Shown here in pieces: positions 1 through 64,000 of a stretch of 64,000 bases of DNA (its first letter is position 1; each line of letters starts with the position of its first letter). The notes beneath the pieces were generated by a model that ran no database searches, was not told the DNA's origin, and worked only from the letters and a program-made list of their open reading frames with translations. A program made the translations under genes and the position numbers. The stretch covers positions 62,001 through 126,000 of the forward strand of contig CALWOX010000006.1 in NCBI GenBank assembly GCA_944383265.1. The letters are read 5' to 3'. The stretch comes from an uncultured Lachnospiraceae bacterium (lineage in GTDB: Bacteria > Bacillota > Clostridia > Lachnospirales > Lachnospiraceae).

Positions 1-891
1 TACAGCATAGCTGATGAGGGAGTCGTTTCATTCAGGATACTTCCCAACGGAACCTTAAACCGTATGAACTGTGCAAAGATAAACGGAATGAGGGGATGCC
101 ATCTGTCGGTGAGCCCCGACAATAAATACATCTGTGTATCAGGCTTCCATGACGGAAAGCTTACTGTGCTTGAGATAAACAAGGACGGCACAGTGGGAAA
201 CATAAAGTACGAGGTCTACAATCAGGGCTACGGCTCCATCGCGGAGAGAAATTTCAGCCCCCATGTAAGATGCTCAAAGATAACGCCTGACAATAAGTAC
301 CTCTTCTCTGTCGACTCAGGTATAGATCAGGTAAAGATATTCAGATTTGATCCGCATATTGATGAGGAGTTAAGGCAGGTGGACGCCATAAGGTGCGAGA
401 GAGGCTCATCGCCGAGATTTTTCAGGTTCAGCCCGGACGGCAGATTTATTTACCTTATATATGAGATAAAAAATGTTATTGAGGTGTACTCCTACAAGGC
501 AGGCGAGAGAGCTCCCATAATAGAGAAGATACAGAGCATAACAACAACAGCGGACAAGACGGGAAATCCCAATATAGCAGCCTGCAGCATAAAGCTTTCT
601 GATGACGGAAAGTATGTTTTCTGCTCCAATGCGGGTGAAAACACAGTGACTATGTACGAGAGAGACGAGGAGACAGGGCTTTTGACTATGAAGAGATCTC
701 TCCCCATAAGCGGTGAGTATCCTAAGGACATTGCGCTTTTCCCTGACGGAAAGCATCTGGTCGTGGCAAATCACGTCAGCGGAACCCTTACATTCTTTAA
801 GGTGGACTATGACAAGTCGCTTTTTATGATGAATAAGCTTCCCATAGAGGTGAACCAGCCAAACTGCATAAGGATAGTTGAATTGATATAG
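1..891 (+). CDS. Lactonase-family seven-bladed beta-propeller protein (5' truncated)
   Basis: The frame is open from base 1, so the gene begins upstream of the window; the first in-frame ATG is at 64 but the sequence before it also fits the fold. The product shows repeated propeller-blade motifs of the type S-P-D-x-K-Y/F-hydrophobic (for example SPDNKY, TPDNKY, SPDGRF, FPDGKH), characteristic of the lactonase family related to 6-phosphogluconolactonase (YbhE/Pgl type). Family knowledge suggests hydrolysis of a sugar lactone in the cytoplasm, but many members have no proven substrate. It ends 20 bases before the acetyltransferase gene, so the two may be cotranscribed. The family call is firm; the substrate is inference. 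Confidence 0.85.
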   Translation, partial: YSIADEGVVSFRILPNGTLNRMNCAKINGMRGCHLSVSPDNKYICVSGFHDGKLTVLEINKDGTVGNIKYEVYNQGYGSIAERNFSPHVRCSKITPDNKYLFSVDSGIDQVKIFRFDPHIDEELRQVDAIRCERGSSPRFFRFSPDGRFIYLIYEIKNVIEVYSYKAGERAPIIEKIQSITTTADKTGNPNIAACSIKLSDDGKYVFCSNAGENTVTMYERDEETGLLTMKRSLPISGEYPKDIALFPDGKHLVVANHVSGTLTFFKVDYDKSLFMMNKLPIEVNQPNCIRIVELI

Positions 892-911
892 ACAGATGGA
901 GGACTTTAGTG

Positions 912-1409
912 ATGGCGGAATTTGTTTTAGCTGAAAATGAGAAGGATATTGAGGAGGTAGCGGCTCTTGCAAAGGAGATTTGGCATGAGCATTATGATGT
1001 GTTCCTTGGAGTCGAGCAGGTGGATTATATGACGGACAAGCTCCAGTCAAAGGAGGCCTTGAAGGAGCAGATAAAGGACGGCTACGAGTATTACATAATA
1101 AAGGATGAGGGAAAGAGCGCAGGCTATATCGGCATTCATCAGGAGGATACCCCAAGGCTTTTTTTAAGCAAGCTCTATATAAGGAAGGAATTCAGAGGAA
1201 AAGGCCTTTCAAGCAGAGCCTTTGAATTTATGGAAAAGCTTTGCAGGGAAAGAGGATTAAAATCCATATGGCTTACAGTAAATAAATATAATTCAGGTTC
1301 CATCGCGGTTTATGAGCACAGAGGTTTCAAGACCTTCGACTCTCAGGTGACTGATATCGGAGGCGGGTATGTAATGGATGATTACTTTATGGAGCTTAAT
1401 GTTGAATAA
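912..1409 (+). CDS. GNAT-family N-acetyltransferase
   Basis: A protein of about 165 residues with the GNAT fold. The acetyl-CoA pyrophosphate loop is visible as R-x-x-G-x-G/A in the segment KEFRGKGLSSRAFEF, followed by the late motif N-x-x-S-I-x-V-Y-E-x-x-G-F. It resembles the spermine/spermidine and ribosomal-protein acetyltransferase groups, but the acceptor cannot be read from sequence. A GGAGG at 898-902 precedes a GTG at 909 and an ATG at 912; the ATG is preferred on spacing. It follows the lactonase-family gene closely. Confidence 0.85.
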   Translation: MAEFVLAENEKDIEEVAALAKEIWHEHYDVFLGVEQVDYMTDKLQSKEALKEQIKDGYEYYIIKDEGKSAGYIGIHQEDTPRLFLSKLYIRKEFRGKGLSSRAFEFMEKLCRERGLKSIWLTVNKYNSGSIAVYEHRGFKTFDSQVTDIGGGYVMDDYFMELNVE

Positions 1410-1585
1410 TTAAGGTTAAATATATAAAAGGACGTGTAACGGTTAAATAAATGGATAATTTATCGTTAGGCGTTCTTTTTTTGAACTGCTTTTGACAGAG
1501 CTTTTTATGAACCGATAATTTAGGAGTAAAATTTATTCGTCGGAAAAGCGCCGGAAAAGTTTTTAAATAAGAACATGAGTTTGAC

Positions 1586-1614
1586 TTGACATGGGGGAGC
1601 TTCGGTATTATAAT
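1586..1614 (+). promoter_or_regulatory. Consensus promoter of the PerR-like gene
   Basis: TTGACA at 1586-1591, a 17-bp spacer and TATAAT at 1609-1614: a perfect vegetative promoter. The predicted start near 1621 coincides with the first dyad downstream. Confidence 0.85.
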
Positions 1615-1620
1615 GCAGAT

Positions 1621-1645
1621 AACAATAATAGTAATGATTATTGTT
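1621..1645 (+). promoter_or_regulatory. Fur/PerR-type operator dyad
   Basis: A perfect 9-bp inverted repeat (AACAATAAT, 7-bp spacer, ATTATTGTT) sits at the predicted transcription start of the regulator gene. Its AT-rich character resembles Fur/PerR boxes, which suggests autoregulation. Binding is inferred. Confidence 0.6.
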
Positions 1646-1651
1646 TTTAAA

Positions 1652-1670
1652 ATCCTATATGATATAGGAT
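1652..1670 (+). promoter_or_regulatory. Second perfect dyad in the perR-like leader
   Basis: ATCCTATAT, one base, ATATAGGAT: a perfect 9-1-9 palindrome ending 3 bases before the GGAG ribosome site at 1674-1677. It could be a second operator or an RNA hairpin close to the start codon. Confidence 0.5.
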
Positions 1671-1682
1671 ACCGGAGTACAT

Positions 1683-2084
1683 ATGAGGGCAACGAAGAAT
1701 TCTAAGAAAAGAGACGCGGTAAAGGCGTTTATAATGGAGACTCACAGTCACCCTACGGCTGATGAGATATACTCCCATGTAAAGTGTGAATTTCCGAATG
1801 TCAGCTTGGGAACAGTATATCGGAATCTTGCGAGACTTGAGGAGACAGGCGAGATAAAAAAGCTCAGCTTTACAACTGGTCCTGACCATTATGACGGCGA
1901 CACCTCTGACCATTATCACTATATATGCCGCAGCTGCGGAAGGATATATGACATGCCTGCTGAGGTTAAGGATGTGATAATGAAGGCTGCAAAGGCGGGA
2001 GCTCCCGGAACTGTGGAGTCACATGATCTTGTTTTTTACGGAGTTTGCAGGGATTGCTTAAAGAGTACCGGAAATAATGCGTAA
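1683..2084 (+). CDS. perR: PerR/Fur-family metalloregulator
   Basis: A 133-residue Fur-superfamily repressor. The winged-helix recognition segment SLGTVYRNL (41-49) is typical. The H-x-H pair (His77, His79), His32 and Asp90 match the regulatory metal positions of PerR in order and spacing. Two C-x2-C pairs (Cys82/85 and Cys122/125) form the structural zinc site. Family knowledge: PerR senses peroxide through metal-catalysed histidine oxidation and represses peroxide defence. The adjacent rubrerythrin genes, which encode anaerobic peroxide reductases, support PerR over Fur or Zur, but the distinction remains inference. It has its own consensus promoter and two dyads upstream. Confidence 0.8.
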   Translation: MRATKNSKKRDAVKAFIMETHSHPTADEIYSHVKCEFPNVSLGTVYRNLARLEETGEIKKLSFTTGPDHYDGDTSDHYHYICRSCGRIYDMPAEVKDVIMKAAKAGAPGTVESHDLVFYGVCRDCLKSTGNNA

Positions 2085-2152
2085 AATATGTTAAGATGCT
2101 TTCAGAAATGAAGATCTGAGGATCTCCGAACTTTGCGGTCTTACATATTTAA

Positions 2153-2170
2153 ATAAAATAATAATTTTAT
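2153..2170 (+). promoter_or_regulatory. AT-rich dyad upstream of the first rubrerythrin
   Basis: ATAAAAT, 4 bp, ATTTTAT: a perfect 7-4-7 inverted repeat 8 bases before the AAGGAG ribosome site. It is a possible PerR target, but its low complexity keeps confidence modest. Confidence 0.4.
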
Positions 2171-2188
2171 ATAAAAGGAGAAAAGACT

Positions 2189-2731
2189 ATGAAGACTTGG
2201 GTATGTACAGTATGCGGTTACGTTTGTGAGGGAGAGAATCCCCCTGCAGAGTGTCCTGTTTGCCACGCTCCTGCTGAGAAGTTCAAAGAGCAGGTTGGCG
2301 AGATGACTTGGGCGGCAGAGCACGTTGTAGGTGTTGCACAGGGCGCACCCGAGGATATTATAAAGGACCTCAGAGCTAACTTCGAGGGAGAGTGCACAGA
2401 GGTTGGAATGTATCTTGCTATGGCAAGAGTAGCTCACAGAGAGGGATATCCCGAGATTGGTGAGTACTGGAGAAGGGCAGCTCTTGAGGAGGCTGAGCAC
2501 GCAGCTAAGTTTGCAGAGCTTCTCGGAGAGGTAGTTACAGATTCAACAAAGAAAAACCTTGAGATGAGAGTTGCAGCTGAGCACGGCGCTACAGAGGGTA
2601 AGACAGACCTCGCTAAGAGAGCAAAGGCTCTTAATCTTGACGCTATCCACGACACAGTTCACGAGATGGCAAGAGATGAGGCTCGTCACGGAAAGGCATT
2701 CGAGGGACTTCTTAAGAGATACTTCGCATAA
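2189..2731 (+). CDS. Reverse-type rubrerythrin (N-terminal rubredoxin domain)
   Basis: A 180-residue protein with the rubredoxin domain first (Cys6, Cys9, Cys22, Cys25) and a ferritin-like four-helix diiron domain after it, with carboxylate/histidine motifs such as [15 protein letters not shown] and RDEARHG. This reversed domain order defines the reverse rubrerythrins, which reduce hydrogen peroxide using electrons passed through the rubredoxin centre. It acts in the cytoplasm. The PerR-like gene upstream fits an oxidative-stress role. It is followed at once by a hairpin terminator, so it is probably monocistronic. Confidence 0.92.
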
Positions 2732-2758
2732 ATTGAAATTCAGAATATGTGGATCAGA

Positions 2759-2787
2759 AGAGCAGGCAGAGATGTCTGCTCTTTTTG
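2759..2787 (+). terminator. Intrinsic terminator of the first rubrerythrin
   Basis: AGAGCAG pairs with CTGCTCT across a 10-base loop and is followed by a run of T. Confidence 0.85.
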
Positions 2788-2809
2788 GCACTTATATGGC
2801 GGGTTTTTA

Positions 2810-2838
2810 TGGACAAAATCGGGATATGATACTATAAT
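2810..2838 (+). promoter_or_regulatory. Promoter of the candidate antitoxin RNA
   Basis: TGGACA at 2810-2815, a 17-bp spacer and a perfect TATAAT at 2833-2838, reading toward the 3' end of the tiny toxin gene on the opposite strand. Confidence 0.7.
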
Positions 2839-2844
2839 AAAGAA

Positions 2845-2940
2845 TGAAAAAAGGCACCGCCGATAAGACGGCTGCCCTGAAAATTGTAATCTAAAGAAAT
2901 AGATCGTTCACTTTTGCAGGGGCGGACGGTCTATTTTTTT
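2845..2940 (+). ncRNA. Candidate antisense antitoxin RNA of type I locus 1
   Basis: The RNA would start near 2845 and end at a hairpin formed by 2898-2907 and 2926-2935 (AATAGATCGT with ACGGTCTATT), followed by seven T. It is complementary to the toxin mRNA terminator and overlaps the toxin stop codon. This convergent 3'-overlap layout is that of TxpA/RatA and BsrG/SR4 in Bacillus. Its existence as an RNA is inferred from promoter and terminator. Confidence 0.65.
2848..2874 (-). terminator. Terminator of toxin mRNA 1
   Basis: On the minus strand GGCA-GCCG pairs with CGGC-(two-base bulge)-TGCC and is followed by a T tract (the A run at 2847-2852 on the plus strand). Confidence 0.7.
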
Positions 2941-3035
2941 GCGTTTTTACCCAATTTGTAGCCAAGCGCGAAGCTTGCACTGCAAAGAGTGGAAATGATT
3001 ACAAAAAGATAATAAATATCCTCAATGCTGATCAT
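2931..3035 (-). CDS. Small hydrophobic holin-like type I toxin (34 residues)
   Basis: A 34-codon ORF on the minus strand. The product begins MISIEDIYY, has a hydrophobic core of about 16 residues that can span the membrane, and ends in a basic tail (GKNAKK). Length, acidic N-terminus, single membrane segment and lysine-rich end match the putative holin-like toxin / TxpA-BsrG group, whose members depolarise or damage the membrane when not silenced by an antisense RNA. An AAGGAGGG ribosome site lies 9 bases before the start. A minus-strand promoter at 3149-3177, a terminator at 2848-2874 and an opposing promoter at 2810-2838 complete a type I toxin-antitoxin locus. Family assignment is by my own pattern matching. 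Confidence 0.75.
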   Translation of the reverse strand: MISIEDIYYLFVIISTLCSASFALGYKLGKNAKK

Positions 3036-3148
3036 AGCGCAAGGCCCTCCTTACATTTATTCCGTATTTACACGGTTTTTATGTAAACAGCAGCTGAAAC
3101 TCCGCTGATGAAGGGCAACCGCCCTACCGTTTTTGGCGATGCTTTGAA

Positions 3149-3177
3149 ATATTACCGGATGAGCTAAGGTGTGTCAA
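3149..3177 (-). promoter_or_regulatory. Promoter of toxin gene 1
   Basis: Minus-strand TTGACA (3172-3177), 17-bp spacer, TAATAT (3149-3154). The predicted start near 3142 gives a leader of about 105 bases containing a GGGC/GCCC hairpin (3113-3126). Long structured leaders are common in type I toxin mRNAs. Apart from the next promoter, 3180-3400 holds nothing I recognise. Confidence 0.7.
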
Positions 3178-3402
3178 TTATTACAAAGGAAATGGAAGAA
3201 AAGAAATAAATCGAAGAGTAAACGAGTTTAAATGATATGTCCCCTCTTTACTTGATTTTGAAAAAGGAATCGACAATAAGATGGTTACCCCCAAAACTAT
3301 TACTTATTTACATCTAAGCACAAAAAACAGTGTAAATGTTCTTCATGAAGGGACCTTTTTCCTGTTAAGAAGTGAAATAGACAATATAAAACCTGAAATC
3401 GA

Positions 3403-3431
3403 TGGACTTTAAACTTTTTAAGTGGTATATT
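3403..3431 (+). promoter_or_regulatory. Promoter of the second rubrerythrin
   Basis: TGGACT at 3403-3408, 17-bp spacer, TATATT at 3426-3431, about 55 bases ahead of the start codon. Confidence 0.6.
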
Positions 3432-3487
3432 AGACTCAAATAAAGAACCGAAAGTTCTGAAAAGCAAATTAAAGGAGGAATCAAAAA

Positions 3488-4027
3488 ATGGCAAACAAGT
3501 ACGCAGGCACCAAGACAGAGAAGAACCTTCAGGATGCTTTTGCAGGGGAGTCAATGGCAAGGAATAAATACACCTATTATGCTTCCATAGCAGACAAAGC
3601 AGGCTACAAGCAGATGGCGGCTCTTTATCTTGAGACTGCAGACAATGAGAAGGAGCATGCAAAGATGTGGTTCAAGGAGTTAAATGATATCTCCGATCCC
3701 GCAGAGAACCTCAAGGCTGCAGCTGCAGGTGAGAACTACGAGTGGACAGACATGTATGCCCGCATGGCAAGAGAGGCTGATGAGGAAGGCTTCCATGAGC
3801 TCGCTACAAAGTTCAGGCTGGTAGCAGAGGTAGAGGCCGCTCACGAGAAGAGATATAAGGCTCTCCTTGAGAGACTTAAATCAGAGACAACATTTAAGAC
3901 AGAGGCTCCTCTCGGATGGAAGTGCCGCAACTGCGGATACATCTACGAGGGTGAGGAGGCTCCCGATGTATGTCCTTGCTGTGCTCATCCCAAGGCTTAC
4001 TTTGAGAGACTTACAATAAACTACTAA
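3488..4027 (+). CDS. rbr: Classical rubrerythrin
   Basis: A 179-residue rubrerythrin with the usual order: ferritin-like diiron domain (about 1-135, with motifs ESMARNKY and DNEKEHAKM) followed by a C-terminal rubredoxin domain with Cys146, Cys149, Cys162 and Cys165. Known role: NAD(P)H-linked reduction of hydrogen peroxide in anaerobes through a redox partner. A strong AGGAGG precedes the start. The cell thus carries both a reverse and a classical rubrerythrin within 2 kb, with the type I toxin locus between them. Confidence 0.93.
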
Positions 4028-4119
4028 GTATTACTGATTAAAGCCGTTATGCAAAGTGACGGGAATTGAAAATCGAATCACGAAAAGAAAATCAATAAAA
4101 GAGTAACTTGAATTCAGAG

Positions 4120-4157
4120 GGAACCGCCGCAAAATATCATTTGCTGCGGCTCCTTTT
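4120..4157 (+). terminator. Terminator after the second rubrerythrin
   Basis: A long hairpin (GGAACCGCCGCAAA paired, with a few mismatches, to TTTGCTGCGGCTCC) followed by TTTT. The remaining gap to 4426 is AT-rich; besides a weak promoter I see nothing in it. Confidence 0.85.
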
Positions 4158-4250
4158 ATAATATCAGGAGATTTCAATGCATATTAAAAAGCTTATTAAT
4201 TTGTAAGATTATCTTTCGAATTATCCGTGCAATATTGAAAAGCTTTTGTC

Positions 4251-4279
4251 TTGCGTTAAAACGGGGCATAGGGTAGAAT
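4251..4279 (+). promoter_or_regulatory. Possible promoter of the signal peptidase operon
   Basis: TTGCGT at 4251-4256, 17 bp, TAGAAT at 4274-4279. The -35 is weak. Confidence 0.4.
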
Positions 4280-4426
4280 AATATAATATCTGAAAACACA
4301 GAGATAAAAAATGAAATCAAAAAATAAAAAATTAAAATCAGGAAATAAGATAAATTGCTTATATAAGCAGGCTGTATGATATAAGTAAAATCAATAAACA
4401 GAAAAATTTAATTATTATTTGCGGCG

Positions 4427-5272
4427 GTGAAGGATTTGGGAAACGAAAATAACGGAATGGAAAACTCCGAGATATTTGAGATCGAGAAGGGAAAAGCCGG
4501 GGATACATCTCCTGAGGAACAGGATGGCAAAAAAAATACCGGTGATAAAGAGAAAAAGGGAGGACTTAAGGCCGAGATAATCAGCTGGATACAGGTGATA
4601 GTCGCGGCTGTTGTCATTGCGTTTGTCCTCAATAATTTTGTTATAGCAAATTCCAAGGTGCCTACGGGTTCGATGGAGACTACCATAATGTCCGGGGACA
4701 GAGTAATAGGTTCAAGACTCAGCTATACCTTTGGGGCTCCGGAGAGAGGAGATATAGCTATATTTAAGTTCGGCTGGATATGCGAAAACTGTAAAAAGGC
4801 AATGGGAGAATCCCCTGCACCCGAAGTATGCCCGTTTTGCGGTGAGGAGATAAAGAAGCCCGATACTCTCTACTATGTAAAGAGAGTTATAGGAGTGCCG
4901 GGCGACGTGGTGGAGATAAGACGAGAGGGCAAGGTAAATATCTCCGATATATCGGAAAATCCGTCACTTCCCGCTCCTGATGAAAACGGAGAATACGATG
5001 GAGCTTCGGTATATGTAAACGGCGAAAAGCTTACTGAGGACTACCTTAAGGAGCCCATGCTTTACTTTGTCGGTGATAATAACAGAGCTCTTTATGAGAC
5101 GGAGGACGGAGTATGTCGTTTTGAAGTTCCCGAGGGCTGCTATTTTATGATGGGAGACAACAGAAACAACTCTCAGGATGCGAGATTCTGGAATAATCCC
5201 TTTATCAGCAAGGATAAGATAATAGCAAAGGTAATGCTGAGATATTTCCCCAATCCGGGGCTTTTGGACTGA
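4427..5272 (+). CDS. lepB: Signal peptidase I with a four-cysteine zinc-ribbon-like insertion
   Basis: A 281-residue type I signal peptidase: charged cytoplasmic N-terminus (1-50), one membrane segment (about 51-73), then the external catalytic domain. The nucleophile is Ser82 in PTGSMETT, the general base Lys152 in YYVKRVIGVPGD, and the GDNRNNSQDAR box lies near the end. Between them sits an insertion with Cys119, Cys122, Cys135 and Cys138 (C-x2-C-x12-C-x2-C), like a zinc ribbon or rubredoxin knuckle. It removes signal peptides from secreted proteins outside the membrane. The start is uncertain: GTG 4427 lacks a clear ribosome site, and ATG 4457 is an alternative. The lipoprotein foldase gene follows, which fits a secretion role. 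Confidence 0.9.
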   Translation: MKDLGNENNGMENSEIFEIEKGKAGDTSPEEQDGKKNTGDKEKKGGLKAEIISWIQVIVAAVVIAFVLNNFVIANSKVPTGSMETTIMSGDRVIGSRLSYTFGAPERGDIAIFKFGWICENCKKAMGESPAPEVCPFCGEEIKKPDTLYYVKRVIGVPGDVVEIRREGKVNISDISENPSLPAPDENGEYDGASVYVNGEKLTEDYLKEPMLYFVGDNNRALYETEDGVCRFEVPEGCYFMMGDNRNNSQDARFWNNPFISKDKIIAKVMLRYFPNPGLLD

Positions 5273-5336
5273 TTTAAAGAATAAGAAACAGTAAGAATAA
5301 ATATTTCAGATAAAATCATAAAACGAGGAGAATATT

Positions 5337-6581
5337 ATGAAAAAAAGGACAGGAAAGAGATTTGCGGTTGCGGCGATAGTTGCGGCAGCTGTAAGCATGG
5401 CATGGGGCTGCGGCAATAAGGAGGCTGATACAGAGTCTGAAACAGAGACTTCCGTAGCGGAATCCGAAACTGCGGAGGACGGATCAGAGACAGCCGCCGA
5501 GGAGGAAGAGATAGTAAGGCCTGAGAGCCTTGGCGAGATAAAGCTTGGAGAGTACAAGGGAATAGAGGTGGAGACAGAGGAACCCTATATCGTTACAGAT
5601 GAAGAGGTGGATTCTTACATAAAGACTTACATTTTGCCTCAGAATAAACAATCTGTGGACGACGAGATAATGGAGGGAGATACCGCAAATATCGATTATG
5701 TCGGAACCATAGACGGAGTTGAGTTTGACGGAGGAAGCGACGAGGGCTTTGACCTTGAGATAGGCTCCGGACGTTTTATTGACGGATTTGAGGACGGGCT
5801 TATAGGATACAAGAAGGGAGACAAGGTAGACGTCAATGTCACCTTCCCCGAGTCTTACGGAAACGCGGACCTTGCGGGAAAGCCGGCAGTGTTTGCTGTA
5901 ACCATAAACGATGTAAAGAGGACTCCCGAGCTTACAGATGCGCTGGTACCTCAGCTTGATCCCGAGTGCAGAACTGTTGAGGAATACCGCAGCAAGCTCA
6001 AGGAGCAGTTCCAGGATAATGCGGATTACTCCGCAAGGCAGTCTCTCTCATATGCCGCTATCGAAAAAATAGTTGAGAATTCTGAGATAACTCCCTCAGA
6101 TGAGGCTGTAGAGTGGAAGGTAAAGGATCTGATAAAGAACTATTTTGAGCCTGTGATAATGCAGACCTACGGGCTCAGCCTTGATGATATACTTGAGATG
6201 CAGGGAAAGACAAGAGCCGATTATGAGGCAGAGCTTGAGTCTGTAGCCGAGGATACTGTAAAGCAGATCATGGTTGCTCAGGAGGTGGCAAGAGTACAGA
6301 ACATGGTGGTTACTGATGCCGACCTCGAGAAGTATGCCGAGGACAATCATGTAAGCCTTGACGAGCTCATAGATGCTTTCGGAAGAGAGACTGCGGAGGA
6401 GACTGTCCTTGAGCAGAAGGCTATAGACTTTGTTGTCGATAATGCTGTTGTAAAGTATGTATCGGCAGATGAACTGTCAGATACATCAGAAGGAGAGGTA
6501 TCCGATGACGATTTGGCAGAGTCGGAGGCCGAAGCGGACGGAATATCCGAAGAGAGCTCACAGGCGGAAACGGAGGAATAG
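5337..6581 (+). CDS. Extracytoplasmic trigger-factor-like FKBP foldase lipoprotein
   Basis: A 414-residue protein. The N-terminus (MKKRTGKRF, hydrophobic stretch, AWGC with Cys25) looks like a lipoprotein signal although the lipobox is not ideal. A Glu/Thr/Ser-rich linker follows, then an FKBP-type peptidyl-prolyl isomerase domain (about 105-200: GDTANIDYVG, FIDGFEDGLIGYKKGD, FPESYG) and a helical region resembling the C-terminal chaperone domain of trigger factor. The C-terminus is a Ser/Glu/Asp-rich tail. The ribosome-binding N-terminal domain of true trigger factor is missing, so I infer folding of exported proteins outside the membrane, in keeping with the adjacent signal peptidase. Confidence 0.8.
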   Translation: MKKRTGKRFAVAAIVAAAVSMAWGCGNKEADTESETETSVAESETAEDGSETAAEEEEIVRPESLGEIKLGEYKGIEVETEEPYIVTDEEVDSYIKTYILPQNKQSVDDEIMEGDTANIDYVGTIDGVEFDGGSDEGFDLEIGSGRFIDGFEDGLIGYKKGDKVDVNVTFPESYGNADLAGKPAVFAVTINDVKRTPELTDALVPQLDPECRTVEEYRSKLKEQFQDNADYSARQSLSYAAIEKIVENSEITPSDEAVEWKVKDLIKNYFEPVIMQTYGLSLDDILEMQGKTRADYEAELESVAEDTVKQIMVAQEVARVQNMVVTDADLEKYAEDNHVSLDELIDAFGRETAEETVLEQKAIDFVVDNAVVKYVSADELSDTSEGEVSDDDLAESEAEADGISEESSQAETEE

Positions 6582-6587
6582 GCTCTG

Positions 6588-7589
6588 ATGGTCATTACAC
6601 AGACACCTTTTCGTATGTCATTTTTCGGGGGAGGAACAGACTTCCCGGAGTATTATAAGAAAAACGGAGGCGCTGTTATATCGACTACCTTCGACAAATA
6701 TTGCTACGTCAGCGTAAGGCATCTTCCCCGTTTTTTCGATTATAAAAATGAACTGATATATTCAAAGATAGAGAGAGTGAAGTCCGAGGATGAGATAGTT
6801 CATCCCGCCATCAGGAACGCCATGAAAATGATGGATATGCATGAGCTCAGGATAACTTATGATGCCGACCTCCCCGCAAGGAGCGGACTCGGCACAAGCT
6901 CATCCTTTGCTGTAGGCCTTTTGAATGCCTTCTATGCCCTTAAGGGAAAGTATGCGGACAAGAGAAAGCTTGCGGATGATGCGATATATCTTGAGAGGGT
7001 GCTTTGCGACGAGTCGGGCGGAGTACAGGACCAGATCGCAGCAGCCTTCGGAGGACTCAACAGGATAGATTTTGACGCGGACGGTTACAGAGTAAGTCCC
7101 ATAATAATATCCCCGGAGAGAAAACGAGAGCTTAATGACAGCCTTTTATTATTTTTCACAGGGTTTTCAAGATTTTCTTCTGATATTCAGGAGGGAACAA
7201 AAAGGGCTATAAAAGATAAAGAGGCTGAGCTTAAGGAGATGTATGCACTTGTTGACGAGGCGGAAGCGGTCCTTACAGACAAGTCAAAGTCTCTCTCTGA
7301 ATTCGGAAGACTGTTAAATCATACATGGGAGTTAAAGCGTGGGATCAGCAGCTCTATTTCTACCGATTCTATTGACTCTCTTTACAAAAAGGCTATGGAG
7401 GCCGGAGCCCTTGGAGGAAAGCTCCTCGGAGCGGGAGGCGGCGGATTCCTTCTGTTCTTTGCCGAGCCTGATGCAAGATCCTCTGTCATGAAGGCTATGG
7501 ATGAGCTTCTCCATGTGCCCTTTGAGTTTGAAAATAACGGCACAGGTGTGGTACACTATTCTCCGGAGAGCTACGAGCCTGTGGTTTAG
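6588..7589 (+). CDS. GHMP-family sugar kinase, heptose 7-phosphate kinase-like
   Basis: A 333-residue GHMP kinase. Signature parts: N-terminal TPFRMSFFGGGTDFPEYY, the phosphate loop PARSGLGTSSSFAVG (96-110) and the C-terminal KLLGAGGGGFLLFF. This arrangement is close to D-glycero-D-manno-heptose 7-phosphate kinases (HddA type) and related fucokinase-like enzymes, which supply nucleotide-activated heptose for cell-surface glycans. It starts 6 bases after the foldase gene. A GmhA-like isomerase at 17524-18165 could supply the substrate, but the two are far apart and the link is speculative. Confidence 0.75.
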   Translation: MVITQTPFRMSFFGGGTDFPEYYKKNGGAVISTTFDKYCYVSVRHLPRFFDYKNELIYSKIERVKSEDEIVHPAIRNAMKMMDMHELRITYDADLPARSGLGTSSSFAVGLLNAFYALKGKYADKRKLADDAIYLERVLCDESGGVQDQIAAAFGGLNRIDFDADGYRVSPIIISPERKRELNDSLLLFFTGFSRFSSDIQEGTKRAIKDKEAELKEMYALVDEAEAVLTDKSKSLSEFGRLLNHTWELKRGISSSISTDSIDSLYKKAMEAGALGGKLLGAGGGGFLLFFAEPDARSSVMKAMDELLHVPFEFENNGTGVVHYSPESYEPVV

Positions 7590-7642
7590 GAATTTGTGAT
7601 TTTATGTAGGTTATATTATTTATTTTTATATAGAGGTGGAGT

Positions 7643-8221
7643 ATGGAACTGCTTAAGGAGAGAATAAGAAAAGACGGAATAGTAAAGGACGGAAATGTTT
7701 TAAAGGTGGATTCATTTTTGAATCACCAGATAGACGTAAAGCTTTTGGAGGAGATCGGAAAGGAATTCAAGAGAAGATTTGCGGATTGCGATATAAACAA
7801 GATACTTACTATAGAGGCGTCAGGCATAGGCATAGCTGTTGAGGTCGCAAGAGCATTCGGAGTTCCTGTTGTATTTGCAAAAAAATCAAAGACAAAGAAC
7901 ATAGCCGGAGAGGTATGGACCTCAAAGGTAATGTCATACACCCACGGAAGAGAGTTTGACATAATAGTTTCAAAGGATTTTCTCGGTAAAAATGACAAGG
8001 TGCTCATAGTTGATGATTTCCTCGCAAACGGAGCTGCCCTCGAGGGTCTCATCTCACTTGTAAAAGATGCGGGAGCAGAGCTCTGCGGCTGTGGCATAGT
8101 AATAGAAAAGGGCTTTCAGCCGGGAGGCGACTCCCTGAGAAATAAGGGTGTAAGGCTTGAGTCACTGGCTATAGTTGATGCTATGGATCCTGAGACGGGA
8201 GAGATAACCTTCAGAGAGTAA
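7643..8221 (+). CDS. xpt: Xanthine phosphoribosyltransferase
   Basis: A 192-residue type I phosphoribosyltransferase. The PRPP-binding loop VLIVDDFLANG (120-130) and the N-terminal segment MELLKERI...VLKVDSFLNHQID match bacterial Xpt throughout. It converts xanthine and PRPP to XMP in purine salvage. The 53-base gap upstream is too short for the purine riboswitch that precedes xpt in many Firmicutes. An AGAGGTGGAG ribosome site precedes the start. A strong hairpin terminator lies downstream. Confidence 0.92.
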   Translation: MELLKERIRKDGIVKDGNVLKVDSFLNHQIDVKLLEEIGKEFKRRFADCDINKILTIEASGIGIAVEVARAFGVPVVFAKKSKTKNIAGEVWTSKVMSYTHGREFDIIVSKDFLGKNDKVLIVDDFLANGAALEGLISLVKDAGAELCGCGIVIEKGFQPGGDSLRNKGVRLESLAIVDAMDPETGEITFRE

Positions 8222-8330
8222 GAAAAGAGAACATTATCGTACAGCGTGACGTAAAAATGTGGATGGGATCATGTGACGGAATGTAAAGAATCTGTTAAAA
8301 CTATACAAAAAGCATATGCGAATTTCGTGC

Positions 8331-8374
8331 AAAAGAGGGAATATGTTTAAAATCATTGCATATTCCCTCTTTTA
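8331..8374 (+). terminator. Bidirectional terminator after xpt
   Basis: AAAAGAGGGAATATG pairs perfectly with CATATTCCCTCTTTT across a 13-base loop; A and T runs flank both sides. It isolates the following operon. Confidence 0.9.
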
Positions 8375-8399
8375 GTGTTAAAATCTGCCTATAAGTTAC

Positions 8400-8437
8400 G
8401 TAAACGATTACCGTAAACCTTTACCGTAATCCTTTAC
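8400..8437 (+). promoter_or_regulatory. Triple tandem LacI-type operator array
   Basis: Three boxes of the form GTAA-N4-TTAC at 8400-8411, 8413-8424 and 8426-8437 (N4 = ACGA, ACCT, TCCT), each separated by one C, giving an exact 13-bp period. The first is close to the LacI-family/cre core (GTAAACG-TTAC). The array lies 24 bases before the regulator start codon and probably mediates sugar-responsive autoregulation and operon control. Binding is inferred. Confidence 0.75.
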
Positions 8438-8461
8438 TTAAATTGCAGAAGGGATGAGGGT

Positions 8462-9463
8462 ATGGAGAGCAGATTATCGATAAACCAGATCGCTGATATA
8501 GCAGGTTTTTCCGTAGCTACCATATCGCGGGTCATTAACAACAGAGGCGGTTATTCCAAGGAGACAGAGGAAAAAGTACACAGGATAATTGAGGAATACA
8601 ATTATACACCTAATGCCAATGCAAGCGGCTTGAGAACCAACAGGAGCCACAGTATAGGTGTTATGGTTCCTGACATTATGAACGAGTTCTTTGCAAAGAT
8701 CATAAGAGAGCTGGATCTGTATTTCCTTAAGCATCGTTATGTGGTCCTTATCTGTGACTCTAATGAGGATTCCGCGCTTGAAAATATGCACCTTCGTAAC
8801 CTTCTCACAAAAAATGTGGACGGAATTATTTATATTTCAGGGAAAAATGAGGTCCTGAAGCCTGAGCAGATAGGAGTTCCGGTAGTATATGTGGACAGAT
8901 CGCCCAAAAATGCCGAGGTACTGGTTCATTCGGATAATGTCACGGGAGGATATCTGGCCACTAAGGAGCTTATTGATGCGGGCTGCAAGAAGATCATGTT
9001 TTTCGGGGACGAGAGACTTCGCTCACCGGTGAGGCGCAGAAGAGATGGATGCAGGAAAGCCCTCAGGGAAGCGGGGTTTAAGAATGACAAAATGTTTTTT
9101 GTAGGCTCGCTGCCGGATTATGAGAGCTCAAGACAGAGGATGAGAGAGATCCTGCACGATGAGGGTTGCTATTTCGATGGTGTATTTACTACAAATGACA
9201 TGATGGCATTAGGCGTGATAGACGCTCTGAGAGAATCGGGCTACAGTGTTCCCGGGGATGTGAAGGTGGTCGGATATGACAATATCCCCACATCAGAGTT
9301 TTGTGTTCCCAAGATAACCACTGTGACTCAGGATACTAAGGAGATAGCCGACAGAGCGGCGGACGCACTTCTTAAGATGATACACGGCGAGTCCATAGAA
9401 AAAAAGGACATAATTATTCCCGTCGCACTTACAAAGAGGGAGTCTACATCCCTGACAAAATAA
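8462..9463 (+). CDS. LacI-family transcriptional regulator of the allose operon
   Basis: A 333-residue LacI/GalR repressor. The N-terminal helix-turn-helix and hinge (INQIADIAGFSVATISRVIN and YTPNANASGLR) are followed by a periplasmic-binding-protein-like sensor domain (about 62-333) with the usual end motifs PTSEFCVPKITTVTQD and TKRESTS. It heads the sugar operon and is preceded by a triple operator array, so it likely represses the operon until a sugar or sugar phosphate binds. Escherichia coli controls its allose genes with an RpiR-type protein instead, so the regulator family differs here. Confidence 0.9.
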   Translation: MESRLSINQIADIAGFSVATISRVINNRGGYSKETEEKVHRIIEEYNYTPNANASGLRTNRSHSIGVMVPDIMNEFFAKIIRELDLYFLKHRYVVLICDSNEDSALENMHLRNLLTKNVDGIIYISGKNEVLKPEQIGVPVVYVDRSPKNAEVLVHSDNVTGGYLATKELIDAGCKKIMFFGDERLRSPVRRRRDGCRKALREAGFKNDKMFFVGSLPDYESSRQRMREILHDEGCYFDGVFTTNDMMALGVIDALRESGYSVPGDVKVVGYDNIPTSEFCVPKITTVTQDTKEIADRAADALLKMIHGESIEKKDIIIPVALTKRESTSLTK

Positions 9464-9491
9464 TCCGGAAAGGAAGGTGGACATTCTATCT

Positions 9492-11009
9492 ATGGAAGCA
9501 TTAGTAAGAATGGAAAATGTTACTAAAGAGTTTCCGGGTGTCAAAGCGCTTGACAATATATCCTTTGATATAATGCCCGGGGAGGTACATATACTTCTCG
9601 GAGAGAACGGCGCAGGAAAATCGACACTCATGAAAATCTTGAGCGGAGTTTATCAACCGACTTCGGGAAAAATCTATCTTAAGGGAAAGGAGTATGACAG
9701 GCTCACCCCTAAGGATTCATATGACAACGGAATAAGCATAATATATCAGGAGCTGAGCGTTATAAACGAGCTCTCCATACTTGAGAATCTTTTTGTAGGA
9801 AAGCTTCCTTCAAAGAAGGTCATGGGTATGTCCCTTGTGGATTACAAGTACATGAACGACAAGGCAAAGGAAGTTCTCGAGAAGGTAGGAATAAAGAGAA
9901 GTCCCAACACCATGGTTGAGGACATAAGCATTTCCGAAAAGCAGCAGTGTGAGATAGCGAAGGCTCTCGTATCCAATGCGGATGTAATAATAATGGACGA
10001 GCCCACCACATCCCTTACCACCTCGGAGACAGAGCATCTTTTCAGTATCATAAGACAGCTCAAAAAAGAGGGCAAGGGTATAGTATACATCTCACACAAG
10101 ATGGATGAGATAAAGCAGATCGGAGACAGAGTTACCGTATTAAAGGACGGAACATATGTCGGCACAAGAAATGTTGAAGACGTCAGCGTGGACGACATGA
10201 TAAAGATGATGGTAGGCCGTGAGATAAAGGGAACCTACCACAATACGGAAAGTGACGACCTCTCAAAGGAACCTGTTATCTTTGAGGTAAAAAATATATC
10301 AAGGAAGGACAGAAAGGTAAACAACGTTTCCTTTGCGGTCCATAAGGGAGAGATATTAGGCTTTGCGGGGCTCGTAGGCTCAGGAAGAAGTGAGCTTATG
10401 AACGCCATATTCGGGGCCGAACCCAAGTCATCGGGAGAGGTATATATATACGGCAAAAAGGCCGAGATAAAGAGCCCCTATGACGCAATAAAGAACGGCC
10501 TTGCCATGGTTACTGAGAACAGGCGAGAGACAGGATTTTTGGATAACTTCAGCATAAAGCAGAACATATCCATAGTTCCCTTCCTTAAAACCTCGGGAGC
10601 TAAAGGCTTAACCGGTCTTGTGGACAATAAAGCGGAAAATGAATATGCGGCTAAGGAAAAGGCCGACATGAACATAAAGTGCAGAGATGTGGAGCAGAAC
10701 ATCACAGAGCTCTCCGGAGGAAACCAGCAGAAGGTCATACTCGGCAAGTGGATGGCTGCGGAGTCAAAGGTCGTTATCTTTGACGAGCCCACAAAGGGAA
10801 TCGACATAGGAAGTAAATCTGAGATATATGTACTCATGAGAAAGCTTGCAAGTGAGGGCAAGGGAGTGGTGATGGTATCCTCAGAGCTTCCCGAGCTGCT
10901 TTCCGTGTGCGACAGGATATGTGTATTCAGAGACGGCGAGATAAGAATGACCTACGATATTTCCGAGGCAACGGAAGAAAAGATAGTAAAAACATCCACA
11001 GGTGAATAA
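9492..11009 (+). CDS. alsA: Sugar ABC transporter ATPase, D-allose type (tandem ATPase domains)
   Basis: A CUT2-family (RbsA/MglA/AlsA) protein of 505 residues with two fused nucleotide-binding domains. The first has Walker A GENGAGKST (37-45) and Walker B VIIMDEPTTSL; the second has the family's degenerate P-loop (GLVGSGRSEL) but a good LSGGNQQK signature and VVIFDEPTKGID. It powers sugar import at the cytoplasmic face. Start ATG 9492 is chosen because AGGAAGG (9471-9477) is 14 bases upstream, whereas GTG 9477 overlaps that site. It is followed by permease and binding-protein genes. The allose assignment rests on the neighbours alsB, alsE and alsK. Confidence 0.88.
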   Translation: MEALVRMENVTKEFPGVKALDNISFDIMPGEVHILLGENGAGKSTLMKILSGVYQPTSGKIYLKGKEYDRLTPKDSYDNGISIIYQELSVINELSILENLFVGKLPSKKVMGMSLVDYKYMNDKAKEVLEKVGIKRSPNTMVEDISISEKQQCEIAKALVSNADVIIMDEPTTSLTTSETEHLFSIIRQLKKEGKGIVYISHKMDEIKQIGDRVTVLKDGTYVGTRNVEDVSVDDMIKMMVGREIKGTYHNTESDDLSKEPVIFEVKNISRKDRKVNNVSFAVHKGEILGFAGLVGSGRSELMNAIFGAEPKSSGEVYIYGKKAEIKSPYDAIKNGLAMVTENRRETGFLDNFSIKQNISIVPFLKTSGAKGLTGLVDNKAENEYAAKEKADMNIKCRDVEQNITELSGGNQQKVILGKWMAAESKVVIFDEPTKGIDIGSKSEIYVLMRKLASEGKGVVMVSSELPELLSVCDRICVFRDGEIRMTYDISEATEEKIVKTSTGE

Positions 11010-11021
11010 GAGGTAAGAAAA

Positions 11022-11987
11022 ATGAGCGAAAATAAAGTTAAAAAGCAAAATCAAAATTTCGGCGTTTTGTGGCAGAGATACGGAACTATAGGTATATTCC
11101 TTCTGCTTCTGGTAGTCCTTACGATAGCCAAGCCCAGCAGCGTATTCAACTCAAGCAGTATCCCCCAGATACTGAAGCAGTCATCGGTAAACATCCTTCT
11201 TGCTCTCGGAGAGTTCTTCGCAATACTTATAGCAGGTATTGACCTTTCCGTAGGAGCGGTAGCAGGACTTGTAGGTATCTTTTCGGCGCAGATGATGGTG
11301 GCGGGTATTCCTGTTCCTGTAGCTGTAGTGGCGGGTGTCCTTTTCGGAACAATAGCAGGATTTATAAACGGAATGCTTGTAAATAAGACAGACCTTCACC
11401 CCTTCATCATTACCTTGGGTACACAGTCCATATATCAGGGACTTATGCTTGTTATTTCAAAGTCTCAGAATATTTACGGCTTCCCCACAAGCTTCACCGC
11501 AACAATGAGCGCAAGCGTCGGATTCATCCCCGTGACAGTTATCATAGCTCTTATAGTTGCTGTTATACTTTGGTTCTTCACAACAAAATGCAAGGCCGGA
11601 CGTAATATATACGCCCTCGGCGGCAACAAGGACGCTGCTTGGTATTCAGGTGTTAATGTAAAGCTTCACACACTCGTTGTATTCATGATATCAGGAACCT
11701 GTTCAGGTATCGCAGGTATAGTCCTTCTCGGACGTGTAGGAGCGGCGGCTCCCACAGCAGGTACAGGCTATGAGACATATGCGATAGCAGCTTCCATCAT
11801 AGGCGGAACAAGTTTCATGGGAGGTAAAGGAAAGATCCCCGGAGTTGTTGTAGGAGGACTTATCATAGGCCTTATCAACTACGGAATGACAGCCCTTACA
11901 ATACCTTCAAGCTATCAGAAGATCGTCATGGGTGCTTTGATAATCATCTCAGTTGCCATCGATCACCTTGTAGCTACAAAGAAGTAA
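11022..11987 (+). CDS. alsC: Sugar ABC transporter permease, D-allose type
   Basis: A 321-residue polytopic membrane protein of the RbsC/AlsC family, with about eight to ten hydrophobic segments and the conserved motifs AGIDLSVGAVAGL, HPFIITLGT, GRNIYALGGN and the late GGTSFMGGKG coupling region. It would form the membrane channel as a homodimer with the tandem ATPase. It starts 12 bases after alsA, in clear operon arrangement. A 150-base AT-rich gap to the binding-protein gene follows, in which I see no convincing terminator or promoter. Confidence 0.9.
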   Translation: MSENKVKKQNQNFGVLWQRYGTIGIFLLLLVVLTIAKPSSVFNSSSIPQILKQSSVNILLALGEFFAILIAGIDLSVGAVAGLVGIFSAQMMVAGIPVPVAVVAGVLFGTIAGFINGMLVNKTDLHPFIITLGTQSIYQGLMLVISKSQNIYGFPTSFTATMSASVGFIPVTVIIALIVAVILWFFTTKCKAGRNIYALGGNKDAAWYSGVNVKLHTLVVFMISGTCSGIAGIVLLGRVGAAAPTAGTGYETYAIAASIIGGTSFMGGKGKIPGVVVGGLIIGLINYGMTALTIPSSYQKIVMGALIIISVAIDHLVATKK

Positions 11988-12140
11988 TAGAGTTAATAAA
12001 ACATAGATTCAGTTCTTAAAGTCAATTAAAATAATAAATTCATAAACAAAGATTCCAAGCCGAGCGGGCAGAGATAAGGCGTATTATTAAATTCATCAGA
12101 TGCAGCTCTGTTCGCAGGCAGAATATAAAAGGAGGAAAAA

Positions 12141-13214
12141 ATGAAAAAGAAATTATTGTCAGTAGCAGTTTTGGCCGCCATGGTAATGAGCCTTGCGGCA
12201 TGCTCATCATCAACAGATGAGACAACAACAGCAGCGGCAGAGGAGACAACAGCCGCAGAGGCTGAAGGGGATGCCGCAGAGGCGGAGACCGAGGCAGAGG
12301 CTGAGGGAGATGCAGCTGCAGCTTCAGATGCAACCTACGCTATGGTCCTTAAGACTCAGGCAACAGACTTCTGGGTAAAGATGTGGAACGGTATCGAGGC
12401 TAAGGCAGAGGAGATGGGAATAAATGTTGATCTCTATGCCGCACAGAGTGAGCAGGATCTTGAGGGACAGCTTGCTATAGTTGAGAACTGTGTAAACCAG
12501 GGCTACACAGGAATCGGTGTTGCACCTCTTTCATCAGTTAACGTTCTTCCTGCTATCGGACAGGCTACAGAGAAGGGAATCACTGTAGTAAACGTTGACG
12601 CTCAGTTCGATGTTGACGAGCTTGCAAATCAGGGCGGAGCATGCGTAGCTTTCGTTTCAACTGATAACGTCGCAGTAGGAAACAAGGGAGCACAGTGGCT
12701 TGTTGATAACCTTGAGCCCGGCTCACAGGTACTTGTAATCGAAGGAAAGTCAGGAGACCAGTCTTCAGAGGACAGAACAAATGGTGCTACACAGGCTTTT
12801 GAGGATGGCGGAATGGAAATCGTAGGAAGCCAGTCTTGCGATTGGGATCGTCAGGTTACTATGGACGCTGTTGCTACATTCATCCAGCAGTATCCCGACC
12901 TTAAGGGAATCTACTGCTGTAACGACGGTATGGCTCTCGGAGCTATGCAGGCTGTTATAAATGCTGATAAGGTAGGAGAGATCCTTGTAGTAGGTACAGA
13001 CGGCGACAAGGAAGCTGTTCAGTCAGTTGCTGACGGACAGATGAGCGCAACAGTTGCTCAGGATCCCGCTCAGATCGGCGCTATAAGCCTTGAGCTTCTT
13101 GTAGAGGCTGTTGAGGCAGGCAACAAGGGCGAGGTTGGAGTATTCCCCGAGACAACACCCGTTGAGTCAGTTCTCATTGATTCTACAAACGCTGCCGAGT
13201 ATCTTGCAGAGTAA
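12141..13214 (+). CDS. alsB: D-allose-binding lipoprotein
   Basis: A 357-residue lipoprotein: signal peptide with lipobox LAAC (Cys21), a Glu/Ala/Thr-rich linker to about residue 64, then a periplasmic-binding-protein type 1 domain. From memory, its motifs match E. coli D-allose-binding protein AlsB unusually well: APLSSVN, DNVAVGNKGA, VIEGKSGDQSSEDR, DWDRQ, CNDGMALGAMQAV, VVGTDGDKEA and QMSATVAQDPAQIGA. It captures the sugar outside the cell and hands it to the permease. A strong AGGAGG precedes the start, and a stable hairpin follows, in keeping with the high expression such proteins need. Confidence 0.88.
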   Translation: MKKKLLSVAVLAAMVMSLAACSSSTDETTTAAAEETTAAEAEGDAAEAETEAEAEGDAAAASDATYAMVLKTQATDFWVKMWNGIEAKAEEMGINVDLYAAQSEQDLEGQLAIVENCVNQGYTGIGVAPLSSVNVLPAIGQATEKGITVVNVDAQFDVDELANQGGACVAFVSTDNVAVGNKGAQWLVDNLEPGSQVLVIEGKSGDQSSEDRTNGATQAFEDGGMEIVGSQSCDWDRQVTMDAVATFIQQYPDLKGIYCCNDGMALGAMQAVINADKVGEILVVGTDGDKEAVQSVADGQMSATVAQDPAQIGAISLELLVEAVEAGNKGEVGVFPETTPVESVLIDSTNAAEYLAE

Positions 13215-13268
13215 TATCGCTTTTGCATATTGCTGATAAGGCAAAAAAATATTAATATAATTCAGAGG

Positions 13269-13303
13269 CTTGAGTCAGTATAAGTAACTTATGCTGACTC
13301 AAG
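13269..13303 (+). other. Intercistronic stem-loop between alsB and rpiB
   Basis: CTTGAGTCAG pairs with CTGACTCAAG, with inner ATAAG/CTTAT pairing. No T run follows, so it is more likely an mRNA stabiliser or partial attenuator that sets binding-protein levels above the catabolic enzymes. Confidence 0.7.
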
Positions 13304-13332
13304 TAATATTCTGAATACCGGAAGGAGACAAA

Positions 13333-13797
13333 ATGAAAATAGGATTCGGTTGCGACCATGTTGCTGTGGAGCTTAAAAATATCTTGATGGAGCATCTCAA
13401 GGAAAAAGGATATGAGTGCGTGGATTACGGCGGATACGATCCTAATGTTAAGATCAATTATCCCGAGCCCGGACTTAAGGTTGCAGAGGCAATAATGAGA
13501 GGTGATGTAGATAAGGGAGTACTTATCTGCGGAACGGGAATAGGCATCTCTCTTGCTGCAAACAAGGTGCCCGGAATAAGAGCGGCTGTATGCAGCGAGC
13601 CCTACTCGGCAAAGCTCACAGTAGAGCACAACAATGCTAATATTATCGCTATGGGAGCAAGGGTAGTAGGACCTGAGCTTGCAAAGATGATCGTTGACGA
13701 GTTCTTCGGGGCTAAGTTCCAGGGAGGCCGTCATGAGATGAGAGTAAATATGATCTCCGATATTGAGAAAAAGTACGGAGCTCATTGGCATGAATAA
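13333..13797 (+). CDS. rpiB: Ribose/allose 6-phosphate isomerase RpiB
   Basis: A 154-residue LacA/RpiB-family isomerase. The active-site cysteine is Cys66 in LICGTGIGIS and the ring-opening histidine is His99 in EHNNANI. RpiB interconverts ribose and ribulose 5-phosphates, and in allose catabolism it converts allose 6-phosphate to allulose 6-phosphate, which the neighbouring AlsE then epimerises. Position within the operon supports the allose role. The end of the gene overlaps the start of the next by 8 bases (ATGAATAA), implying translational coupling. Confidence 0.92.
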   Translation: MKIGFGCDHVAVELKNILMEHLKEKGYECVDYGGYDPNVKINYPEPGLKVAEAIMRGDVDKGVLICGTGIGISLAANKVPGIRAAVCSEPYSAKLTVEHNNANIIAMGARVVGPELAKMIVDEFFGAKFQGGRHEMRVNMISDIEKKYGAHWHE

Positions 13798-14734
13798 ACA
13801 TCTGGGAGTGGAGATAGGAGGAACAAAGCAGCAGATCGCTGTGGGAAGCGCCGAAGGAGACATATTTTTTAAGGAATCGGTAAAGCTTGACTATAAAAGG
13901 GGAGCTGAAGACATCCTTGACTGGATAAATAAAAAGGCCACAGGACTAATAAAGGAATATTCGGATATCGATTCCATAGGAGTCGGCTTCGGAGGCCCTC
14001 TTGAGAGCGCCACGGGACGTGTGCTTTGTTCCCTCCAGGTACCCGGATGGAAGGATTTCAAACTGAAGGAATGGTTTGAAAAAAGCTTCGGCAAGCGTAC
14101 AGTGGTGGTAAACGACACTGTGACAGGAGGTATTGCCGAGCTTAAGCGGGGAGCGGGAATAGGCTCCAAACGTTTATTTTATACAAATATCGGCACCGGA
14201 ATAGGCGGAGGACTTTACATAGACGGAGAGTACTATGACGGTTCGGGCTTCGGAGCGTCATATCTGGGAAATTCGTTGGTTCCCGATAAGCTTTCGAAGG
14301 TTCCGGGAAAGGCTGTAAGGCTTGAGCTCATCTGCTCCGGAAAGAGTATAGAGAAGAGGCTCTGCAGTGAAAATTATGTTCCGCAAAGCTCATCTCTTTA
14401 TAAGATACTCAGGGAAAACAGCAGTCTTTGCGCTAAAGATCTCGCAGAAGAGGCCAAGGCGGGAGACAGCTTTGCTGTTTCAGAGCTTATGATGGTTGCC
14501 GAGACATTTTCTGTAGGACTTGCAAATGTCCTTGCCCTGGAGGGGCCTGACCGGATAGTCATAGGCGGAGGAGTGGCAAAGATGGGATATATCCTCTTTG
14601 ATGCTCTCAGGAAGTATACGGATGAGTATGCCTTTATAGCAAATAAAGGGAGATATGAGATAGTGCCGTCAATGCTTATGGATGATGCGGTCCTTATCGG
14701 AGCGGTAATAGCCGCTGAAATGTTTAAAGATTGA
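13790..14734 (+). CDS. ROK-family kinase-like protein lacking the zinc motif
   Basis: A 314-residue ROK protein starting at ATG 13790 inside the end of rpiB (GGAG ribosome site at 13776). The phosphate-1 loop GVEIGGTK (6-13), the Asn108-Asp109 pair (VVNDTV; Asp is the expected base) and GTGIGGG (135-141) are present, so ATP binding and phosphotransfer are possible. The ROK signature E-x-G-H and the C-x-C-G-x-x-x-x-C zinc cluster are absent; that position reads GASYLGN. The neighbouring AlsK keeps both. It may phosphorylate a different sugar, or act as a sensor. Substrate unknown. Confidence 0.82.
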   Translation: MNKHLGVEIGGTKQQIAVGSAEGDIFFKESVKLDYKRGAEDILDWINKKATGLIKEYSDIDSIGVGFGGPLESATGRVLCSLQVPGWKDFKLKEWFEKSFGKRTVVVNDTVTGGIAELKRGAGIGSKRLFYTNIGTGIGGGLYIDGEYYDGSGFGASYLGNSLVPDKLSKVPGKAVRLELICSGKSIEKRLCSENYVPQSSSLYKILRENSSLCAKDLAEEAKAGDSFAVSELMMVAETFSVGLANVLALEGPDRIVIGGGVAKMGYILFDALRKYTDEYAFIANKGRYEIVPSMLMDDAVLIGAVIAAEMFKD

Positions 14735-14738
14735 AAAT

Positions 14739-14756
14739 AAAGCGCCAAAGCGCTTT
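14739..14756 (+). other. Small inverted repeat between the ROK gene and alsE
   Basis: AAAGCGC, 4-base loop, GCGCTTT: a perfect 7-bp stem in the intercistronic gap. Possibly an RNA processing hairpin; its TTT end also resembles a weak terminator. Confidence 0.4.
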
Positions 14757-14789
14757 CAGATATTTTGTTTATCGAAGGGAGAAAAAGCT

Positions 14790-15473
14790 ATGAAAGCAGA
14801 ATTTGCGCCTTCACTTATGTGTATGGACTTTCTTAATATAAAGGAGCAGATGGAGATACTCAACAAGCGTATCGACATGTATCACTGTGATATCATGGAC
14901 GGACATTTCTGTAAAAATATAACTCTGTCTCCGGACCTTATAAAGACCTTCGGAACTCTTACAGAGCTTCCCATGGATGTACATCTTATGACAACAAATC
15001 CTACGGACTGGATAGAACTCGTGGCTAAGGCGGGAGCAACCTATATTTCCCCGCATGCGGAGACCATAAATACAGACGCATTCAGAGTAATGAACCTTAT
15101 CGAGTCCTTGGGATGCAAGAAGGGCGTTGTTTTGAATCCCGCCACACCCTTAAGCTACATTAAGCACTATCTCAACAGGATAGATATGCTTACCATAATG
15201 ACTGTTGATGTAGGCTTTGCCGGACAGCCCTTTATAGAGGAGATGATCGATAAGATCAAAGAGGCTCGTGATTTAAGAGAAAAGTACGGATACAACTATA
15301 AGATCCAGATAGACGGCTCTTGTAATGTAAAGACCTTCAAAAGACTCAGGGACGCCGGAGCTGATGTGTTCGTTGTGGGTTCATCGGGACTTTTCAAGAA
15401 CGATCCCGATCTCAATAAAGCATGTGACATCATGTACGAAAACTTCGAGAAGGAAACGGGAGAGAGGCCTTAA
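14790..15473 (+). CDS. alsE: D-allulose-6-phosphate 3-epimerase
   Basis: A 227-residue ribulose-phosphate-3-epimerase-family TIM barrel. The variants APSLMCMDFL, HCDIMDGHF (metal ligands His32 and Asp34), NITLSPDL, VDVGFAGQPF and IDGSCN match AlsE rather than Rpe as I recall it; SLMCMD and DGSCN are the most telling. It converts allulose 6-phosphate to fructose 6-phosphate, the last step joining allose to glycolysis. It lies between two ROK genes and 2 bases before alsK. Confidence 0.9.
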   Translation: MKAEFAPSLMCMDFLNIKEQMEILNKRIDMYHCDIMDGHFCKNITLSPDLIKTFGTLTELPMDVHLMTTNPTDWIELVAKAGATYISPHAETINTDAFRVMNLIESLGCKKGVVLNPATPLSYIKHYLNRIDMLTIMTVDVGFAGQPFIEEMIDKIKEARDLREKYGYNYKIQIDGSCNVKTFKRLRDAGADVFVVGSSGLFKNDPDLNKACDIMYENFEKETGERP

Positions 15474-15475
15474 GT

Positions 15476-16396
15476 ATGGGTTATATACTTGGAATAGATG
15501 TAGGCGGTACCAACACAAGACTCGGCCTTGTCTCCGAGTCGGGAGAGCTGACCGAGTTTGTAAGGGAAGCCACGAGTCAATATAATACAGAGGGCAAGGC
15601 GGTAACTCTGTTTATGGAATTGGTAAAGAAATATATAAGTGAGCATGCAAAGAGCAAGGCTATTGATGCCATATCCGTGGGCTTTCCTTCCACTGTAGAT
15701 AAGGACAGAAAAGTAGTCATAGAGACTCCGAATATTGCGGGGCTTAACAATATCCCTGTGGTGGATACATTTGAGAAGGAATTCGGGGTTCCTGTATTTT
15801 TGGAGAGGGATACCTGCCTTATCCTTATAAACGATATGGAAAAAAACCGTATTCCCGCGGAGGGCGTGGCTATAGGGATCTACTATGGCACAGGTATAGG
15901 AAACGCAATATCCATAGACGGAAGGATATTTACAGGCAAGCATGGCGTAAGCGCGGAGCTGGGGCATATCCCTATGCGCGGAGTGGAAGGCAGATGCGGA
16001 TGCGGAAACAGCTCCTGTGCGGAGGTCGTAGCCTGCGGCAGAGCTCTTGAGGGAATAATGGAAAGGCACTTTCCCGGAGAGGATATAAGCAAGGTCTTTA
16101 CAGAGCATGGAGACTCTGAGGTAATAAAGAGGTTTGTGGACGACCTCTCCATTCCTGCCGCCACAGAGATAAATATCCTGGATCCTGATTATATAATAAT
16201 AGGCGGCGGACTTCCCAATATGGAGGGCTTCCCCAGGGAAGAGTTGGAAAGCCACATACACAGATATGCCAGAAAGCCCTTGCCGGATGAGGATCTGAGA
16301 TTTATATACTCCAAGGAAGGACAGGAGAGCGGCGTGATGGGAGCGGCTATACACGCAAGACAGGAGCTTTTGAAGAGAGAAAAAGCCGAGAGGTAA
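15476..16396 (+). CDS. alsK: D-allose kinase (ROK family)
   Basis: A 306-residue ROK kinase with a full set of motifs: phosphate-1 GIDVGGTNTR (6-15), catalytic Asp112 in ERDTC, GTGIGN (138-143), E-x-G-H at 161-164 and zinc cysteines 174, 176 and 181 (RCGCGNSSC). The segments GFPSTV, ETPNIAGL and FPREEL resemble E. coli AlsK. It phosphorylates D-allose to allose 6-phosphate with ATP in the cytoplasm. The start lies 2 bases after alsE with GGAGAGAGG upstream. Confidence 0.88.
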   Translation: MGYILGIDVGGTNTRLGLVSESGELTEFVREATSQYNTEGKAVTLFMELVKKYISEHAKSKAIDAISVGFPSTVDKDRKVVIETPNIAGLNNIPVVDTFEKEFGVPVFLERDTCLILINDMEKNRIPAEGVAIGIYYGTGIGNAISIDGRIFTGKHGVSAELGHIPMRGVEGRCGCGNSSCAEVVACGRALEGIMERHFPGEDISKVFTEHGDSEVIKRFVDDLSIPAATEINILDPDYIIIGGGLPNMEGFPREELESHIHRYARKPLPDEDLRFIYSKEGQESGVMGAAIHARQELLKREKAER

Positions 16397-16424
16397 GAAT
16401 CAATTAGGGAGAGGGGATATAATT

Positions 16425-17381
16425 TTGGGGTCGAATAATAAAGAAAGATTTGATGTGGTTTCCGTAGGAGAAATATTGATAGATTTTCTCCCGGGGGAGG
16501 AAGAGGGAAGCTATATAAGAAATCCTGGAGGAGCTCCTGCGAACTTCTCAATTGCTGCTGCGAGAAACGGCCTGAAGTCGGGAATTTTCTGCAAGGCGGG
16601 AGATGATGATTTCGGACACTTCCTCATGAAAACATTAAAGGAAAACGAAGTGGAGCATCTTTGTGAGGAACTGTGCAAGGATGCGATAACTACTATGGCG
16701 TTCGTCTCTCTTACGGATAAGGGAGAGAGAAGCTTTACCTTTGCGAGAAAGCCGGGAGCGGACAGCTTGCTTGCATTAACAGACATAAATGATGACATAA
16801 TAAGAAATTCCCGCCTTGTTCATGCCGGCTCCTGTTCGCTTTCAAAAGATCCTGCGGCTTCAGCAACGGTCTATGCCCTTAAAAGAGGCCATGAGGAAGG
16901 AAAGCTCGTGAGCTTTGACATAAACTACAGGGATACCATGTGGGAAAATGATAAGGCTGCCGCCACAAGGAAGGTAAACGAGATATTGGACTATGTGGAC
17001 CTTTTAAAGGTATCGGAGGAAGAGATAGACATGCTCGGCGGCGAGCAGGCTGTAGCAGAGCTGATGGCTGAGAAAAATATCAGCTGCGTGGTTGAGACCC
17101 TCGGTGGTGAAGGTGCGAAATGCTTTTATGACGGTGAAGAGATATTTGTAGAAGGTATCAAGGTTGACAGGGTAGCCGACACCACAGGAGCCGGAGATGC
17201 GTTTTGGGGAGGCTTTATCTCATGCCTGCTTCTTGACAATGCGGATAAACATGGACTTGACAGGGAAAAGGTGATAAAGGCTGCGAGATACGGCAATGTG
17301 AGCGGAGCGCTGTGTGTTCAAAGGAAGGGAGCTATTGCGGCGCTTCCCACAAGATCGGAGATTGAGGAATTCTTTAATTAA
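16425..17381 (+). CDS. PfkB-family carbohydrate kinase, fructokinase-like
   Basis: A 318-residue ribokinase/PfkB-family kinase. N-terminal substrate-binding pattern NPGGAPANFSIAAARNG and the C-terminal catalytic signature DTTGAGDAFWGGF are intact and closest to bacterial fructokinases. The start is a TTG at 16425 with a G-rich stretch upstream. In this operon it could phosphorylate fructose, or a ketose released with allose, feeding fructose 6-phosphate. It is the last gene before a strong terminator, so it belongs to the sugar operon. Substrate inferred. Confidence 0.85.
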   Translation: MGSNNKERFDVVSVGEILIDFLPGEEEGSYIRNPGGAPANFSIAAARNGLKSGIFCKAGDDDFGHFLMKTLKENEVEHLCEELCKDAITTMAFVSLTDKGERSFTFARKPGADSLLALTDINDDIIRNSRLVHAGSCSLSKDPAASATVYALKRGHEEGKLVSFDINYRDTMWENDKAAATRKVNEILDYVDLLKVSEEEIDMLGGEQAVAELMAEKNISCVVETLGGEGAKCFYDGEEIFVEGIKVDRVADTTGAGDAFWGGFISCLLLDNADKHGLDREKVIKAARYGNVSGALCVQRKGAIAALPTRSEIEEFFN

Positions 17382-17436
17382 ATCTTATATTTTTTCAAAC
17401 AGCTTGTATTCCATCTTGGGAATTGATAAACTGTAA

Positions 17437-17488
17437 AAAGGCTCTCAGGCTTATTTTAATGCTATTTACATACAGCCTGAGGGCCTTT
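17437..17488 (+). terminator. Terminator of the allose operon
   Basis: AAAGGCTCTCAGGCT pairs with AGCCTGAGGGCCTTT (one mismatch) around a 20-base loop, then an A/T-rich tail. Confidence 0.85.
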
Positions 17489-17523
17489 AAAAATTATTGG
17501 TGAAAGAATTTCAGGAGGACAAA

Positions 17524-18165
17524 ATGACAGCTTACGAGAGGACAGACGAGCTTATCAAAAGATACCCTGTGCTTTTAACTGTGAGGGATGATATAAATGC
17601 CTTTTACAAGACCCTGAAGGAATGCTATGACAATGGAGGAAAGCTCCTCATAGCGGGGAATGGAGGCTCCTGCGCCGATGCGGAGCATATAGTCGGGGAA
17701 CTGATGAAGGGCTTTTGCAAGAGGAGAGCTGTTTCCGATGAGTTCAGGGAAAAGCTCATTGAAGCAGACAGCGAAAACGGAGAGGAGATAGCGGGAAAGC
17801 TTCAGGGAGGACTCCCCGCCATGGCTCTGAGCAATCATCAGGCTCTTAATACTGCCTTTGCAAATGACGTGGATGCTGATTTTTATTATGCACAGCAGGT
17901 CTACGGCTACGGAAAGAAGGGAGATGTGCTCCTTGGAATATCGACCTCCGGAAATGCAAAAAATATAATGTATGCGGCAGCGGTCGCAAAGGCAAAGGGA
18001 ATGAAGGTCCTTGGACTTACAGGAAAGACGGGAGGACGTCTTGCGAAGGCTGCTGATGTGAGCATTATCGTTCCTGAGGAGGAGACTTACAAGATCCAGG
18101 AGCTGCACCTTCCTATCTATCATGCTATATGTCTCATGCTTGAGGATACCTATTTTGAGGAATAA
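17524..18165 (+). CDS. SIS-domain phosphosugar isomerase, GmhA-like
   Basis: A 213-residue protein with an SIS fold; the start ATG 17524 is set by AGGAGG at 17513-17518. Motifs LIAGNGGSCADAEHIVGEL and GISTSGNAKN match phosphoheptose isomerase GmhA, which converts sedoheptulose 7-phosphate to heptose 7-phosphate. A roughly 40-residue charged stretch (ISDEFREKLIEADSENGEE-like region) separates the first SIS half from ALSNHQALNTAFAND. It sits with glycosyltransferases, which fits surface glycan precursor synthesis. The heptose-kinase-like gene at 6588 could act next, but that pathway is an inference. Confidence 0.8.
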   Translation: MTAYERTDELIKRYPVLLTVRDDINAFYKTLKECYDNGGKLLIAGNGGSCADAEHIVGELMKGFCKRRAVSDEFREKLIEADSENGEEIAGKLQGGLPAMALSNHQALNTAFANDVDADFYYAQQVYGYGKKGDVLLGISTSGNAKNIMYAAAVAKAKGMKVLGLTGKTGGRLAKAADVSIIVPEEETYKIQELHLPIYHAICLMLEDTYFEE

Positions 18166-18170
18166 AGGCC

Positions 18171-18977
18171 ATGTCTTTTAAGAAACCTGTTCATGTATTT
18201 GCCATATGTGCTTACAAGGAATCGCCTTATCTTGAGGAGTGTATAGCCTCACTCCTTGGACAAAGCGAAAGGAGCGGGATCATTATATGTACATCCACTC
18301 CGTGTCAATATATTGAAGATATGGCAAAAAAATACGGTATTCCCTATTATGTGAGAGATGGGAAAAGCGGACTTGGTGAAGACTGGAATTTTTCTGTTGA
18401 GACAGCTGTAAAAAAAATGGGCGCTGAGCTTGTGACGGTAGCGCATCAGGATGATGTCTACAAAAGAGACTATGTAAAGGCCCTAATGAATGCTTACAGC
18501 TTTTTTCCTGATATGTCGGTCTTCTGTTCGGCCTGCGAAAATATCGACGGAGAGGGTAAGTCTATATCAGGAAAGGCGGAGCGTGTTAAGCGGCTCCTCA
18601 GATCACCTTTAAGACTCAGACATTTTTCGGATACAAAGCTTATAAAACGAGCGGTGCTGAGCTTGGGAAATTCCATAGTATGTCCTTCTTGCACCTACAA
18701 TATTTCTGTAACGGGAATGCCGCTTTTTAAAGAGAACTATCGTTTTGTTACGGACTGGGACGCACTTTTAAGGCTTGCAGGAGCTCCCGGAAGATTTATA
18801 TGCATAGAGCGGCCGATGATTGCATACAGGATACATTCAGGAGCCGCCACAAAACAAAACATACTGAACCACAACAGAGAACGGGAGGAGGAGGAGATGT
18901 TCCTCAGACTTTGGCCTCGGGCTGTTGTGGGAATTTTAATGCACTTTTATAAGAAATCATATAAGGCATACAATTAA
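18171..18977 (+). CDS. GT2-family glycosyltransferase
   Basis: A 268-residue cytoplasmic glycosyltransferase with the GT-A fold of family 2. The N-terminal FAICAYKESPYLEECIASLL is the nucleotide-sugar binding start, and AHQDDVY carries the DxD-like acidic motif. A later segment (TDWDALLRL...AYRIHSGAAT) resembles the acceptor side of the family. It begins 5 bases after the GmhA-like gene, so both are probably cotranscribed. Donor and acceptor are unknown. Confidence 0.82.
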   Translation: MSFKKPVHVFAICAYKESPYLEECIASLLGQSERSGIIICTSTPCQYIEDMAKKYGIPYYVRDGKSGLGEDWNFSVETAVKKMGAELVTVAHQDDVYKRDYVKALMNAYSFFPDMSVFCSACENIDGEGKSISGKAERVKRLLRSPLRLRHFSDTKLIKRAVLSLGNSIVCPSCTYNISVTGMPLFKENYRFVTDWDALLRLAGAPGRFICIERPMIAYRIHSGAATKQNILNHNREREEEEMFLRLWPRAVVGILMHFYKKSYKAYN

Positions 18978-19002
18978 TACACAGGATTAACAGATATATA
19001 AT
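18974..19002 (+). promoter_or_regulatory. Possible promoter of the GT-C/VWA/MoxR run
   Basis: TTAATA at 18974-18979, 17 bp, TATAAT at 18997-19002. The -35 is weak and overlaps the end of the upstream gene. Confidence 0.4.
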
Positions 19003-19039
19003 ACATAGAACATAAGAACATATACAATTATATACACAT

Positions 19040-21454
19040 ATGCAGGAAATAGCGGAACTTATAACAAATGAAGCCAATGTATCGATGCAGATAGAGATAG
19101 CTCTGATGCTGCTCTTATTTTTGCTGCCTCTTTTCAGACTGAAAAAATACGGCAGCTTCGCGGCATGGTGGGGACTCCTGTTTACAGTATTTCTGTACCT
19201 TCACAGGACAATACTGCCATTTATAGTATCGGGAATATACATTTTCGGTATATTTTTTCTGCTTTATCCTACTGTTTCCTCACTTGTTTCCGGAAAGCGT
19301 TGCAGGACTGAGAAAAAGATTTTTTCGGGAACGTCGATTATAGGGGGCTACGGATTTTGGATTATCTTTTGCGCTGCTCTGAGTCTTTTGGGACTTGCGG
19401 GAAACGGATATATATATGCCGTAGCGACAGCTCTTATATACGTGCTTTTTGTTTTTCGCATGAAAAACTGCGGAGGCTCCAAACACATAAAGGAATTCAT
19501 GTCAAAAAAAGCGGACAAAAAGCTTCTTTTCATAATAGGGATAATACTTATTGCGCTTTTGATACAGCTGAACAGGATAAATATAGCGATAGACTATGAC
19601 TCGCTTCACTATGGCTTAAGGAGTGAGTACATTCTGGCGGACGGAAGGTGGGGGATATTTGAGGATCACGGACTTGTAAATACTGTATACACATATCCGA
19701 AGGGCTTTGAGATCCTGACCCTTGGCCTCTCTTTTCTTCCAAGCTACAGCTTTACCCTGTGTGCAAATATATTTATACTTGCCGTCATACTTTTTGCTGC
19801 GGGCAGATGTGTATACCTTGTCATAAGAGACCGACATACGGCTTTCTTTGCGGCTATGGTGCTGTCACTTATACCGGGAATCACAAATATGGCACTTACA
19901 GCAAAGTCTGATCTTTTGACTCTCCTTTTTCAGATACTTGCAGTATGCTTTATCATGAAATGGATAACCGGCGGCGGAGAAAGGGCGGAAGACGGAGATG
20001 GCAGGGAGACAGCCGCCGCTTTGCTGAACGCGGTATCAGCGCTTATACTCAGCTTTACGGGAAAGCCCACAGCCGCTGTGTTTTCCACAGGACTTTTCAT
20101 TGCGTCTGCAATTTTCCTCGTGAGAAAAAGAAAAGAGCTTTTTTCGGACTTGAATATGAAGATAAAGGTACCTGATGCCGCAGGCACAGCCGGTGCAGTC
20201 AGTATGCGAGACAGCATAGGAGCCCTTGCCATAAGCCTTGTCACTTTTTTTATCATATGTGCCAGGACCTTCATTTTGACAGGACTTCCCATAACCTCGG
20301 TTTTTTCAGGAATATTTACGAGGCTTGGGTTTGAACTTAAATATCCCTTCGGGCTTCAGGAGATACCCTCCGAGGGCATATCTTTAGGCTTTTTTGAAGG
20401 ACTTAAAAATACGCTTATAAGGATAGTAAAATTCCTTGTATTTCCTGAGGGCGAGGATATGTCCCATGTCATCATGGCATGGGGAGGCCTTTTCTTCGCA
20501 GCATTACTTTTTGTGTTTATATTTGAGAGAAGGGCATCCGAAAAGTATATAAGCAAAAGCCATGGAGCAGAGGCGAGAGCGGGCTTTGAATATATGAGCC
20601 TTATCTCCTTTACGATGATCGCACTTGCCGTGGTAAGTCTCCATCTTCTGTGGCAGGTGGACGGCAATTATTTCATGCTTATGTACTGCCTTGTGAGCAT
20701 GGCCGCTGTGCTGTGTATTTACAGCGTTGACAGAATAGTATCAGGCTCCGGCGGGACAGCATGGTTTCACGAAAAGCTGAGGAATGCCGCGGTCATGTTT
20801 TTTACCGCAGCTATGATCTTTATAACAGCCCATACAGGCTGGGCGGGAGCCGTCGGATTTACACCTGTAAGGCTTATAAATCCCGGATTTTTCGATCATG
20901 AGGAGATAATCGAGGGCCTGAGAGAAGACTCGGGAAGCGATGAAATATGGAGAGAGTTGAATGAGGCCTGCGAGTCCGGGGAAAAGAGGATCATAGCCTT
21001 TGAGAAGGATCCGTTTTGCTACAGCTTTCTCTCGGCCGTAGAGAGCTATACAGATATAGAGGGAAGCGGCGGGAATGTTTACCTTGTAAAGAAGCTTAAC
21101 ATATTTAAGGAATATCTCACATCTTCGGATATAGACTTTATTTATGTAGATACTTCTTATCTTCTGGAGGACGGAAGAGACAGGGCAAGGAGCCTTGTGC
21201 ATGACCTTATTGAGGACGGGACCCTCGTGGATCTTAAGTTTAACGAGAGTCTTGAGGGTGAAAGCATCGAGGAAAAAGAAAGCTTTATAAGGGAGCGCGG
21301 GCTCACGAAGTTTTACGGAAGGATAGATAAGGAAAGGGCCGGAGAAAAATGGGAGATACCGCTCTCGGATGAGAAGAAGGCTGCGGCCGAAGCTGAGACA
21401 GGGCTTTATGAGGCTGCGACAGACGCAGCTAAAGGTGCTGCAGGTTCGGTTTAG
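19040..21454 (+). CDS. Large polytopic membrane protein, GT-C glycosyltransferase-like
   Basis: An 804-residue protein with about twelve hydrophobic segments between residues 17 and 610 and a soluble C-terminal part of roughly 190 residues. The first large loop contains an Asp-Tyr-Asp motif (AIDYDSLHYGLRSEY), and a YPKGFEIL segment follows, as expected of GT-C enzymes that use polyprenyl-phosphate sugars. I do not recognise a named family, so the transferase role is inference. The start lacks a clear ribosome site; Met16 is an alternative. The C-terminal tail is Glu/Ala-rich. Confidence 0.65.
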   Translation: MQEIAELITNEANVSMQIEIALMLLLFLLPLFRLKKYGSFAAWWGLLFTVFLYLHRTILPFIVSGIYIFGIFFLLYPTVSSLVSGKRCRTEKKIFSGTSIIGGYGFWIIFCAALSLLGLAGNGYIYAVATALIYVLFVFRMKNCGGSKHIKEFMSKKADKKLLFIIGIILIALLIQLNRINIAIDYDSLHYGLRSEYILADGRWGIFEDHGLVNTVYTYPKGFEILTLGLSFLPSYSFTLCANIFILAVILFAAGRCVYLVIRDRHTAFFAAMVLSLIPGITNMALTAKSDLLTLLFQILAVCFIMKWITGGGERAEDGDGRETAAALLNAVSALILSFTGKPTAAVFSTGLFIASAIFLVRKRKELFSDLNMKIKVPDAAGTAGAVSMRDSIGALAISLVTFFIICARTFILTGLPITSVFSGIFTRLGFELKYPFGLQEIPSEGISLGFFEGLKNTLIRIVKFLVFPEGEDMSHVIMAWGGLFFAALLFVFIFERRASEKYISKSHGAEARAGFEYMSLISFTMIALAVVSLHLLWQVDGNYFMLMYCLVSMAAVLCIYSVDRIVSGSGGTAWFHEKLRNAAVMFFTAAMIFITAHTGWAGAVGFTPVRLINPGFFDHEEIIEGLREDSGSDEIWRELNEACESGEKRIIAFEKDPFCYSFLSAVESYTDIEGSGGNVYLVKKLNIFKEYLTSSDIDFIYVDTSYLLEDGRDRARSLVHDLIEDGTLVDLKFNESLEGESIEEKESFIRERGLTKFYGRIDKERAGEKWEIPLSDEKKAAAEAETGLYEAATDAAKGAAGSV

Positions 21455-21531
21455 TATTACATAGATTCTTTTGAGAATTACAGCCGGCCCGGTGGTCTGA
21501 GAAATTTCAAAAACATATTAAAGGATATCAT

Positions 21532-23193
21532 ATGAATATTTTCGGTGATAAAAAAATTTCCTTTGAAAAAAGAATAAACAGTCTTTATGAGGATATCCGC
21601 GACTGCGACAAAAGAAAGCTCCTTTTGGATATCATTCTTATAACCGGTCTTTTTATCTTCGGATTTTATGTAAATCGCGGGATAGAAATTAAAGGTCTTT
21701 ATATGGATGACCTTTACATGTGGTCCTGCTATGGGGAGCAGAGCTTTTTCGAGTATGTATTTCCCATAGGGACCTCGACAAGATTCAGGCCTGTATACTG
21801 GCTTTTGGCGTACCTTGAGATGGGAATCATAGGGACACATATAGACCTCTTCGTTCCGATAAACATAATTGCAAACACCTTAGTCGCAGTACTTATATAT
21901 TTTTTTGCAAAGAGGCTTTCGGGGCTGCGTTTTTTCGGGTTTGCCGCAGGTATAATGTACCTTTCATCAAGATTTTCATACTATCAGATAGGCCAGGCCC
22001 TTGGGCTTATGGAGACTGAAGCGACATTCATGGCGCTTCTTATACTGTTCCTCTTATATTTATATACTGAAGGAAAAAAAGAGAGCTCGAGGCGCTGCTA
22101 CAACAGGGCTCTTTTCGTATATTTCCTCTTGGCATTTGTACATGAGAGGTATATCTCGCTCATTCCGATGTTTTTCCTTGCTGCGGCATTTATGATATTT
22201 AAGCATAAGAAAGACATGCCTTTAAAGGAAAGGCTCAGGCTGCTTTTGAAGCCCGTAATAGTATTTATTATTATATTTATTATAAGGACGTTTGCCATAG
22301 GAACAGCGATACCTGCGGGAACAGGAGGGACGGAGGTCACAGATACCTTCAGTCTTTCACAGGCCCTTAGCTTTGCCGTAAGCCAGGTATTTTATATATT
22401 CGGTGTAAATGCGGGACCTGAACACTTAAATGGAATAACCTGGGCGGATACGCCTGTTTGGGTCAAGGTCTCGGTAAAGATGTCCGCATTAATACTTGCG
22501 GTAATAGTTTTCGAATATCTCCTTTCGCTTTTTATAAGGCTTAGGGGAGATGAAAATGACAGAAAAAAGCTTTTTGAGTACCTTAAGACAGCCTCTCTTT
22601 TTCTCCTTTTTATCGCTATGTGCATAGGCTGCTCCTCCGTGACCATAAGAGTGGAGATGAGATGGATATATGTGTCCTATGCTGCGGCTCTCCTTTTTTG
22701 CGGACATATGGTGGGAGCCGTCATTGAGACTTATGCCTCGGAAAAGGCAGCCCTTTGTAAGAGGCCGCTGCGTCACGAGCTTTTTATAGTAAAGCTTCTT
22801 TTGTGCCTTTTCTTCGGGGCATACTGCGTTATAATGCTTAATGCGGACAGCTTTTACAGGAGCTGCTTTCCGAAGCTCTACTTCTGGCCGAACCAGCTGA
22901 GGATGAACTCCCTTACAGAGGAGACCTACGAAAAATATGGAGACAGCATATTCGGAAGAGACATATATATACTTGAAAACAGCTACGAGATGAGCGATTT
23001 TTACGGTGATACCTTCTTTAAGACCTTTGATCCCAAGAGAAAGGCCGAGGGCACAGAGGTACATTTTGTTGACAGCATATCCGACATACCCTCATCAAAG
23101 ATAGAGACAGGAAATATACTTGTAATTGAGGAGGTGCCGGAGGAAAATGCCTACAGAGATATTACGGATGAGGTGATAAATGGAGAGTCCTGA
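21532..23193 (+). CDS. Polytopic membrane protein, second GT-C-like protein
   Basis: A 553-residue protein with about ten membrane segments and a C-terminal extracellular region of roughly 110 residues. An acidic pair occurs in the first loop (GLYMDDLYMWSCYG), followed by TRFRPVYWLL and FVHERYIS, a layout seen in GT-C and PMT-like transferases. Function is otherwise unknown. Its last 14 bases overlap the VWA gene, so the membrane proteins and the VWA/MoxR pair form one transcription unit. Confidence 0.6.
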   Translation: MNIFGDKKISFEKRINSLYEDIRDCDKRKLLLDIILITGLFIFGFYVNRGIEIKGLYMDDLYMWSCYGEQSFFEYVFPIGTSTRFRPVYWLLAYLEMGIIGTHIDLFVPINIIANTLVAVLIYFFAKRLSGLRFFGFAAGIMYLSSRFSYYQIGQALGLMETEATFMALLILFLLYLYTEGKKESSRRCYNRALFVYFLLAFVHERYISLIPMFFLAAAFMIFKHKKDMPLKERLRLLLKPVIVFIIIFIIRTFAIGTAIPAGTGGTEVTDTFSLSQALSFAVSQVFYIFGVNAGPEHLNGITWADTPVWVKVSVKMSALILAVIVFEYLLSLFIRLRGDENDRKKLFEYLKTASLFLLFIAMCIGCSSVTIRVEMRWIYVSYAAALLFCGHMVGAVIETYASEKAALCKRPLRHELFIVKLLLCLFFGAYCVIMLNADSFYRSCFPKLYFWPNQLRMNSLTEETYEKYGDSIFGRDIYILENSYEMSDFYGDTFFKTFDPKRKAEGTEVHFVDSISDIPSSKIETGNILVIEEVPEENAYRDITDEVINGES

Positions 23194-24604
23194 CAGAAGA
23201 AAACAGAGGCAGGAGGATAAGGCCGTAGGGCTTTGCACGGATATACTGTATCTTGCGAGGAATGAGCTTTACATAAACATGCATTATCTGGATATTGCGT
23301 TAAGCTCTTTTAAATTTGTATGTGATTCCTCCATAATCACAAAGGGGAATTTGAGAGGGATAGCTACAGACGGGAGCTATATCATATATGAGCCTGACTA
23401 TCTTATGAAGAGCTACAGCTCGGGAAGAGTGCTTGTAAACAGAGCCTATCTCCACATGCTCCTTCACTGCCTTTTTCTTCATCTTTATAACAGAAGGGAA
23501 AGGATAGAGCTTTTGTGGGACTTAAGCTGCGACATAGCTGTAGAATATATCTGCGACAGCATGGAGCTAAGGAGCTTAAGGATACCTCCGGATGCGGTGA
23601 GAAGAGAGTTTTACATGAGGCTTAAGAGCTCGGGGATCCGTGCGATGAACGCAGAGAGCATATATGAGGCCTTCTGCAGCATGCAGCTTTCGGAAAACAC
23701 CATAAGGGCGCTTTTTAAATCCTTTACAGTCGATAATCACTGCTTTTGGTATGATGAAAACAGAGATGAGAAGACTGCTGAAAGAAATAAAAATGAATGG
23801 AAGGAAAAGAGCGAAAAGACCATGACTGCCCTTGAGACAGGGGACAAAGCCTCGGAGGAGGAGACGGATGCCCTATCCGAACAGCTTCGCATAGAAAACA
23901 GGGAGAGATACGATTACAGGAGCTTTTTAAGAAAATTTTCTGTGCTCAAGGAAGAAATAAGGGCGGACGATGACAGTTTTGATTATATCTTTTACACTTA
24001 CGGTCTCAGCCTTTACAAAAACATGCCTCTCATAGAGCCGCAGGAGACAAAGGAGAGCTTTGCGGTTGAGGAGTTTGTCATAGCTGTGGATACCTCTTAT
24101 TCCACCTCGGGGGAGCTTGTGAAAAAGTTCCTTGAGGAGACCTATGATGTCCTCAGCGAAAAGGAAAGCTGGTTTCTGAAGATCAATGTAAGGATAATAC
24201 AGTGTGATGACAGGATACTCTCCGATGTGAAGATAGAAAGCCGTGAGGACATGGAAAAATACATGGAGGATCTCGAGCTTTTGGGACAGGGAGGCACAGA
24301 CTTTCGCCCGGTGTTTTCCTATGTTGAAGGACTTATAAACAAGGGAGAGTTCAAAAAGCTCAAGGGCCTTATATATTTTACCGACGGCAAGGGAATATTT
24401 CCCTTGAAAAAGCCCGCATATGACACAGCCTTTGTTTTTATGCGGGATAATTATGAGGACGCTGATGTTCCGGGCTGGGCCATGAAGCTGATACTTGAGC
24501 CTGACGATTTTATGAAAAAGGATATAAAGCCCGGAGTGGAGCTTAAAAATGCCATAGGCGAAGCGTTTTCACAGCTGAGAGATGAAGCGAAAGATAATAC
24601 ATAA
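23180..24604 (+). CDS. VWA-like protein with metallopeptidase-like N-terminus (DUF2201 type)
   Basis: A 474-residue cytoplasmic protein. The N-terminal half resembles the putative metallopeptidase domain of DUF2201 proteins, with HMLLHCLFLHLYNR and LWDLSCDIAVEYICD, but the H-E-x-x-H glutamate is missing. The C-terminal half (about 295-474) is a von Willebrand A-like domain with the metal-site motif DTSYS, a GGTDFRP threonine and YFTDGKG. Such proteins usually pair with MoxR-type AAA ATPases, as here, and are thought to help remodel or insert metals into protein complexes. Targets are unknown. Confidence 0.75.
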   Translation: MESPDRRKQRQEDKAVGLCTDILYLARNELYINMHYLDIALSSFKFVCDSSIITKGNLRGIATDGSYIIYEPDYLMKSYSSGRVLVNRAYLHMLLHCLFLHLYNRRERIELLWDLSCDIAVEYICDSMELRSLRIPPDAVRREFYMRLKSSGIRAMNAESIYEAFCSMQLSENTIRALFKSFTVDNHCFWYDENRDEKTAERNKNEWKEKSEKTMTALETGDKASEEETDALSEQLRIENRERYDYRSFLRKFSVLKEEIRADDDSFDYIFYTYGLSLYKNMPLIEPQETKESFAVEEFVIAVDTSYSTSGELVKKFLEETYDVLSEKESWFLKINVRIIQCDDRILSDVKIESREDMEKYMEDLELLGQGGTDFRPVFSYVEGLINKGEFKKLKGLIYFTDGKGIFPLKKPAYDTAFVFMRDNYEDADVPGWAMKLILEPDDFMKKDIKPGVELKNAIGEAFSQLRDEAKDNT

Positions 24605-24666
24605 GGCTGTAAATCTGATCCGAAATGTCCCAAAGTAAATTGCAGGAAATTGTCGAAGGAGCTTTT

Positions 24667-26268
24667 ATGAATATAAGGGAAGCTAAAGAAGAAATAAAAA
24701 ATACTATAAAGGCATATCTCATGAGAAATGAGGACGGAGAATATGCCATTGACTATATAAGACAGAGGCCGTTGCTTCTTATAGGGCCGCCGGGAGTGGG
24801 CAAGACTCAGATCATGGAGCAGATATCAAGGGAGTGCAGGATAGGACTTGTGGCCTATACCATAACTCATCATACAAGGCAATCAGCCATAGGACTTCCG
24901 TATATCGAAAGAAAGGAATACGGAGGAAAGGAGATGGCTGTGACCGAGTATACCATGTCGGAGATAGTCGCCTCTGTCTATGATTATATGGAAGAGACAG
25001 GAGTCAGGGAGGGAATACTGTTTATAGATGAGATAAACTGTGTCTCGGAGACCCTTGCGCCTACCATGCTTCAGTTCCTTCAGGGAAAGACCTTCGGAAA
25101 TCACAGGATTCCCGAAGGCTGGATCATAGTTGCCGCAGGCAATCCCGCGGAATACAATAAGTCCGTGAGAGAGTTTGACATAGTTACTCTTGACAGGATC
25201 AGAAAAATCGATGTGGTTCCTGACCTTGAGGCGTGGAAAAAGTATGCCTTTGAGGCGGGTATACATCCCGCGGTAGTCACCTATCTCGGCATAAAGGAAA
25301 AGAACTTCTGCAGGATAGAAACTACCGTAGACGGAAAGTTTTTTGTAACCCCAAGGGGATGGGAGGATCTCTCAAAGCTTATATATGTCTATGAGAAGCT
25401 CGGCCTTCCTGTGGGAAGGGAGACCATAGGAGAGTACCTTCAGTTTCCTGAGACGGCCAAGGATTTTGCCAATTATTATGAGCTTTATAATAAATATCAG
25501 TCCGCATACAGAGTTGACGAGATACTTTCCGGAAGGATAGACGAGAGTCTTTGCGACAGGTTTGAAAAGGCGCCCTTTGATGAGAAGTACAGTGTTACAG
25601 GGCTTATCGTAAGCAGGCTTTCCTCGGATGCCGTAAGGCTCTCGGACATGGCTGCATATATGACGAAGCTTAAGGAAAGGCTGACAATACTTAAGACCGA
25701 ACTTTATAAGAATGCAATACTTAAGACTGAGCTTTATGAAGGTGACTTGGCGAAGGCCGATGACTATGCTGAGGGCAGCGTTGACAGCAGAGTCCGCAAA
25801 GAAGGCGGAAGCAGCATTAATGACCGCATAAACAGCTATATAAAGGAGTTTTCCGATAAGCTTTCAAAAGATGCGGCCGCAAGGATAATCACCAAAAAGG
25901 AGTACAAGCTGAGAGAAAATATTGCGGACTTTCTTAGAAATACGGCCGTTATTATAGGAGAGCAGGGAATAACTGACGAGACCAAGGCCTGGGGCATAAT
26001 ATCAGGAGAGTACAACAAAGCCGCCGATGAATATGAGGACAGCTTTGATGAGCTTGGCCTTAAGCTTGAGCATGCCTTTGACTTCATGGAGGCTGTTTTC
26101 GGAGCGGGACAGGAGATGGTAATGTTTATGACGGCCCTCAATTCAAACCCCGCTATACCCGAATTCCTGAAGGATTACGACTGTGAGAGGTATTTCCAAT
26201 ACAACAAGGAATTGCTCTTTGACGACAGGGAGGACAGGATAAAAGAGAGGATATCGGAAATACTGTAA
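24667..26268 (+). CDS. MoxR-type AAA+ ATPase
   Basis: A 533-residue AAA+ protein; start ATG 24667 is chosen because GAAGGAG lies 5 bases before it. Walker A is GPPGVGKTQ, Walker B GILFIDEIN, and the sensor region WIIVAAGNPAEYN, all as in the MoxR branch. The C-terminal 250 residues are helical and not recognised. It follows the VWA gene, the classic MoxR/VWA arrangement. Cells use such pairs as chaperones for large complexes; here the neighbours are membrane glycosyltransferase-like proteins and a leucine-rich-repeat protein. The client is unknown. Confidence 0.85.
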   Translation: MNIREAKEEIKNTIKAYLMRNEDGEYAIDYIRQRPLLLIGPPGVGKTQIMEQISRECRIGLVAYTITHHTRQSAIGLPYIERKEYGGKEMAVTEYTMSEIVASVYDYMEETGVREGILFIDEINCVSETLAPTMLQFLQGKTFGNHRIPEGWIIVAAGNPAEYNKSVREFDIVTLDRIRKIDVVPDLEAWKKYAFEAGIHPAVVTYLGIKEKNFCRIETTVDGKFFVTPRGWEDLSKLIYVYEKLGLPVGRETIGEYLQFPETAKDFANYYELYNKYQSAYRVDEILSGRIDESLCDRFEKAPFDEKYSVTGLIVSRLSSDAVRLSDMAAYMTKLKERLTILKTELYKNAILKTELYEGDLAKADDYAEGSVDSRVRKEGGSSINDRINSYIKEFSDKLSKDAAARIITKKEYKLRENIADFLRNTAVIIGEQGITDETKAWGIISGEYNKAADEYEDSFDELGLKLEHAFDFMEAVFGAGQEMVMFMTALNSNPAIPEFLKDYDCERYFQYNKELLFDDREDRIKERISEIL

Positions 26269-26273
26269 AGATG

Positions 26274-27587
26274 TTATAGGGAAAACCTTCTTTTTTTAGG
26301 AGCGTTTTCCCCTTTTTCGTCCTGAACCTGTGACTTAAACCTTTCATGCCTGACATCCATAAGAACAGAAAGGATGTCGGGCTTTTTTAATTTGACCGCT
26401 GTGTCAGTCATTTTTGCAAGGTAATCCTCTGTCACAAAATCATCGGAGGCTATGCCTCTTAAGGTATCCATGGAGATCTCATCATTCTCATAATGCCTTA
26501 TCAATAGCTCTGTAAGCTTTGGAGCATGGAGCTTAAGGTAAGCCACATACTTTTCCCTTGCCTCAGGGCTGAGGTCTGTGGGAGTTTCAAGGCGGCAAAG
26601 GGCAAGCTCGCATACTGTCTCCTCTGGCTCGAGGGCCTCGGCATAGGCAAACAGAGAATCATAGCGCTTTATCTGAAACATAGTATTTGCAAAGCAATTC
26701 CTGTACATATATCCGCTCCCCTGCATATCTCTTACGGTTATCCTTGCGGGAGTGTTTTCCTTTGAGTTTTCATAGTACTCAGGGAAAATAAGCCTGTATT
26801 TTACAGGAGACTTTTCGTAAAGAGCGGAATTGTCTGAGGCGTTTAGGAGCATAGGCTCAAGGCCGTCAGCTTTTCCTATTCCTATGTTGTAGCATTCGGG
26901 TAAAAGGTCTCCCGAAATATCAGAAGGGGCTATCCTTGAGGTCAAGGTCGGGTCGTTTGCGGCATTTCCGGAAGAGCCTTCCGCCTCCTCGGGCGCATCG
27001 ACAGCAGCCTCTCTGTAGGTAAGCTTTAAGGGAAAGCGTATATTTACCAACACATCGTTTAATGAGGAACGCCTGCCCTCAGTGACAGTCATGTCAAGAT
27101 TTCTCACACCGTTACAGCCTGTAAACATACCGAAGCCAAGGTCTATGGTCGTGGAATACATTTTTACGGACTTGAGCTTTCCACAGTTGTAAAAGCAGTA
27201 CCTTCCGACCTTTAAGAGCGTCTTAGGAAGTGATATGGATAACAGACGATCGCATATCACCTCCTCATCCTTATTAAGTAAAGCTTCATTTTCAGCAGTG
27301 CATTCCGCGACAGTATTTTCATCGCAGTCAAAGATAAAGGCATTGTCATAGACTCCCAGCTCGGAATGGGAAAATGCATATGGGGCAAGCTCCGTGACAG
27401 GCCTTCCTTCTATAAAAGCGGGCAGAGCCACATCCCCTGCGGGAGACAGGCAGCGCCTTATTACTATACTGTTGTCTTTTTTCAGGGAAAATATTATCTT
27501 CATGCTTATATAATAGATAGAGGGACGGGAAAAAGCAAGGGATGAAATCCTGTTGGCTGTATAAATGCATGAAAGCCTTTTGGACAC
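26274..27587 (-). CDS. BspA-type leucine-rich-repeat protein without signal peptide
   Basis: Up to 437 residues. Repeats of the LRR_5/BspA type are visible (ISLPKTLLKVGRYCFYNCGKL, then VKMYSTTIDLGFGMFTGC), followed by a longer helical region of ankyrin-like appearance (SMDTLRGIASDDFVTEDYLA). BspA-like proteins are usually surface proteins, but this one shows no signal peptide. Two starts compete: ATG 27587 with AAGGAAG upstream, and ATG 27503, where family-like sequence (MKIIFSLKKDNSIVIRR) begins at the predicted start of a promoter. It converges on the MoxR gene with 5 bases between stop codons, suggesting a functional or regulatory link. Confidence 0.7.
   Translation of the reverse strand: MSKRLSCIYTANRISSLAFSRPSIYYISMKIIFSLKKDNSIVIRRCLSPAGDVALPAFIEGRPVTELAPYAFSHSELGVYDNAFIFDCDENTVAECTAENEALLNKDEEVICDRLLSISLPKTLLKVGRYCFYNCGKLKSVKMYSTTIDLGFGMFTGCNGVRNLDMTVTEGRRSSLNDVLVNIRFPLKLTYREAAVDAPEEAEGSSGNAANDPTLTSRIAPSDISGDLLPECYNIGIGKADGLEPMLLNASDNSALYEKSPVKYRLIFPEYYENSKENTPARITVRDMQGSGYMYRNCFANTMFQIKRYDSLFAYAEALEPEETVCELALCRLETPTDLSPEAREKYVAYLKLHAPKLTELLIRHYENDEISMDTLRGIASDDFVTEDYLAKMTDTAVKLKKPDILSVLMDVRHERFKSQVQDEKGENAPKKRRFSL
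26348..26388 (+). terminator. Terminator of the MoxR operon inside the opposing gene
   Basis: GCCTGACATCC pairs with GGATGTCGGGC (one mismatch) across a 13-base loop and is followed by six T. It lies within the coding sequence of the convergent LRR gene, so the two mRNAs overlap at their 3' ends by over 100 bases. Confidence 0.8.
27510..27538 (-). promoter_or_regulatory. Candidate promoter giving a leaderless LRR mRNA
   Basis: Minus-strand TTGCTT (27533-27538), 17 bp, TATTAT (27510-27515). The expected start at about 27503 is the A of an in-frame ATG. Confidence 0.45.
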
Positions 27588-27657
27588 ATAAATACTTCCT
27601 TCATATGCTTTCCGATAATTTGAAATAAAGGACTCGTCAAATCGTATTATTATAAAA

Positions 27658-27685
27658 GGTAATTATTAAATGGTAATTATCAAAC
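27658..27685 (+). repeat. 14-bp tandem direct repeat
   Basis: GGTAATTATTAAAT followed directly by GGTAATTATCAAAC (12 of 14 identical), between the divergent LRR gene and the next gene. Possible regulator sites. Confidence 0.5.
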
Positions 27686-27705
27686 AGAAGGGCGGTGGAT
27701 AAGGT

Positions 27706-28272
27706 ATGAGAAAGACTTTTAAGATAATTATTGGCATAGCTGCATCAGTGGCTGTTGTCTTTGCTGCAGATGAGGCAAGCTTCAGACTGAAAGCTGCACG
27801 CACACCTGAAAATGTGATCTATCGTATATCGGGTGAAGTTGTAACGGCAAAGTACTATGAGGACACTGAAGAGCTTGCGAATGACTCCGCTTACATTGTC
27901 TTGGCTGAGTGTCGTGGGAGCAGGGCCTTTAAAAAATCAAGTTTTGATTGGACGCGGTGCGATTTTCATGTGGAAGAGGTGTTTAAAGGGGATATCACGC
28001 CGGGCGAGGATATTAAAGTTGTAATGATGGGGAGAAACATAAGTGCAAGAGACTACAAGAAAAAGTACGGCAGCCTTCCCTATGATTTTGAAAATGAGGT
28101 CGGAGGAGATTATAAGGATACGGATCTTATCAGCATGGTTTACAATTATGACAGGATACCGCTTAAGGGTGACAGAGCCATACTTTTCCTAAATGAAAGC
28201 GGTATATTTGAAGGGGAGTATGAGAGGACAGGGGGAGGACAAGGAGCTTTGTATGAGGACAAAGCACGCTAA
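27706..28272 (+). CDS. Hypothetical exported or anchored protein
   Basis: A 188-residue protein with a basic N-terminus and one hydrophobic segment (residues 6-21), either a signal peptide or an anchor. The mature part contains a beta-rich pattern (AYIVLAECRGS, FHVEEVFKGDITPGEDIKV, GDRAILFLNE) seen in small Firmicute surface proteins of unknown role. I do not recognise a named family. GGCGGTGG is the only ribosome-site-like stretch. The gene is divergent from the LRR gene and precedes udp. Confidence 0.6.
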   Translation: MRKTFKIIIGIAASVAVVFAADEASFRLKAARTPENVIYRISGEVVTAKYYEDTEELANDSAYIVLAECRGSRAFKKSSFDWTRCDFHVEEVFKGDITPGEDIKVVMMGRNISARDYKKKYGSLPYDFENEVGGDYKDTDLISMVYNYDRIPLKGDRAILFLNESGIFEGEYERTGGGQGALYEDKAR

Positions 28273-28285
28273 AATCCTGTTTTGA

Positions 28286-28314
28286 TTTACACTTCCTTCA
28301 AAAAATAGTACAAT
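28286..28314 (+). promoter_or_regulatory. Promoter of udp
   Basis: TTTACA at 28286-28291, 17 bp, TACAAT at 28309-28314. Confidence 0.6.
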
Positions 28315-28374
28315 AGTTTTTACAAATGTAATTATTGATATTTTAAATAATGATCAAACAGAAGGAGATCAGCT

Positions 28375-29151
28375 ATGGCACTTGCATATAATCATGACAA
28401 TAAGGAGTTTCATATTCATGTACGCCCCGGAGAGGTGGGCAGATATGTACTTCTTCCCGGAGATCCCGGAAGATGCGAAAAGATAGCAAAGTATTTTGAT
28501 AACCCCAGGCTTGTAGCTTCAAACAGAGAGTATGTCACATATACAGGAGAGATAGACGGAGTACCTGTAAGCGTTACATCTACAGGAATCGGCGGAGCAT
28601 CAGCGGCAATAGCTATGGAGGAGCTCATCCACTGCGGAGCGGATACATTTATAAGAGTCGGAACCTCAGGCGGAATGCAGGAGGATGTAATGGGCGGAGA
28701 TGTCTGCATCGCTACAGGAGCTATCAGATTTGAAGGAACCTCAAAAGAATATGCGCCTATGGAATGGCCCGCGGTTGCGGATTTTGATGTCACTCAGGCT
28801 TTAAAGACAGGCGCCGACAAACTCGGACAGAGAAGCCACACAGGTGTAGTACAGTGCAAGGACAGCTTCTACGGACAGCACAGCCCCGACAGCATGCCCG
28901 TTGATTACATGCTTAATGACAAGTGGAATGCATGGATGAAGCTCGGAGCACTCTGCTCGGAGATGGAGTCGGCAGCTTTATTTACTGTTGCCGCAGCAAG
29001 AAGAGTGAGAGCGGGATCTGTACTTCTCGTTATAGCAAACCAGACAAGACGTGCCCTCGGCCTTGAGGATCCTCAGGTATATGATGTGGATATTCCCATA
29101 AAGGTCGCTATCGAGGCCATAAGGGAGCTTATAAAGAAAGATAATAAATAA
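28375..29151 (+). CDS. udp: Uridine phosphorylase
   Basis: A 258-residue nucleoside phosphorylase of the PNP/UDP family type I. Motifs [13 protein letters not shown] (phosphate site), [26 protein letters not shown] and the ribose/base region [19 protein letters not shown] match uridine phosphorylase better than purine nucleoside phosphorylase. It cleaves uridine with phosphate to uracil and ribose 1-phosphate. The phosphopentomutase gene downstream would convert that product to ribose 5-phosphate, so the two form a pentose salvage unit. Confidence 0.88.
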
Positions 29152-29164
29152 GTTCGATGCATCA

Positions 29165-29351
29165 GAATTCAGATATAAAAGCTTTTGAGCGACATTAAGC
29201 CGCTTACGGAGTGAGGCAGAGCCTTATTAACTTCGAGCTTTTTCAATTGTTTGAGGGAGCGCAGGTTCCCGAGTTTTGAAAAAGCGAGTTAAGTTAATCG
29301 GCGAGGCCGAACGCAGTGGCTTTCAGCGAAAAAGCTTTTATATTCTGAATT
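29165..29351 (+). repeat. 187-bp imperfect palindromic element (MITE-like or structured RNA)
   Basis: The ends are inverted copies of AATTCAGA-TATAAAAGCTTTT (one extra A on the right side), internal blocks such as AAGCC, GAGGC and TTAACTT also pair, and the centre forms AGCTTTTTCAA/TTGAAAAAGC around a GGGA/TCCC tip. The whole gap between udp and deoB would fold into one long hairpin. No ORF of note is inside, and no clear target-site duplication is visible. Confidence 0.7.
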
Positions 29352-29411
29352 TCAAGTGCCTGAGATATAATGTGATTTGGAATCGAGAGACCGATAATTA
29401 AGGAGTATTTC

Positions 29412-30605
29412 ATGATAAAGAGAGTATTTTTGATCGTGCTTGACAGCTGTGGCTGCGGATACGAGCCCGACGCCGAGCTCTTTGGAGATGTGGGGGCAAA
29501 TACCCTTGCCACCATAAGAAGATCCAAGAAATTCCATTGCCCCAACATGGAGAAGCTCGGATTATTTCATATAGACGGATTTAAGCCCGAGGAGGGTGAT
29601 TCTTATACAGGAGAGCCTGAGGGAGTTTTCGGACGTTTTCAGGAAAAGTCTATGGGAAAGGATACTACAGTAGGTCACTGGGAGATAGCGGGAATCATTT
29701 CACCTAAGCCGCTTCCCACCTATCCTGACGGCTTCCCCAAAGAGGTAATAGAGGAGTTTGAGAAGAGGACAGGAAGAAAGGTCATCTGCAATCTGCCCTA
29801 TTCGGGTACAGAGGTCATAAAGGATTACGGAGAGGAGCATATGAAGACTGGCGCTCTCATAGTATATACCTCTGCGGATTCTGTTTTCCAGATAGCTGCA
29901 AACGAGGCGATCGTGCCTGTTGAGCAGCTCTATGAGTACTGCCGCATCGCAAGAGAGATGCTTCAGGGAGAGCATGGCGTCGGAAGAGTGATAGCAAGAC
30001 CTTTTGAGGGAACATCAAAGGAGAACTTTAAGCGTACCCCGAGAAGGCACGACTTCTCAATACTTCCCCCTTCGGTAACGATGCTTGACAAGCTTCAGGA
30101 GGCGGGAAAGGCCAGCATAGGAATAGGAAAGATCAGGGATATCTTTGCGGGAAAGGGTGTTGACGACAATAGACTTACAACTCCCACAGTATCCAATGCG
30201 GACGGAATGGATAAGACCATGAAGCTGCTTTCCGAGGATTTCACAGGTCTTGCCTTTGTAAATCTCGTTGAGACAGATATGACATATGGCCACAGAAGAG
30301 ACATTGACGGATATGCGAACGCAATATCGGAGTTTGATAAGTGGCTCGGGGACTTTGAGCAGAAGATGGGTGACGATGATATCATTATGATAACAGCGGA
30401 CCACGGTTGCGATCCCGGATTCAAGGGAACAGATCACACGAGAGAGTATATCCCCTTCCTTGCCTATGGAAAGGCATTGAAAAAGGACGTCAACCTTGGC
30501 ACGAGAGTAGGATTTACAGACATTGCAAAGACTGTGACAGACATATTCGGAATTGATGCAAAGGAGATCCCGGGAGAGAGCTTTCTTAAGGATATGCTGA
30601 AGTAA
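29412..30605 (+). CDS. deoB: Phosphopentomutase
   Basis: A 397-residue alkaline-phosphatase-superfamily mutase. Metal-site motifs are visible at both ends (IVLDSCGCGYEPD; the nucleophile region with STMGKDTTVGHWE-like sequence; MITADHGCDPGFKGTDHTREY). It interconverts ribose (or deoxyribose) 1-phosphate and 5-phosphate, completing salvage of the uridine phosphorylase product. Length and motifs are typical of bacterial DeoB. An AAGGAG ribosome site precedes the start. Confidence 0.95.
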   Translation: MIKRVFLIVLDSCGCGYEPDAELFGDVGANTLATIRRSKKFHCPNMEKLGLFHIDGFKPEEGDSYTGEPEGVFGRFQEKSMGKDTTVGHWEIAGIISPKPLPTYPDGFPKEVIEEFEKRTGRKVICNLPYSGTEVIKDYGEEHMKTGALIVYTSADSVFQIAANEAIVPVEQLYEYCRIAREMLQGEHGVGRVIARPFEGTSKENFKRTPRRHDFSILPPSVTMLDKLQEAGKASIGIGKIRDIFAGKGVDDNRLTTPTVSNADGMDKTMKLLSEDFTGLAFVNLVETDMTYGHRRDIDGYANAISEFDKWLGDFEQKMGDDDIIMITADHGCDPGFKGTDHTREYIPFLAYGKALKKDVNLGTRVGFTDIAKTVTDIFGIDAKEIPGESFLKDMLK

Positions 30606-30664
30606 TATCTGACAGTGAAAAGCTGAAGTAATAAGTAATAATGAAAATTATAAGAAGATTTTTT

Positions 30665-30692
30665 AAGCAGGGGAAATTTCTCCTGCTTTATT
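30665..30692 (+). terminator. Terminator after deoB
   Basis: AAGCAGGGGAAA pairs with TTTCTCCTGCTT (one mismatch) and is followed by TATTA. Confidence 0.7.
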
Positions 30693-30768
30693 AAAAATAT
30701 GAAGTGTTTCAGAACGCAACTGATGAAGCCTGTGAGTTTGCAGAGCGGAAAAGAAGCAGGGAAAGAAA

Positions 30769-31104
30769 ATGAATGTAAATGAATATCAAAAAGCGGCAAT
30801 GACCACAGTGAATCCCGAATTCAGCAAAAGAGACGCTTTGATCAATAGCGTGATGGGATTATGCGGAGAATCGGGAGAGGCCATTGATATAGTAAAAAAG
30901 TGGATGGCACAAGGTCATGAATTGGACAGGGAGCATTTGATAAGGGAGCTCGGAGATATTGCTTGGTATTTGGCGGAAGCGGCCACGGCATTGGATGTCC
31001 CTTTGGAAGACGTCCTTCAGGCGAATATTGATAAGCTTAAAAAGAGATATCCGTCAGGCTTTGAGGTTCAAAGGTCAACGGTCAGATTAAAGGGAGACAT
31101 ATAA
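30769..31104 (+). CDS. MazG-like nucleotide pyrophosphohydrolase
   Basis: A 111-residue all-alpha NTP pyrophosphatase of the MazG-like group. Magnesium-binding residues are visible as GLCGESGEAIDIVKK followed by RELGDIAWYLAEAATAL (E-x-x-x-E and E-x-x-D pattern). Such enzymes hydrolyse non-canonical or excess NTPs to NMPs. It starts soon after the deoB terminator and lies 3 bases before the YcxB-like gene. The exact substrate is not evident. Confidence 0.88.
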   Translation: MNVNEYQKAAMTTVNPEFSKRDALINSVMGLCGESGEAIDIVKKWMAQGHELDREHLIRELGDIAWYLAEAATALDVPLEDVLQANIDKLKKRYPSGFEVQRSTVRLKGDI

Positions 31105-31107
31105 AAC

Positions 31108-31611
31108 ATGGAACCGAGATTTTCTTTTAAGACCGACTATGATATGACCACATTTACCGCCATGGCAAGAGCCATAAGGAAGACGGTCGGAAAAAAACGA
31201 AGCAGAAGGAGTCATATATTCGGCGCGGCTGTGGTGGTACTTGGCATTGCCGCATCCTTGCTTTGGGGACCAAAGCCCCTTACAATCGCCGCAATAGCTT
31301 TGATAATCCTTGTTTTCATATTTGAAAACAGGATAAATGCCTTTTTTGCCATGAGGAGGATGCTCCCGGGGATGGAGCGGGTGAGGTCTGATTTTTATGA
31401 GGACAGGTATATATCCTCCACGGATATCGGAACTACAGAGTGGCATTATGACAAGATAAAGCATATTGCGGAGGATAAGGACTTCTTTATATTCTTTTTC
31501 AGTAAGAGTCATGTTCAGGCCTATGATAAGAGTCGTATGTATGGAGGAATTGATGCGGATTTCAAAGCCTTCATTGAGGAAAAAACAGGACTTAAGGTTG
31601 AAGTGATTTAA
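31108..31611 (+). CDS. YcxB-like membrane protein
   Basis: A 167-residue protein with two close hydrophobic segments (about 37-52 and 58-72) after a short cytoplasmic N-terminus, then a soluble C-terminal domain (DFYEDRYISSTDIGTTEWHYDKI...EDKDFFIFFFSKSHVQAYDKS) typical of YcxB-like proteins. Biochemical function is unknown. It is probably cotranscribed with the MazG-like gene. Confidence 0.75.
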   Translation: MEPRFSFKTDYDMTTFTAMARAIRKTVGKKRSRRSHIFGAAVVVLGIAASLLWGPKPLTIAAIALIILVFIFENRINAFFAMRRMLPGMERVRSDFYEDRYISSTDIGTTEWHYDKIKHIAEDKDFFIFFFSKSHVQAYDKSRMYGGIDADFKAFIEEKTGLKVEVI

Positions 31612-31680
31612 GAAAGTAAATAATATTTTTCGACATTGACCAAATTCGTATGTAAGCACACAAGAGCTTATTGATGAAAA

Positions 31681-31696
31681 CCGGTAAAATTACCGG
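31681..31696 (+). promoter_or_regulatory. Inverted repeat upstream of the orphan gene
   Basis: CCGGTAA, two bases, TTACCGG: a perfect 7-2-7 dyad 35 bases before the preferred start. It may be an operator or leader hairpin. Confidence 0.45.
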
Positions 31697-31730
31697 AAAA
31701 ATCAATGAGATAAAAATAGGAGAAATTGGA

Positions 31731-32564
31731 ATGGATAGGGGAAAGATTGTTTATAAAGAATCAAACTGTTATGTTCCGTTTGAACCAAAAAAACAGGATG
31801 AGTTTAATCTTAAAAATGAAATTCGTAAGGCCGTAGGCAGTCTTGAGGTAGGAACAGATGAAGTACTGCTTGCGTCCTATGCAGAGGGCAGCTCTGTAGG
31901 AAATTATAAGTATGATTTGGAAAATATACTGTTTTACAATATAGGAACAGGTGCATTCTCCAAGATATTTTCAGGGTTCCCGAAGGAAGCTGCATTTCAG
32001 ATGGGGGACAACCTTGGTAACGGAAAATATCTGTACAAGTATGAGGTGATACGCAAAGAAGTATTAGAGAATAAATTTGCAGGAAAGAATTCGATAGCAG
32101 AATGGAATGATGTTCCAATAGACACCAAACAAGGACAAAATGATAAACCGGATCGGTATTATGCGGCAATTAGAAGGGCCTCTTCAAAGATTATAGTAGA
32201 TTCAAAACAGGATTATATTGATACCGAATCCTTTGGTATCAAAATAACATTGATAGTTCCAAATTCAGCAAGGTATCTACGGATGCACCCTGCCTCTGTA
32301 ATGAAGCCTCTTTTAGACGGTGTAATCTGCGCTTTTCATGGAGAAAATGAGGAATCAATAAAGGCGATTCAGAAACGATTTAAAGAACAACATCCGGAAA
32401 AATTATTGCAAGGCACTGAAAAATTGAATCTGTTTGGGCGGCATAACTACCTTACTAAAAGCAATCGTTGGAACCCTGAAGATGACCGCTTACAGCTTGG
32501 TTGGATCATATTAAAATGTGAGGGAGATGGATACAAGATGAGCGGAAGTATTTATAAGTTATAA
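31731..32564 (+). CDS. Unrecognised AT-rich orphan protein
   Basis: A 277-residue product from ATG 31731, chosen because AGGAG (31718-31722) lies 8 bases before it; an in-frame ATG at 31674 lacks a good ribosome site. There is no signal peptide or membrane segment. Visible features are a basic, mixed alpha/beta composition and a segment HPASVMKPLLDGVICAFHG, which faintly recalls the Asp-containing core of RusA-type nucleases, though not enough to name it. The gene and the flank to about 32750 are visibly richer in A/T than neighbouring genes, which suggests horizontal transfer. Function unknown. Confidence 0.55.
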   Translation: MDRGKIVYKESNCYVPFEPKKQDEFNLKNEIRKAVGSLEVGTDEVLLASYAEGSSVGNYKYDLENILFYNIGTGAFSKIFSGFPKEAAFQMGDNLGNGKYLYKYEVIRKEVLENKFAGKNSIAEWNDVPIDTKQGQNDKPDRYYAAIRRASSKIIVDSKQDYIDTESFGIKITLIVPNSARYLRMHPASVMKPLLDGVICAFHGENEESIKAIQKRFKEQHPEKLLQGTEKLNLFGRHNYLTKSNRWNPEDDRLQLGWIILKCEGDGYKMSGSIYKL

Positions 32565-32730
32565 ATTCGTTTGTCAATTCATACAAAAATCAGTTTCTAT
32601 AATAAATTATTGAAGCACAAAGAAAGTATCTAAACATTTTTTGCCCAAATTAAAAGAATTTATTATTAAGTAAATTTTGTAAAAATACTTATCAGCTTTT
32701 CAGTAGAAAATCTCCTTGTCAATAACAGCC

Positions 32731-32760
32731 TTGAACTATAAACAAAGGATGTGCTATACT
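32731..32760 (+). promoter_or_regulatory. Promoter of the ABC-F gene
   Basis: TTGAAC at 32731-32736, 18 bp, TATACT at 32755-32760. A CCGACAT/ATGTTGG leader hairpin (32764-32782) follows. Confidence 0.65.
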
Positions 32761-32842
32761 TTAGCCGACATGCAAAATATGTTGGAATACATGGCAAGAT
32801 TTAAATCAAGCCTTATATGAATAAACATAGGAGAGAATTTTA

Positions 32843-34480
32843 ATGATATCTACAGCTAATTTGACATTCCGAGTAGGTAAGAAGGCACTGTTTGAGGATG
32901 TAAATATAAAATTTACAGAGGGAAACTGTTACGGACTTATCGGAGCCAACGGCGCCGGAAAATCCACATTCCTTAAGATACTCTCAGGCCAGCTTGAGCC
33001 TACGAACGGAGAGGTTATAATCTCAAAAAATCAGAGACTTAGCTTCCTCGAGCAGGACCACTTCAAGTACGATGACTGCACCGTGCTTGACACTGTAATA
33101 AGAGGAAATCAGAGACTTTATGACATAATGAAGGAGAAGGACGCCATATATGCAAAGCCCGACTTCTCGGATGAGGACGGAATCAGGGCGGCTGAGCTTG
33201 AGGCGGAGTTCGGAGAGATGAACGGCTGGGATGCGGAATCCGATGCTGCGAACCTTTTAAACGGACTCGGAGTCGATACAGAGCATCACTACAAGCTTAT
33301 GAAGGATCTCACAGGACCCTTGAAGGTAAAGGTGCTTCTTGCAAAGGCTCTTTTCGGAAACCCTGACATACTGCTTTTGGATGAGCCCACGAACCACCTG
33401 GATCTTGATGCTATAGCATGGCTTGAGGAGTTCCTCATCAACTTTGACAATACTGTTATCACCGTATCCCACGACAGATACTTCCTTAACAAGGTATGCA
33501 CAGCCATTGCGGACATTGACTACGGAAAGATACAGCTCTATGCCGGAAACTATGACTTCTGGATGGAATCTTCTCAGCTTATGATAAAGCAGATGAAGGA
33601 AGCCAACAGAAAGAAGGAGGAGCAGATAAAGGAGCTGAAGGAGTTCATTGCGAGATTCTCAGCCAACGCTTCAAAGTCAAGGCAGGCGACATCAAGAAAG
33701 AAGGCTCTTGAAAAGATCGAGCTTGAGGAGATAAAGCCCTCTTCAAGAAAGTATCCCTATATCGATTTCAGACCCAACAGGGAGATAGGAAACGAGGTAT
33801 TAAGCGTAAACAACCTTTCAAAGACTATAGACGGAGTAAAGGTCCTTGACAATATTTCCTTTATTTTGGGAAGAGAGGACAAGGTAGCCCTCGTCGGTCC
33901 TAATGAGCTTGCGAAGACAACTCTCTTTAAGATTCTTTCAGGAGAGATGGAGCCTGACTCCGGAGATTATAAGTGGGGTGTAACGACTTCATTTGCGTAC
34001 TTCCCCAAGGACAACTCGGCGGAGTTTGCATCTGACGACACAATATACGAGTGGCTTATGCAGTATTCCCCCGAGAAGGATGTGACTTATGTCAGAGGCT
34101 TTTTGGGAAGGATGCTCTTTGCTGGAGATGACGGAATGAAGAAGGTAAACGTCCTTTCAGGAGGAGAGAGAGTCCGCTGCATGCTCAGCAAGATGATGAT
34201 CTCGGGCGCAAATATCCTTATGCTGGATGAGCCTACAGACCATCTTGACATGGAGTCCATAAGCGCACTTAACACAGGACTTATAAAGTTCCCCGGAGTG
34301 ATAATCTTCTCATCAAGAGATCATCAGGTGGTGGAGACTACCGCAAACCGAATCATGGAGATAAGAAACGGACAGCTCATAGATAAGATGACCACCTATG
34401 ACGAGTACCTTGCTGCGGATGAGCACGCGAGAAAGAGCTTTACCTTCAGTCTTACAGCCGACGATGAGAATGACAATTAA
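32843..34480 (+). CDS. ABC-F family ATPase (ribosome-associated type)
   Basis: A 545-residue soluble protein with two ABC ATPase domains joined by a charged helical linker (about 240-310) and no membrane segments, as in ABC-F translation factors and ribosome-protection proteins. Walker A1 is GANGAGKST and Walker B1 ILLLDEPTNHLD; A2 reads GPNELAKTT and B2 ILMLDEPTDHLD with signature NVLSGGERVR. The first signature is divergent (DLTGPLKVK). These features resemble the YbiT/YkpA-like branch. It probably acts on ribosomes, with an unknown specific role. A hairpin at 34511-34534 follows. Confidence 0.9.
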   Translation: MISTANLTFRVGKKALFEDVNIKFTEGNCYGLIGANGAGKSTFLKILSGQLEPTNGEVIISKNQRLSFLEQDHFKYDDCTVLDTVIRGNQRLYDIMKEKDAIYAKPDFSDEDGIRAAELEAEFGEMNGWDAESDAANLLNGLGVDTEHHYKLMKDLTGPLKVKVLLAKALFGNPDILLLDEPTNHLDLDAIAWLEEFLINFDNTVITVSHDRYFLNKVCTAIADIDYGKIQLYAGNYDFWMESSQLMIKQMKEANRKKEEQIKELKEFIARFSANASKSRQATSRKKALEKIELEEIKPSSRKYPYIDFRPNREIGNEVLSVNNLSKTIDGVKVLDNISFILGREDKVALVGPNELAKTTLFKILSGEMEPDSGDYKWGVTTSFAYFPKDNSAEFASDDTIYEWLMQYSPEKDVTYVRGFLGRMLFAGDDGMKKVNVLSGGERVRCMLSKMMISGANILMLDEPTDHLDMESISALNTGLIKFPGVIIFSSRDHQVVETTANRIMEIRNGQLIDKMTTYDEYLAADEHARKSFTFSLTADDENDN

Positions 34481-34593
34481 AATACAGAATATAATTGCTT
34501 TGATGATTAAGAGGGAGGCCATAAGGCTTCCCTCAGTCTGCTGATATAAACACTAAAATCTGATAATATTGATATAGGAGAATAATTGCATAA

Positions 34594-35622
34594 ATGACAG
34601 ACTTGATTTTGGTTACCTTTGCCGCCGGAGTTTTGGGAATCGGAGCCGGAGGAATACTCGGAGTATTTTTCGGAGGAAAATCCGTAAAGTCCGAGGCCAT
34701 ATTTCTGAGCTTTTCCGCAGGAACGATGTTATCCTTGGTTTGCTTTGAGCTTTTACTTGAGGCAGGAGAGACAGGAGGATTGTGGCCGGCCGCGGCTGCG
34801 ACCCTGGCGGGCGCTTTGTGTGTCACTTGGCTTGACTATATAATAGACAAAAAGACAGAACACAGGAATGATTTCATAACCTGTGAGGACTGTGAGTACG
34901 AGTACGAAAATGATGAGAAACATGAGCACTGCGACCACGGTGAGGGCCACGTCCATGGGACGGGACACCATCACGGTCATATACATGCACATATCCACGG
35001 TGTTCATGGGCATCATGATGAGCATGGCAAAGATCAGGAGCACGAGCATGAACATGAGCATGACTGCAGCCATGATAACATCAATTATGACAGCGGGAAT
35101 CTTGAACACAATGGAGGCCACGGCCATGTTCACCATCACAAAAAGGCCAGCCATCTTCAGCTTTTTGTAGCGGGAATAGTTATGGCCCTTGCCATTGCCA
35201 TACATAATATTCCGGAAGGAATGTCCGTGGGTGCGGTATACGCCGAGGAGGGCGGAAAGATAGGCCCTGCCCTTATAGTACTTATCGTAAGCATAGTCCT
35301 CCACAACATCCCCGAGGGAATGGCGGTGACGGTACCCCTCATAACTTCAGGAATGAACAGGGGAAAGGCTGCGCTTGTGGCAGCCTTGAGCGGAGTACCT
35401 ACTGTGCTGGGAGCAATAGCGGGATATGCTATAGGAGACATGGGGCCTATGGGCCTTACCTTAAGCCTGGGATTTGCGGCAGGTTCACTCCTTTACGTTG
35501 TGTTCGGAGAGGTGCTCCCGCAGTCTATAAACCTCTATTGTTCGAGAAAGACAGCCTTTGCAGCCATAGTGGGAGTTGTTGTGGGAATGCTGATACTCGG
35601 GGGTCACAGCCATGTGCATTAA
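34594..35622 (+). CDS. ZIP-family metal transporter with a very His-rich loop
   Basis: A 342-residue membrane protein of the ZIP (ZupT/GufA) family. Membrane segments IV and V carry the metal site motifs, both reading HNIPEGM. Between segments III and IV lies a long cytoplasmic loop (about residues 105-185) containing about 28 histidines plus many Asp and Glu, far beyond the usual ZIP loop. Family role: uptake of zinc, iron or manganese; the loop would bind metal and could sense or buffer it. An ATAGGAGAATAAT ribosome site precedes the start. Confidence 0.9.
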   Translation: MTDLILVTFAAGVLGIGAGGILGVFFGGKSVKSEAIFLSFSAGTMLSLVCFELLLEAGETGGLWPAAAATLAGALCVTWLDYIIDKKTEHRNDFITCEDCEYEYENDEKHEHCDHGEGHVHGTGHHHGHIHAHIHGVHGHHDEHGKDQEHEHEHEHDCSHDNINYDSGNLEHNGGHGHVHHHKKASHLQLFVAGIVMALAIAIHNIPEGMSVGAVYAEEGGKIGPALIVLIVSIVLHNIPEGMAVTVPLITSGMNRGKAALVAALSGVPTVLGAIAGYAIGDMGPMGLTLSLGFAAGSLLYVVFGEVLPQSINLYCSRKTAFAAIVGVVVGMLILGGHSHVH

Positions 35623-35695
35623 TGTGCATAGCAGGACTTGCGGTTTTTAATGATTTAATGCGGGATTTTAATAAGGAAGGACAGGTAAATATTTT

Positions 35696-37294
35696 ATGGG
35701 AAGGAATAAAAGCAACAGACGAGTCAGGCTCAGGATACTTATGATAGCCGCAGGTGCCGCTGCGGGAGCCATAGCAGGACGCAAGATCGCTAAAAAGCTC
35801 AGGCAGGATGAGGAGAAAAAGATAAATGCCATAGAGGATGCTGTAGTCGCACAGAGAGACTATGGCGACAGGCGGGTATATTTTGTGGGAGGAGGGATAG
35901 CGTCCCTTTCCTGTGCTGCATTTCTTATAAGAGACTGCGGATTTCCCGGAGAAAACATAACTGTGCTTGAGGGAAGAAGCGGAAGGAAAATAAAGGACGA
36001 GATACTGAGCTTTAAACTGTTCCGAAATGCGGCGAAGAGGGTAAGTCTTATTGACAGGGACGGAAAGCTCGAAAATACCGAGCGCACAGGACTTGACAGC
36101 TGTGACAGGATAAAGCTCTTAAGGCTGTCCCTTTCAAAAGAAGCGGGGCTTTACGGAATGACGGTGGAGGATTATTTCGGAAAGGACGGGCATTTCTTTA
36201 ACACCACGATTTGGAGCCTGATGCAGGCTTGCTACGGCATAAAGGAATGCTGCTCTCTTGTTGAATTCAGACGCTTTATAAGGCAAAGGACAGAAGAGAT
36301 TTCCGTTATGGGCCGGAGCTCTGTGAAGACTTCGGCTGAAGAACATTTATGCGAAAATGATTTTGTTTCAGAGGATATTGAAAAATATTTGGAGGATAAG
36401 GGAGTTACTGTTAAAAACGGATGCGAGGTCACGGATATCGACTTTGCCGAAGGGGATGCTGTGACAGCTAAGTGCCTAAAAATAAAGACTGTTGAGGGCG
36501 AAGGCGAGATCAGGCTTAGGGATGAGGATATTTGCATTGTGACAGTGGGCTGTGTCACGGATTGTACAGCGCTCGGTGATACGGACACCCCTGTGGGAGC
36601 GGATCTCGGACATTCTATGTCCTTTGAGCTTTGGAAGCGCATTGCCGATAAGCTCCCGGGAAGATTCGGAAATCCCGAGCCCTTCTTTGAGCGGATTTCG
36701 GATACGTCAGTTGAGGGCTTTACCGCTCGGCTAAAGGGCGACTCCGCTTTAAAAGAGATAATAAATACTGACCTTGTAATGCTTAAGGATTCAAACTGGG
36801 GGCTTGTTTCCTTTGTGCCGGATAAAGATTTAAGGAAAGACCTGTCGGAGGACGAAATCGTAATTTCAGGCTACGGCCTCTATCCCGAGCAAATCGGAGA
36901 CTATGTGAAGAAGCCCATGAAGGAGTGTACAGGAAGGGAGATAATTTTTGAGTATCTTCATCAGCTTAAGCTTGATGAAGAGCGTATATCGGAGCTTATG
37001 GATGCGGTAACAGATGTCATCCCTGAATATATTCCGTATGCCTGTGGGGCGAGGGAGCCGAGGAGAGCGGATGACAGGCCCTTGATAATTCCTGCGGGTT
37101 CGGAGAATTTTGCTGCCATAGGGCAGTTTGTAGAGATGCCTGAGGATGCCACGGCTTTTGAGGAATACTCGGTAAGATCCGCAAGGACAGCTGCATATAA
37201 GGTTATGAATATACAGAGGCCCATAGCCCCTGTGACAAAAAATTCCGGAAGGGCAGGTACGCTTTTAAGAGCCCTTTTCCGCTTCATGAGATAA
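35696..37294 (+). CDS. Oleate-hydratase-like flavoprotein with a membrane-like N-terminus
   Basis: A 532-residue member of the oleate hydratase (MCRA) family. A hydrophobic N-terminal stretch (about 13-28) is followed by a Rossmann FAD site (YFVGGGIASLSCAAFLIRD) and a late family segment (DDRPLIIPAGSENFAAIGQFVEMPEDATAFEEYSVR). Family enzymes hydrate oleic acid to 10-hydroxystearate using FAD as a structural cofactor. In this protein the region that should carry the RGGREM catalytic loop is collapsed (VLEGRSGRKIKDEILSF), and the W-H motif of the second region reads C-C. Activity is therefore doubtful; it may bind fatty acids or have a new reaction. Confidence 0.75.
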   Translation: MGRNKSNRRVRLRILMIAAGAAAGAIAGRKIAKKLRQDEEKKINAIEDAVVAQRDYGDRRVYFVGGGIASLSCAAFLIRDCGFPGENITVLEGRSGRKIKDEILSFKLFRNAAKRVSLIDRDGKLENTERTGLDSCDRIKLLRLSLSKEAGLYGMTVEDYFGKDGHFFNTTIWSLMQACYGIKECCSLVEFRRFIRQRTEEISVMGRSSVKTSAEEHLCENDFVSEDIEKYLEDKGVTVKNGCEVTDIDFAEGDAVTAKCLKIKTVEGEGEIRLRDEDICIVTVGCVTDCTALGDTDTPVGADLGHSMSFELWKRIADKLPGRFGNPEPFFERISDTSVEGFTARLKGDSALKEIINTDLVMLKDSNWGLVSFVPDKDLRKDLSEDEIVISGYGLYPEQIGDYVKKPMKECTGREIIFEYLHQLKLDEERISELMDAVTDVIPEYIPYACGAREPRRADDRPLIIPAGSENFAAIGQFVEMPEDATAFEEYSVRSARTAAYKVMNIQRPIAPVTKNSGRAGTLLRALFRFMR

Positions 37295-37325
37295 AACGGA
37301 AAATAAAACTTGAGGAGAACATTCA

Positions 37326-38819
37326 GTGAGAGGTGCGGGAGTTTTGCTTCCTGTTTTCAGCCTTCCGGGAAAATATGGAATAGGAAGGCTCGGAAAGGAT
37401 GCATTTTGGTTTACAGACAGGTTAAAGGAGGCGGGGCAGAGCTATTGGCAGATATTGCCCACAGGTCCGACGGGCTACGGGGATTCGCCATATCAGCCCT
37501 TCTCAACCTTTGCGGGAAATCCTTATTTTATTGATATAGAGGGCTTTCCCGACTATGTGCTTAAAAGCGAAAGGCTTATGGAAGAGGAGAAGGCTTTTCG
37601 TGAGGATGCGAGATACGTAAATTATGAAAAGCTTTATGAGAGAAACAGGGCTGTACTTTATGAAGCGTATCAGGTGGAAAATTATTGTGGAATAGAGAAA
37701 AACTATCCTGATTTTTCGGAGTTTTGTGAAAAAAACAGCTTTTGGCTTAAGGACTATGCTATGTATATGTCCATTAAGGAAGAAAATGGCGGACTTCCCT
37801 GGTACGATTGGGAGGATGAGCTGAAGCTCAGAGAAAAATCAGCCCTTGAAGCGGCGGAAAGAAGGCTCGGAGACAGCATAAGATTTTACTTTTGGCAGCA
37901 GTATCATTTCATGAAGCAGTGGAAAAAGCTGAAGGAATATGCCAACGAAAACGGTATAAGCATTATAGGCGATATCCCCATATATGTGTCGGCGGATTGT
38001 GCGGATGCCTGGGCTAATCCGAAGCTTTATCAATTTGATGAAAGGTGCAGACCGAAGTCGGTGGCGGGAGTTCCGCCTGACGCCTTTTCGGAGACGGGAC
38101 AGCTTTGGGGAAATCCCGTCTATGACTGGAATTACCATAAGCAGACGGATTACAAGTGGTGGACTTTAAGGATAGAGCATGCCTTCAGCATGTACGATGT
38201 CTTGAGGATAGACCATTTCAGAGGCTTTGACGAATATTACTGCGTTCCCTTCGGAGATAAGGACGCCAAAAACGGGCACTGGGAAAAGGGCCCCGGGCTT
38301 GAGTTTTTCAAGAGGATAAAGGAAAAGCTCGGAGAAAAGCCCATAATCGCGGAGGATCTGGGGCTTCTCACGGACAGCGTGAGAAAGCTTGTAAAGGACA
38401 CGGGCTTCCCCGGAATGAAGGTACTGGAATTTGCGTTCTCAACTTCCGAAAGAAGCGATTATCTTCCCTATAAATGGGATAAAAACTGTGTAGCCTATAC
38501 AGGCACTCATGACAATGAGACTCTGTATACCTGGTTTGACGAGCTCAGCGAGGATGAGCTTTCCTTTGTCACAGATTATCTCGACCTTTCGGGAAGAGAG
38601 AGGATAGAGTATAATGATGCTATGATAAGGCTCCTTCTCGGAAGTGTGGCCGACACCGCCATTATACCGATGCAGGATTGGCTTGGACTTGACTGTAATT
38701 CAAGGATAAATACTCCGTCCACCCTCGGGCTCAACTGGAAGTGGAGGCTTAAAAAAGAGGATTTTTCCGAGAAGCAGGCTGAAAAAATGAGAAAGCTCAC
38801 AGAGCTTTATGAGAGGTAG
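37326..38819 (+). CDS. malQ: 4-alpha-glucanotransferase (amylomaltase)
   Basis: A 497-residue GH77 enzyme starting at GTG 37326, with GAGGAGA 7 bases upstream. Characteristic sequences are LPVFSLPGKYGIG, WQILPTGPTGYGDSPYQPFS, the nucleophile region DVLRIDHFRGFDEYY, PIIAEDLGLLT (acid/base Glu) and YTGTHDNET. It transfers alpha-1,4-glucan segments between chains and is needed for maltodextrin and glycogen turnover in the cytoplasm. It opens an operon of four genes ending with glgB. Confidence 0.93.
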   Translation: MRGAGVLLPVFSLPGKYGIGRLGKDAFWFTDRLKEAGQSYWQILPTGPTGYGDSPYQPFSTFAGNPYFIDIEGFPDYVLKSERLMEEEKAFREDARYVNYEKLYERNRAVLYEAYQVENYCGIEKNYPDFSEFCEKNSFWLKDYAMYMSIKEENGGLPWYDWEDELKLREKSALEAAERRLGDSIRFYFWQQYHFMKQWKKLKEYANENGISIIGDIPIYVSADCADAWANPKLYQFDERCRPKSVAGVPPDAFSETGQLWGNPVYDWNYHKQTDYKWWTLRIEHAFSMYDVLRIDHFRGFDEYYCVPFGDKDAKNGHWEKGPGLEFFKRIKEKLGEKPIIAEDLGLLTDSVRKLVKDTGFPGMKVLEFAFSTSERSDYLPYKWDKNCVAYTGTHDNETLYTWFDELSEDELSFVTDYLDLSGRERIEYNDAMIRLLLGSVADTAIIPMQDWLGLDCNSRINTPSTLGLNWKWRLKKEDFSEKQAEKMRKLTELYER

Positions 38820-38821
38820 AT

Positions 38822-39577
38822 ATGAAAAAATTTGTGTCATGGAATGTGAACGGGCTCAGAGCCATTATGGGCAAGGGCTTTATGGATATTTTCAACGAGA
38901 TAAACGCTGACGCATTCTGTCTTCAGGAGACAAAGCTTCAGGAAGGCCAGATAGAGATGGATATCCCGGGGTATTATGAGTACTGGGATTATGCTGAGAA
39001 GAAGGGATATTCGGGCACGGCGATCTTTGTTAAGGAGAAGCCTCTTTCAGTGCGCTATGGAATAGGCGTTGACGAGCACGACAAGGAGGGAAGGAGCATA
39101 TGCCTTGAATATGAGGACTATTATCTCCTTACGGTGTATGTGCCGAACTCACAAAATGAGCTTCAAAGGCTTGACTACAGAATGACCTGGGAGGATTCCT
39201 GGAGGGAATATGTCTGCGGGCTTGACAAGAAAAAGCCGGTTATATACTGCGGAGACCTCAATGTGGCTCATGAGACCATAGACTTAAAGAATCCTCAGAC
39301 AAACCATCACAATGCGGGCTTTACGGATGAGGAGAGAGCGAAGTTTTCAGAGCTTTTGGACAGCGGCTTTGTGGATTCCTTCAGATATCTCTATCCCGAC
39401 AGGGAGGAGTATTCGTGGTGGTCCTACAGGATGAAGGCCAGAGAGAGAAATGTGGGGTGGAGAATCGATTATTTTGTGGTCTCCGAAAAAATAAAGGATA
39501 AGATAAAGGGAGCAGGGATCCTTACAGACAGATTCGGATCGGATCACGCTCCTGTGGAGCTTTTGATAGATCTCTAA
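38822..39577 (+). CDS. xth: Exodeoxyribonuclease III / AP endonuclease
   Basis: A 251-residue member of the exonuclease III family: FVSWNVNGLRA, CLQETKLQ, YCGDLNVAHETIDLKNP and the C-terminal GSDHAPVEL contain the metal and catalytic residues. It cleaves abasic sites and degrades 3' ends in base excision repair. It lies 2 bases after malQ and 22 before the GH13 gene, an odd place for a DNA-repair gene; cotranscription with glycogen enzymes is probably chance. Confidence 0.95.
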   Translation: MKKFVSWNVNGLRAIMGKGFMDIFNEINADAFCLQETKLQEGQIEMDIPGYYEYWDYAEKKGYSGTAIFVKEKPLSVRYGIGVDEHDKEGRSICLEYEDYYLLTVYVPNSQNELQRLDYRMTWEDSWREYVCGLDKKKPVIYCGDLNVAHETIDLKNPQTNHHNAGFTDEERAKFSELLDSGFVDSFRYLYPDREEYSWWSYRMKARERNVGWRIDYFVVSEKIKDKIKGAGILTDRFGSDHAPVELLIDL

Positions 39578-39599
39578 AATATGGGGAGGGGGAAAATAT

Positions 39600-41501
39600 A
39601 TGAAGTACAGAAGGTATAGGTCCGAGGGAACTGCCCCCGATATTTTCGGGGTAAAAGCCTTTAAGGAAGGTGATGAGGTAAGGCTTTGCTTTACTGTGGA
39701 CAGAGACTGTGAGAGCCTGTCGCTGAGGCTTTGGACCAAAAAGAACGGGGCTTACACAGATATCCCTTTTTCTCCTGAGGAAAGGACGGGGGATGTGTGG
39801 AGGCTTTGTATCGGACTTAAGTCTCCTGCGGAAAACATTTACTATAACTACGTGGCTGACGGCGCAGAGTTTACAGACATATATGCGAGATATACGGATA
39901 TTCCCGAGAAGTGGGGGCAGATCCCCTCTGAAAGGCTGGTGAGGGGAATCATAAAAATAAGCGATGAGCTTTGTGAAAACGAGCCTGTAAAGACAGCTTC
40001 GCCAAAACTTGAGTACAGAGACATGACAGTTTACAGGCTCCATGTAAGAGGCTTCACGGAGCATCGCTCCTCGGGTCTCCAGGCAGAGGACAGAGGCCGC
40101 TTTTCGGGAATAGAAAAGAATATAGCTTACCTGAAGGAGCTGGGCGTAAACACTATTGAATTAATGCCTTTTTATGAGTTCAATGAGAGCTTTAAAAAGG
40201 GAAGATTTGAGGAGATACCAAAGGAAAAAACTGCGGTTTTGCCGGCACCTGAAAATGACAGGGTAAATTACTGGGGCTTTACAGGCGATGCTCTGAGATT
40301 TTCTGTGAAGAATGCCTTCGGAGGCGTGGAAGGCCTCAGGTCTCTTGTAAATACTCTTCACAAAAACGGCATGGAGCTGATATGCGACATATATTTTTCG
40401 GGCAATGAGGACACTTTCTATGTACTTTCTGTCCTCAGATATTATGCTATGAACATAGGCGTTGACGGCTTTCATATCATCGGATATGCGCCGTTAAAAG
40501 AAATATGTGCCGATCCCTTTATTAAGGATGTAAAGCTTTGGGCGGACAGCTTTCCTGCGGGTACAGGCAGAAACAGCCTTGCGGCCTGCTGCAATGACGG
40601 CTTTTCCATAGATATAAGAAGATTTCTGAAAGGCGACGAGGGAATGCTTCCCGCCTTTATCGAAAGGACAAAGGAGGGCTCTGTGCCGCCTTACTCCATA
40701 AATTATGTTTCCAATGTAAACGGCTTCAATCTGCGGGATATGGTTAGCTATGACAGAAAGCATAATGAGGCAAACGGAGAGAACGGGACAGACGGAAGCG
40801 ACAGCAATTATTCCTGGAACTGCGGAGTAGAGGGGGAGACCGGCAGAAGGAAGATAAAGGATTTGAGGCTAAGACAGATGAAGAACGCTCTTACCATGCT
40901 TTTCATCTCTCAGGGTACGCCGCTCATACTCTCAGGGGATGAGATGGGACACACGAAGGGAGGAAACAATAATTCCTATTGTCAGGACAATGCGACCGAG
41001 TGGATAAATTGGGCGGATCTTAAGAAAAACTCTGATATATTTGAGTTTGTTAAAAATATGGTAGCCTTCAGAAAGTCCCACAGGATATTTTCCACAGGAA
41101 AAGTCATTACAAATACCGACAGTAAAAGGACAGGACTCCCTGATCTCTCATACCACGGAGAGAGCGCATGGAGGGCGGAGCTTGAGCCCTTCAGGAGGAA
41201 TATCGGACTCCTTTTTAACGGCGAGTATGCCGAAAATGAAGAGGGAAAACCTGATGATCTGATATATGTAGCCGTAAACATGCACTGGGAGGATCACAGC
41301 TTCAGCCTGCCTGAGCCCATGTATGGCTTGAGAATTTCGTCAAAAGATACAAAAAATAATGCAAAACCGATAAAAAAATGGTATAAAATAATTGATACCT
41401 CTCTGAATGACTCCTTTATAGAGCCTGAGCTCTGCGAGAATGGAGAGGCTATGATAAAGGAAAGAAGTATCTCGGTATTTATAGCAAAACAGGGGGCTTA
41501 G
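39600..41501 (+). CDS. Isoamylase-like GH13 pseudoenzyme (altered catalytic residues)
   Basis: A 633-residue protein with an N-terminal CBM48-like region (about 20-120), then a GlgX/isoamylase-type GH13 barrel and a C-terminal beta domain. Structural motifs typical of isoamylases are kept (KHNEANGE, SWNCGVEGETG, LILSGDEMG, NNNSYCQDN). The catalytic triad is not: the nucleophile Asp of GFRFD is Ile294 (GFHII), the acid/base Glu of IAEPW is Asp316 (WADSF), and the stabilising Asp of AHDG is Asn374 (NVNG). Region I loses its Asn and His too (DIYFSGN). The full-length frame suggests a selected non-enzymatic role, perhaps glucan binding or regulation, 3 bases before glgB. Confidence 0.85.
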   Translation: MKYRRYRSEGTAPDIFGVKAFKEGDEVRLCFTVDRDCESLSLRLWTKKNGAYTDIPFSPEERTGDVWRLCIGLKSPAENIYYNYVADGAEFTDIYARYTDIPEKWGQIPSERLVRGIIKISDELCENEPVKTASPKLEYRDMTVYRLHVRGFTEHRSSGLQAEDRGRFSGIEKNIAYLKELGVNTIELMPFYEFNESFKKGRFEEIPKEKTAVLPAPENDRVNYWGFTGDALRFSVKNAFGGVEGLRSLVNTLHKNGMELICDIYFSGNEDTFYVLSVLRYYAMNIGVDGFHIIGYAPLKEICADPFIKDVKLWADSFPAGTGRNSLAACCNDGFSIDIRRFLKGDEGMLPAFIERTKEGSVPPYSINYVSNVNGFNLRDMVSYDRKHNEANGENGTDGSDSNYSWNCGVEGETGRRKIKDLRLRQMKNALTMLFISQGTPLILSGDEMGHTKGGNNNSYCQDNATEWINWADLKKNSDIFEFVKNMVAFRKSHRIFSTGKVITNTDSKRTGLPDLSYHGESAWRAELEPFRRNIGLLFNGEYAENEEGKPDDLIYVAVNMHWEDHSFSLPEPMYGLRISSKDTKNNAKPIKKWYKIIDTSLNDSFIEPELCENGEAMIKERSISVFIAKQGA

Positions 41502-41504
41502 CTT

Positions 41505-43931
41505 ATGGATAAAAAACTATTTGATATAATAAATTGGGCGGATGTGGAAGAAATAACCTATTCCGAATCCTCAGATCCCAAAAGGATACTCGGAGCTCAT
41601 GAGACCGAGGAGGGACTTTTGATCCAGGCATACGTTCCTCATGCAAAGAGTATAAAGGCTGTGCTTGAGGACGGAAAGGAATATGAGCTTTGTGAGGCCG
41701 ACAAAGGATTTTATGTTTGCTTTATCGAAGGACAAAAGCTCTGCGACTACAAATTCAAATTGAAATATGACAATGATTTTGAGGAGATAAAGGAGGACAT
41801 ATATAATCCTAAGTTCAAGGAGAGCTTTGACGAGGAGGATATAAAGAAATTCAAGGCAGGGATCCTTTATGATGCCTATGAAAAGCTGGGAGCACACCCC
41901 TGTGAGAAGGCGGGAGTTTCAGGCGTGAGATTTGCAGTGTGGGCTCCCAATGCCTTGAGAGTCAGCGTTGTGGGAGACTTCAATATGTGGGACGGAAGGC
42001 TCTATGAGATGGAGAGGCTTTCGGACAGCGGAGTTTTTGAGATATTTATCCCCGAGCTTAAGGTCGGAGATCTGTATAAATACGAGGTGAAATTCGGAAA
42101 CAGAGATGTAGGCTTGAGAGCTGATCCCTACGGCTTTTACTCAGAACTGAGGCCTGCCACGGCATCGATCGTATGGGACCAGGACAGCTACAGCTGGCAG
42201 GATGAGGACTGGAAGGAAAAAAGAAGCAAGGTAAATTCAAAGGATTCAGCCATAAATATATACGAGGTACATCTCGGCTCATGGAAAAGAAGGCCTTTAG
42301 CCATAGATGAGAACGGAGAAGAGATAAACGGCTCAGGCTTTTTCAATTACAGAGAGACTGCGGTGGAGCTTGCCGCTTATGTAAAGGAAATGGGTTATAC
42401 ACATATCGAGCTCATGCCTGTAATGGAGCATCCCTTTGACGGATCATGGGGATATCAGGTAACCGGCTATTATGCCCCTACCTCAAGATACGGAGATCCC
42501 GATGATTTCAAGTTTTTCGTGGACTACATGCACAAAGAGGGCATAGCCGTCATCGTGGACTGGGTTCCCGCCCATTTCCCGAGAGATACCTTTGCTCTTG
42601 CAGAGTTTGACGGCACCCATCTTTATGACCATCCGGACCCCAGACTCGGAGCGCACCCTCATTGGGGCACCCTCATATTTAATTATGGCAGGGCTGAAGT
42701 CAGCAATTTCCTCATAGCAAATGCTATGTTCTGGGCTGAAAAGTACCATATCGATGGAATCAGGATGGACGCGGTGGCATCCATGCTTTATCTGGATTAT
42801 GGAAGGAACAACGGAGAGTGGCTGCCAAACATCTATGGCGGAAATGAAAATCTTGTGGCGGTGGAGTTCCTTAAGCACCTCAATTCCATGATGCATAAGC
42901 TCTATCCTGATGTGATAATGATCGCGGAGGAGTCTACCGCATGGCCTATGATAACAGGAAAGGTAGAGGACGGCGGTCTGGGCTTTGACTATAAGTGGAA
43001 CATGGGATTTATGAATGATTTCCTCAGATATATGTCCACTGACCCTTATTTCAGGAAGGACAATTACGGGGCGCTTACCTTCCCCATGTTCTACAATTAC
43101 AGCGAGAATTTTATACTTGTATTCTCTCATGACGAAGTGGTTCACGGAAAGGCCTCCCTCTTGGGAAAGATGGCCGCCGCAGATATGCACGAGAAGGCGA
43201 GACAGCTGAGAGCGGCCTACGGATTCTTTATGACTCACCCCGACAAAAAGCTTCTCTTTATGGGACAGGAGTTTGCCCAAAACGATGAGTGGAGCGAGGA
43301 GAGATCCCTTGAGTGGGAGCTTTTGCAGTATCCTATACATAAAAATATGCAGAGCTATATGAAGGAGCTGAATGCTCTCTACCTTGAGCATCCCGCACTC
43401 TACAAATACGACTATGATCAGAAGGGCTTCGAGTGGATAAACTGCTCCTACCATGAGCTCAGCATTGCAATATTTTTGAGAAAGACGGAAAACCCCGAGG
43501 AGACGCTGCTTGTGGTGAGCAACTTTGACACTATGGCCCACAAGGACTTTAAGATAGGCGTTCCGTTTAAGGGAAATTATAAGGAGATATTCAACTCTGA
43601 CAGCGTAAAATTCGGAGGAAACGGTGAGGGCAACCCCAGAGCAAAGCGCTCAAGAAAAGCGGACTGTGACGGCAGAGAGAATTCAATAAAGATAAATATC
43701 CCTCCCATGAGTGTCCTTGTATTTTCATGTACTCCCACAAAGGAGGAAGAGGAGAAAAAGCCTGAAAAGGGAAAGAGTAATACAAAGAAAACCGTGAAAA
43801 AGACTTCGGCAAAGGTAAAGGAGTCGAAGAAAGACGCTGATGAAAAGACTGCCCGAGGCACGTCAAAGAAAGCTAAGGCTTTGTTGAAGGCTGTAAAGGA
43901 CACTGCAACAAAGATAATTGAGAATAAATAA
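41505..43931 (+). CDS. glgB: 1,4-alpha-glucan branching enzyme with a lysine-rich C-terminal tail
   Basis: An 808-residue GH13 branching enzyme with two N-terminal CBM48-type modules, a catalytic barrel with intact residues (nucleophile Asp in DGIRMDAVAS, acid/base Glu in IAEESTAW, Asp in FSHDEVVHGK) and a C-terminal beta domain. It introduces alpha-1,6 branches into glycogen. The last 64 residues (about 745-808) form a low-complexity tail with 21 lysines plus many Ala, Thr and Ser, beyond the point where the enzyme normally ends. The preceding pseudo-isoamylase gene is 3 bases away. The rest of the glycogen pathway is not in this window. Confidence 0.93.
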   Translation: MDKKLFDIINWADVEEITYSESSDPKRILGAHETEEGLLIQAYVPHAKSIKAVLEDGKEYELCEADKGFYVCFIEGQKLCDYKFKLKYDNDFEEIKEDIYNPKFKESFDEEDIKKFKAGILYDAYEKLGAHPCEKAGVSGVRFAVWAPNALRVSVVGDFNMWDGRLYEMERLSDSGVFEIFIPELKVGDLYKYEVKFGNRDVGLRADPYGFYSELRPATASIVWDQDSYSWQDEDWKEKRSKVNSKDSAINIYEVHLGSWKRRPLAIDENGEEINGSGFFNYRETAVELAAYVKEMGYTHIELMPVMEHPFDGSWGYQVTGYYAPTSRYGDPDDFKFFVDYMHKEGIAVIVDWVPAHFPRDTFALAEFDGTHLYDHPDPRLGAHPHWGTLIFNYGRAEVSNFLIANAMFWAEKYHIDGIRMDAVASMLYLDYGRNNGEWLPNIYGGNENLVAVEFLKHLNSMMHKLYPDVIMIAEESTAWPMITGKVEDGGLGFDYKWNMGFMNDFLRYMSTDPYFRKDNYGALTFPMFYNYSENFILVFSHDEVVHGKASLLGKMAAADMHEKARQLRAAYGFFMTHPDKKLLFMGQEFAQNDEWSEERSLEWELLQYPIHKNMQSYMKELNALYLEHPALYKYDYDQKGFEWINCSYHELSIAIFLRKTENPEETLLVVSNFDTMAHKDFKIGVPFKGNYKEIFNSDSVKFGGNGEGNPRAKRSRKADCDGRENSIKINIPPMSVLVFSCTPTKEEEEKKPEKGKSNTKKTVKKTSAKVKESKKDADEKTARGTSKKAKALLKAVKDTATKIIENK

Positions 43932-43940
43932 TAAAAACAG

Positions 43941-43990
43941 AGCATCGCAAAGTCATTCAAATATCGTGGACAGAGCGATGTTCTTTTTTG
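43941..43990 (+). terminator. Terminator after glgB
   Basis: CATCGC pairs with GCGATG over a 26-base loop and is followed by six T; the long loop makes it only moderately convincing. Confidence 0.6.
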
Positions 43991-44112
43991 TACTTTGAGG
44001 CCAAACACTATGCAGCCGGTTAATTGTTTTTGCGTGCCGATATGGGTACAATGTTTTTAAGGCAACATAGCATTTGTAAAAATTATCATTGGTTGAAGGA
44101 GAAAGGTAAGCT

Positions 44113-45444
44113 ATGAAGAAAAAGAGAATTTTAAGCATTCTTATGGCGGGAGCGATGATTATGGCAAGCCCTGTGGCGGCGTTTGCGGAGGAAAATTATG
44201 AGTGGCTGATAGGGGATCCGGAAAGCACGGACACCAGCCTGAGTTGGGTATCTGTAGGTGGAGAGGAAGCGGATGTGGACGGTTCTGATATAAGCGTAAA
44301 GTGGGACAGAACCGATTATCCTGAGGAGTTTGATATAAAAATCAGGGTTGAGGACGGAGACAAGACCAACGATGTGCTGGACCGTTGGATACCCTTGGGG
44401 AGTGGGGCGGCCGTTGCGGACAGCCATACGGTCCACGACTACAATTATGCCAAGGTTGAGGGCCTTAATACAGATGACGGAGGAAAGACTTGGACTTTTA
44501 CGGTAAGAGCCGCTGACGGGGAGACCACTCAGGACTACACTATTTATATAGAGCTTGTGGGCGAAGCTTTCAACTGTGGCCATGATTCTTACGAGTGGGT
44601 GCAGTATGGTGGAGGCGGAGAAGGTGATGTGGGATCCCATGCACAGCGCTGTACTGTCTGCGGAAAGTATAAGCCCGGTTACTCCGGTTCATCGGCTCAT
44701 GTAGAGACAGAAGAATGCGAGTGGGAGCTCATAGACGAGGGCTATCACGAAACTATGGAAAAGGAAGGGCTTGCGGATCTGTATCAGTGCAGTGTGTGCG
44801 GAGCATATCGCGTTCGTGACCGATGGTCAAACAATGACAAGGTTTTGGAAAATGGAGAAGATGTGGACGAGGCGAGAAGGATTGAATCCACAAACGAGTG
44901 GAGAGAGAGCCAGGGAATAGATCCGAGAAGAGATACTCCTTCAATGTATGAGGGAAGACCCGACGAGGAGGAGTTCCTTGATGAGTGGAACGCTGAGATT
45001 GAAGCAAATGAGCAGGCCCGCGAGGAGGCTATGAGCCGTCCCGGAAACGGAACATGGTTAAAGGACGATACAGGATGGTGGTTCCAAAGGCATGAGGGCA
45101 CATATCCCGCAGGAATATGGCAGGAGTGCACTACAGAGGCGGGCTCAGGCTGGTATCATTTTGACGGTGCGGGCTATATGCAGCACGGATGGTTTACAGA
45201 TATCGATGGAAACACCTATTGGCTCCATGACACAGAGGACGGAAACTACGGGGCAATGCTCACAGGCTGGCAGTGGATAGACGGAAACGGAGACGGGCTT
45301 AAGGAGTGCTATTACTTCAATCAGACATCGGGAGCAAACGGACTTCCTCTGGGGGCAATGCTGAGAAATGTGACCACTCCTGACGGTTACACCGTAAATG
45401 CAAATGGAGAGTGGGTAGTAAACGGATTGGTGCAGAAGAGGTAA
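44113..45444 (+). CDS. Secreted protein with Cys/His zinc-knuckle region and cell-wall-binding repeats
   Basis: A 443-residue protein with a Sec signal peptide (MKKKRILS, hydrophobic core, AFA near residue 25). Residues 30-150 are beta-rich and unrecognised. From 155 to 229 there is a pattern of Cys and His (Cys155, His157, His176, Cys180, Cys183, His196, Cys202, His212, Cys226, Cys229) consistent with two metal knuckles. The C-terminal 130 residues carry Trp/Gly-rich repeats (WYHFDGAGYMQHGW, YWLHDTEDGNYGAMLTGWQWIDG) of the choline-binding/cell-wall-binding kind. Likely surface-attached; role unknown. Confidence 0.75.
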   Translation: MKKKRILSILMAGAMIMASPVAAFAEENYEWLIGDPESTDTSLSWVSVGGEEADVDGSDISVKWDRTDYPEEFDIKIRVEDGDKTNDVLDRWIPLGSGAAVADSHTVHDYNYAKVEGLNTDDGGKTWTFTVRAADGETTQDYTIYIELVGEAFNCGHDSYEWVQYGGGGEGDVGSHAQRCTVCGKYKPGYSGSSAHVETEECEWELIDEGYHETMEKEGLADLYQCSVCGAYRVRDRWSNNDKVLENGEDVDEARRIESTNEWRESQGIDPRRDTPSMYEGRPDEEEFLDEWNAEIEANEQAREEAMSRPGNGTWLKDDTGWWFQRHEGTYPAGIWQECTTEAGSGWYHFDGAGYMQHGWFTDIDGNTYWLHDTEDGNYGAMLTGWQWIDGNGDGLKECYYFNQTSGANGLPLGAMLRNVTTPDGYTVNANGEWVVNGLVQKR

Positions 45445-45486
45445 TCGGATCAATTCCATCATTCAATATTTGTAAGTGAATTCAAT

Positions 45487-45515
45487 TTGACGAATTTATG
45501 ATTTCTGCGTATAAT
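45487..45515 (+). promoter_or_regulatory. Promoter of antisense RNA 2
   Basis: TTGACG at 45487-45492, 17 bp, perfect TATAAT at 45510-45515, reading into the toxin gene on the other strand. Confidence 0.7.
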
Positions 45516-45535
45516 ATACATGACAGAACAGCCGA
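45510..45535 (+). repeat. Left arm of a 26-bp inverted repeat carrying -10 box and RNA start
   Basis: Identical at 25 of 26 positions to the reverse complement of 45753-45778. Each arm holds TATAAT and about 13 bases past the predicted RNA start, so opposing transcripts would begin with nearly the same sequence. Confidence 0.85.
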
Positions 45536-45625
45536 AGGATAGACGTTACCTATCCGCTCCGGCGAAAGACAATTAAAAAAACTATACTTTTTAAGCCGTT
45601 TGTCCGTGCCGGAGACAGGCGGCTT
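45522..45625 (+). ncRNA. Candidate antisense antitoxin RNA of type I locus 2
   Basis: Predicted to start near 45522 and to run into a hairpin at 45593-45625 (AAGCCG/CGGCTT with inner TGTC/GACA) that overlaps the toxin stop codon. The T tract after it is poor, so the 3' end is uncertain and the RNA may extend across the toxin ORF. A GGATAG/CTATCC hairpin (45537-45555) lies near its 5' end. Confidence 0.5.
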
Positions 45626-45704
45626 ACTTATTGTTTAAATTAAGGATTGCGACTATCAACACGGCAATACCGAGAATAATCTGAGATTCCTCATAAGTAC
45701 TCAT
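45624..45704 (-). CDS. Small holin-like type I toxin (26 residues)
   Basis: A 26-codon minus-strand ORF whose product begins MSTYEESQ, continues with one hydrophobic stretch (IILGIAVLIVAIL) and ends NLNNK. The MSTYE start and single membrane segment are hallmarks of the putative holin-like toxin family. AGGAGGA at 45711-45717 is 6 bases before this ATG; another in-frame ATG at 45708-45710 is too close to the ribosome site. A promoter on the opposite strand suggests silencing by an antisense RNA. Expected action: membrane insertion when expressed. Family assignment is by inspection. Confidence 0.75.
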   Translation of the reverse strand: MSTYEESQIILGIAVLIVAILNLNNK

Positions 45705-45752
45705 AAGCATTCCTCCTCTCCTCAGAACTCGGAGCTGAGGACAGCACGCCTA

Positions 45753-45778
45753 TCGGCTGTTCTGTCAGGTATATTATA
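45753..45778 (-). promoter_or_regulatory. -10 box and start region of toxin mRNA 2 (right repeat arm)
   Basis: Minus-strand TATAAT at 45773-45778; the -35 is weak (TGAAAA-like). It is the inverted copy of the antisense promoter arm at 45510-45535. Apart from this, 45780-45940 is AT-rich with nothing recognised. Confidence 0.5.
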
Positions 45779-45941
45779 ATTCCAATGAGCTATTCTTTTC
45801 AGCAACAGTAATACCTGCTTGGCAAACGAATGAAAAGCTTTAATATTCTATGTGAAATTATAATATATGCCAATTTGTTTTGATATAGCATGTAAAGGGT
45901 ATAAATTGTAAAAGAAAAAATAAAAATGGATTTAAGAAAGT

Positions 45942-45988
45942 AAAAAAGAGCATCGCTCGCCACCAAACGGATGACTGAGCAATGCTCT
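45942..45988 (-). terminator. Terminator of the minus-strand membrane protein gene
   Basis: On the minus strand AGAGCATTGCTC pairs with GAGCGATGCTCT (one G-T pair) around a roughly 17-base loop, then six T. Confidence 0.8.
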
Positions 45989-45995
45989 CATTTCT

Positions 45996-46802
45996 TTATA
46001 AATCGGAATCTTCTGTATCAGTATCAGTGCTATCAATATCAACATTATCAATATCAACATCCTGACTTTCGTCTGTATCGGATGATGTATCCTCCATACC
46101 GTCAACTGTGGTGGAGAAGTTAGCCTGCATGGGATTTCCCACCATGTCCTCGGCATATACCTCAAGGGCACCGAGATACATTGCAAATTCTACAGTTCCT
46201 GTTTCTTTGTCTATTGAAGAAGGAGTTATCTTTCTTCCCTGAGGATCTGTTGCGTAGACGGAATCGAAGTTCACGCCGGACTGACTGTCGGTTATCTTTA
46301 TAGTCAGCTTGTCGGGAGATACCTCACAGTCATCCGGATTTACCTGAGGAGGAGTACTGTCGAGTATATCTATGTTTTCATATATCCTTGTGGACATTCC
46401 GTTTAACGAGGTGACGTCAAAGGATATATTTCCGTTTTTGGTGACCTGAGCTGTATATGTCTTTCCGTCCTGAGTGAGTTCCAAAGGCTCCGCATACTCC
46501 CAAAGGGCTGTGACACTTTTTACGGGTAGCATGGACTTTACATTGAAGGTAACAGTGGTAGTTTTGTAGTCATTGGTCTCCGCTACTTGTACCTCCACCT
46601 TAGGCGTCGCGGTCACAAGGGTAAATATCAGTAGGTTTATTACAAGGAAGGGAAGTACCCAATAGAGGAGAGTGTTGTAAAATCCGCCCGAAAATCGGCT
46701 CTTTTGGACCCTTACGCCGCGAGCGTCATATAAAAGCTTTTTGCTGTCGGTGGTCCTCAGGCTCTTTTTGGGATGTTTATTGTTGTATCTTGTAGGCTGC
46801 AT
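45996..46802 (-). CDS. Single-pass membrane protein with Ig-like extracellular region
   Basis: A 268-residue protein with a basic cytoplasmic N-terminus (1-45), one membrane segment (about 46-65) and an extracellular part with beta-sandwich, Ig-like pattern (TLNG..., LTIKITDSQSGVNFDSVYATDPQG, LEVYAEDMVGN). The last 30 residues are Asp/Ser/Thr-rich with DVDIDNVDID-like repeats, possibly calcium-binding or a cell-wall spacer. I do not recognise a named family. GAAAGGA precedes the start. It is divergent from rho. Confidence 0.65.
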   Translation of the reverse strand: MQPTRYNNKHPKKSLRTTDSKKLLYDARGVRVQKSRFSGGFYNTLLYWVLPFLVINLLIFTLVTATPKVEVQVAETNDYKTTTVTFNVKSMLPVKSVTALWEYAEPLELTQDGKTYTAQVTKNGNISFDVTSLNGMSTRIYENIDILDSTPPQVNPDDCEVSPDKLTIKITDSQSGVNFDSVYATDPQGRKITPSSIDKETGTVEFAMYLGALEVYAEDMVGNPMQANFSTTVDGMEDTSSDTDESQDVDIDNVDIDSTDTDTEDSDL

Positions 46803-46946
46803 AATTATCCTTTCACTTTAAATATGAAAAAACGATTCAAAAGTATTTTATATCATTAATGCCTTAGTTTACCGGAAAATCCCGGCTCAATCAAGGAGTG
46901 TAAATATTAATAATAATTGAGTTTGGCGTAAGAAAATCGGTTTTTC

Positions 46947-46975
46947 TTGTATTTGTGAAAAATATAAGCTATAAT
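46947..46975 (+). promoter_or_regulatory. Promoter of rho
   Basis: TTGTAT at 46947-46952, 17 bp, TATAAT at 46970-46975, giving a leader of about 90 bases that contains a TTAAGAATTCTTA near-palindrome (47021-47033). Confidence 0.6.
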
Positions 46976-47070
46976 TTCCCTGAATACGGATCAAAACGCA
47001 AGAGGGCTCTGCCCCGGTTTTAAGAATTCTTAGTTTCTGAAGTCTTTTTTGCAAACCCAAGGAGAAAAAA

Positions 47071-48456
47071 ATGAAAGAAAAATTGGCTACTTTGCCCCTT
47101 GATGAGCTCAAAAAGCTTGCCAAGTCACAGGGCATTAAGATAACAGGCCTGAAAAAAGCGCAGATAATAGATCTGCTCTGCGAGTGTGCGGAGAAAAATA
47201 CTGAAAACAAGATCGTTGAAAAAAATCCCGAAAACAAGATCGCGGAGCACGATCCTGAAAGTAAACCTGCGGATACTGAAAAAAGGTTTACCCATAAAGA
47301 AGAGCAGAGACCTCCTGAGATAAATGAGCTGGACAGCGGTATCGAAGCCTCAGGTATACTTGAGGTAATGCCTGACGGATTCGGCTTTATAAGATGCGCA
47401 AACTATCTCCCGGGAGAGGATGATGTGTATGTGGCGCCTTCTCAGATAAAGCGTTTCAATTTAAAGACCGGAGACATAATTACAGGACACAGGAGAGTAA
47501 AGACCTCAACGGAGAAGTTTGCCGCTCTTTTGTACCTTACGCAGGTGAACGGAATGCCTGTGTCTGAATCGGGGAAGAGACCTAATTTCTCCGACCTCAC
47601 TCCTATTTTTCCCAACCGAAGGATAAGGCTTGCGGATTCAGAAAATGCAAAGCTTTCTCTTAGAGTAATGGATCTTCTGGCTCCCATAGGAAAGGGCCAG
47701 AGAGGAATGATAGTTTCACCGCCAAAGGCCGGAAAGACCACTCTCATAAAGCAGGTGGCAAATATAATCAAGAGGGATAAGGATATGCACCTTATCATCC
47801 TTCTTATAGATGAGCGCCCTGAGGAAGTCACGGACATTATGGAGGAGGTCACAGGTGAAAATGTTGAGGTAATATATTCTACCTTTGACGAGCTTCCCGA
47901 GAGACACAAGAGAGTGTCCGAAATGGTAATAGAGAGGGCAAAAAGACTCGTGGAGTACGGGAAAGATGTGACCATACTTCTCGACTCCATCACAAGGCTT
48001 GCAAGAGCCTATAATCTCGTGGTTCCACCTTCGGGAAGGACCCTCTCGGGAGGACTTGACCCGGCGGCTCTGCATATGCCTAAGAGATTTTTCGGAGCGG
48101 CGAGAAATATAAGAGAGGGCGGCTCCCTTACGATACTTGCCACAGCCCTTGTGGATACGGGAAGCCGAATGGACGACGTTATCTACGAGGAGTTTAAGGG
48201 CACGGGAAATATGGAGCTTGTCCTTGACAGAAAGCTGTCCGAAAGAAGGATATTCCCTGCTATAGACATACTGAAATCAGGTACAAGGCGGGACGATCTT
48301 CTTCTTACCGAAGACGAGAAGGAGGCTGTGGACAACATAAGAAAGGCCACAGGCTCATTAAAGCCCGAGGAGTCCATGGAGAGGATACTTGACATGTTCG
48401 CTCACACAAAGAACAACAGGGAATTCGTTCAGATAGCAAAGAAAACACGTTTTTAG
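47071..48456 (+). CDS. rho: Transcription termination factor Rho
   Basis: A 461-residue Rho. N-terminal Rho_N helix domain (1-40: [25 protein letters not shown]), RNA-binding cold-shock-type domain (about 90-165: [27 protein letters not shown]) and ATPase core with P-loop [25 protein letters not shown] and the Q/R-loop region ([20 protein letters not shown]). It is a hexameric RNA helicase that ends transcription. A hydrophilic stretch between the two N-terminal domains (about 42-90) carries two near-repeats ([18 protein letters not shown]), a variable insertion site in this protein. Confidence 0.96.
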
Positions 48457-48468
48457 AGATATTTTCCC

Positions 48469-48497
48469 TTGCACAACGGATAAAGCTATGCTATACT
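48469..48497 (+). promoter_or_regulatory. Promoter of rpmE
   Basis: TTGCAC at 48469-48474, 17 bp, TATACT at 48492-48497. A GGCGGTT/AATCGCC hairpin (48518-48534) in the short leader could serve L31 autoregulation, as known for other L31 leaders. Confidence 0.65.
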
Positions 48498-48559
48498 GAC
48501 TTAGCTAATCAGGCATCGGCGGTTGGAAATCGCCAAAAATGAGGAAGAGGTGGATTATT

Positions 48560-48766
48560 ATGAAGGAAGGAATACAGCCTAAGTACTACCAGGCAAAGGT
48601 TACATGCCACTGCGGAAATACATTTGTGACAGGTTCAACAAAGGAGAACATCACAGTCGAGATCTGTTCAAAGTGTCATCCCTTCTACACAGGTAAGGAG
48701 AAAGCAGCATCAGCACGTGGACGTATTGAGCAGTTCAACAGAAAGTATGGTATGAACGCTAAATAA
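48560..48766 (+). CDS. rpmE: Ribosomal protein L31 (zinc-binding form)
   Basis: A 68-residue L31 starting at ATG 48560 ([20 protein letters not shown]), with AGGTGG 6 bases upstream; the longer frame from 48539 adds seven unlikely residues. Cysteines in CHCG and CSKCH form the zinc site of the C+ type. It is part of the large ribosomal subunit. A perfect terminator at 48784-48814 ends the transcript. Confidence 0.95.
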
Positions 48767-48783
48767 CAGGTTTATGCATGTTG

Positions 48784-48814
48784 AAGACCGGACTCAGTGC
48801 GAGTCCGGTCTTTT
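48784..48814 (+). terminator. Terminator of rpmE
   Basis: AAGACCGGACTC pairs perfectly with GAGTCCGGTCTT across five bases; four T in all end the stem. Confidence 0.92.
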
Positions 48815-48844
48815 GTAGTACTTTTACGGCAGAGAGAAGACATA

Positions 48845-49828
48845 ATGAAGTATTCGGGAATAGGCGGTCAGGCCGTAATAGAAGGCATTATGATGAAAAA
48901 CGGAGAGGATTACTCCGTGGCTGTGAGAAAGCCTGACCGGACCATAGAAGTAAAAAAGGACAAATACATAAGCTTTTCAGACAGACATAAATGGGCAAAG
49001 CTTCCCTTTATAAGAGGCATATTTGCCTTTGGGGAATCTATGATATTGGGAATGCGGGCACTTACATTTTCGGCCTCGTTTTTCGAGGATGACGAGGAGG
49101 AAAAGCCTTCGAAATTTGAGCTGTGGCTTGAAAAGACCTTCGGAGAAAATCTTGAAAAGGTGCTCATTACATTTTCGATGGTATTGGCCTTTGCCATGGC
49201 TATCGTAATATTTATGTGGCTCCCACTCTTTATTGCGGAGCGCATAAACTTTGCGGGACATGATAATCTCAAGGCCCTTTTTGAGGGAGTTATAAGGATA
49301 ATCATATTTATAGCCTACATAAAGCTGATATCCCGTACCGAGGACATAAGACGTACCTTCATGTACCACGGAGCGGAGCATAAATGCATAAACTGTATAG
49401 AGCATGGACTGCCCCTTACTGTGGATAATGTTGCTGTCTCAAGCAAGGAGCATAAGCGCTGCGGAACCAGCTTTATATTTATAGTAATGATAATAAGCAT
49501 ACTTTTCTTTATGGTCGTAAGGCCTGAGGGTGTGCTTTTGAGATTTGCGTCAAGGATAATACTCATCCCTGTTATAGCGGGAGTTAGCTATGAATTTTTA
49601 AGGATAGCGGGAAGAAGCGATAATCCCATAGTAAATGCGCTGTCCCGCCCCGGAATGTGGATGCAGGGCCTTACAACAAAGGAGCCCGACGATGATCAGA
49701 TAGAGGTTGCCATAGAAGCTGTCAAGGCGGTTTTTGACTGGGAGAGCTATCTCGGGGAGAACTTTCCCGAGGGATCTGACGCTCTCGGAAGAGAGCTTCT
49801 TATAAAGGCCGAAAAGAGAAATAATTGA
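48845..49828 (+). CDS. DUF1385 membrane protein (YqhQ family)
   Basis: A 327-residue protein starting at ATG 48845 with MKYSGIGGQAVIEGIMMKNG, the hallmark N-terminus of DUF1385/YqhQ. Three to four hydrophobic segments are seen between 110 and 260. The histidine/cysteine segment YHGAEHKCINCIEHGLPLT is also conserved in the family. Function is unknown. The gene precedes prmC and prfA by 1 base, in the arrangement seen in many Clostridia. The longer frame from 48797 crosses the rpmE terminator and is rejected. Confidence 0.88.
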   Translation: MKYSGIGGQAVIEGIMMKNGEDYSVAVRKPDRTIEVKKDKYISFSDRHKWAKLPFIRGIFAFGESMILGMRALTFSASFFEDDEEEKPSKFELWLEKTFGENLEKVLITFSMVLAFAMAIVIFMWLPLFIAERINFAGHDNLKALFEGVIRIIIFIAYIKLISRTEDIRRTFMYHGAEHKCINCIEHGLPLTVDNVAVSSKEHKRCGTSFIFIVMIISILFFMVVRPEGVLLRFASRIILIPVIAGVSYEFLRIAGRSDNPIVNALSRPGMWMQGLTTKEPDDDQIEVAIEAVKAVFDWESYLGENFPEGSDALGRELLIKAEKRNN

Positions 49829-49829
49829 T

Positions 49830-50822
49830 ATGAAGCTTAGAGAACTTTACAACGACGGACTGGAAATACTCTCCAAAAAAGGAGTGCCCGATGCGGGAAA
49901 TGACGCGAGGCTCCTTTTGCAGGATGCGTTTTCCATGTCGCTTTCGGAATATTTGTTAAATTGTGAAAGAGAGCTCACCGAAATTTTTGAGACTTCGGAG
50001 CTCATTGCAAGAAAAGAGGACTACGAGCAAAGCCTGTACCTCAGGGGAAGAAGAGTTCCCCTGCAGCAGATACTGGGAGAAACACAGTTTATGGGTCTTG
50101 ACTTTGCTGTGACTCCTGACGTTTTGATACCGAGACAGGATACGGAGACACTGGTGGAGCAGGTTCTTTACGATTTCCCTTCGAGGGATATATGTGTGCT
50201 TGACATGTGTACAGGCTCGGGCTGTATAGCGGCAGCTCTCGCGGTACTTGGCGGATATAACGAGGTCGTGGGAGCGGATATATCAGAAAAGGCTCTCTAT
50301 GTGGCGCAGAAAAATGCCATGAAGCTCATGAAGGAAAAAAGCGCAAGGACCGATATGAAAAGGAGCTTTATAAGCTCGCTGTTTTCAAAGGATGAGGACG
50401 ATTTTCACCAGCAGGTGAGGTTTGTGAAAAGCGACCTCTTCTCCGATATGGGAGCGGCCATGGAGGAGCTGGGCTTTGAGAAGTTTGACGTTATAGTATC
50501 AAATCCCCCATACATAAGAAGCAAAGATATAGAGGAGCTTGAGCCTGAGGTGCGGGACTTTGAGCCGCGGATGGCCTTGGACGGAACCGAGGACGGCCTT
50601 CATTTCTACAGGAGGATAGCCGGAGAATGTGTGCCTTACCTTAAGAAGGGAGGAAGCATTTACCTTGAGATAGGCTGCGATCAGGGTGAGGATGTTAAGG
50701 AAATATTTAAGGATGCGGGGTTTTGTGAGCTCACAGTTATAAAGGACCTTGCCGGAAAAGACAGAGTGGTAAAGGGAAAATGGACCGGGGACAAGGCGTC
50801 CCTCAATAAATCGGAGGAATAA
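49830..50822 (+). CDS. prmC: Release-factor glutamine methyltransferase
   Basis: A 330-residue class I methyltransferase. The SAM loop [16 protein letters not shown] (124-139) and the substrate motif SNPPYI (224-229) define PrmC/HemK, which methylates the Gln of the GGQ motif of release factors. Length exceeds the usual 280-290 residues because of an insertion of about 30 charged residues (165-196, ...[16 protein letters not shown]...) after the SAM-binding half. It lies 2 bases before prfA, its substrate gene. Confidence 0.93.
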
Positions 50823-50824
50823 AG

Positions 50825-51898
50825 ATGCTTGACAGATTGGATGATATAGTTGCTCACTATGAGGAGATAATGGGCGCCCTCGGTGAGCCCGGAGTTACGG
50901 ATGACCAGAAAAGATTCAAGGCTCTCATGAAGGAACAGGCGGAGCTTGAGCCCATAGTAAATACATACAAGCAATATAAGGATGCCGAGCAGGCGGAGAA
51001 GGATTCACTTGAGATACTTGACACGGAAAATGATGAGGAATTAAGGGAGATGGCCAAGGAGGAGCTTTCCGAGGCAAAGAAAAATCAGGAAAAGCTTGCT
51101 GAGGAGATAAAGATACTCCTCCTTCCCAAGGACCCTAACGATGATAAGAACATCGTAGTCGAGATAAGAGCGGGAGCAGGCGGAGACGAGGCGGCTCTCT
51201 TTGCGGCGGATCTCTACAGGATGTACTGCAATTATGCTGTGAGAAACAACTGGAAGACAGAGCTTGTTTCCTTTAATGAGAACGGTATCGGAGGCTTTAA
51301 GGAGATCACCTTTATGGTGAACGGACAGGGAGCCTACAGCAAGTTCAAATATGAGTCCGGAGTCCACAGAGTCCAGCGTGTTCCTGAGACAGAGTCCGGA
51401 GGAAGGATACACACCTCTACAGCGACAGTGGCTGTAATGCCTGAGGCTGAGGAGGTAGACGTTGAAATCAACCCTAATGATATCCACTGGGATGTATTCA
51501 GAGCGTCAGGAAACGGAGGACAGTGCGTAAATACAACGGATTCCGCCGTAAGACTTACCCACTATCCTTCGGGAATAGTTATATCCTGTCAGGATGAGAA
51601 GTCTCAGCTGAAGAATAAGGACAAGGCCCTTAAGGTACTTCGTGCAAGACTCTATGAGATGGAGCTTCAGAAAAAGCACGACGCGGAGGACGACCTCAGA
51701 AGATCGCAGATCGGAACAGGAGACCGCTCGGAGAAGATAAGGACCTATAACTTCCCTCAGAGCAGGATAACGGATCACAGGATAAAGCTTACACTTTACA
51801 GGCTTGATTCCGTGCTTAACGGTGACCTTGACGAGCTGATAAATGCACTTATCACAGCTGACCAGGCGGCTAAGCTTTCAAAGATGAATGAACAATAA
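50825..51898 (+). CDS. prfA: Peptide chain release factor 1
   Basis: A 357-residue class I release factor. The stop-codon tripeptide region reads RVPETES and the peptidyl-hydrolysis motif GGQ occurs in [15 protein letters not shown]. Both fit RF1, which recognises UAA and UAG. It is overlapped functionally with prmC directly upstream, which modifies this GGQ. A strong terminator follows at 51979-52009. Confidence 0.96.
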
Positions 51899-51978
51899 AT
51901 ATGCGAATATGCGATGCCGATAATCGGGAGTAAGCAGCCTTTTTGCAACTGACGGTAAGTTTACTCTATCCCTTGAAA

Positions 51979-52009
51979 AAAGCCCCTGAGGTCGCAACTC
52001 AGGGGCTTT
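51979..52009 (+). terminator. Terminator after prfA
   Basis: AAGCCCCTGAG pairs perfectly with CTCAGGGGCTT across seven bases, then TT. The rest of the gap to 52197 shows nothing else recognisable. Confidence 0.9.
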
Positions 52010-52197
52010 CCTATTCCGTAAAGTGGCTTAATCTTTCAGGCCGGTTGTCTTAGTATTCATTGTCCAACCATTTGCAAATGCAGCAGACAACGACACTTGT
52101 CACGAATATTTTGAAAAATAAGCTTTTTGAACGAACATCTTGTCGGATAAAATAAGAAAAAATTTAAATATAAACAATGGGAAGGAAAGGTATTAGC

Positions 52198-52689
52198 ATG
52201 AACGAAAATAAAAATGTAAGCTTCAGATTTGCGGAGAGGAAGGACACTGCGCTTATCCTTACGTTTATAAAGGAGCTTGCGGAATACGAAAAGATGGGAG
52301 ACGAGGTCATAGCGGATGAGGAGACCTTGGAGGAACAGATATTTGATAAAAACGGAGCGGAGGTCATCTTTGCATTGTATGATGGAAAGGAAGTAGGCTT
52401 TGCCTTGTTCTTCCATAATTTTTCCACCTTTTTGGGAAGAAGGGGATTGTACCTTGAGGATCTATATGTTCGGCCTGAATACAGGGGACGCGGCATAGGA
52501 AAGGCAATACTGAAAAAGCTTGCGGAGACAGCGGTTGAGAGAGGATGCGGAAGACTTGAGTGGTGGTGCCTTGATTGGAACAAGCCGAGTATTGACTTTT
52601 ATCTTTCACTCGGAGCGGAGCCTATGTCGGACTGGACGACCTACAGAATTGCGGGAGATACATTAAAGAAGCTTGCGGGGATAAAATAA
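52198..52689 (+). CDS. GNAT-family acetyltransferase, diamine-type
   Basis: A 163-residue GNAT enzyme starting at ATG 52198 with GAAAGG 7 bases upstream. The segment LYLEDLYVRPEYRGRGIGKAILKKLAETAVERGCGRLEWWCLDWN is very close to the spermidine/diamine acetyltransferase group (acetyl-CoA loop R-G-x-G-I-G), and FYLSLGAEPMSDW follows. It probably acetylates a small amine or amino acid. Substrate is inferred from family only. Confidence 0.88.
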   Translation: MNENKNVSFRFAERKDTALILTFIKELAEYEKMGDEVIADEETLEEQIFDKNGAEVIFALYDGKEVGFALFFHNFSTFLGRRGLYLEDLYVRPEYRGRGIGKAILKKLAETAVERGCGRLEWWCLDWNKPSIDFYLSLGAEPMSDWTTYRIAGDTLKKLAGIK

Positions 52690-52783
52690 AGGCTTTATTA
52701 AAGGCTTTTGAGAAAGCTCCGGCCTTCCTGACTCGTATATATTTCAGAAGACAATATTTAAGATATTGAGGGGAGGTATTATT

Positions 52784-53779
52784 ATGAAGAGGGCGTATTT
52801 ATTGTTATTAACATTGTCGCTTGTGACAGCTCTCTCCGCATGCATAAGTTCTTCTGCCTCTGCGGACTCGAGTAAAGAGGAGGCTGTCGTTGCGGAGACC
52901 ACAGCTGCAGAGACCGCTGCGTCTTCTGTATATGATGAGGCTGCTATGGTTGACAGCGCAGCCGGAGGAATGGGGATAGCAGAAAACACAATGCCCGGTG
53001 CAGAAGTACCGGAGGAGTCTGTATCAGAGTCATTGACAGCTACGGAGGACACTTCGCGAAAGCTCATAAAGGATGTGAATATGAGCGTTGAGACAAGGGA
53101 GTTTGATAAGCTCACGGCTGCTATAGAGGCAAAGGCTGCGGCTGTTTCCGGTTATGTGGAGAGCTCGTCTGTAAGCGGTAATGTACAAAACGGGGAGACA
53201 AGGTGGGGATATTATACGGTAAGGATCCCCACAGACAGGCTGGATGAATTTATGGATTCGGCCTTTGAGTATGCAAACATAATTTCAAAGAGCGAGCGGC
53301 TTACGGATATTACTCTCAAATATACGGATACCGAGTCACGCATCACAGCCTTAAGGACAGAGCAGGAAAGGCTTACGGAGCTCCTTGCCGAGGCGGACAG
53401 TGTTGATACTCTTATTGTTTTGGAGGACAGGCTTTCGGAGATAAGATATGAGCTTCAAAATTATGAGTCTCAATTAAGGCTTTATGACAATCAGGTGAGC
53501 TACAGCACAGTCCGTATTGATGTGACGGAGGTGCAGGTGTTTACAGCACAAAAAGAGGCGGGAGTCTTTGAAAGAATAGGCGCAGGAATCGCAAAGAACA
53601 TGCATGGACTTGGAGTATTCCTCGAAAATGCCGTTATATTTATTGTAAGCTTCCTTCCTGTAGCGGCTGTTTTGGGAGCAGTGGTATTTGCAGGGTATAA
53701 AGCGGTGAAGGCGGTAAGGAGACTCAAGGAAAAGAGAAGGAACGAGAAAAGGAAAAAGAATGAAAAAACGGATAGTTAG
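52784..53779 (+). CDS. DUF4349 lipoprotein
   Basis: A 331-residue lipoprotein from ATG 52784 (GGGGAGGT upstream). Signal peptide with lipobox LSAC, a Ser/Ala/Glu-rich linker, then the DUF4349 region (KLIKDVNMSVETREFDKLTAAIEAKAAA, followed by a coiled coil around TEQERLTELLAEADSVDTLIVLEDRLSEIRYELQNYESQL) and one C-terminal membrane segment (about 280-305) with a basic tail. Family function is unknown. Its last 20 bases overlap the next, broken gene. Confidence 0.85.
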   Translation: MKRAYLLLLTLSLVTALSACISSSASADSSKEEAVVAETTAAETAASSVYDEAAMVDSAAGGMGIAENTMPGAEVPEESVSESLTATEDTSRKLIKDVNMSVETREFDKLTAAIEAKAAAVSGYVESSSVSGNVQNGETRWGYYTVRIPTDRLDEFMDSAFEYANIISKSERLTDITLKYTDTESRITALRTEQERLTELLAEADSVDTLIVLEDRLSEIRYELQNYESQLRLYDNQVSYSTVRIDVTEVQVFTAQKEAGVFERIGAGIAKNMHGLGVFLENAVIFIVSFLPVAAVLGAVVFAGYKAVKAVRRLKEKRRNEKRKKNEKTDS

Positions 53780-54403
53780 CGCCGCAATTATATCGCTTTT
53801 AACTATAATTTCGGCGCTCCCGAGCTTTGCATCAACAAGGGACATGTTTATCGGAGCTGATATAGATATTACAGATGACAAAATAACAGATGAACTGATT
53901 TCACAAATAAATATGTATAGGGTCTCTGACAGAGAAGTGACAGCGGAGGACATGGATTTATACTTGCCTGTATAGAACCGAGAGAGAGCCCGGGGGAATA
54001 TTCATTAAATTCGGTAAGCGTGTATGAAAGCGGGTTTACTGATCCTATGGCGGAGGTACAAAAGACAGTCGAGGATACAGGGAGAGATTTTTATGATTAC
54101 GAATATGTATTTGCAGATCAGATCCCGGGATTATATTACACTGCGGCAATAGGGCTTTCTGAAAAAGCGGAGTTTATGATACTTCCGGACGATGCAAAGT
54201 TAGATATAAAGGGAGAGGGGAACGCTGAAAATAAGCTGTATGACTTTGGGGAAGCGATTCAAGAGATAAAGGAAAATCCTGCTCCATATGCCTGCAGCGG
54301 GGTTATAGACGGGAGCTTTATTTTTGCAGGCTTGGCCTTCCTTATAACGGGCTTTGTGATATGGGGGATCGCGACAAGCCGGAAGGAAAAAGCGGGTCAA
54401 TAA
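53760..54403 (+). pseudogene. Frameshifted exported protein, TPM-like or unknown
   Basis: The first frame encodes a signal peptide (MKKRIVSAAIISLLTIISAL, SFA) and about 45 more residues before a stop at 53973-53975. A second frame is open from 53930 (after a TGA at 53927) and continues without a start codon need to 54403, ending in a membrane segment (FIFAGLAFLITGFVIWGIA) and a basic tail. The two overlap between 53930 and 53975, so one single-base indel joins them into a protein of about 214 residues with signal peptide and C-terminal anchor. A sequencing error or programmed slippage cannot be excluded. The family is not recognised with certainty. Confidence 0.7.
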
Positions 54404-54447
54404 AATACTTTAAGCATATTTTTAAAAAGAGAATACAAGCATATGAG

Positions 54448-54495
54448 AGCCATTGCAAAGCGGATAGATTATCTGCGAAGCAATGGCTCTTTTCA
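54448..54495 (+). terminator. Bidirectional terminator between the broken gene and hicB
   Basis: AGAGCCATTGC pairs perfectly with GCAATGGCTCT, with inner GGATA/ATCTGC pairing, then TTTT. It ends just before the convergent hicB gene. Confidence 0.85.
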
Positions 54496-54501
54496 GGTGT
54501 A

Positions 54502-54909
54502 TCAATGTGTCGCCAAATCAAACTTTTCCATTAATGCCTCTTGGAGGACTCGAGAGAAATTTATACCCATTGAAATTGCCTTTTCATTCATCCATTCGGG
54601 GATAGAAAGAGTCTTTTTTACAGATTTTGAATTGAATTTTTTGTTATATTCAAAGAGATTGAATTCGACCAAAATAGGATACTCATCTTCATTTACAGGT
54701 ATAGTACGGGGAGATGAAGGGACAGGCAGAGATTCGTTATTTTTGATTCTCTCACTAAGGGCCAATCCCAATGCCTCGTATGCCATTTTATAGGCTTCAG
54801 ATATATTGTCGCCTTCAGTGAGACACTCGGGAATATCCGGGAATGTGACCCAGAATCCACCCTCTTCAGCATTGTGAAAAATTGCGGGATAAAATAAAGT
54901 GTTTTCCAT
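54502..54909 (-). CDS. hicB: HicB-type antitoxin
   Basis: A 135-residue HicB. The N-terminal partial RNase H-like fold contains AIFHNAEEGGFWVTFPDIPECLTEGD and EAYKMAYEALGLAL; a C-terminal ribbon-helix-helix-like part (SIPEWMNEKAISMGINFSRVLQEALMEKF) would bind DNA. It neutralises HicA and represses the operon. AGGAGGT lies 5 bases before the start. It is downstream of hicA in the usual toxin-first order. Confidence 0.92.
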   Translation of the reverse strand: MENTLFYPAIFHNAEEGGFWVTFPDIPECLTEGDNISEAYKMAYEALGLALSERIKNNESLPVPSSPRTIPVNEDEYPILVEFNLFEYNKKFNSKSVKKTLSIPEWMNEKAISMGINFSRVLQEALMEKFDLATH

Positions 54910-54928
54910 TTGCTACCTCCTGAATACA

Positions 54929-55117
54929 CTATAATAAGCCGGCCTGCTTTAAAATTGCCTTTTCCAATCCCTTTTTTAAGGTTTTGTTATGATAAGGAAT
55001 TATGGTTTGTTTTGAAGTGGTAAGGTTCACCATTTTTACATGAGAACCGTTTTGACTGATTATTTCAAAACCATGTTTATGAAGATATGAAATCATTTCT
55101 TTTGAGGTCATTGGCAT
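54929..55117 (-). CDS. hicA: HicA-type mRNA interferase toxin
   Basis: A 62-residue HicA with the double-stranded-RNA-binding-like fold; the catalytic His lies in NGSHVKM, and LKKGLEKAILKQAGL forms the C-terminal helix. It cleaves mRNA when free of HicB. Start choice is uncertain: ATG 55132 overlaps the ribosome site AAAGGATGG, while ATG 55117 or 55111 gives better spacing and a more typical N-terminus (MTSKEMISYL). Confidence 0.9.
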   Translation of the reverse strand: MPMTSKEMISYLHKHGFEIISQNGSHVKMVNLTTSKQTIIPYHNKTLKKGLEKAILKQAGLL

Positions 55118-55140
55118 AATAACAGGAACCATCCTTTATA

Positions 55141-55169
55141 ATTATAATACGTATTATCACGTAATTCAA
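55141..55169 (-). promoter_or_regulatory. hicAB promoter with a palindromic operator
   Basis: Minus-strand TTGAAT (55164-55169), 17 bp, TATAAT (55141-55146). A perfect 14-bp palindrome, ATAATACGTATTAT (55144-55157), overlaps the -10 box and is a natural site for HicB autorepression. Confidence 0.7.
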
Positions 55170-55302
55170 CAAATATTCAATAATATATGAATGTGGGAAA
55201 TTTGATTGAATAATACAGATTTTGCAGTCAGAAAAATTGAATTGTGCATAAATAGTAATTTTTCTTGACAAAATAAAATAATCAGACCTTTTGAGGAGCT
55301 TT

Positions 55303-55392
55303 ATGAAAATCAAATATTCAGAAAACTTTAAAAGCCGTATAGTAGAAAACTATGCGGCTTTATGCTATTATAAAAAGCAGTATTTTAAATAA
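55303..55392 (+). CDS. Possible 29-residue leader ORF ahead of the rhamnose operon
   Basis: ATG 55303 follows GAGGAG by 4 bases and opens a 29-codon frame (MKIKYSENFKSRIVENY...). The AAAGCCGTATAGT/ACTATGCGGCTTT hairpin (55331-55361) lies inside it, so it may be a leader peptide or a chance ORF next to a terminator-like stem. No homology recognised. Confidence 0.3.
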   Translation: MKIKYSENFKSRIVENYAALCYYKKQYFK

Positions 55393-55397
55393 AAATG

Positions 55398-55423
55398 CCG
55401 CATGAGAGCTTTGCTCTGTGCGG
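55398..55423 (+). promoter_or_regulatory. Leader hairpin upstream of rfbA
   Basis: CCGCA-TG-AGAGC, TTT loop, GCTCT-G-TGCGG, ending 6 bases before the GGAGG ribosome site. It may influence rfbA translation. Confidence 0.45.
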
Positions 55424-55437
55424 GTTCGGAGGAAAAA

Positions 55438-56328
55438 ATGAAGGGAATCATCCTTGCGGGCGGCTCGGGAACGAGGCTTTATCCGCTGACAAAGGTAACA
55501 TCAAAGCAGCTTTTGCCCATATATGACAAGCCGATGATATATTATCCGCTGTCTGTGCTTATGAATGCGGGCATAAAGGACATTCTTATTATATCCACAC
55601 CTACGGACACACCGAGGTTTGAGGATCTCCTGGGAGACGGACACCAGTTCGGAATAAGCTTAAGCTATAAGGTGCAGCCCTCTCCCGACGGTCTTGCGCA
55701 GGCCTTTATAATAGGAGAGGAATTTATCGGTGACGACTCTGTGGCAATGATACTTGGAGACAATATCTTCCACGGACACGGCTTTACAAAGAGACTGAGG
55801 AGAGCCGCCGAAAAGACAAAGGGAGCCACAGTCTTCGGATACTATGTGGACGATCCTGAGCGCTTCGGTATAGTTGAATTTGATAGTGAGGGAAAGGCCG
55901 TTTCCATAGAGGAAAAGCCTGAGCATCCCAAGTCGAATTACTGTGTTACAGGCCTTTATTTCTATGACAACAAGGTGGTTGAGTATGCGAAAAATCTCAA
56001 GCCATCAGCAAGAGGCGAGCTTGAGATAACCGATCTTAACCGAATCTATCTTGAGAACGGCGAGCTTGAGGTGGAACTCTTGGGACAGGGCTTTACCTGG
56101 CTTGACACGGGTACTCATGAGTCTCTTATGGATGCAGGCAATTTTGTCCGCACAGTAGAGACGCACCAGCACAGGAAAATAGCCTGCCTTGAGGAGATAG
56201 CTTATCTCAACGGTTGGATCACCAAGGAGGAGGTACTTAAGTCCTACGAGATCCTCAAGAAGAATCAGTACGGCAAGTACTTAAAGGACGTCCTTGACGG
56301 AAAATATGTGGACAAGATACAAAAGTAA
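55438..56328 (+). CDS. rfbA: Glucose-1-phosphate thymidylyltransferase
   Basis: A 296-residue nucleotidyltransferase starting at ATG 55438 (GGAGG five bases upstream). [30 protein letters not shown] and [25 protein letters not shown] are hallmarks of RmlA/RfbA. It makes dTDP-glucose from dTTP and glucose 1-phosphate, the first step of dTDP-L-rhamnose synthesis for surface polysaccharides. Confidence 0.95.
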
Positions 56329-56409
56329 AGCTTCGGGATATTTTTGCCCGAAAAATCCACAGATAAACAGAATAAACAAAGTATTTTCAAAATATTTCAG
56401 GAGTTAAAT

Positions 56410-57435
56410 ATGAAGATAGTAGTTACAGGCGGAGCGGGATTTATAGGAAGTGTTATGGTTCAGTACCTTGTAAATACCTACCCCGAGGACATGATAATAA
56501 ACCTTGACAAGCTCACATATGCGGGAAATCTTGAGAATTTAAAGAGTGTTGAGGGAAAACCCAATTATAAGTTCATAAAGGGCGATATCGCTGACAGAGA
56601 GTTTATCTTTAAGCTCTTTGAGGAGGAAAAGCCCGACGTTATAATCAACTTTGCGGCGGAGAGCCATGTTGACCGTTCGGTAGAACATCCGGAGGAGTTT
56701 GTTCGCACCAATGTTATGGGAACCACAACTCTCCTTGACGCATGTAAAAAGTACGGAATAAAGAGATATCATCAGGTATCCACAGACGAGGTTTACGGAG
56801 ACCTTCCTCTTGACAGGCCTGACCTGTTCTTTACGGAGGAGACTCCCCTCCACGCCTCAAGCCCCTATTCGGCTTCGAAGGCTTCGGCGGATATGTTCGT
56901 TATGGCGTACCACAGGACATTCAAGATTCCTGTGACCATCTCAAGGTGCTCCAACAATTACGGACAGTACCAGTTCCCCGAAAAGCTCATCCCTCTTATG
57001 ATATCAAGGGCTCTTGCGGACGAGGAGCTTCCTGTATACGGCGACGGAGCAAATGTGAGAGACTGGCTCCATGTTGAGGACCACTGCAAGGCTATAGACC
57101 TTATAGTGAGAAACGGCAAGGAGGGCGAGATATATAATATCGGAGGCCACAATGAGAGGACAAACCTTCAGGTGGTAAAGACCATCCTCAATGCTCTCGG
57201 AAAGCCCGAGTCTCTTATCAAATATGTAAAGGACAGACCCGGACACGACAGGAGATATGCTATAGACCCTGCAAAGCTTGAGAGAGAGCTCGGCTGGAAG
57301 CCCAAGTACAATTTTGATACAGGTATAAAGCAGACTATAGAGTGGTACCTCGATAACAAGGACTGGTGGGAGAGGATCATCAGCGGCGAGTATCAGAATT
57401 ATTTTAAGGAAATGTACAAGGACAGAGTTCAATAA
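56410..57435 (+). CDS. rfbB: dTDP-glucose 4,6-dehydratase
   Basis: A 341-residue extended short-chain dehydrogenase with GGAGFIG (7-13), STDEVYGDL and the catalytic YSASKAS. Start ATG 56410 is set by AGGAG 6 bases before it. It converts dTDP-glucose to dTDP-4-keto-6-deoxyglucose. It follows rfbA in operon order. Confidence 0.95.
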   Translation: MKIVVTGGAGFIGSVMVQYLVNTYPEDMIINLDKLTYAGNLENLKSVEGKPNYKFIKGDIADREFIFKLFEEEKPDVIINFAAESHVDRSVEHPEEFVRTNVMGTTTLLDACKKYGIKRYHQVSTDEVYGDLPLDRPDLFFTEETPLHASSPYSASKASADMFVMAYHRTFKIPVTISRCSNNYGQYQFPEKLIPLMISRALADEELPVYGDGANVRDWLHVEDHCKAIDLIVRNGKEGEIYNIGGHNERTNLQVVKTILNALGKPESLIKYVKDRPGHDRRYAIDPAKLERELGWKPKYNFDTGIKQTIEWYLDNKDWWERIISGEYQNYFKEMYKDRVQ

Positions 57436-57494
57436 GCAGGTATATTTGCATATCCGTTATTCACGGAATACTGAATCAAGGGACATAAATAAAT

Positions 57495-58433
57495 ATGATA
57501 AGCAATGATTTGAAAAACACTATAATAAAGACGGACTTCGGCGAGTTTGATATCGACAAGCTCATTGAGGACAGCGCAAAGAGGATATTTGTCACAGGCG
57601 CAAAGGGACAGCTCGGCCATGACATCATGCTTGAGCTTGCAAAGCGCAACATAGATTGCGTTGGAGTCGATATCGAGGAGATGGATATAACAGATCCCGA
57701 GGCGGTAAGGAATGTTATCGCCGAGGCGTCTCCCGATGCGGTGATCCATTGTGCCGCATGGACGGCAGTGGATGCTGCGGAGGACAATGAGGAAAAGTGC
57801 AGACAGGTAAATGCCTTCGGAACGGAGAATATCGCCAAGGTATGCAGAGAGCTGATGATACCCATGATGTACTTCTCCACAGACTATGTATTTAACGGCG
57901 AGGGAGACAGACCTTGGGAGCCTGATGATAAGGCGGAGCCCTTGAATGTCTACGGACAGACCAAATATGAGGGCGAGGAGGCTGTGAGAAAATACGTACC
58001 TGACAGGCACTTTATAGTAAGAATACAGTGGGTCTACGGAAAGAACGGAAAGAACTTCGTAAAGACCATGCTTAAGCTCTCGGAGACTCATGACAGGCTT
58101 ACGGTGGTGGATGATCAGGTAGGCTCTCCCACATACACTCCCGACATTGCCCGCATAGCTGTCGACATGATCCTTTCCGACAAGTACGGAACCTATCATG
58201 TGGCAAATACCGGGCTTTGCAGCTGGTATGAGTTTGCAAAGGAGATATTCAGACTTGCGGGGAAGGATGTGGAGGTAGTTCCTGTTGACTCCTCACAGTA
58301 TCCCGCAAAGGCCAAGAGGCCCCACAATTCAAGAATGGATCTCTCAAAGCTCACAGAGGAGGGCTTTACCGAGCTTCCCTCATGGCAGGATGCCCTTGAA
58401 AGATATCTTGAGGAGATAAATTATACGGCATAA
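57495..58433 (+). CDS. rfbD: dTDP-4-dehydrorhamnose reductase with N-terminal extension
   Basis: A 312-residue RmlD/RfbD reductase: GAKGQLGHD, STDYVFNGE, and catalytic YGQTKYEGE. Most RmlD begin at KIFVTGAKGQLG; here 28 additional residues (MISNDLKNTIIKTDFGEF...) precede it and are supported by an AAGGGA ribosome site before ATG 57495. It makes dTDP-L-rhamnose. The 3,5-epimerase gene rmlC, needed between RfbB and RfbD, is not found in this cluster and may lie elsewhere. Confidence 0.92.
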   Translation: MISNDLKNTIIKTDFGEFDIDKLIEDSAKRIFVTGAKGQLGHDIMLELAKRNIDCVGVDIEEMDITDPEAVRNVIAEASPDAVIHCAAWTAVDAAEDNEEKCRQVNAFGTENIAKVCRELMIPMMYFSTDYVFNGEGDRPWEPDDKAEPLNVYGQTKYEGEEAVRKYVPDRHFIVRIQWVYGKNGKNFVKTMLKLSETHDRLTVVDDQVGSPTYTPDIARIAVDMILSDKYGTYHVANTGLCSWYEFAKEIFRLAGKDVEVVPVDSSQYPAKAKRPHNSRMDLSKLTEEGFTELPSWQDALERYLEEINYTA

Positions 58434-58532
58434 ATCTTATATGTATGTTTACAGAACAGATTTTGTGTATGACTGTATAGCGTAATTTTAATACGCATGA
58501 TTACATAATTTAATTAAGAAAGTGAAGAACAA

Positions 58533-59885
58533 ATGGGTAAATACTTCGGTACAGACGGCTTCAGGGGAGAGGCAAATGTTGACCTTACGGTGGAGCACGT
58601 ATACAAGATAGGAAGGATATTGGGAGCATACTATGGGAAGATGCATCCCGATAAGAAGTGCAGAGTGGTCATCGGTAAGGATACCAGGCGTTCAAGCTAT
58701 ATGTTTGAGGATGCTATCTCGTCAGGTCTTACAGCCTCGGGGGCTGACGCTTATCTTCTGCATGTCACGACGACACCTTCCGTAGCTTATATTACAAGAG
58801 TTGACGGCTTTGACTGCGGAGTTATGATATCCGCAAGCCACAATCCCTATTATGACAACGGAATAAAGATAATAAGCTCTTCGGGAGAAAAGATCGACGA
58901 CAGCACAATAGAGATATTTGAGAGATATCTTGATGAGGGAACAGACTCGCTGCCTCTTGCAAAGAGAGAGGAGATAGGACGCACCGTGGACTACGCGGCG
59001 GGAAGGAACCGCTATATCGGATATCTCATATCAATAGCCAAAAGGTCATTTAAGGATAAGCATGTGGCGCTTGACTGTGCAAACGGATCCGCATCATCCA
59101 TAGCAAAGCCTGTGTTTGATGCCTTGGGAGCACACACCCATGTGCTTTCAAATGAACCGAACGGATTGAACATCAATAAGGACTGCGGCTCAACTCATAT
59201 TGAGAGACTTCAGGAATTCGTCGTGAAGGAGGGCTGTGATATAGGCTTTGCCTACGACGGAGACGCCGACAGATGCCTTGCTGTCGATGAAAAGGGAAAT
59301 GTGGTAAACGGCGACCAGATAATGTATATCTGCGGAAAATATATGTCAGAGCAGGGAAAGCTCAACAATAACACCATAGTCACCACTGTAATGTCCAACT
59401 TCGGACTTTACAAGGCCCTTGACAGAGAAGGCATAAAATATGAAAAGACAAAGGTCGGAGACAGGTTTGTTTACGAAAATATGGTTGCAAATGGCCATTC
59501 ATTGGGCGGTGAGCAGTCAGGACATATAATTTTCAGCAAGAATGCAACTACAGGTGACGGTATCCTTACCTCCCTGAAGCTTATGGATGTATTCCTTGAG
59601 AGAAAGCTCCCCTTGAGCGAGCTTGCAAAGGAATGCCCTATGTATCCTCAGTGCCTTAAAAACGTGAGGGTAAAGAGCAAACAGGAGGCGCAGGATGACG
59701 AGAGAGTCATAGCAGCCGTAAAGCGGGCTGAGGAGAAGCTTGCCGACAGAGGAAGGATGCTCCTTCGCCAGTCGGGCACTGAGCCTGTTATAAGGGTCAT
59801 GGCTGAGTCTGTCGACGCTGCGGAATGTGAGGCTGCGGTGGACGAGGTCATAGCTGTGCTTAAGGAGTGCGGACACCTTTTATAG
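58533..59885 (+). CDS. glmM: Phosphoglucosamine mutase
   Basis: A 450-residue alpha-D-phosphohexomutase with the phosphoserine loop ISASHNPYYDNG (Ser102), the metal loop DGDADR, and sugar-binding GEQSGHI. These match GlmM, which converts glucosamine 6-phosphate to the 1-phosphate for UDP-GlcNAc and hence peptidoglycan. It begins about 100 bases after rfbD. The position suggests precursor supply for wall polymers. Confidence 0.93.
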   Translation: MGKYFGTDGFRGEANVDLTVEHVYKIGRILGAYYGKMHPDKKCRVVIGKDTRRSSYMFEDAISSGLTASGADAYLLHVTTTPSVAYITRVDGFDCGVMISASHNPYYDNGIKIISSSGEKIDDSTIEIFERYLDEGTDSLPLAKREEIGRTVDYAAGRNRYIGYLISIAKRSFKDKHVALDCANGSASSIAKPVFDALGAHTHVLSNEPNGLNINKDCGSTHIERLQEFVVKEGCDIGFAYDGDADRCLAVDEKGNVVNGDQIMYICGKYMSEQGKLNNNTIVTTVMSNFGLYKALDREGIKYEKTKVGDRFVYENMVANGHSLGGEQSGHIIFSKNATTGDGILTSLKLMDVFLERKLPLSELAKECPMYPQCLKNVRVKSKQEAQDDERVIAAVKRAEEKLADRGRMLLRQSGTEPVIRVMAESVDAAECEAAVDEVIAVLKECGHLL

Positions 59886-59923
59886 ACCGCAATATAAGAC
59901 AAAAATAAATGCAGGAGGGAAAT

Positions 59924-61627
59924 GTGCTTAATTACAAGAGATATGAGAGAGGCCCTGTCATCAATTTTCCTGAGAGGACTTGGCCTTCTAAAATAATAAC
60001 CAAGGCGCCCGTTTGGACGTCTGTTGATCTTAGAGACGGAAACCAGGCTCTTGTGAAGCCGATGAACGTGGAAGAAAAGATAGAGTTCTTCCAAAAGCTG
60101 TGCGAGCTCGGCTTTAAGGAGATAGAGGTGGGATTCCCCTCTGCAAGCCAGATAGAATTTGATTTTATAAGACAGCTTGTGGACAGAAAGCTTATCCCCG
60201 ACGATGTTTATATTCAGGTGCTTTCACAGTGCAGAGAGGACCTTATAAAGAGAACTTTCGAGTCCTTGAAGGGGGTAAAAAAGGCGATATTCCATATATA
60301 CAGCAATACCTGCCCTCTTCACAGAGAGGTCGTATTCAAAAAGAACAAAGAGGAAGTGAAGAATATAGCAGTCCTCGGCACAAAGCTTGTAAAGCAGTAT
60401 ATGCAGGACTTTGACGGGGAGCTCAGACTCGAGTATTCTCCCGAGAGCTTTTCAAGCACGGAGCTTGACTATGCCCTTGATGTGAGCAATACAGTAAGGG
60501 ATATATGGAATGCTACAAAGGAGAACAAGCTTATCCTGAATCTTCCCACCACTGTAGAGTGCAGCACTCCCAATGTGTTTGCCGATCAGGTGGAGTGGAT
60601 GAATACTCATCTTAAGGACAGAGATACGATAATCTTAAGCGTACACCCCCACAATGACAGAGGCACAGGAGTGGCGGCTACAGAGCTTGCGCTTATGGCA
60701 GGAGCCGACAGAGTGGAGGGAACGCTCTTCGGAAACGGCGAGAGAACAGGAAATGTGGATATCCTTACCCTTGCTTACAATATGTTCTCTCAGGGAATAG
60801 ACCCCGAGCTTAATTTGGAAAATGAGCCGGAGATAGCCGAGATATATGAGAGATGCACAGGAATGCCTATAGACGACAGACATCCCTATGCCGGAAAGCT
60901 TGTATTCACAGCATTTTCGGGCTCGCATCAGGACGCTATAAATAAGGGAGTCCATGCCCTCAAGGAGTCGAATTCTCCCTACTGGCATGTTCCTTATCTT
61001 CCTGTTGACCCTGCAGACATCGGAAGGACCTATGAGCCTATCGTGCGCATCAACTCTCAGTCCGGAAAGGGCGGTGTTGCCTTTGTGCTTGAGAGCTACT
61101 ACGGCTACAAGCTTCCCAAGGCTATGCACAGAGAGTTTGCGGATATCATACAGCCTCTTTCCGAAGAGTACGGAGAGATCACTCCTATGCAGGTGAACGA
61201 TGCATTCATAAAGAACTATGTGGATGCCAAGGAGCCTATGCACTTTAAGTCTGTAAAGATAAGCGAGCCTGACCTTGAGGTAGACGGAAGCACGACCCTT
61301 GTGACTGTAACCTACAAGAACCACGGTGAGACAAAGACCTTTACAGGCATAGGAACAGGACCTGTAGATGCTGTTCAGAGAGGACTTGAGGAGGAGCTCG
61401 GAATCCAAATCAGGATAATGGACTACAGCGAGCATGCGCTTACCTCAGGATCAAGCGCGGAGGCGGTTGCCTATGTTCAGCTTTTGGACCAGCCTACAGG
61501 AAGAGTTACCTTCGGAGTGGGCATAAGCTCGAATATTACAAGAGCGTCAATACGCGGAATCTTCTCGGCGATAAACAGGCTTTATTACGCTGACGAGAAC
61601 AAGGCTGAGAATAAAGAGGAGGCCTAA
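59924..61627 (+). CDS. leuA: 2-isopropylmalate synthase
   Basis: A 567-residue HMG-CoA-lyase-like enzyme. GTG 59924 is the preferred start, with AGGAGGG four bases before it; an ATG at 59909 overlaps that site. Motifs VDLRDGNQAL, SVHPHNDRGTG (metal His pair) and NGERTGNVD, and a C-terminal regulatory domain (about 430-565), match the long LeuA form that condenses acetyl-CoA with 2-oxoisovalerate to start leucine synthesis. It sits alone among surface-glycan genes, without leuBCD nearby, an odd context. Confidence 0.93.
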   Translation: MLNYKRYERGPVINFPERTWPSKIITKAPVWTSVDLRDGNQALVKPMNVEEKIEFFQKLCELGFKEIEVGFPSASQIEFDFIRQLVDRKLIPDDVYIQVLSQCREDLIKRTFESLKGVKKAIFHIYSNTCPLHREVVFKKNKEEVKNIAVLGTKLVKQYMQDFDGELRLEYSPESFSSTELDYALDVSNTVRDIWNATKENKLILNLPTTVECSTPNVFADQVEWMNTHLKDRDTIILSVHPHNDRGTGVAATELALMAGADRVEGTLFGNGERTGNVDILTLAYNMFSQGIDPELNLENEPEIAEIYERCTGMPIDDRHPYAGKLVFTAFSGSHQDAINKGVHALKESNSPYWHVPYLPVDPADIGRTYEPIVRINSQSGKGGVAFVLESYYGYKLPKAMHREFADIIQPLSEEYGEITPMQVNDAFIKNYVDAKEPMHFKSVKISEPDLEVDGSTTLVTVTYKNHGETKTFTGIGTGPVDAVQRGLEEELGIQIRIMDYSEHALTSGSSAEAVAYVQLLDQPTGRVTFGVGISSNITRASIRGIFSAINRLYYADENKAENKEEA

Positions 61628-61666
61628 AAAGGACAAAGCTGCCGTCTCACAGACGAAAGGAGAGCT

Positions 61667-62782
61667 ATGAAGCATTATGACTACCTGCTGGTGGGAGCAG
61701 GACTCTATAACGGTGTATTCGCCTACTTTGCAGGAAAGGCAAAAAAGAGCTGCCTTGTTGTGGAAAAGAGAGGTGAAATAGGCGGAAATGTCTATTGCGA
61801 GAATATTGAGGGCATAAATGTGCATAAGTACGGAGCCCATATCTTTCACACCAACGACAAGAGCATATGGAATTTTGTAAACTCCCTCTGCGAGTTCAAC
61901 AGATATACAAACTCACCGGTTGCCGACTACCACGGAGAGCGCTATAATCTTCCCTTCAATATGAATACCTTCAACAAGATGTGGGGCGTAAGGACTCCTG
62001 ATGAGGCGAGAGCAAAGATAGAGGCTCAGAGACAGGCCATAAAGCACGAGCCCGAAAATCTTGAGGAGCAGGCCATAAGCCTTGTGGGAGAGGATATATA
62101 CAGAAAACTGATAAAAGGTTACACTGAAAAGCAGTGGGGAAGAGACTGTAAGGACCTTCCCGCCTTTATAATAAAGAGGCTTCCCGTAAGATTCATATAT
62201 GACAACAATTACTTTAACGACAGATATCAGGGAATTCCCGAGGGCGGCTACAATGTCATTATAAACAAGCTTTTTGAGGGCTGCGACATTATGACCGACA
62301 CGGATTTCCTTGACAGGAGGGACCTTGCGGATAATTGCGGAAAGGTGATATTCACAGGGCCTGTTGACGCATACTATGACTACAGTGAGGGAAGACTTGA
62401 GTACAGAACGCTCAGATTTGAGACGGAGCTTCTTGACACAGACAACTTCCAGGGTAATGCGGTCATCAATTATACAGACAGGGAGACTCCCTATACGAGG
62501 ATAATAGAGCACAAGCACTTTGAGTTCGGAACTCAGGAAAAAACTGTCATAACTAAAGAGTATCCTTCAGAGTGGCAGGAGGGCATGGAGCCCTATTACC
62601 CTGTTAATGACGAGAAGAATCAGAGCCTTTACAGGATATACGAGAAGAAGGCCATGGAGGAGGAAAAGGTCATCTTCGGAGGACGCCTCGGAGAGTACAA
62701 GTACTATGACATGGATAAGGTCATAGCCTCAGCCGTGGAGCTTTGCAGAAAGGAATTGGGTAGCGATTTTTCATGGACGTAG
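61667..62782 (+). CDS. glf: UDP-galactopyranose mutase
   Basis: A 371-residue flavoprotein. FAD-binding N-terminus YDYLLVGAGLYNGVFAY, HKYGAHIFHT, YTEKQWGRDCKDLP and RTLRFETE-type motifs are standard for Glf. It converts UDP-galactopyranose to UDP-galactofuranose, a building block of surface glycans. It overlaps the next gene by 10 bases. Confidence 0.95.
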   Translation: MKHYDYLLVGAGLYNGVFAYFAGKAKKSCLVVEKRGEIGGNVYCENIEGINVHKYGAHIFHTNDKSIWNFVNSLCEFNRYTNSPVADYHGERYNLPFNMNTFNKMWGVRTPDEARAKIEAQRQAIKHEPENLEEQAISLVGEDIYRKLIKGYTEKQWGRDCKDLPAFIIKRLPVRFIYDNNYFNDRYQGIPEGGYNVIINKLFEGCDIMTDTDFLDRRDLADNCGKVIFTGPVDAYYDYSEGRLEYRTLRFETELLDTDNFQGNAVINYTDRETPYTRIIEHKHFEFGTQEKTVITKEYPSEWQEGMEPYYPVNDEKNQSLYRIYEKKAMEEEKVIFGGRLGEYKYYDMDKVIASAVELCRKELGSDFSWT

Positions 62783-63819
62783 TTTATGCGCCGGGAGATA
62801 ATTATGCGGTTTACACAGGGGTATCTGTATACTCCCTGTGTGAAAACAACCGCAGTGCCGGGGAGATAAACATTTATATAATTTCTAACGATCTTAGTGC
62901 CGAAAACACAGAGCGGCTGAAAGCGACAGCAGAGAGCTTCGGGAGAAACATTTTTTTTATGGATGTTTCGAGGGAGCTTAAGGAATTCTCAAAGGAGATA
63001 GACGCGGGAAGCTACGGTATCAATGTTTTCGGCAGATTTTTTATGGGAAAGCTGCTTCCCGAAAAGATCGACAGACTTTTATACATAGACTGTGATACTG
63101 TTGTAAACGGGAGCATAGATGGGCTTTTTGAGACTGACATGGAGGGAAAGACGGCAATGGCTGTTCCCGAACCCACCATATATAAGTCGGTGTTAAGAAG
63201 CATAGGCTTTGACGAGGATGAGCTTTACTTTAACGCGGGAGTCATACTCATAGATTTTAAGAAATGGGTCTCGGAGAAGATATCGGATAAGCTCATCGAG
63301 TTTTACAAGGAAAACGGCGGAAGGCTTTTTTGCGCGGACCAGGATGCCATAAATGCTGTGCTTCGAAACGATATAGGAGTCCTGCCGCCTAAGTATAACT
63401 TTTTTACAAATTACAGATATTTCAGCTATAAATATCTTAAAGAAGAGAGCGCATCCTACAGGGCTGTTAAAGAACATGAATTTGAAGAGGCAAAGAAAAG
63501 CCCTGCCATAATACACTTTCTCGGCACCGAGAGGCCTTGGATAAGGGGAAATCTCAACCCCTACAGGAATATATATAAAAACATGCTTGGACGGACTCTT
63601 TTTAAGGGAGAGGGCGAGATCTCGGGAAGAGAGCTTCAGGTGTTCGCATTTCACCTCATGGAGCTTTTGACGCTTTTGTTTCCATGGTCAAGAAGAATTA
63701 TAAGCGGGGCTTTTGAAAGGAAATATGTGGTAAAGAGGACTGAAGCCTCGGGAAACACTGAAAATGTCAAAAATATTAAAACCTCTGAAACTGTTAAAAC
63801 TAAGGATGGAACTATGTAA
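62773..63819 (+). CDS. GT8-family glycosyltransferase
   Basis: A 348-residue retaining glycosyltransferase with MDVVYAPGDNYAVYTGVSVYSL at the start and the metal-binding DxD in LLYIDCDTVVNG, then YFNAGVILIDFKKW and IHFLGTERPW. These define GT8 (LgtC-like). It likely adds galactose or glucose to a cell-surface polymer. Its 3' end overlaps the next gene by one base (TAATG). Confidence 0.88.
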   Translation: MDVVYAPGDNYAVYTGVSVYSLCENNRSAGEINIYIISNDLSAENTERLKATAESFGRNIFFMDVSRELKEFSKEIDAGSYGINVFGRFFMGKLLPEKIDRLLYIDCDTVVNGSIDGLFETDMEGKTAMAVPEPTIYKSVLRSIGFDEDELYFNAGVILIDFKKWVSEKISDKLIEFYKENGGRLFCADQDAINAVLRNDIGVLPPKYNFFTNYRYFSYKYLKEESASYRAVKEHEFEEAKKSPAIIHFLGTERPWIRGNLNPYRNIYKNMLGRTLFKGEGEISGRELQVFAFHLMELLTLLFPWSRRIISGAFERKYVVKRTEASGNTENVKNIKTSETVKTKDGTM

Positions 63820-64000
63820 TGAAGCTTGCGGCTGTGATCTTAAATTATAATAATGCCGATGAATGTATAGAGGCTGTAAAGCGTATAGAGGATTACTCTG
63901 TGATAAACGCTGTGATAGTTGTGGACAATGCATCCTCGGATAACAGCAGGGAGAGGCTTGAGAGATTTTTCGACAGCCTGAACGGCAGGCAGCAGAAAGA
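63819..64000 (+). CDS. GT2-family glycosyltransferase (3' truncated by window edge)
   Basis: The first 60 codons of a gene starting at ATG 63819. The product begins MKLAAVILNYNNADECIEA and carries VIVVDNASSDNSRERL, the nucleotide-binding start of GT2 enzymes, perhaps a rhamnosyltransferase given the neighbouring rhamnose genes. The remainder lies outside the window. Confidence 0.8.
   Translation, partial: MKLAAVILNYNNADECIEAVKRIEDYSVINAVIVVDNASSDNSRERLERFFDSLNGRQQK

Follow-up and report, generated by a model that had tools for sequence, protein, structure and literature searches.

A predicted non-catalytic isoamylase-like protein conserved in Lachnospiraceae and coupled to glgB in one genus

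Plant ISA2 is a non-catalytic isoamylase, ancient and conserved, in which at least four of the five catalytic residues are changed in every member examined (PMC12510319). It was also reported that this protein changes faster than its catalytic relatives (PMC12510319), and that it joins ISA1 and raises ISA1 activity (PMC12892837). In a published tree, all eubacterial GlgX proteins except those of Chlamydiae are separate from the plant ISA proteins (PMC12510319). The portions consulted of reviews on gut and prokaryotic glycogen genes present GlgX as a debranching enzyme and mention no pseudo form (PMC10395257, PMC11046441), and the open-access literature searched yielded no account of a pseudo-isoamylase or GH13 pseudoenzyme from bacteria.

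The window analysed here is a stretch of 64,000 nucleotides from an uncultured Lachnospiraceae bacterium, which encodes an isoamylase-like protein designated psGlgX (pseudo-GlgX). ISA2 (GH13_11) and psGlgX are alike in having an isoamylase fold in which the nucleophile and most GH13 catalytic positions are changed, and also in showing one ancient loss kept by selection, an elevated rate of change and, for psGlgX probably, a place in storage-polyglucan metabolism. Unlike ISA2, psGlgX is bacterial, confined to one Clostridia family, shorter, at about 570-700 aa, and marked by two active-site deletions; it is often found in genomes without a catalytic paralogue, and it is coupled to glgB in the genus of the window. 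As with ISA2, the tree, the residues and the dN/dS values describe a conserved clade of isoamylase paralogues that has lost the nucleophile, whereas the catalytic isoamylase that ISA2 has beside it as a partner is absent from the source genome and from 103 of the approximately 155 genera carrying psGlgX. A dedicated glycogen pseudoenzyme had been put forward as new in a previous sequence-only reading of this DNA, a claim that is not supported, plant ISA2 being already known as a non-catalytic isoamylase (PMC12510319). psGlgX is instead a clade-wide bacterial counterpart of a known kind of pseudoenzyme, of which plant ISA2 is the analogue.

With the psGlgX family profile, 425 bits were obtained for ISA1 and 228 for ISA2, so that ISA2 is not the nearest match of psGlgX. 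ISA1 (PDB 9j60, 4okd) is its best match in both structure (TM 0.79-0.80) and profile score; ISA1, unlike psGlgX, is catalytic, and it forms homodimers and ISA1-ISA2 complexes. With GlgX and TreX (GH13_11, TIGR02100; PDB 7u39, 2vnc, 2wsk), psGlgX has in common the overall fold (TM 0.75-0.79), the KHNEANGE, NYSWNCG, GDE and GNNNxYCQDN segments and the outer glucan contacts. Unlike them, it has neither the catalytic triad nor the Asn/His of region I, its active-site loops are shorter by about 60 aa, and its TIGR02100 (NCBIfam) score of 266.7 bits (E 3e-79) is less than half of the curated cut-off of 640.9. An alpha-amylase domain was also detected by Pfam in the window protein. Such matches to GlgX models mean that psGlgX is likely miscounted as a debranching enzyme in surveys of gut bacteria, and glycogen degradation would then be wrongly predicted for a family that is dominant in the gut. 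Additionally, a bacterial pseudo-isoamylase clade distinct from plant ISA2 makes the question raised by plants, why a dead isoamylase should be kept, testable in bacteria, and opens the question of whether a non-catalytic isoamylase controls polyglucan structure by binding alone.

The cluster in the window has the gene order malQ, exodeoxyribonuclease III-like gene, psGlgX and glgB, with the following features:

37326-38819, + strand: malQ, encoding a 4-alpha-glucanotransferase of GH77, with which the conserved cluster begins
38822-39577, + strand: xth/exoA, an exodeoxyribonuclease III-like gene that separates malQ from psGlgX and is conserved in the genus
39600-41501, + strand: psGlgX, isoamylase/GlgX-like protein of 633 aa with catalytic residues lost (ORF, TIGR02100, AlphaFold2, Foldseek)
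40374-40409, + strand: GH13 region I of psGlgX, residues 259-270, ELICDIYFSGNE, with Asn/His lost
40479-40481, + strand: codon 294, Ile at the position of the catalytic nucleophile Asp
40545-40547, + strand: codon 316, Asp at the position of the acid/base Glu
40716-40721, + strand: codons 373-374, Val-Asn at the position of the region IV His-Asp
40722-41012, + strand: retained isoamylase segment, residues 375-471 (KHNEANGE...NYSWNCGxEG...GDE...GNNNxYCQDN...W)
41505-43931, + strand: glgB, long form, with GlgB_N, CBM48, catalytic and C-terminal domains and a Lys-rich tail

The psGlgX frame is open from its ATG start to its stop, with no internal stops over 633 codons, and glgB starts at 41505, after exactly 3 intergenic bases; both the intact frame and the 3-base gap are as the sequence-only reading had given them. 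The window protein was aligned with 160 relatives, comprising 119 psGlgX and 41 catalytic GlgX sequences from many phyla. The canonical nucleophile Asp, present in 41/41 catalytic sequences, is Ile294 in the window protein, the acid/base Glu (also 41/41) is Asp316, and the canonical Asp of region IV (40/40 scorable sequences) is Asn374. All three substitutions had been proposed before and hold in the alignment, as does the loss of the region I Asn/His, in place of which Ser-Gly is found at 267-268. Additionally, the region IV His is Val at 373 and the region II Arg is His at 292, and Asp263 of region I is retained. Homologues had been named as a check on these substitutions, and the Asp/Glu/Asp triad is intact in 0/119 relatives, of which 81 have lost all three residues, 33 retain one and 5 retain two. 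The nucleophile Asp is kept in a single relative (L142), which is without the acid/base Glu and whose region III is gone. Position 294 is occupied by at least 11 different residues across the family, and Glu stands at the acid/base column in 24 of the 120 sequences scored.

The alignment also revealed two active-site deletions that the earlier reading had overlooked. The distance between residues 266 and 290 is 24-26 aa in the 118 measurable psGlgX sequences versus 69-71 in the 41 catalytic ones, a deletion of about 45 aa after region I that is common to the whole family. The second family-wide deletion, of about 14 aa, follows region II (residues 294-311), where the stretch measures 18-19 aa in all psGlgX but one versus 32-33 in catalytic GlgX. 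As judged from the aligned sequences, the first deletion takes away the loop behind region I, and the second takes away part of what comes after region II. A sub-clade of about 570-600 aa (L138-L152, e.g. L141, L146, L148) has also lost most of region III, which in the alignment reads as a further step of active-site erosion. An alternative alignment placing intact catalytic residues nearby was rejected, given that the flanking motifs VDGF..., VKL... and INYV... anchor the alignment. Only 3/119 relatives combine an acidic residue no more than two positions from the site of the nucleophile with a Glu equally close to that of the acid/base, and a coherent GFRFDLA/AEAWD context occurs in 0/119. 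No new acidic barrel residue conserved across the psGlgX family was found in the alignment, and the residues conserved only in this clade (A430, D507, D515, G536 and G541) do not lie near the barrel mouth by sequence position. It is very probable that psGlgX is not a debranching enzyme.

The AlphaFold2 model of psGlgX, built from a 54-row alignment, reached a pLDDT of 86.7 and a pTM of 0.90. In this model the protein has a predicted isoamylase fold, with an N-terminal beta domain, a (beta/alpha)8 barrel and a C-terminal beta domain. When the model was searched with Foldseek, ISA1, with a TM of 0.79-0.80 by query length, ranked first together with S. venezuelae GlgX and TreX; GlgX, TreX and ISA1 together spanned TM 0.75-0.80, and ISA2 was somewhat lower, at 0.72-0.75. 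A control model of a catalytic Butyrivibrio GlgX had a pLDDT of 87.7. The idea that the loop deletion uncovers the conserved 389-391 loop, where the AlphaFold2 confidence dips, was abandoned because the control GlgX dips too, in its NEAN loop at 471-474.

In S. venezuelae GlgX, the sugar at subsite -1 is contacted by W222, Y224, H271, D342, E378, W380 and H449, and the other sugars by R212, E470, N534 and Y536 (PMC9530166). These contacts were mapped onto psGlgX by motif and spacing. The intervals of 20 residues from Streptomyces D450 to E470 and of 86 residues to Y536 are the same as those from N374 to E394 and to Y460, so that E394, N458 and Y460 of psGlgX correspond to E470, N534 and Y536, which are outer glucan contacts. 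E394, D398, D447 and N458 are identical in 119/119 psGlgX sequences, W225 is kept in 118/119, and position 460 is Tyr in 104 and Trp in 15 of the 119. On the other hand, the equivalents of the -1 contacts D342, E378, H449 and H271 are not retained. The -1 cutting subsite of psGlgX thus appears to be gone, with the outer glucan grip kept.

The pattern of conservation runs in the same direction along the chain. Regions I, II, III and the positions just after have conservation values of 0.44, 0.44, 0.37 and 0.32 in psGlgX versus 0.91, 0.90, 0.89 and 0.74 in catalytic GlgX, and the drop is confined to these parts. Across 381-470 conservation is level and about equal to that of catalytic GlgX, which bears out the nearly perfect downstream isoamylase signatures noticed before, and residues 341-350 (RFLKGDE) are more conserved in psGlgX than in catalytic GlgX. 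A CBM48 match was obtained in only 3/34 psGlgX members. A glucan-binding role is plausible because the outer-subsite contacts are retained, and from these residues psGlgX is likely to bind alpha-glucan.

Relatives were drawn from 200 genomes of the same bacterial family, sampled in the manner of one genome per genus, and from GTDB contigs, where many were found at 30-65% identity. Named carriers are almost all Lachnospiraceae, with a few labelled Clostridium, Clostridia bacterium, Bacillota bacterium or Eubacterium. By score thresholds, which make the counts approximate, psGlgX is present in about 155 of the 200 sampled genera and catalytic GlgX in 57, with 52 genera carrying both forms and 103 carrying psGlgX without catalytic GlgX; 69 psGlgX sequences of this sample were read residue by residue, and the TIGR02100 scores of the two classes separate cleanly in the 200 genomes. 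When 391 genomes of the class were searched with the profile, 14 of the 16 from the window's family gave an uninterrupted full-length match. None of the 375 other Clostridia genomes did so, and their only strong matches were ordinary GlgX proteins with a break at the position of the deleted loop.

A maximum-likelihood tree of 66 psGlgX and 29 catalytic sequences, plant sequences being left out, separates psGlgX from catalytic GlgX by one branch with an SH-aLRT of 100, so that the split between pseudo and catalytic forms takes a single change. The catalytic GlgX proteins of Lachnospiraceae group with those of other phyla, apart from the psGlgX clade. The tree therefore indicates a single origin of psGlgX, with which the two common deletions agree. 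In the tree, psGlgX is one clade, by all appearances descended from an isoamylase-type debranching enzyme, and the best explanation is that the hydrolytic centre was lost once, before Lachnospiraceae diversified. Additionally, the conserved location of the locus beside housekeeping genes in many genera suggests vertical descent.

Nei-Gojobori dN/dS values for psGlgX pairs at 64-70% identity are approximately 0.09-0.18, which are rough figures, synonymous substitutions being close to saturated. The identity between the window and L111, its nearest relative, is 62% for psGlgX, compared with 88% for glgB (first 497 residues) and 89% for exoA. By these comparisons psGlgX changes faster than its neighbour genes, yet is clearly constrained. 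The earlier claim that selection maintains a probably non-catalytic isoamylase-like protein is thus borne out by the one clade, the triad intact in 0/119 and the low dN/dS. The fate of the family can also be set against the glycogen pathway: GlgA is found in 153/155 genera with psGlgX versus 41/45 without it (p 0.02, a weak and phylogenetically confounded association), and since 41 of these 45 genera still have GlgA, psGlgX is dispensable for glycogen synthesis as such. The source genome (G000) carries GlgA, GlgB, GlgP and MalQ, and neither a catalytic GlgX nor a GH133 debrancher was found in it. Beyond GlgB and psGlgX it has two GH13 proteins, of which one looks TreS/amylosucrase-like and the other MalZ/cyclomaltodextrinase-like, the latter (C1:168741-169976) being a candidate glycogen debrancher of this genome.

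Within the genus of the window, psGlgX is present in 12 of 25 genomes and in 12/12 of these it lies directly upstream of a long glgB (frames of about 800-890 aa), the glgB start falling -11 to +44 nt from the psGlgX stop, with overlap in three; the 25 genomes do not count as 25 separate events, the genus itself being split in lineages. The exo gene is upstream of psGlgX in 9 of the 11 genus loci besides the window. In the 13 genomes without psGlgX, glgB is either absent or shorter, with 663-695 aa in complete copies. This shorter GlgB has no N-terminal domain, and a Lys-rich tail is possible there too; in the long GlgB of the window (41505-43931) the C-terminal tail contains 30% Lys in its last 70 residues and is probably disordered. 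The coupling represents a concrete two-protein system for purification and tests.

At 38 loci from other genera no glgB was seen beside psGlgX, and a family-wide linkage was not found; the neighbours there are housekeeping genes, which we take, from their sequences, to be gltX, UvrD-like helicase, DUF1292-like and DUF5662-like genes, among others. An exodeoxyribonuclease III-like gene is also near psGlgX in some other genera (L031, L033, L045, L053), and in L047 it is downstream of psGlgX on the other strand. At the examined loci outside the own genus, linkage to glycogen genes was seen only in two genera. In G126 (L175:5307-11238), catalytic glgX, an ABC-F ATPase gene and psGlgX stand in this order on a single strand, with a 4-nt overlap between the first two, and in G133 psGlgX and catalytic glgX are convergent and about 1.6 kb apart. 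The suggestion that psGlgX regulates the branching enzyme has a strong link to glgB behind it within the genus, but cannot be assumed family-wide, given that this link is absent at the 38 loci elsewhere. GlgB is a plausible though uncertain partner of psGlgX in the window's genus, and it may not be the general partner across the family.

With moderate confidence, psGlgX is interpreted as a dedicated pseudoenzyme, a non-catalytic glucan-binding accessory of glycogen metabolism that is here tied to GlgB. What the sequences indicate in its favour is a lost hydrolytic centre, a single clade, purifying selection, retention of the outer cleft and the coupling to glgB in the genus. Against it count the 38 loci elsewhere without glgB, the faster change of psGlgX than of its neighbour genes, the CBM48 match in only 3/34 members and the 41 genera that have GlgA but no psGlgX. 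The protein would grip alpha-glucan chains with its retained outer cleft, without cutting them, and would act as a non-catalytic subunit or scaffold. In the window's genus, it would most likely position or tune GlgB on the growing polymer, in a way that may be likened to ISA2 acting for ISA1 in plants. A wider version, in which a family-specific psGlgX serves most Lachnospiraceae as a glucan-binding subunit of GlgB, and elsewhere of other glycogen enzymes, independently of plant ISA2, is only tentatively proposed.

A regulator or sensor, whose remodelled pocket senses a maltooligosaccharide or another ligand and signals to partners, polymer binding being secondary, is an unlikely reading. It is consistent with a pocket that is emptied and variable on a kept scaffold and with the psGlgX-glgB coupling, and S. 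venezuelae GlgX is itself allosteric, binding c-di-GMP at a site in its dimer (PMC9530166). However, the pocket residues vary across the family, as position 294 illustrates, which makes a common pocket ligand unlikely.

Slightly less probable than a sensor is a heteromeric partner of catalytic GlgX or pullulanase, working exactly as ISA2 does with ISA1, whose activity it raises in the heterocomplex (PMC12892837). The 52 sampled genera that have both forms agree with such a pairing, as do the close genes of G126 and G133, but the 103 genera with psGlgX and no catalytic GlgX argue against it, as does the source genome, where neither a catalytic GlgX nor a GH133 debrancher was found. An obligate pair of the ISA1/ISA2 type with catalytic GlgX is not general, psGlgX being alone in those 103 genera.

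That psGlgX still works as an enzyme, its active site being reorganised so as to give weak debranching or transferase activity, is improbable. The replacement E316D is conservative, Asp263 is kept in the window protein and a fifth of the scored sequences (24/120) have Glu at the acid/base column. Nevertheless, the whole loop between regions I and II is deleted, the only relative with the nucleophile Asp is without the acid/base Glu, and no other acidic barrel residue is conserved only in the pseudo clade. A decaying pseudogene or neutral relic can practically be dismissed, for although psGlgX evolves faster than glgB and exoA and 45/200 sampled genera are without it by the criteria used, the ORF is intact in sampled relatives, dN/dS is about 0.1-0.2, segments are invariant in 119/119 and gene order is conserved, and the low dN/dS with the absence of stops refutes decay for the family.

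Two further proteins of the window were noticed. The one at 44113-45444 begins with what looks like a signal peptide, carries C-terminal repeats similar to those that bind cell walls and has no match in NCBIfam, and the one at 35696-37294 resembles oleate hydratase (NF010584, 346.7 bits, where the cut-off is 567) and has an N-terminal hydrophobic stretch.
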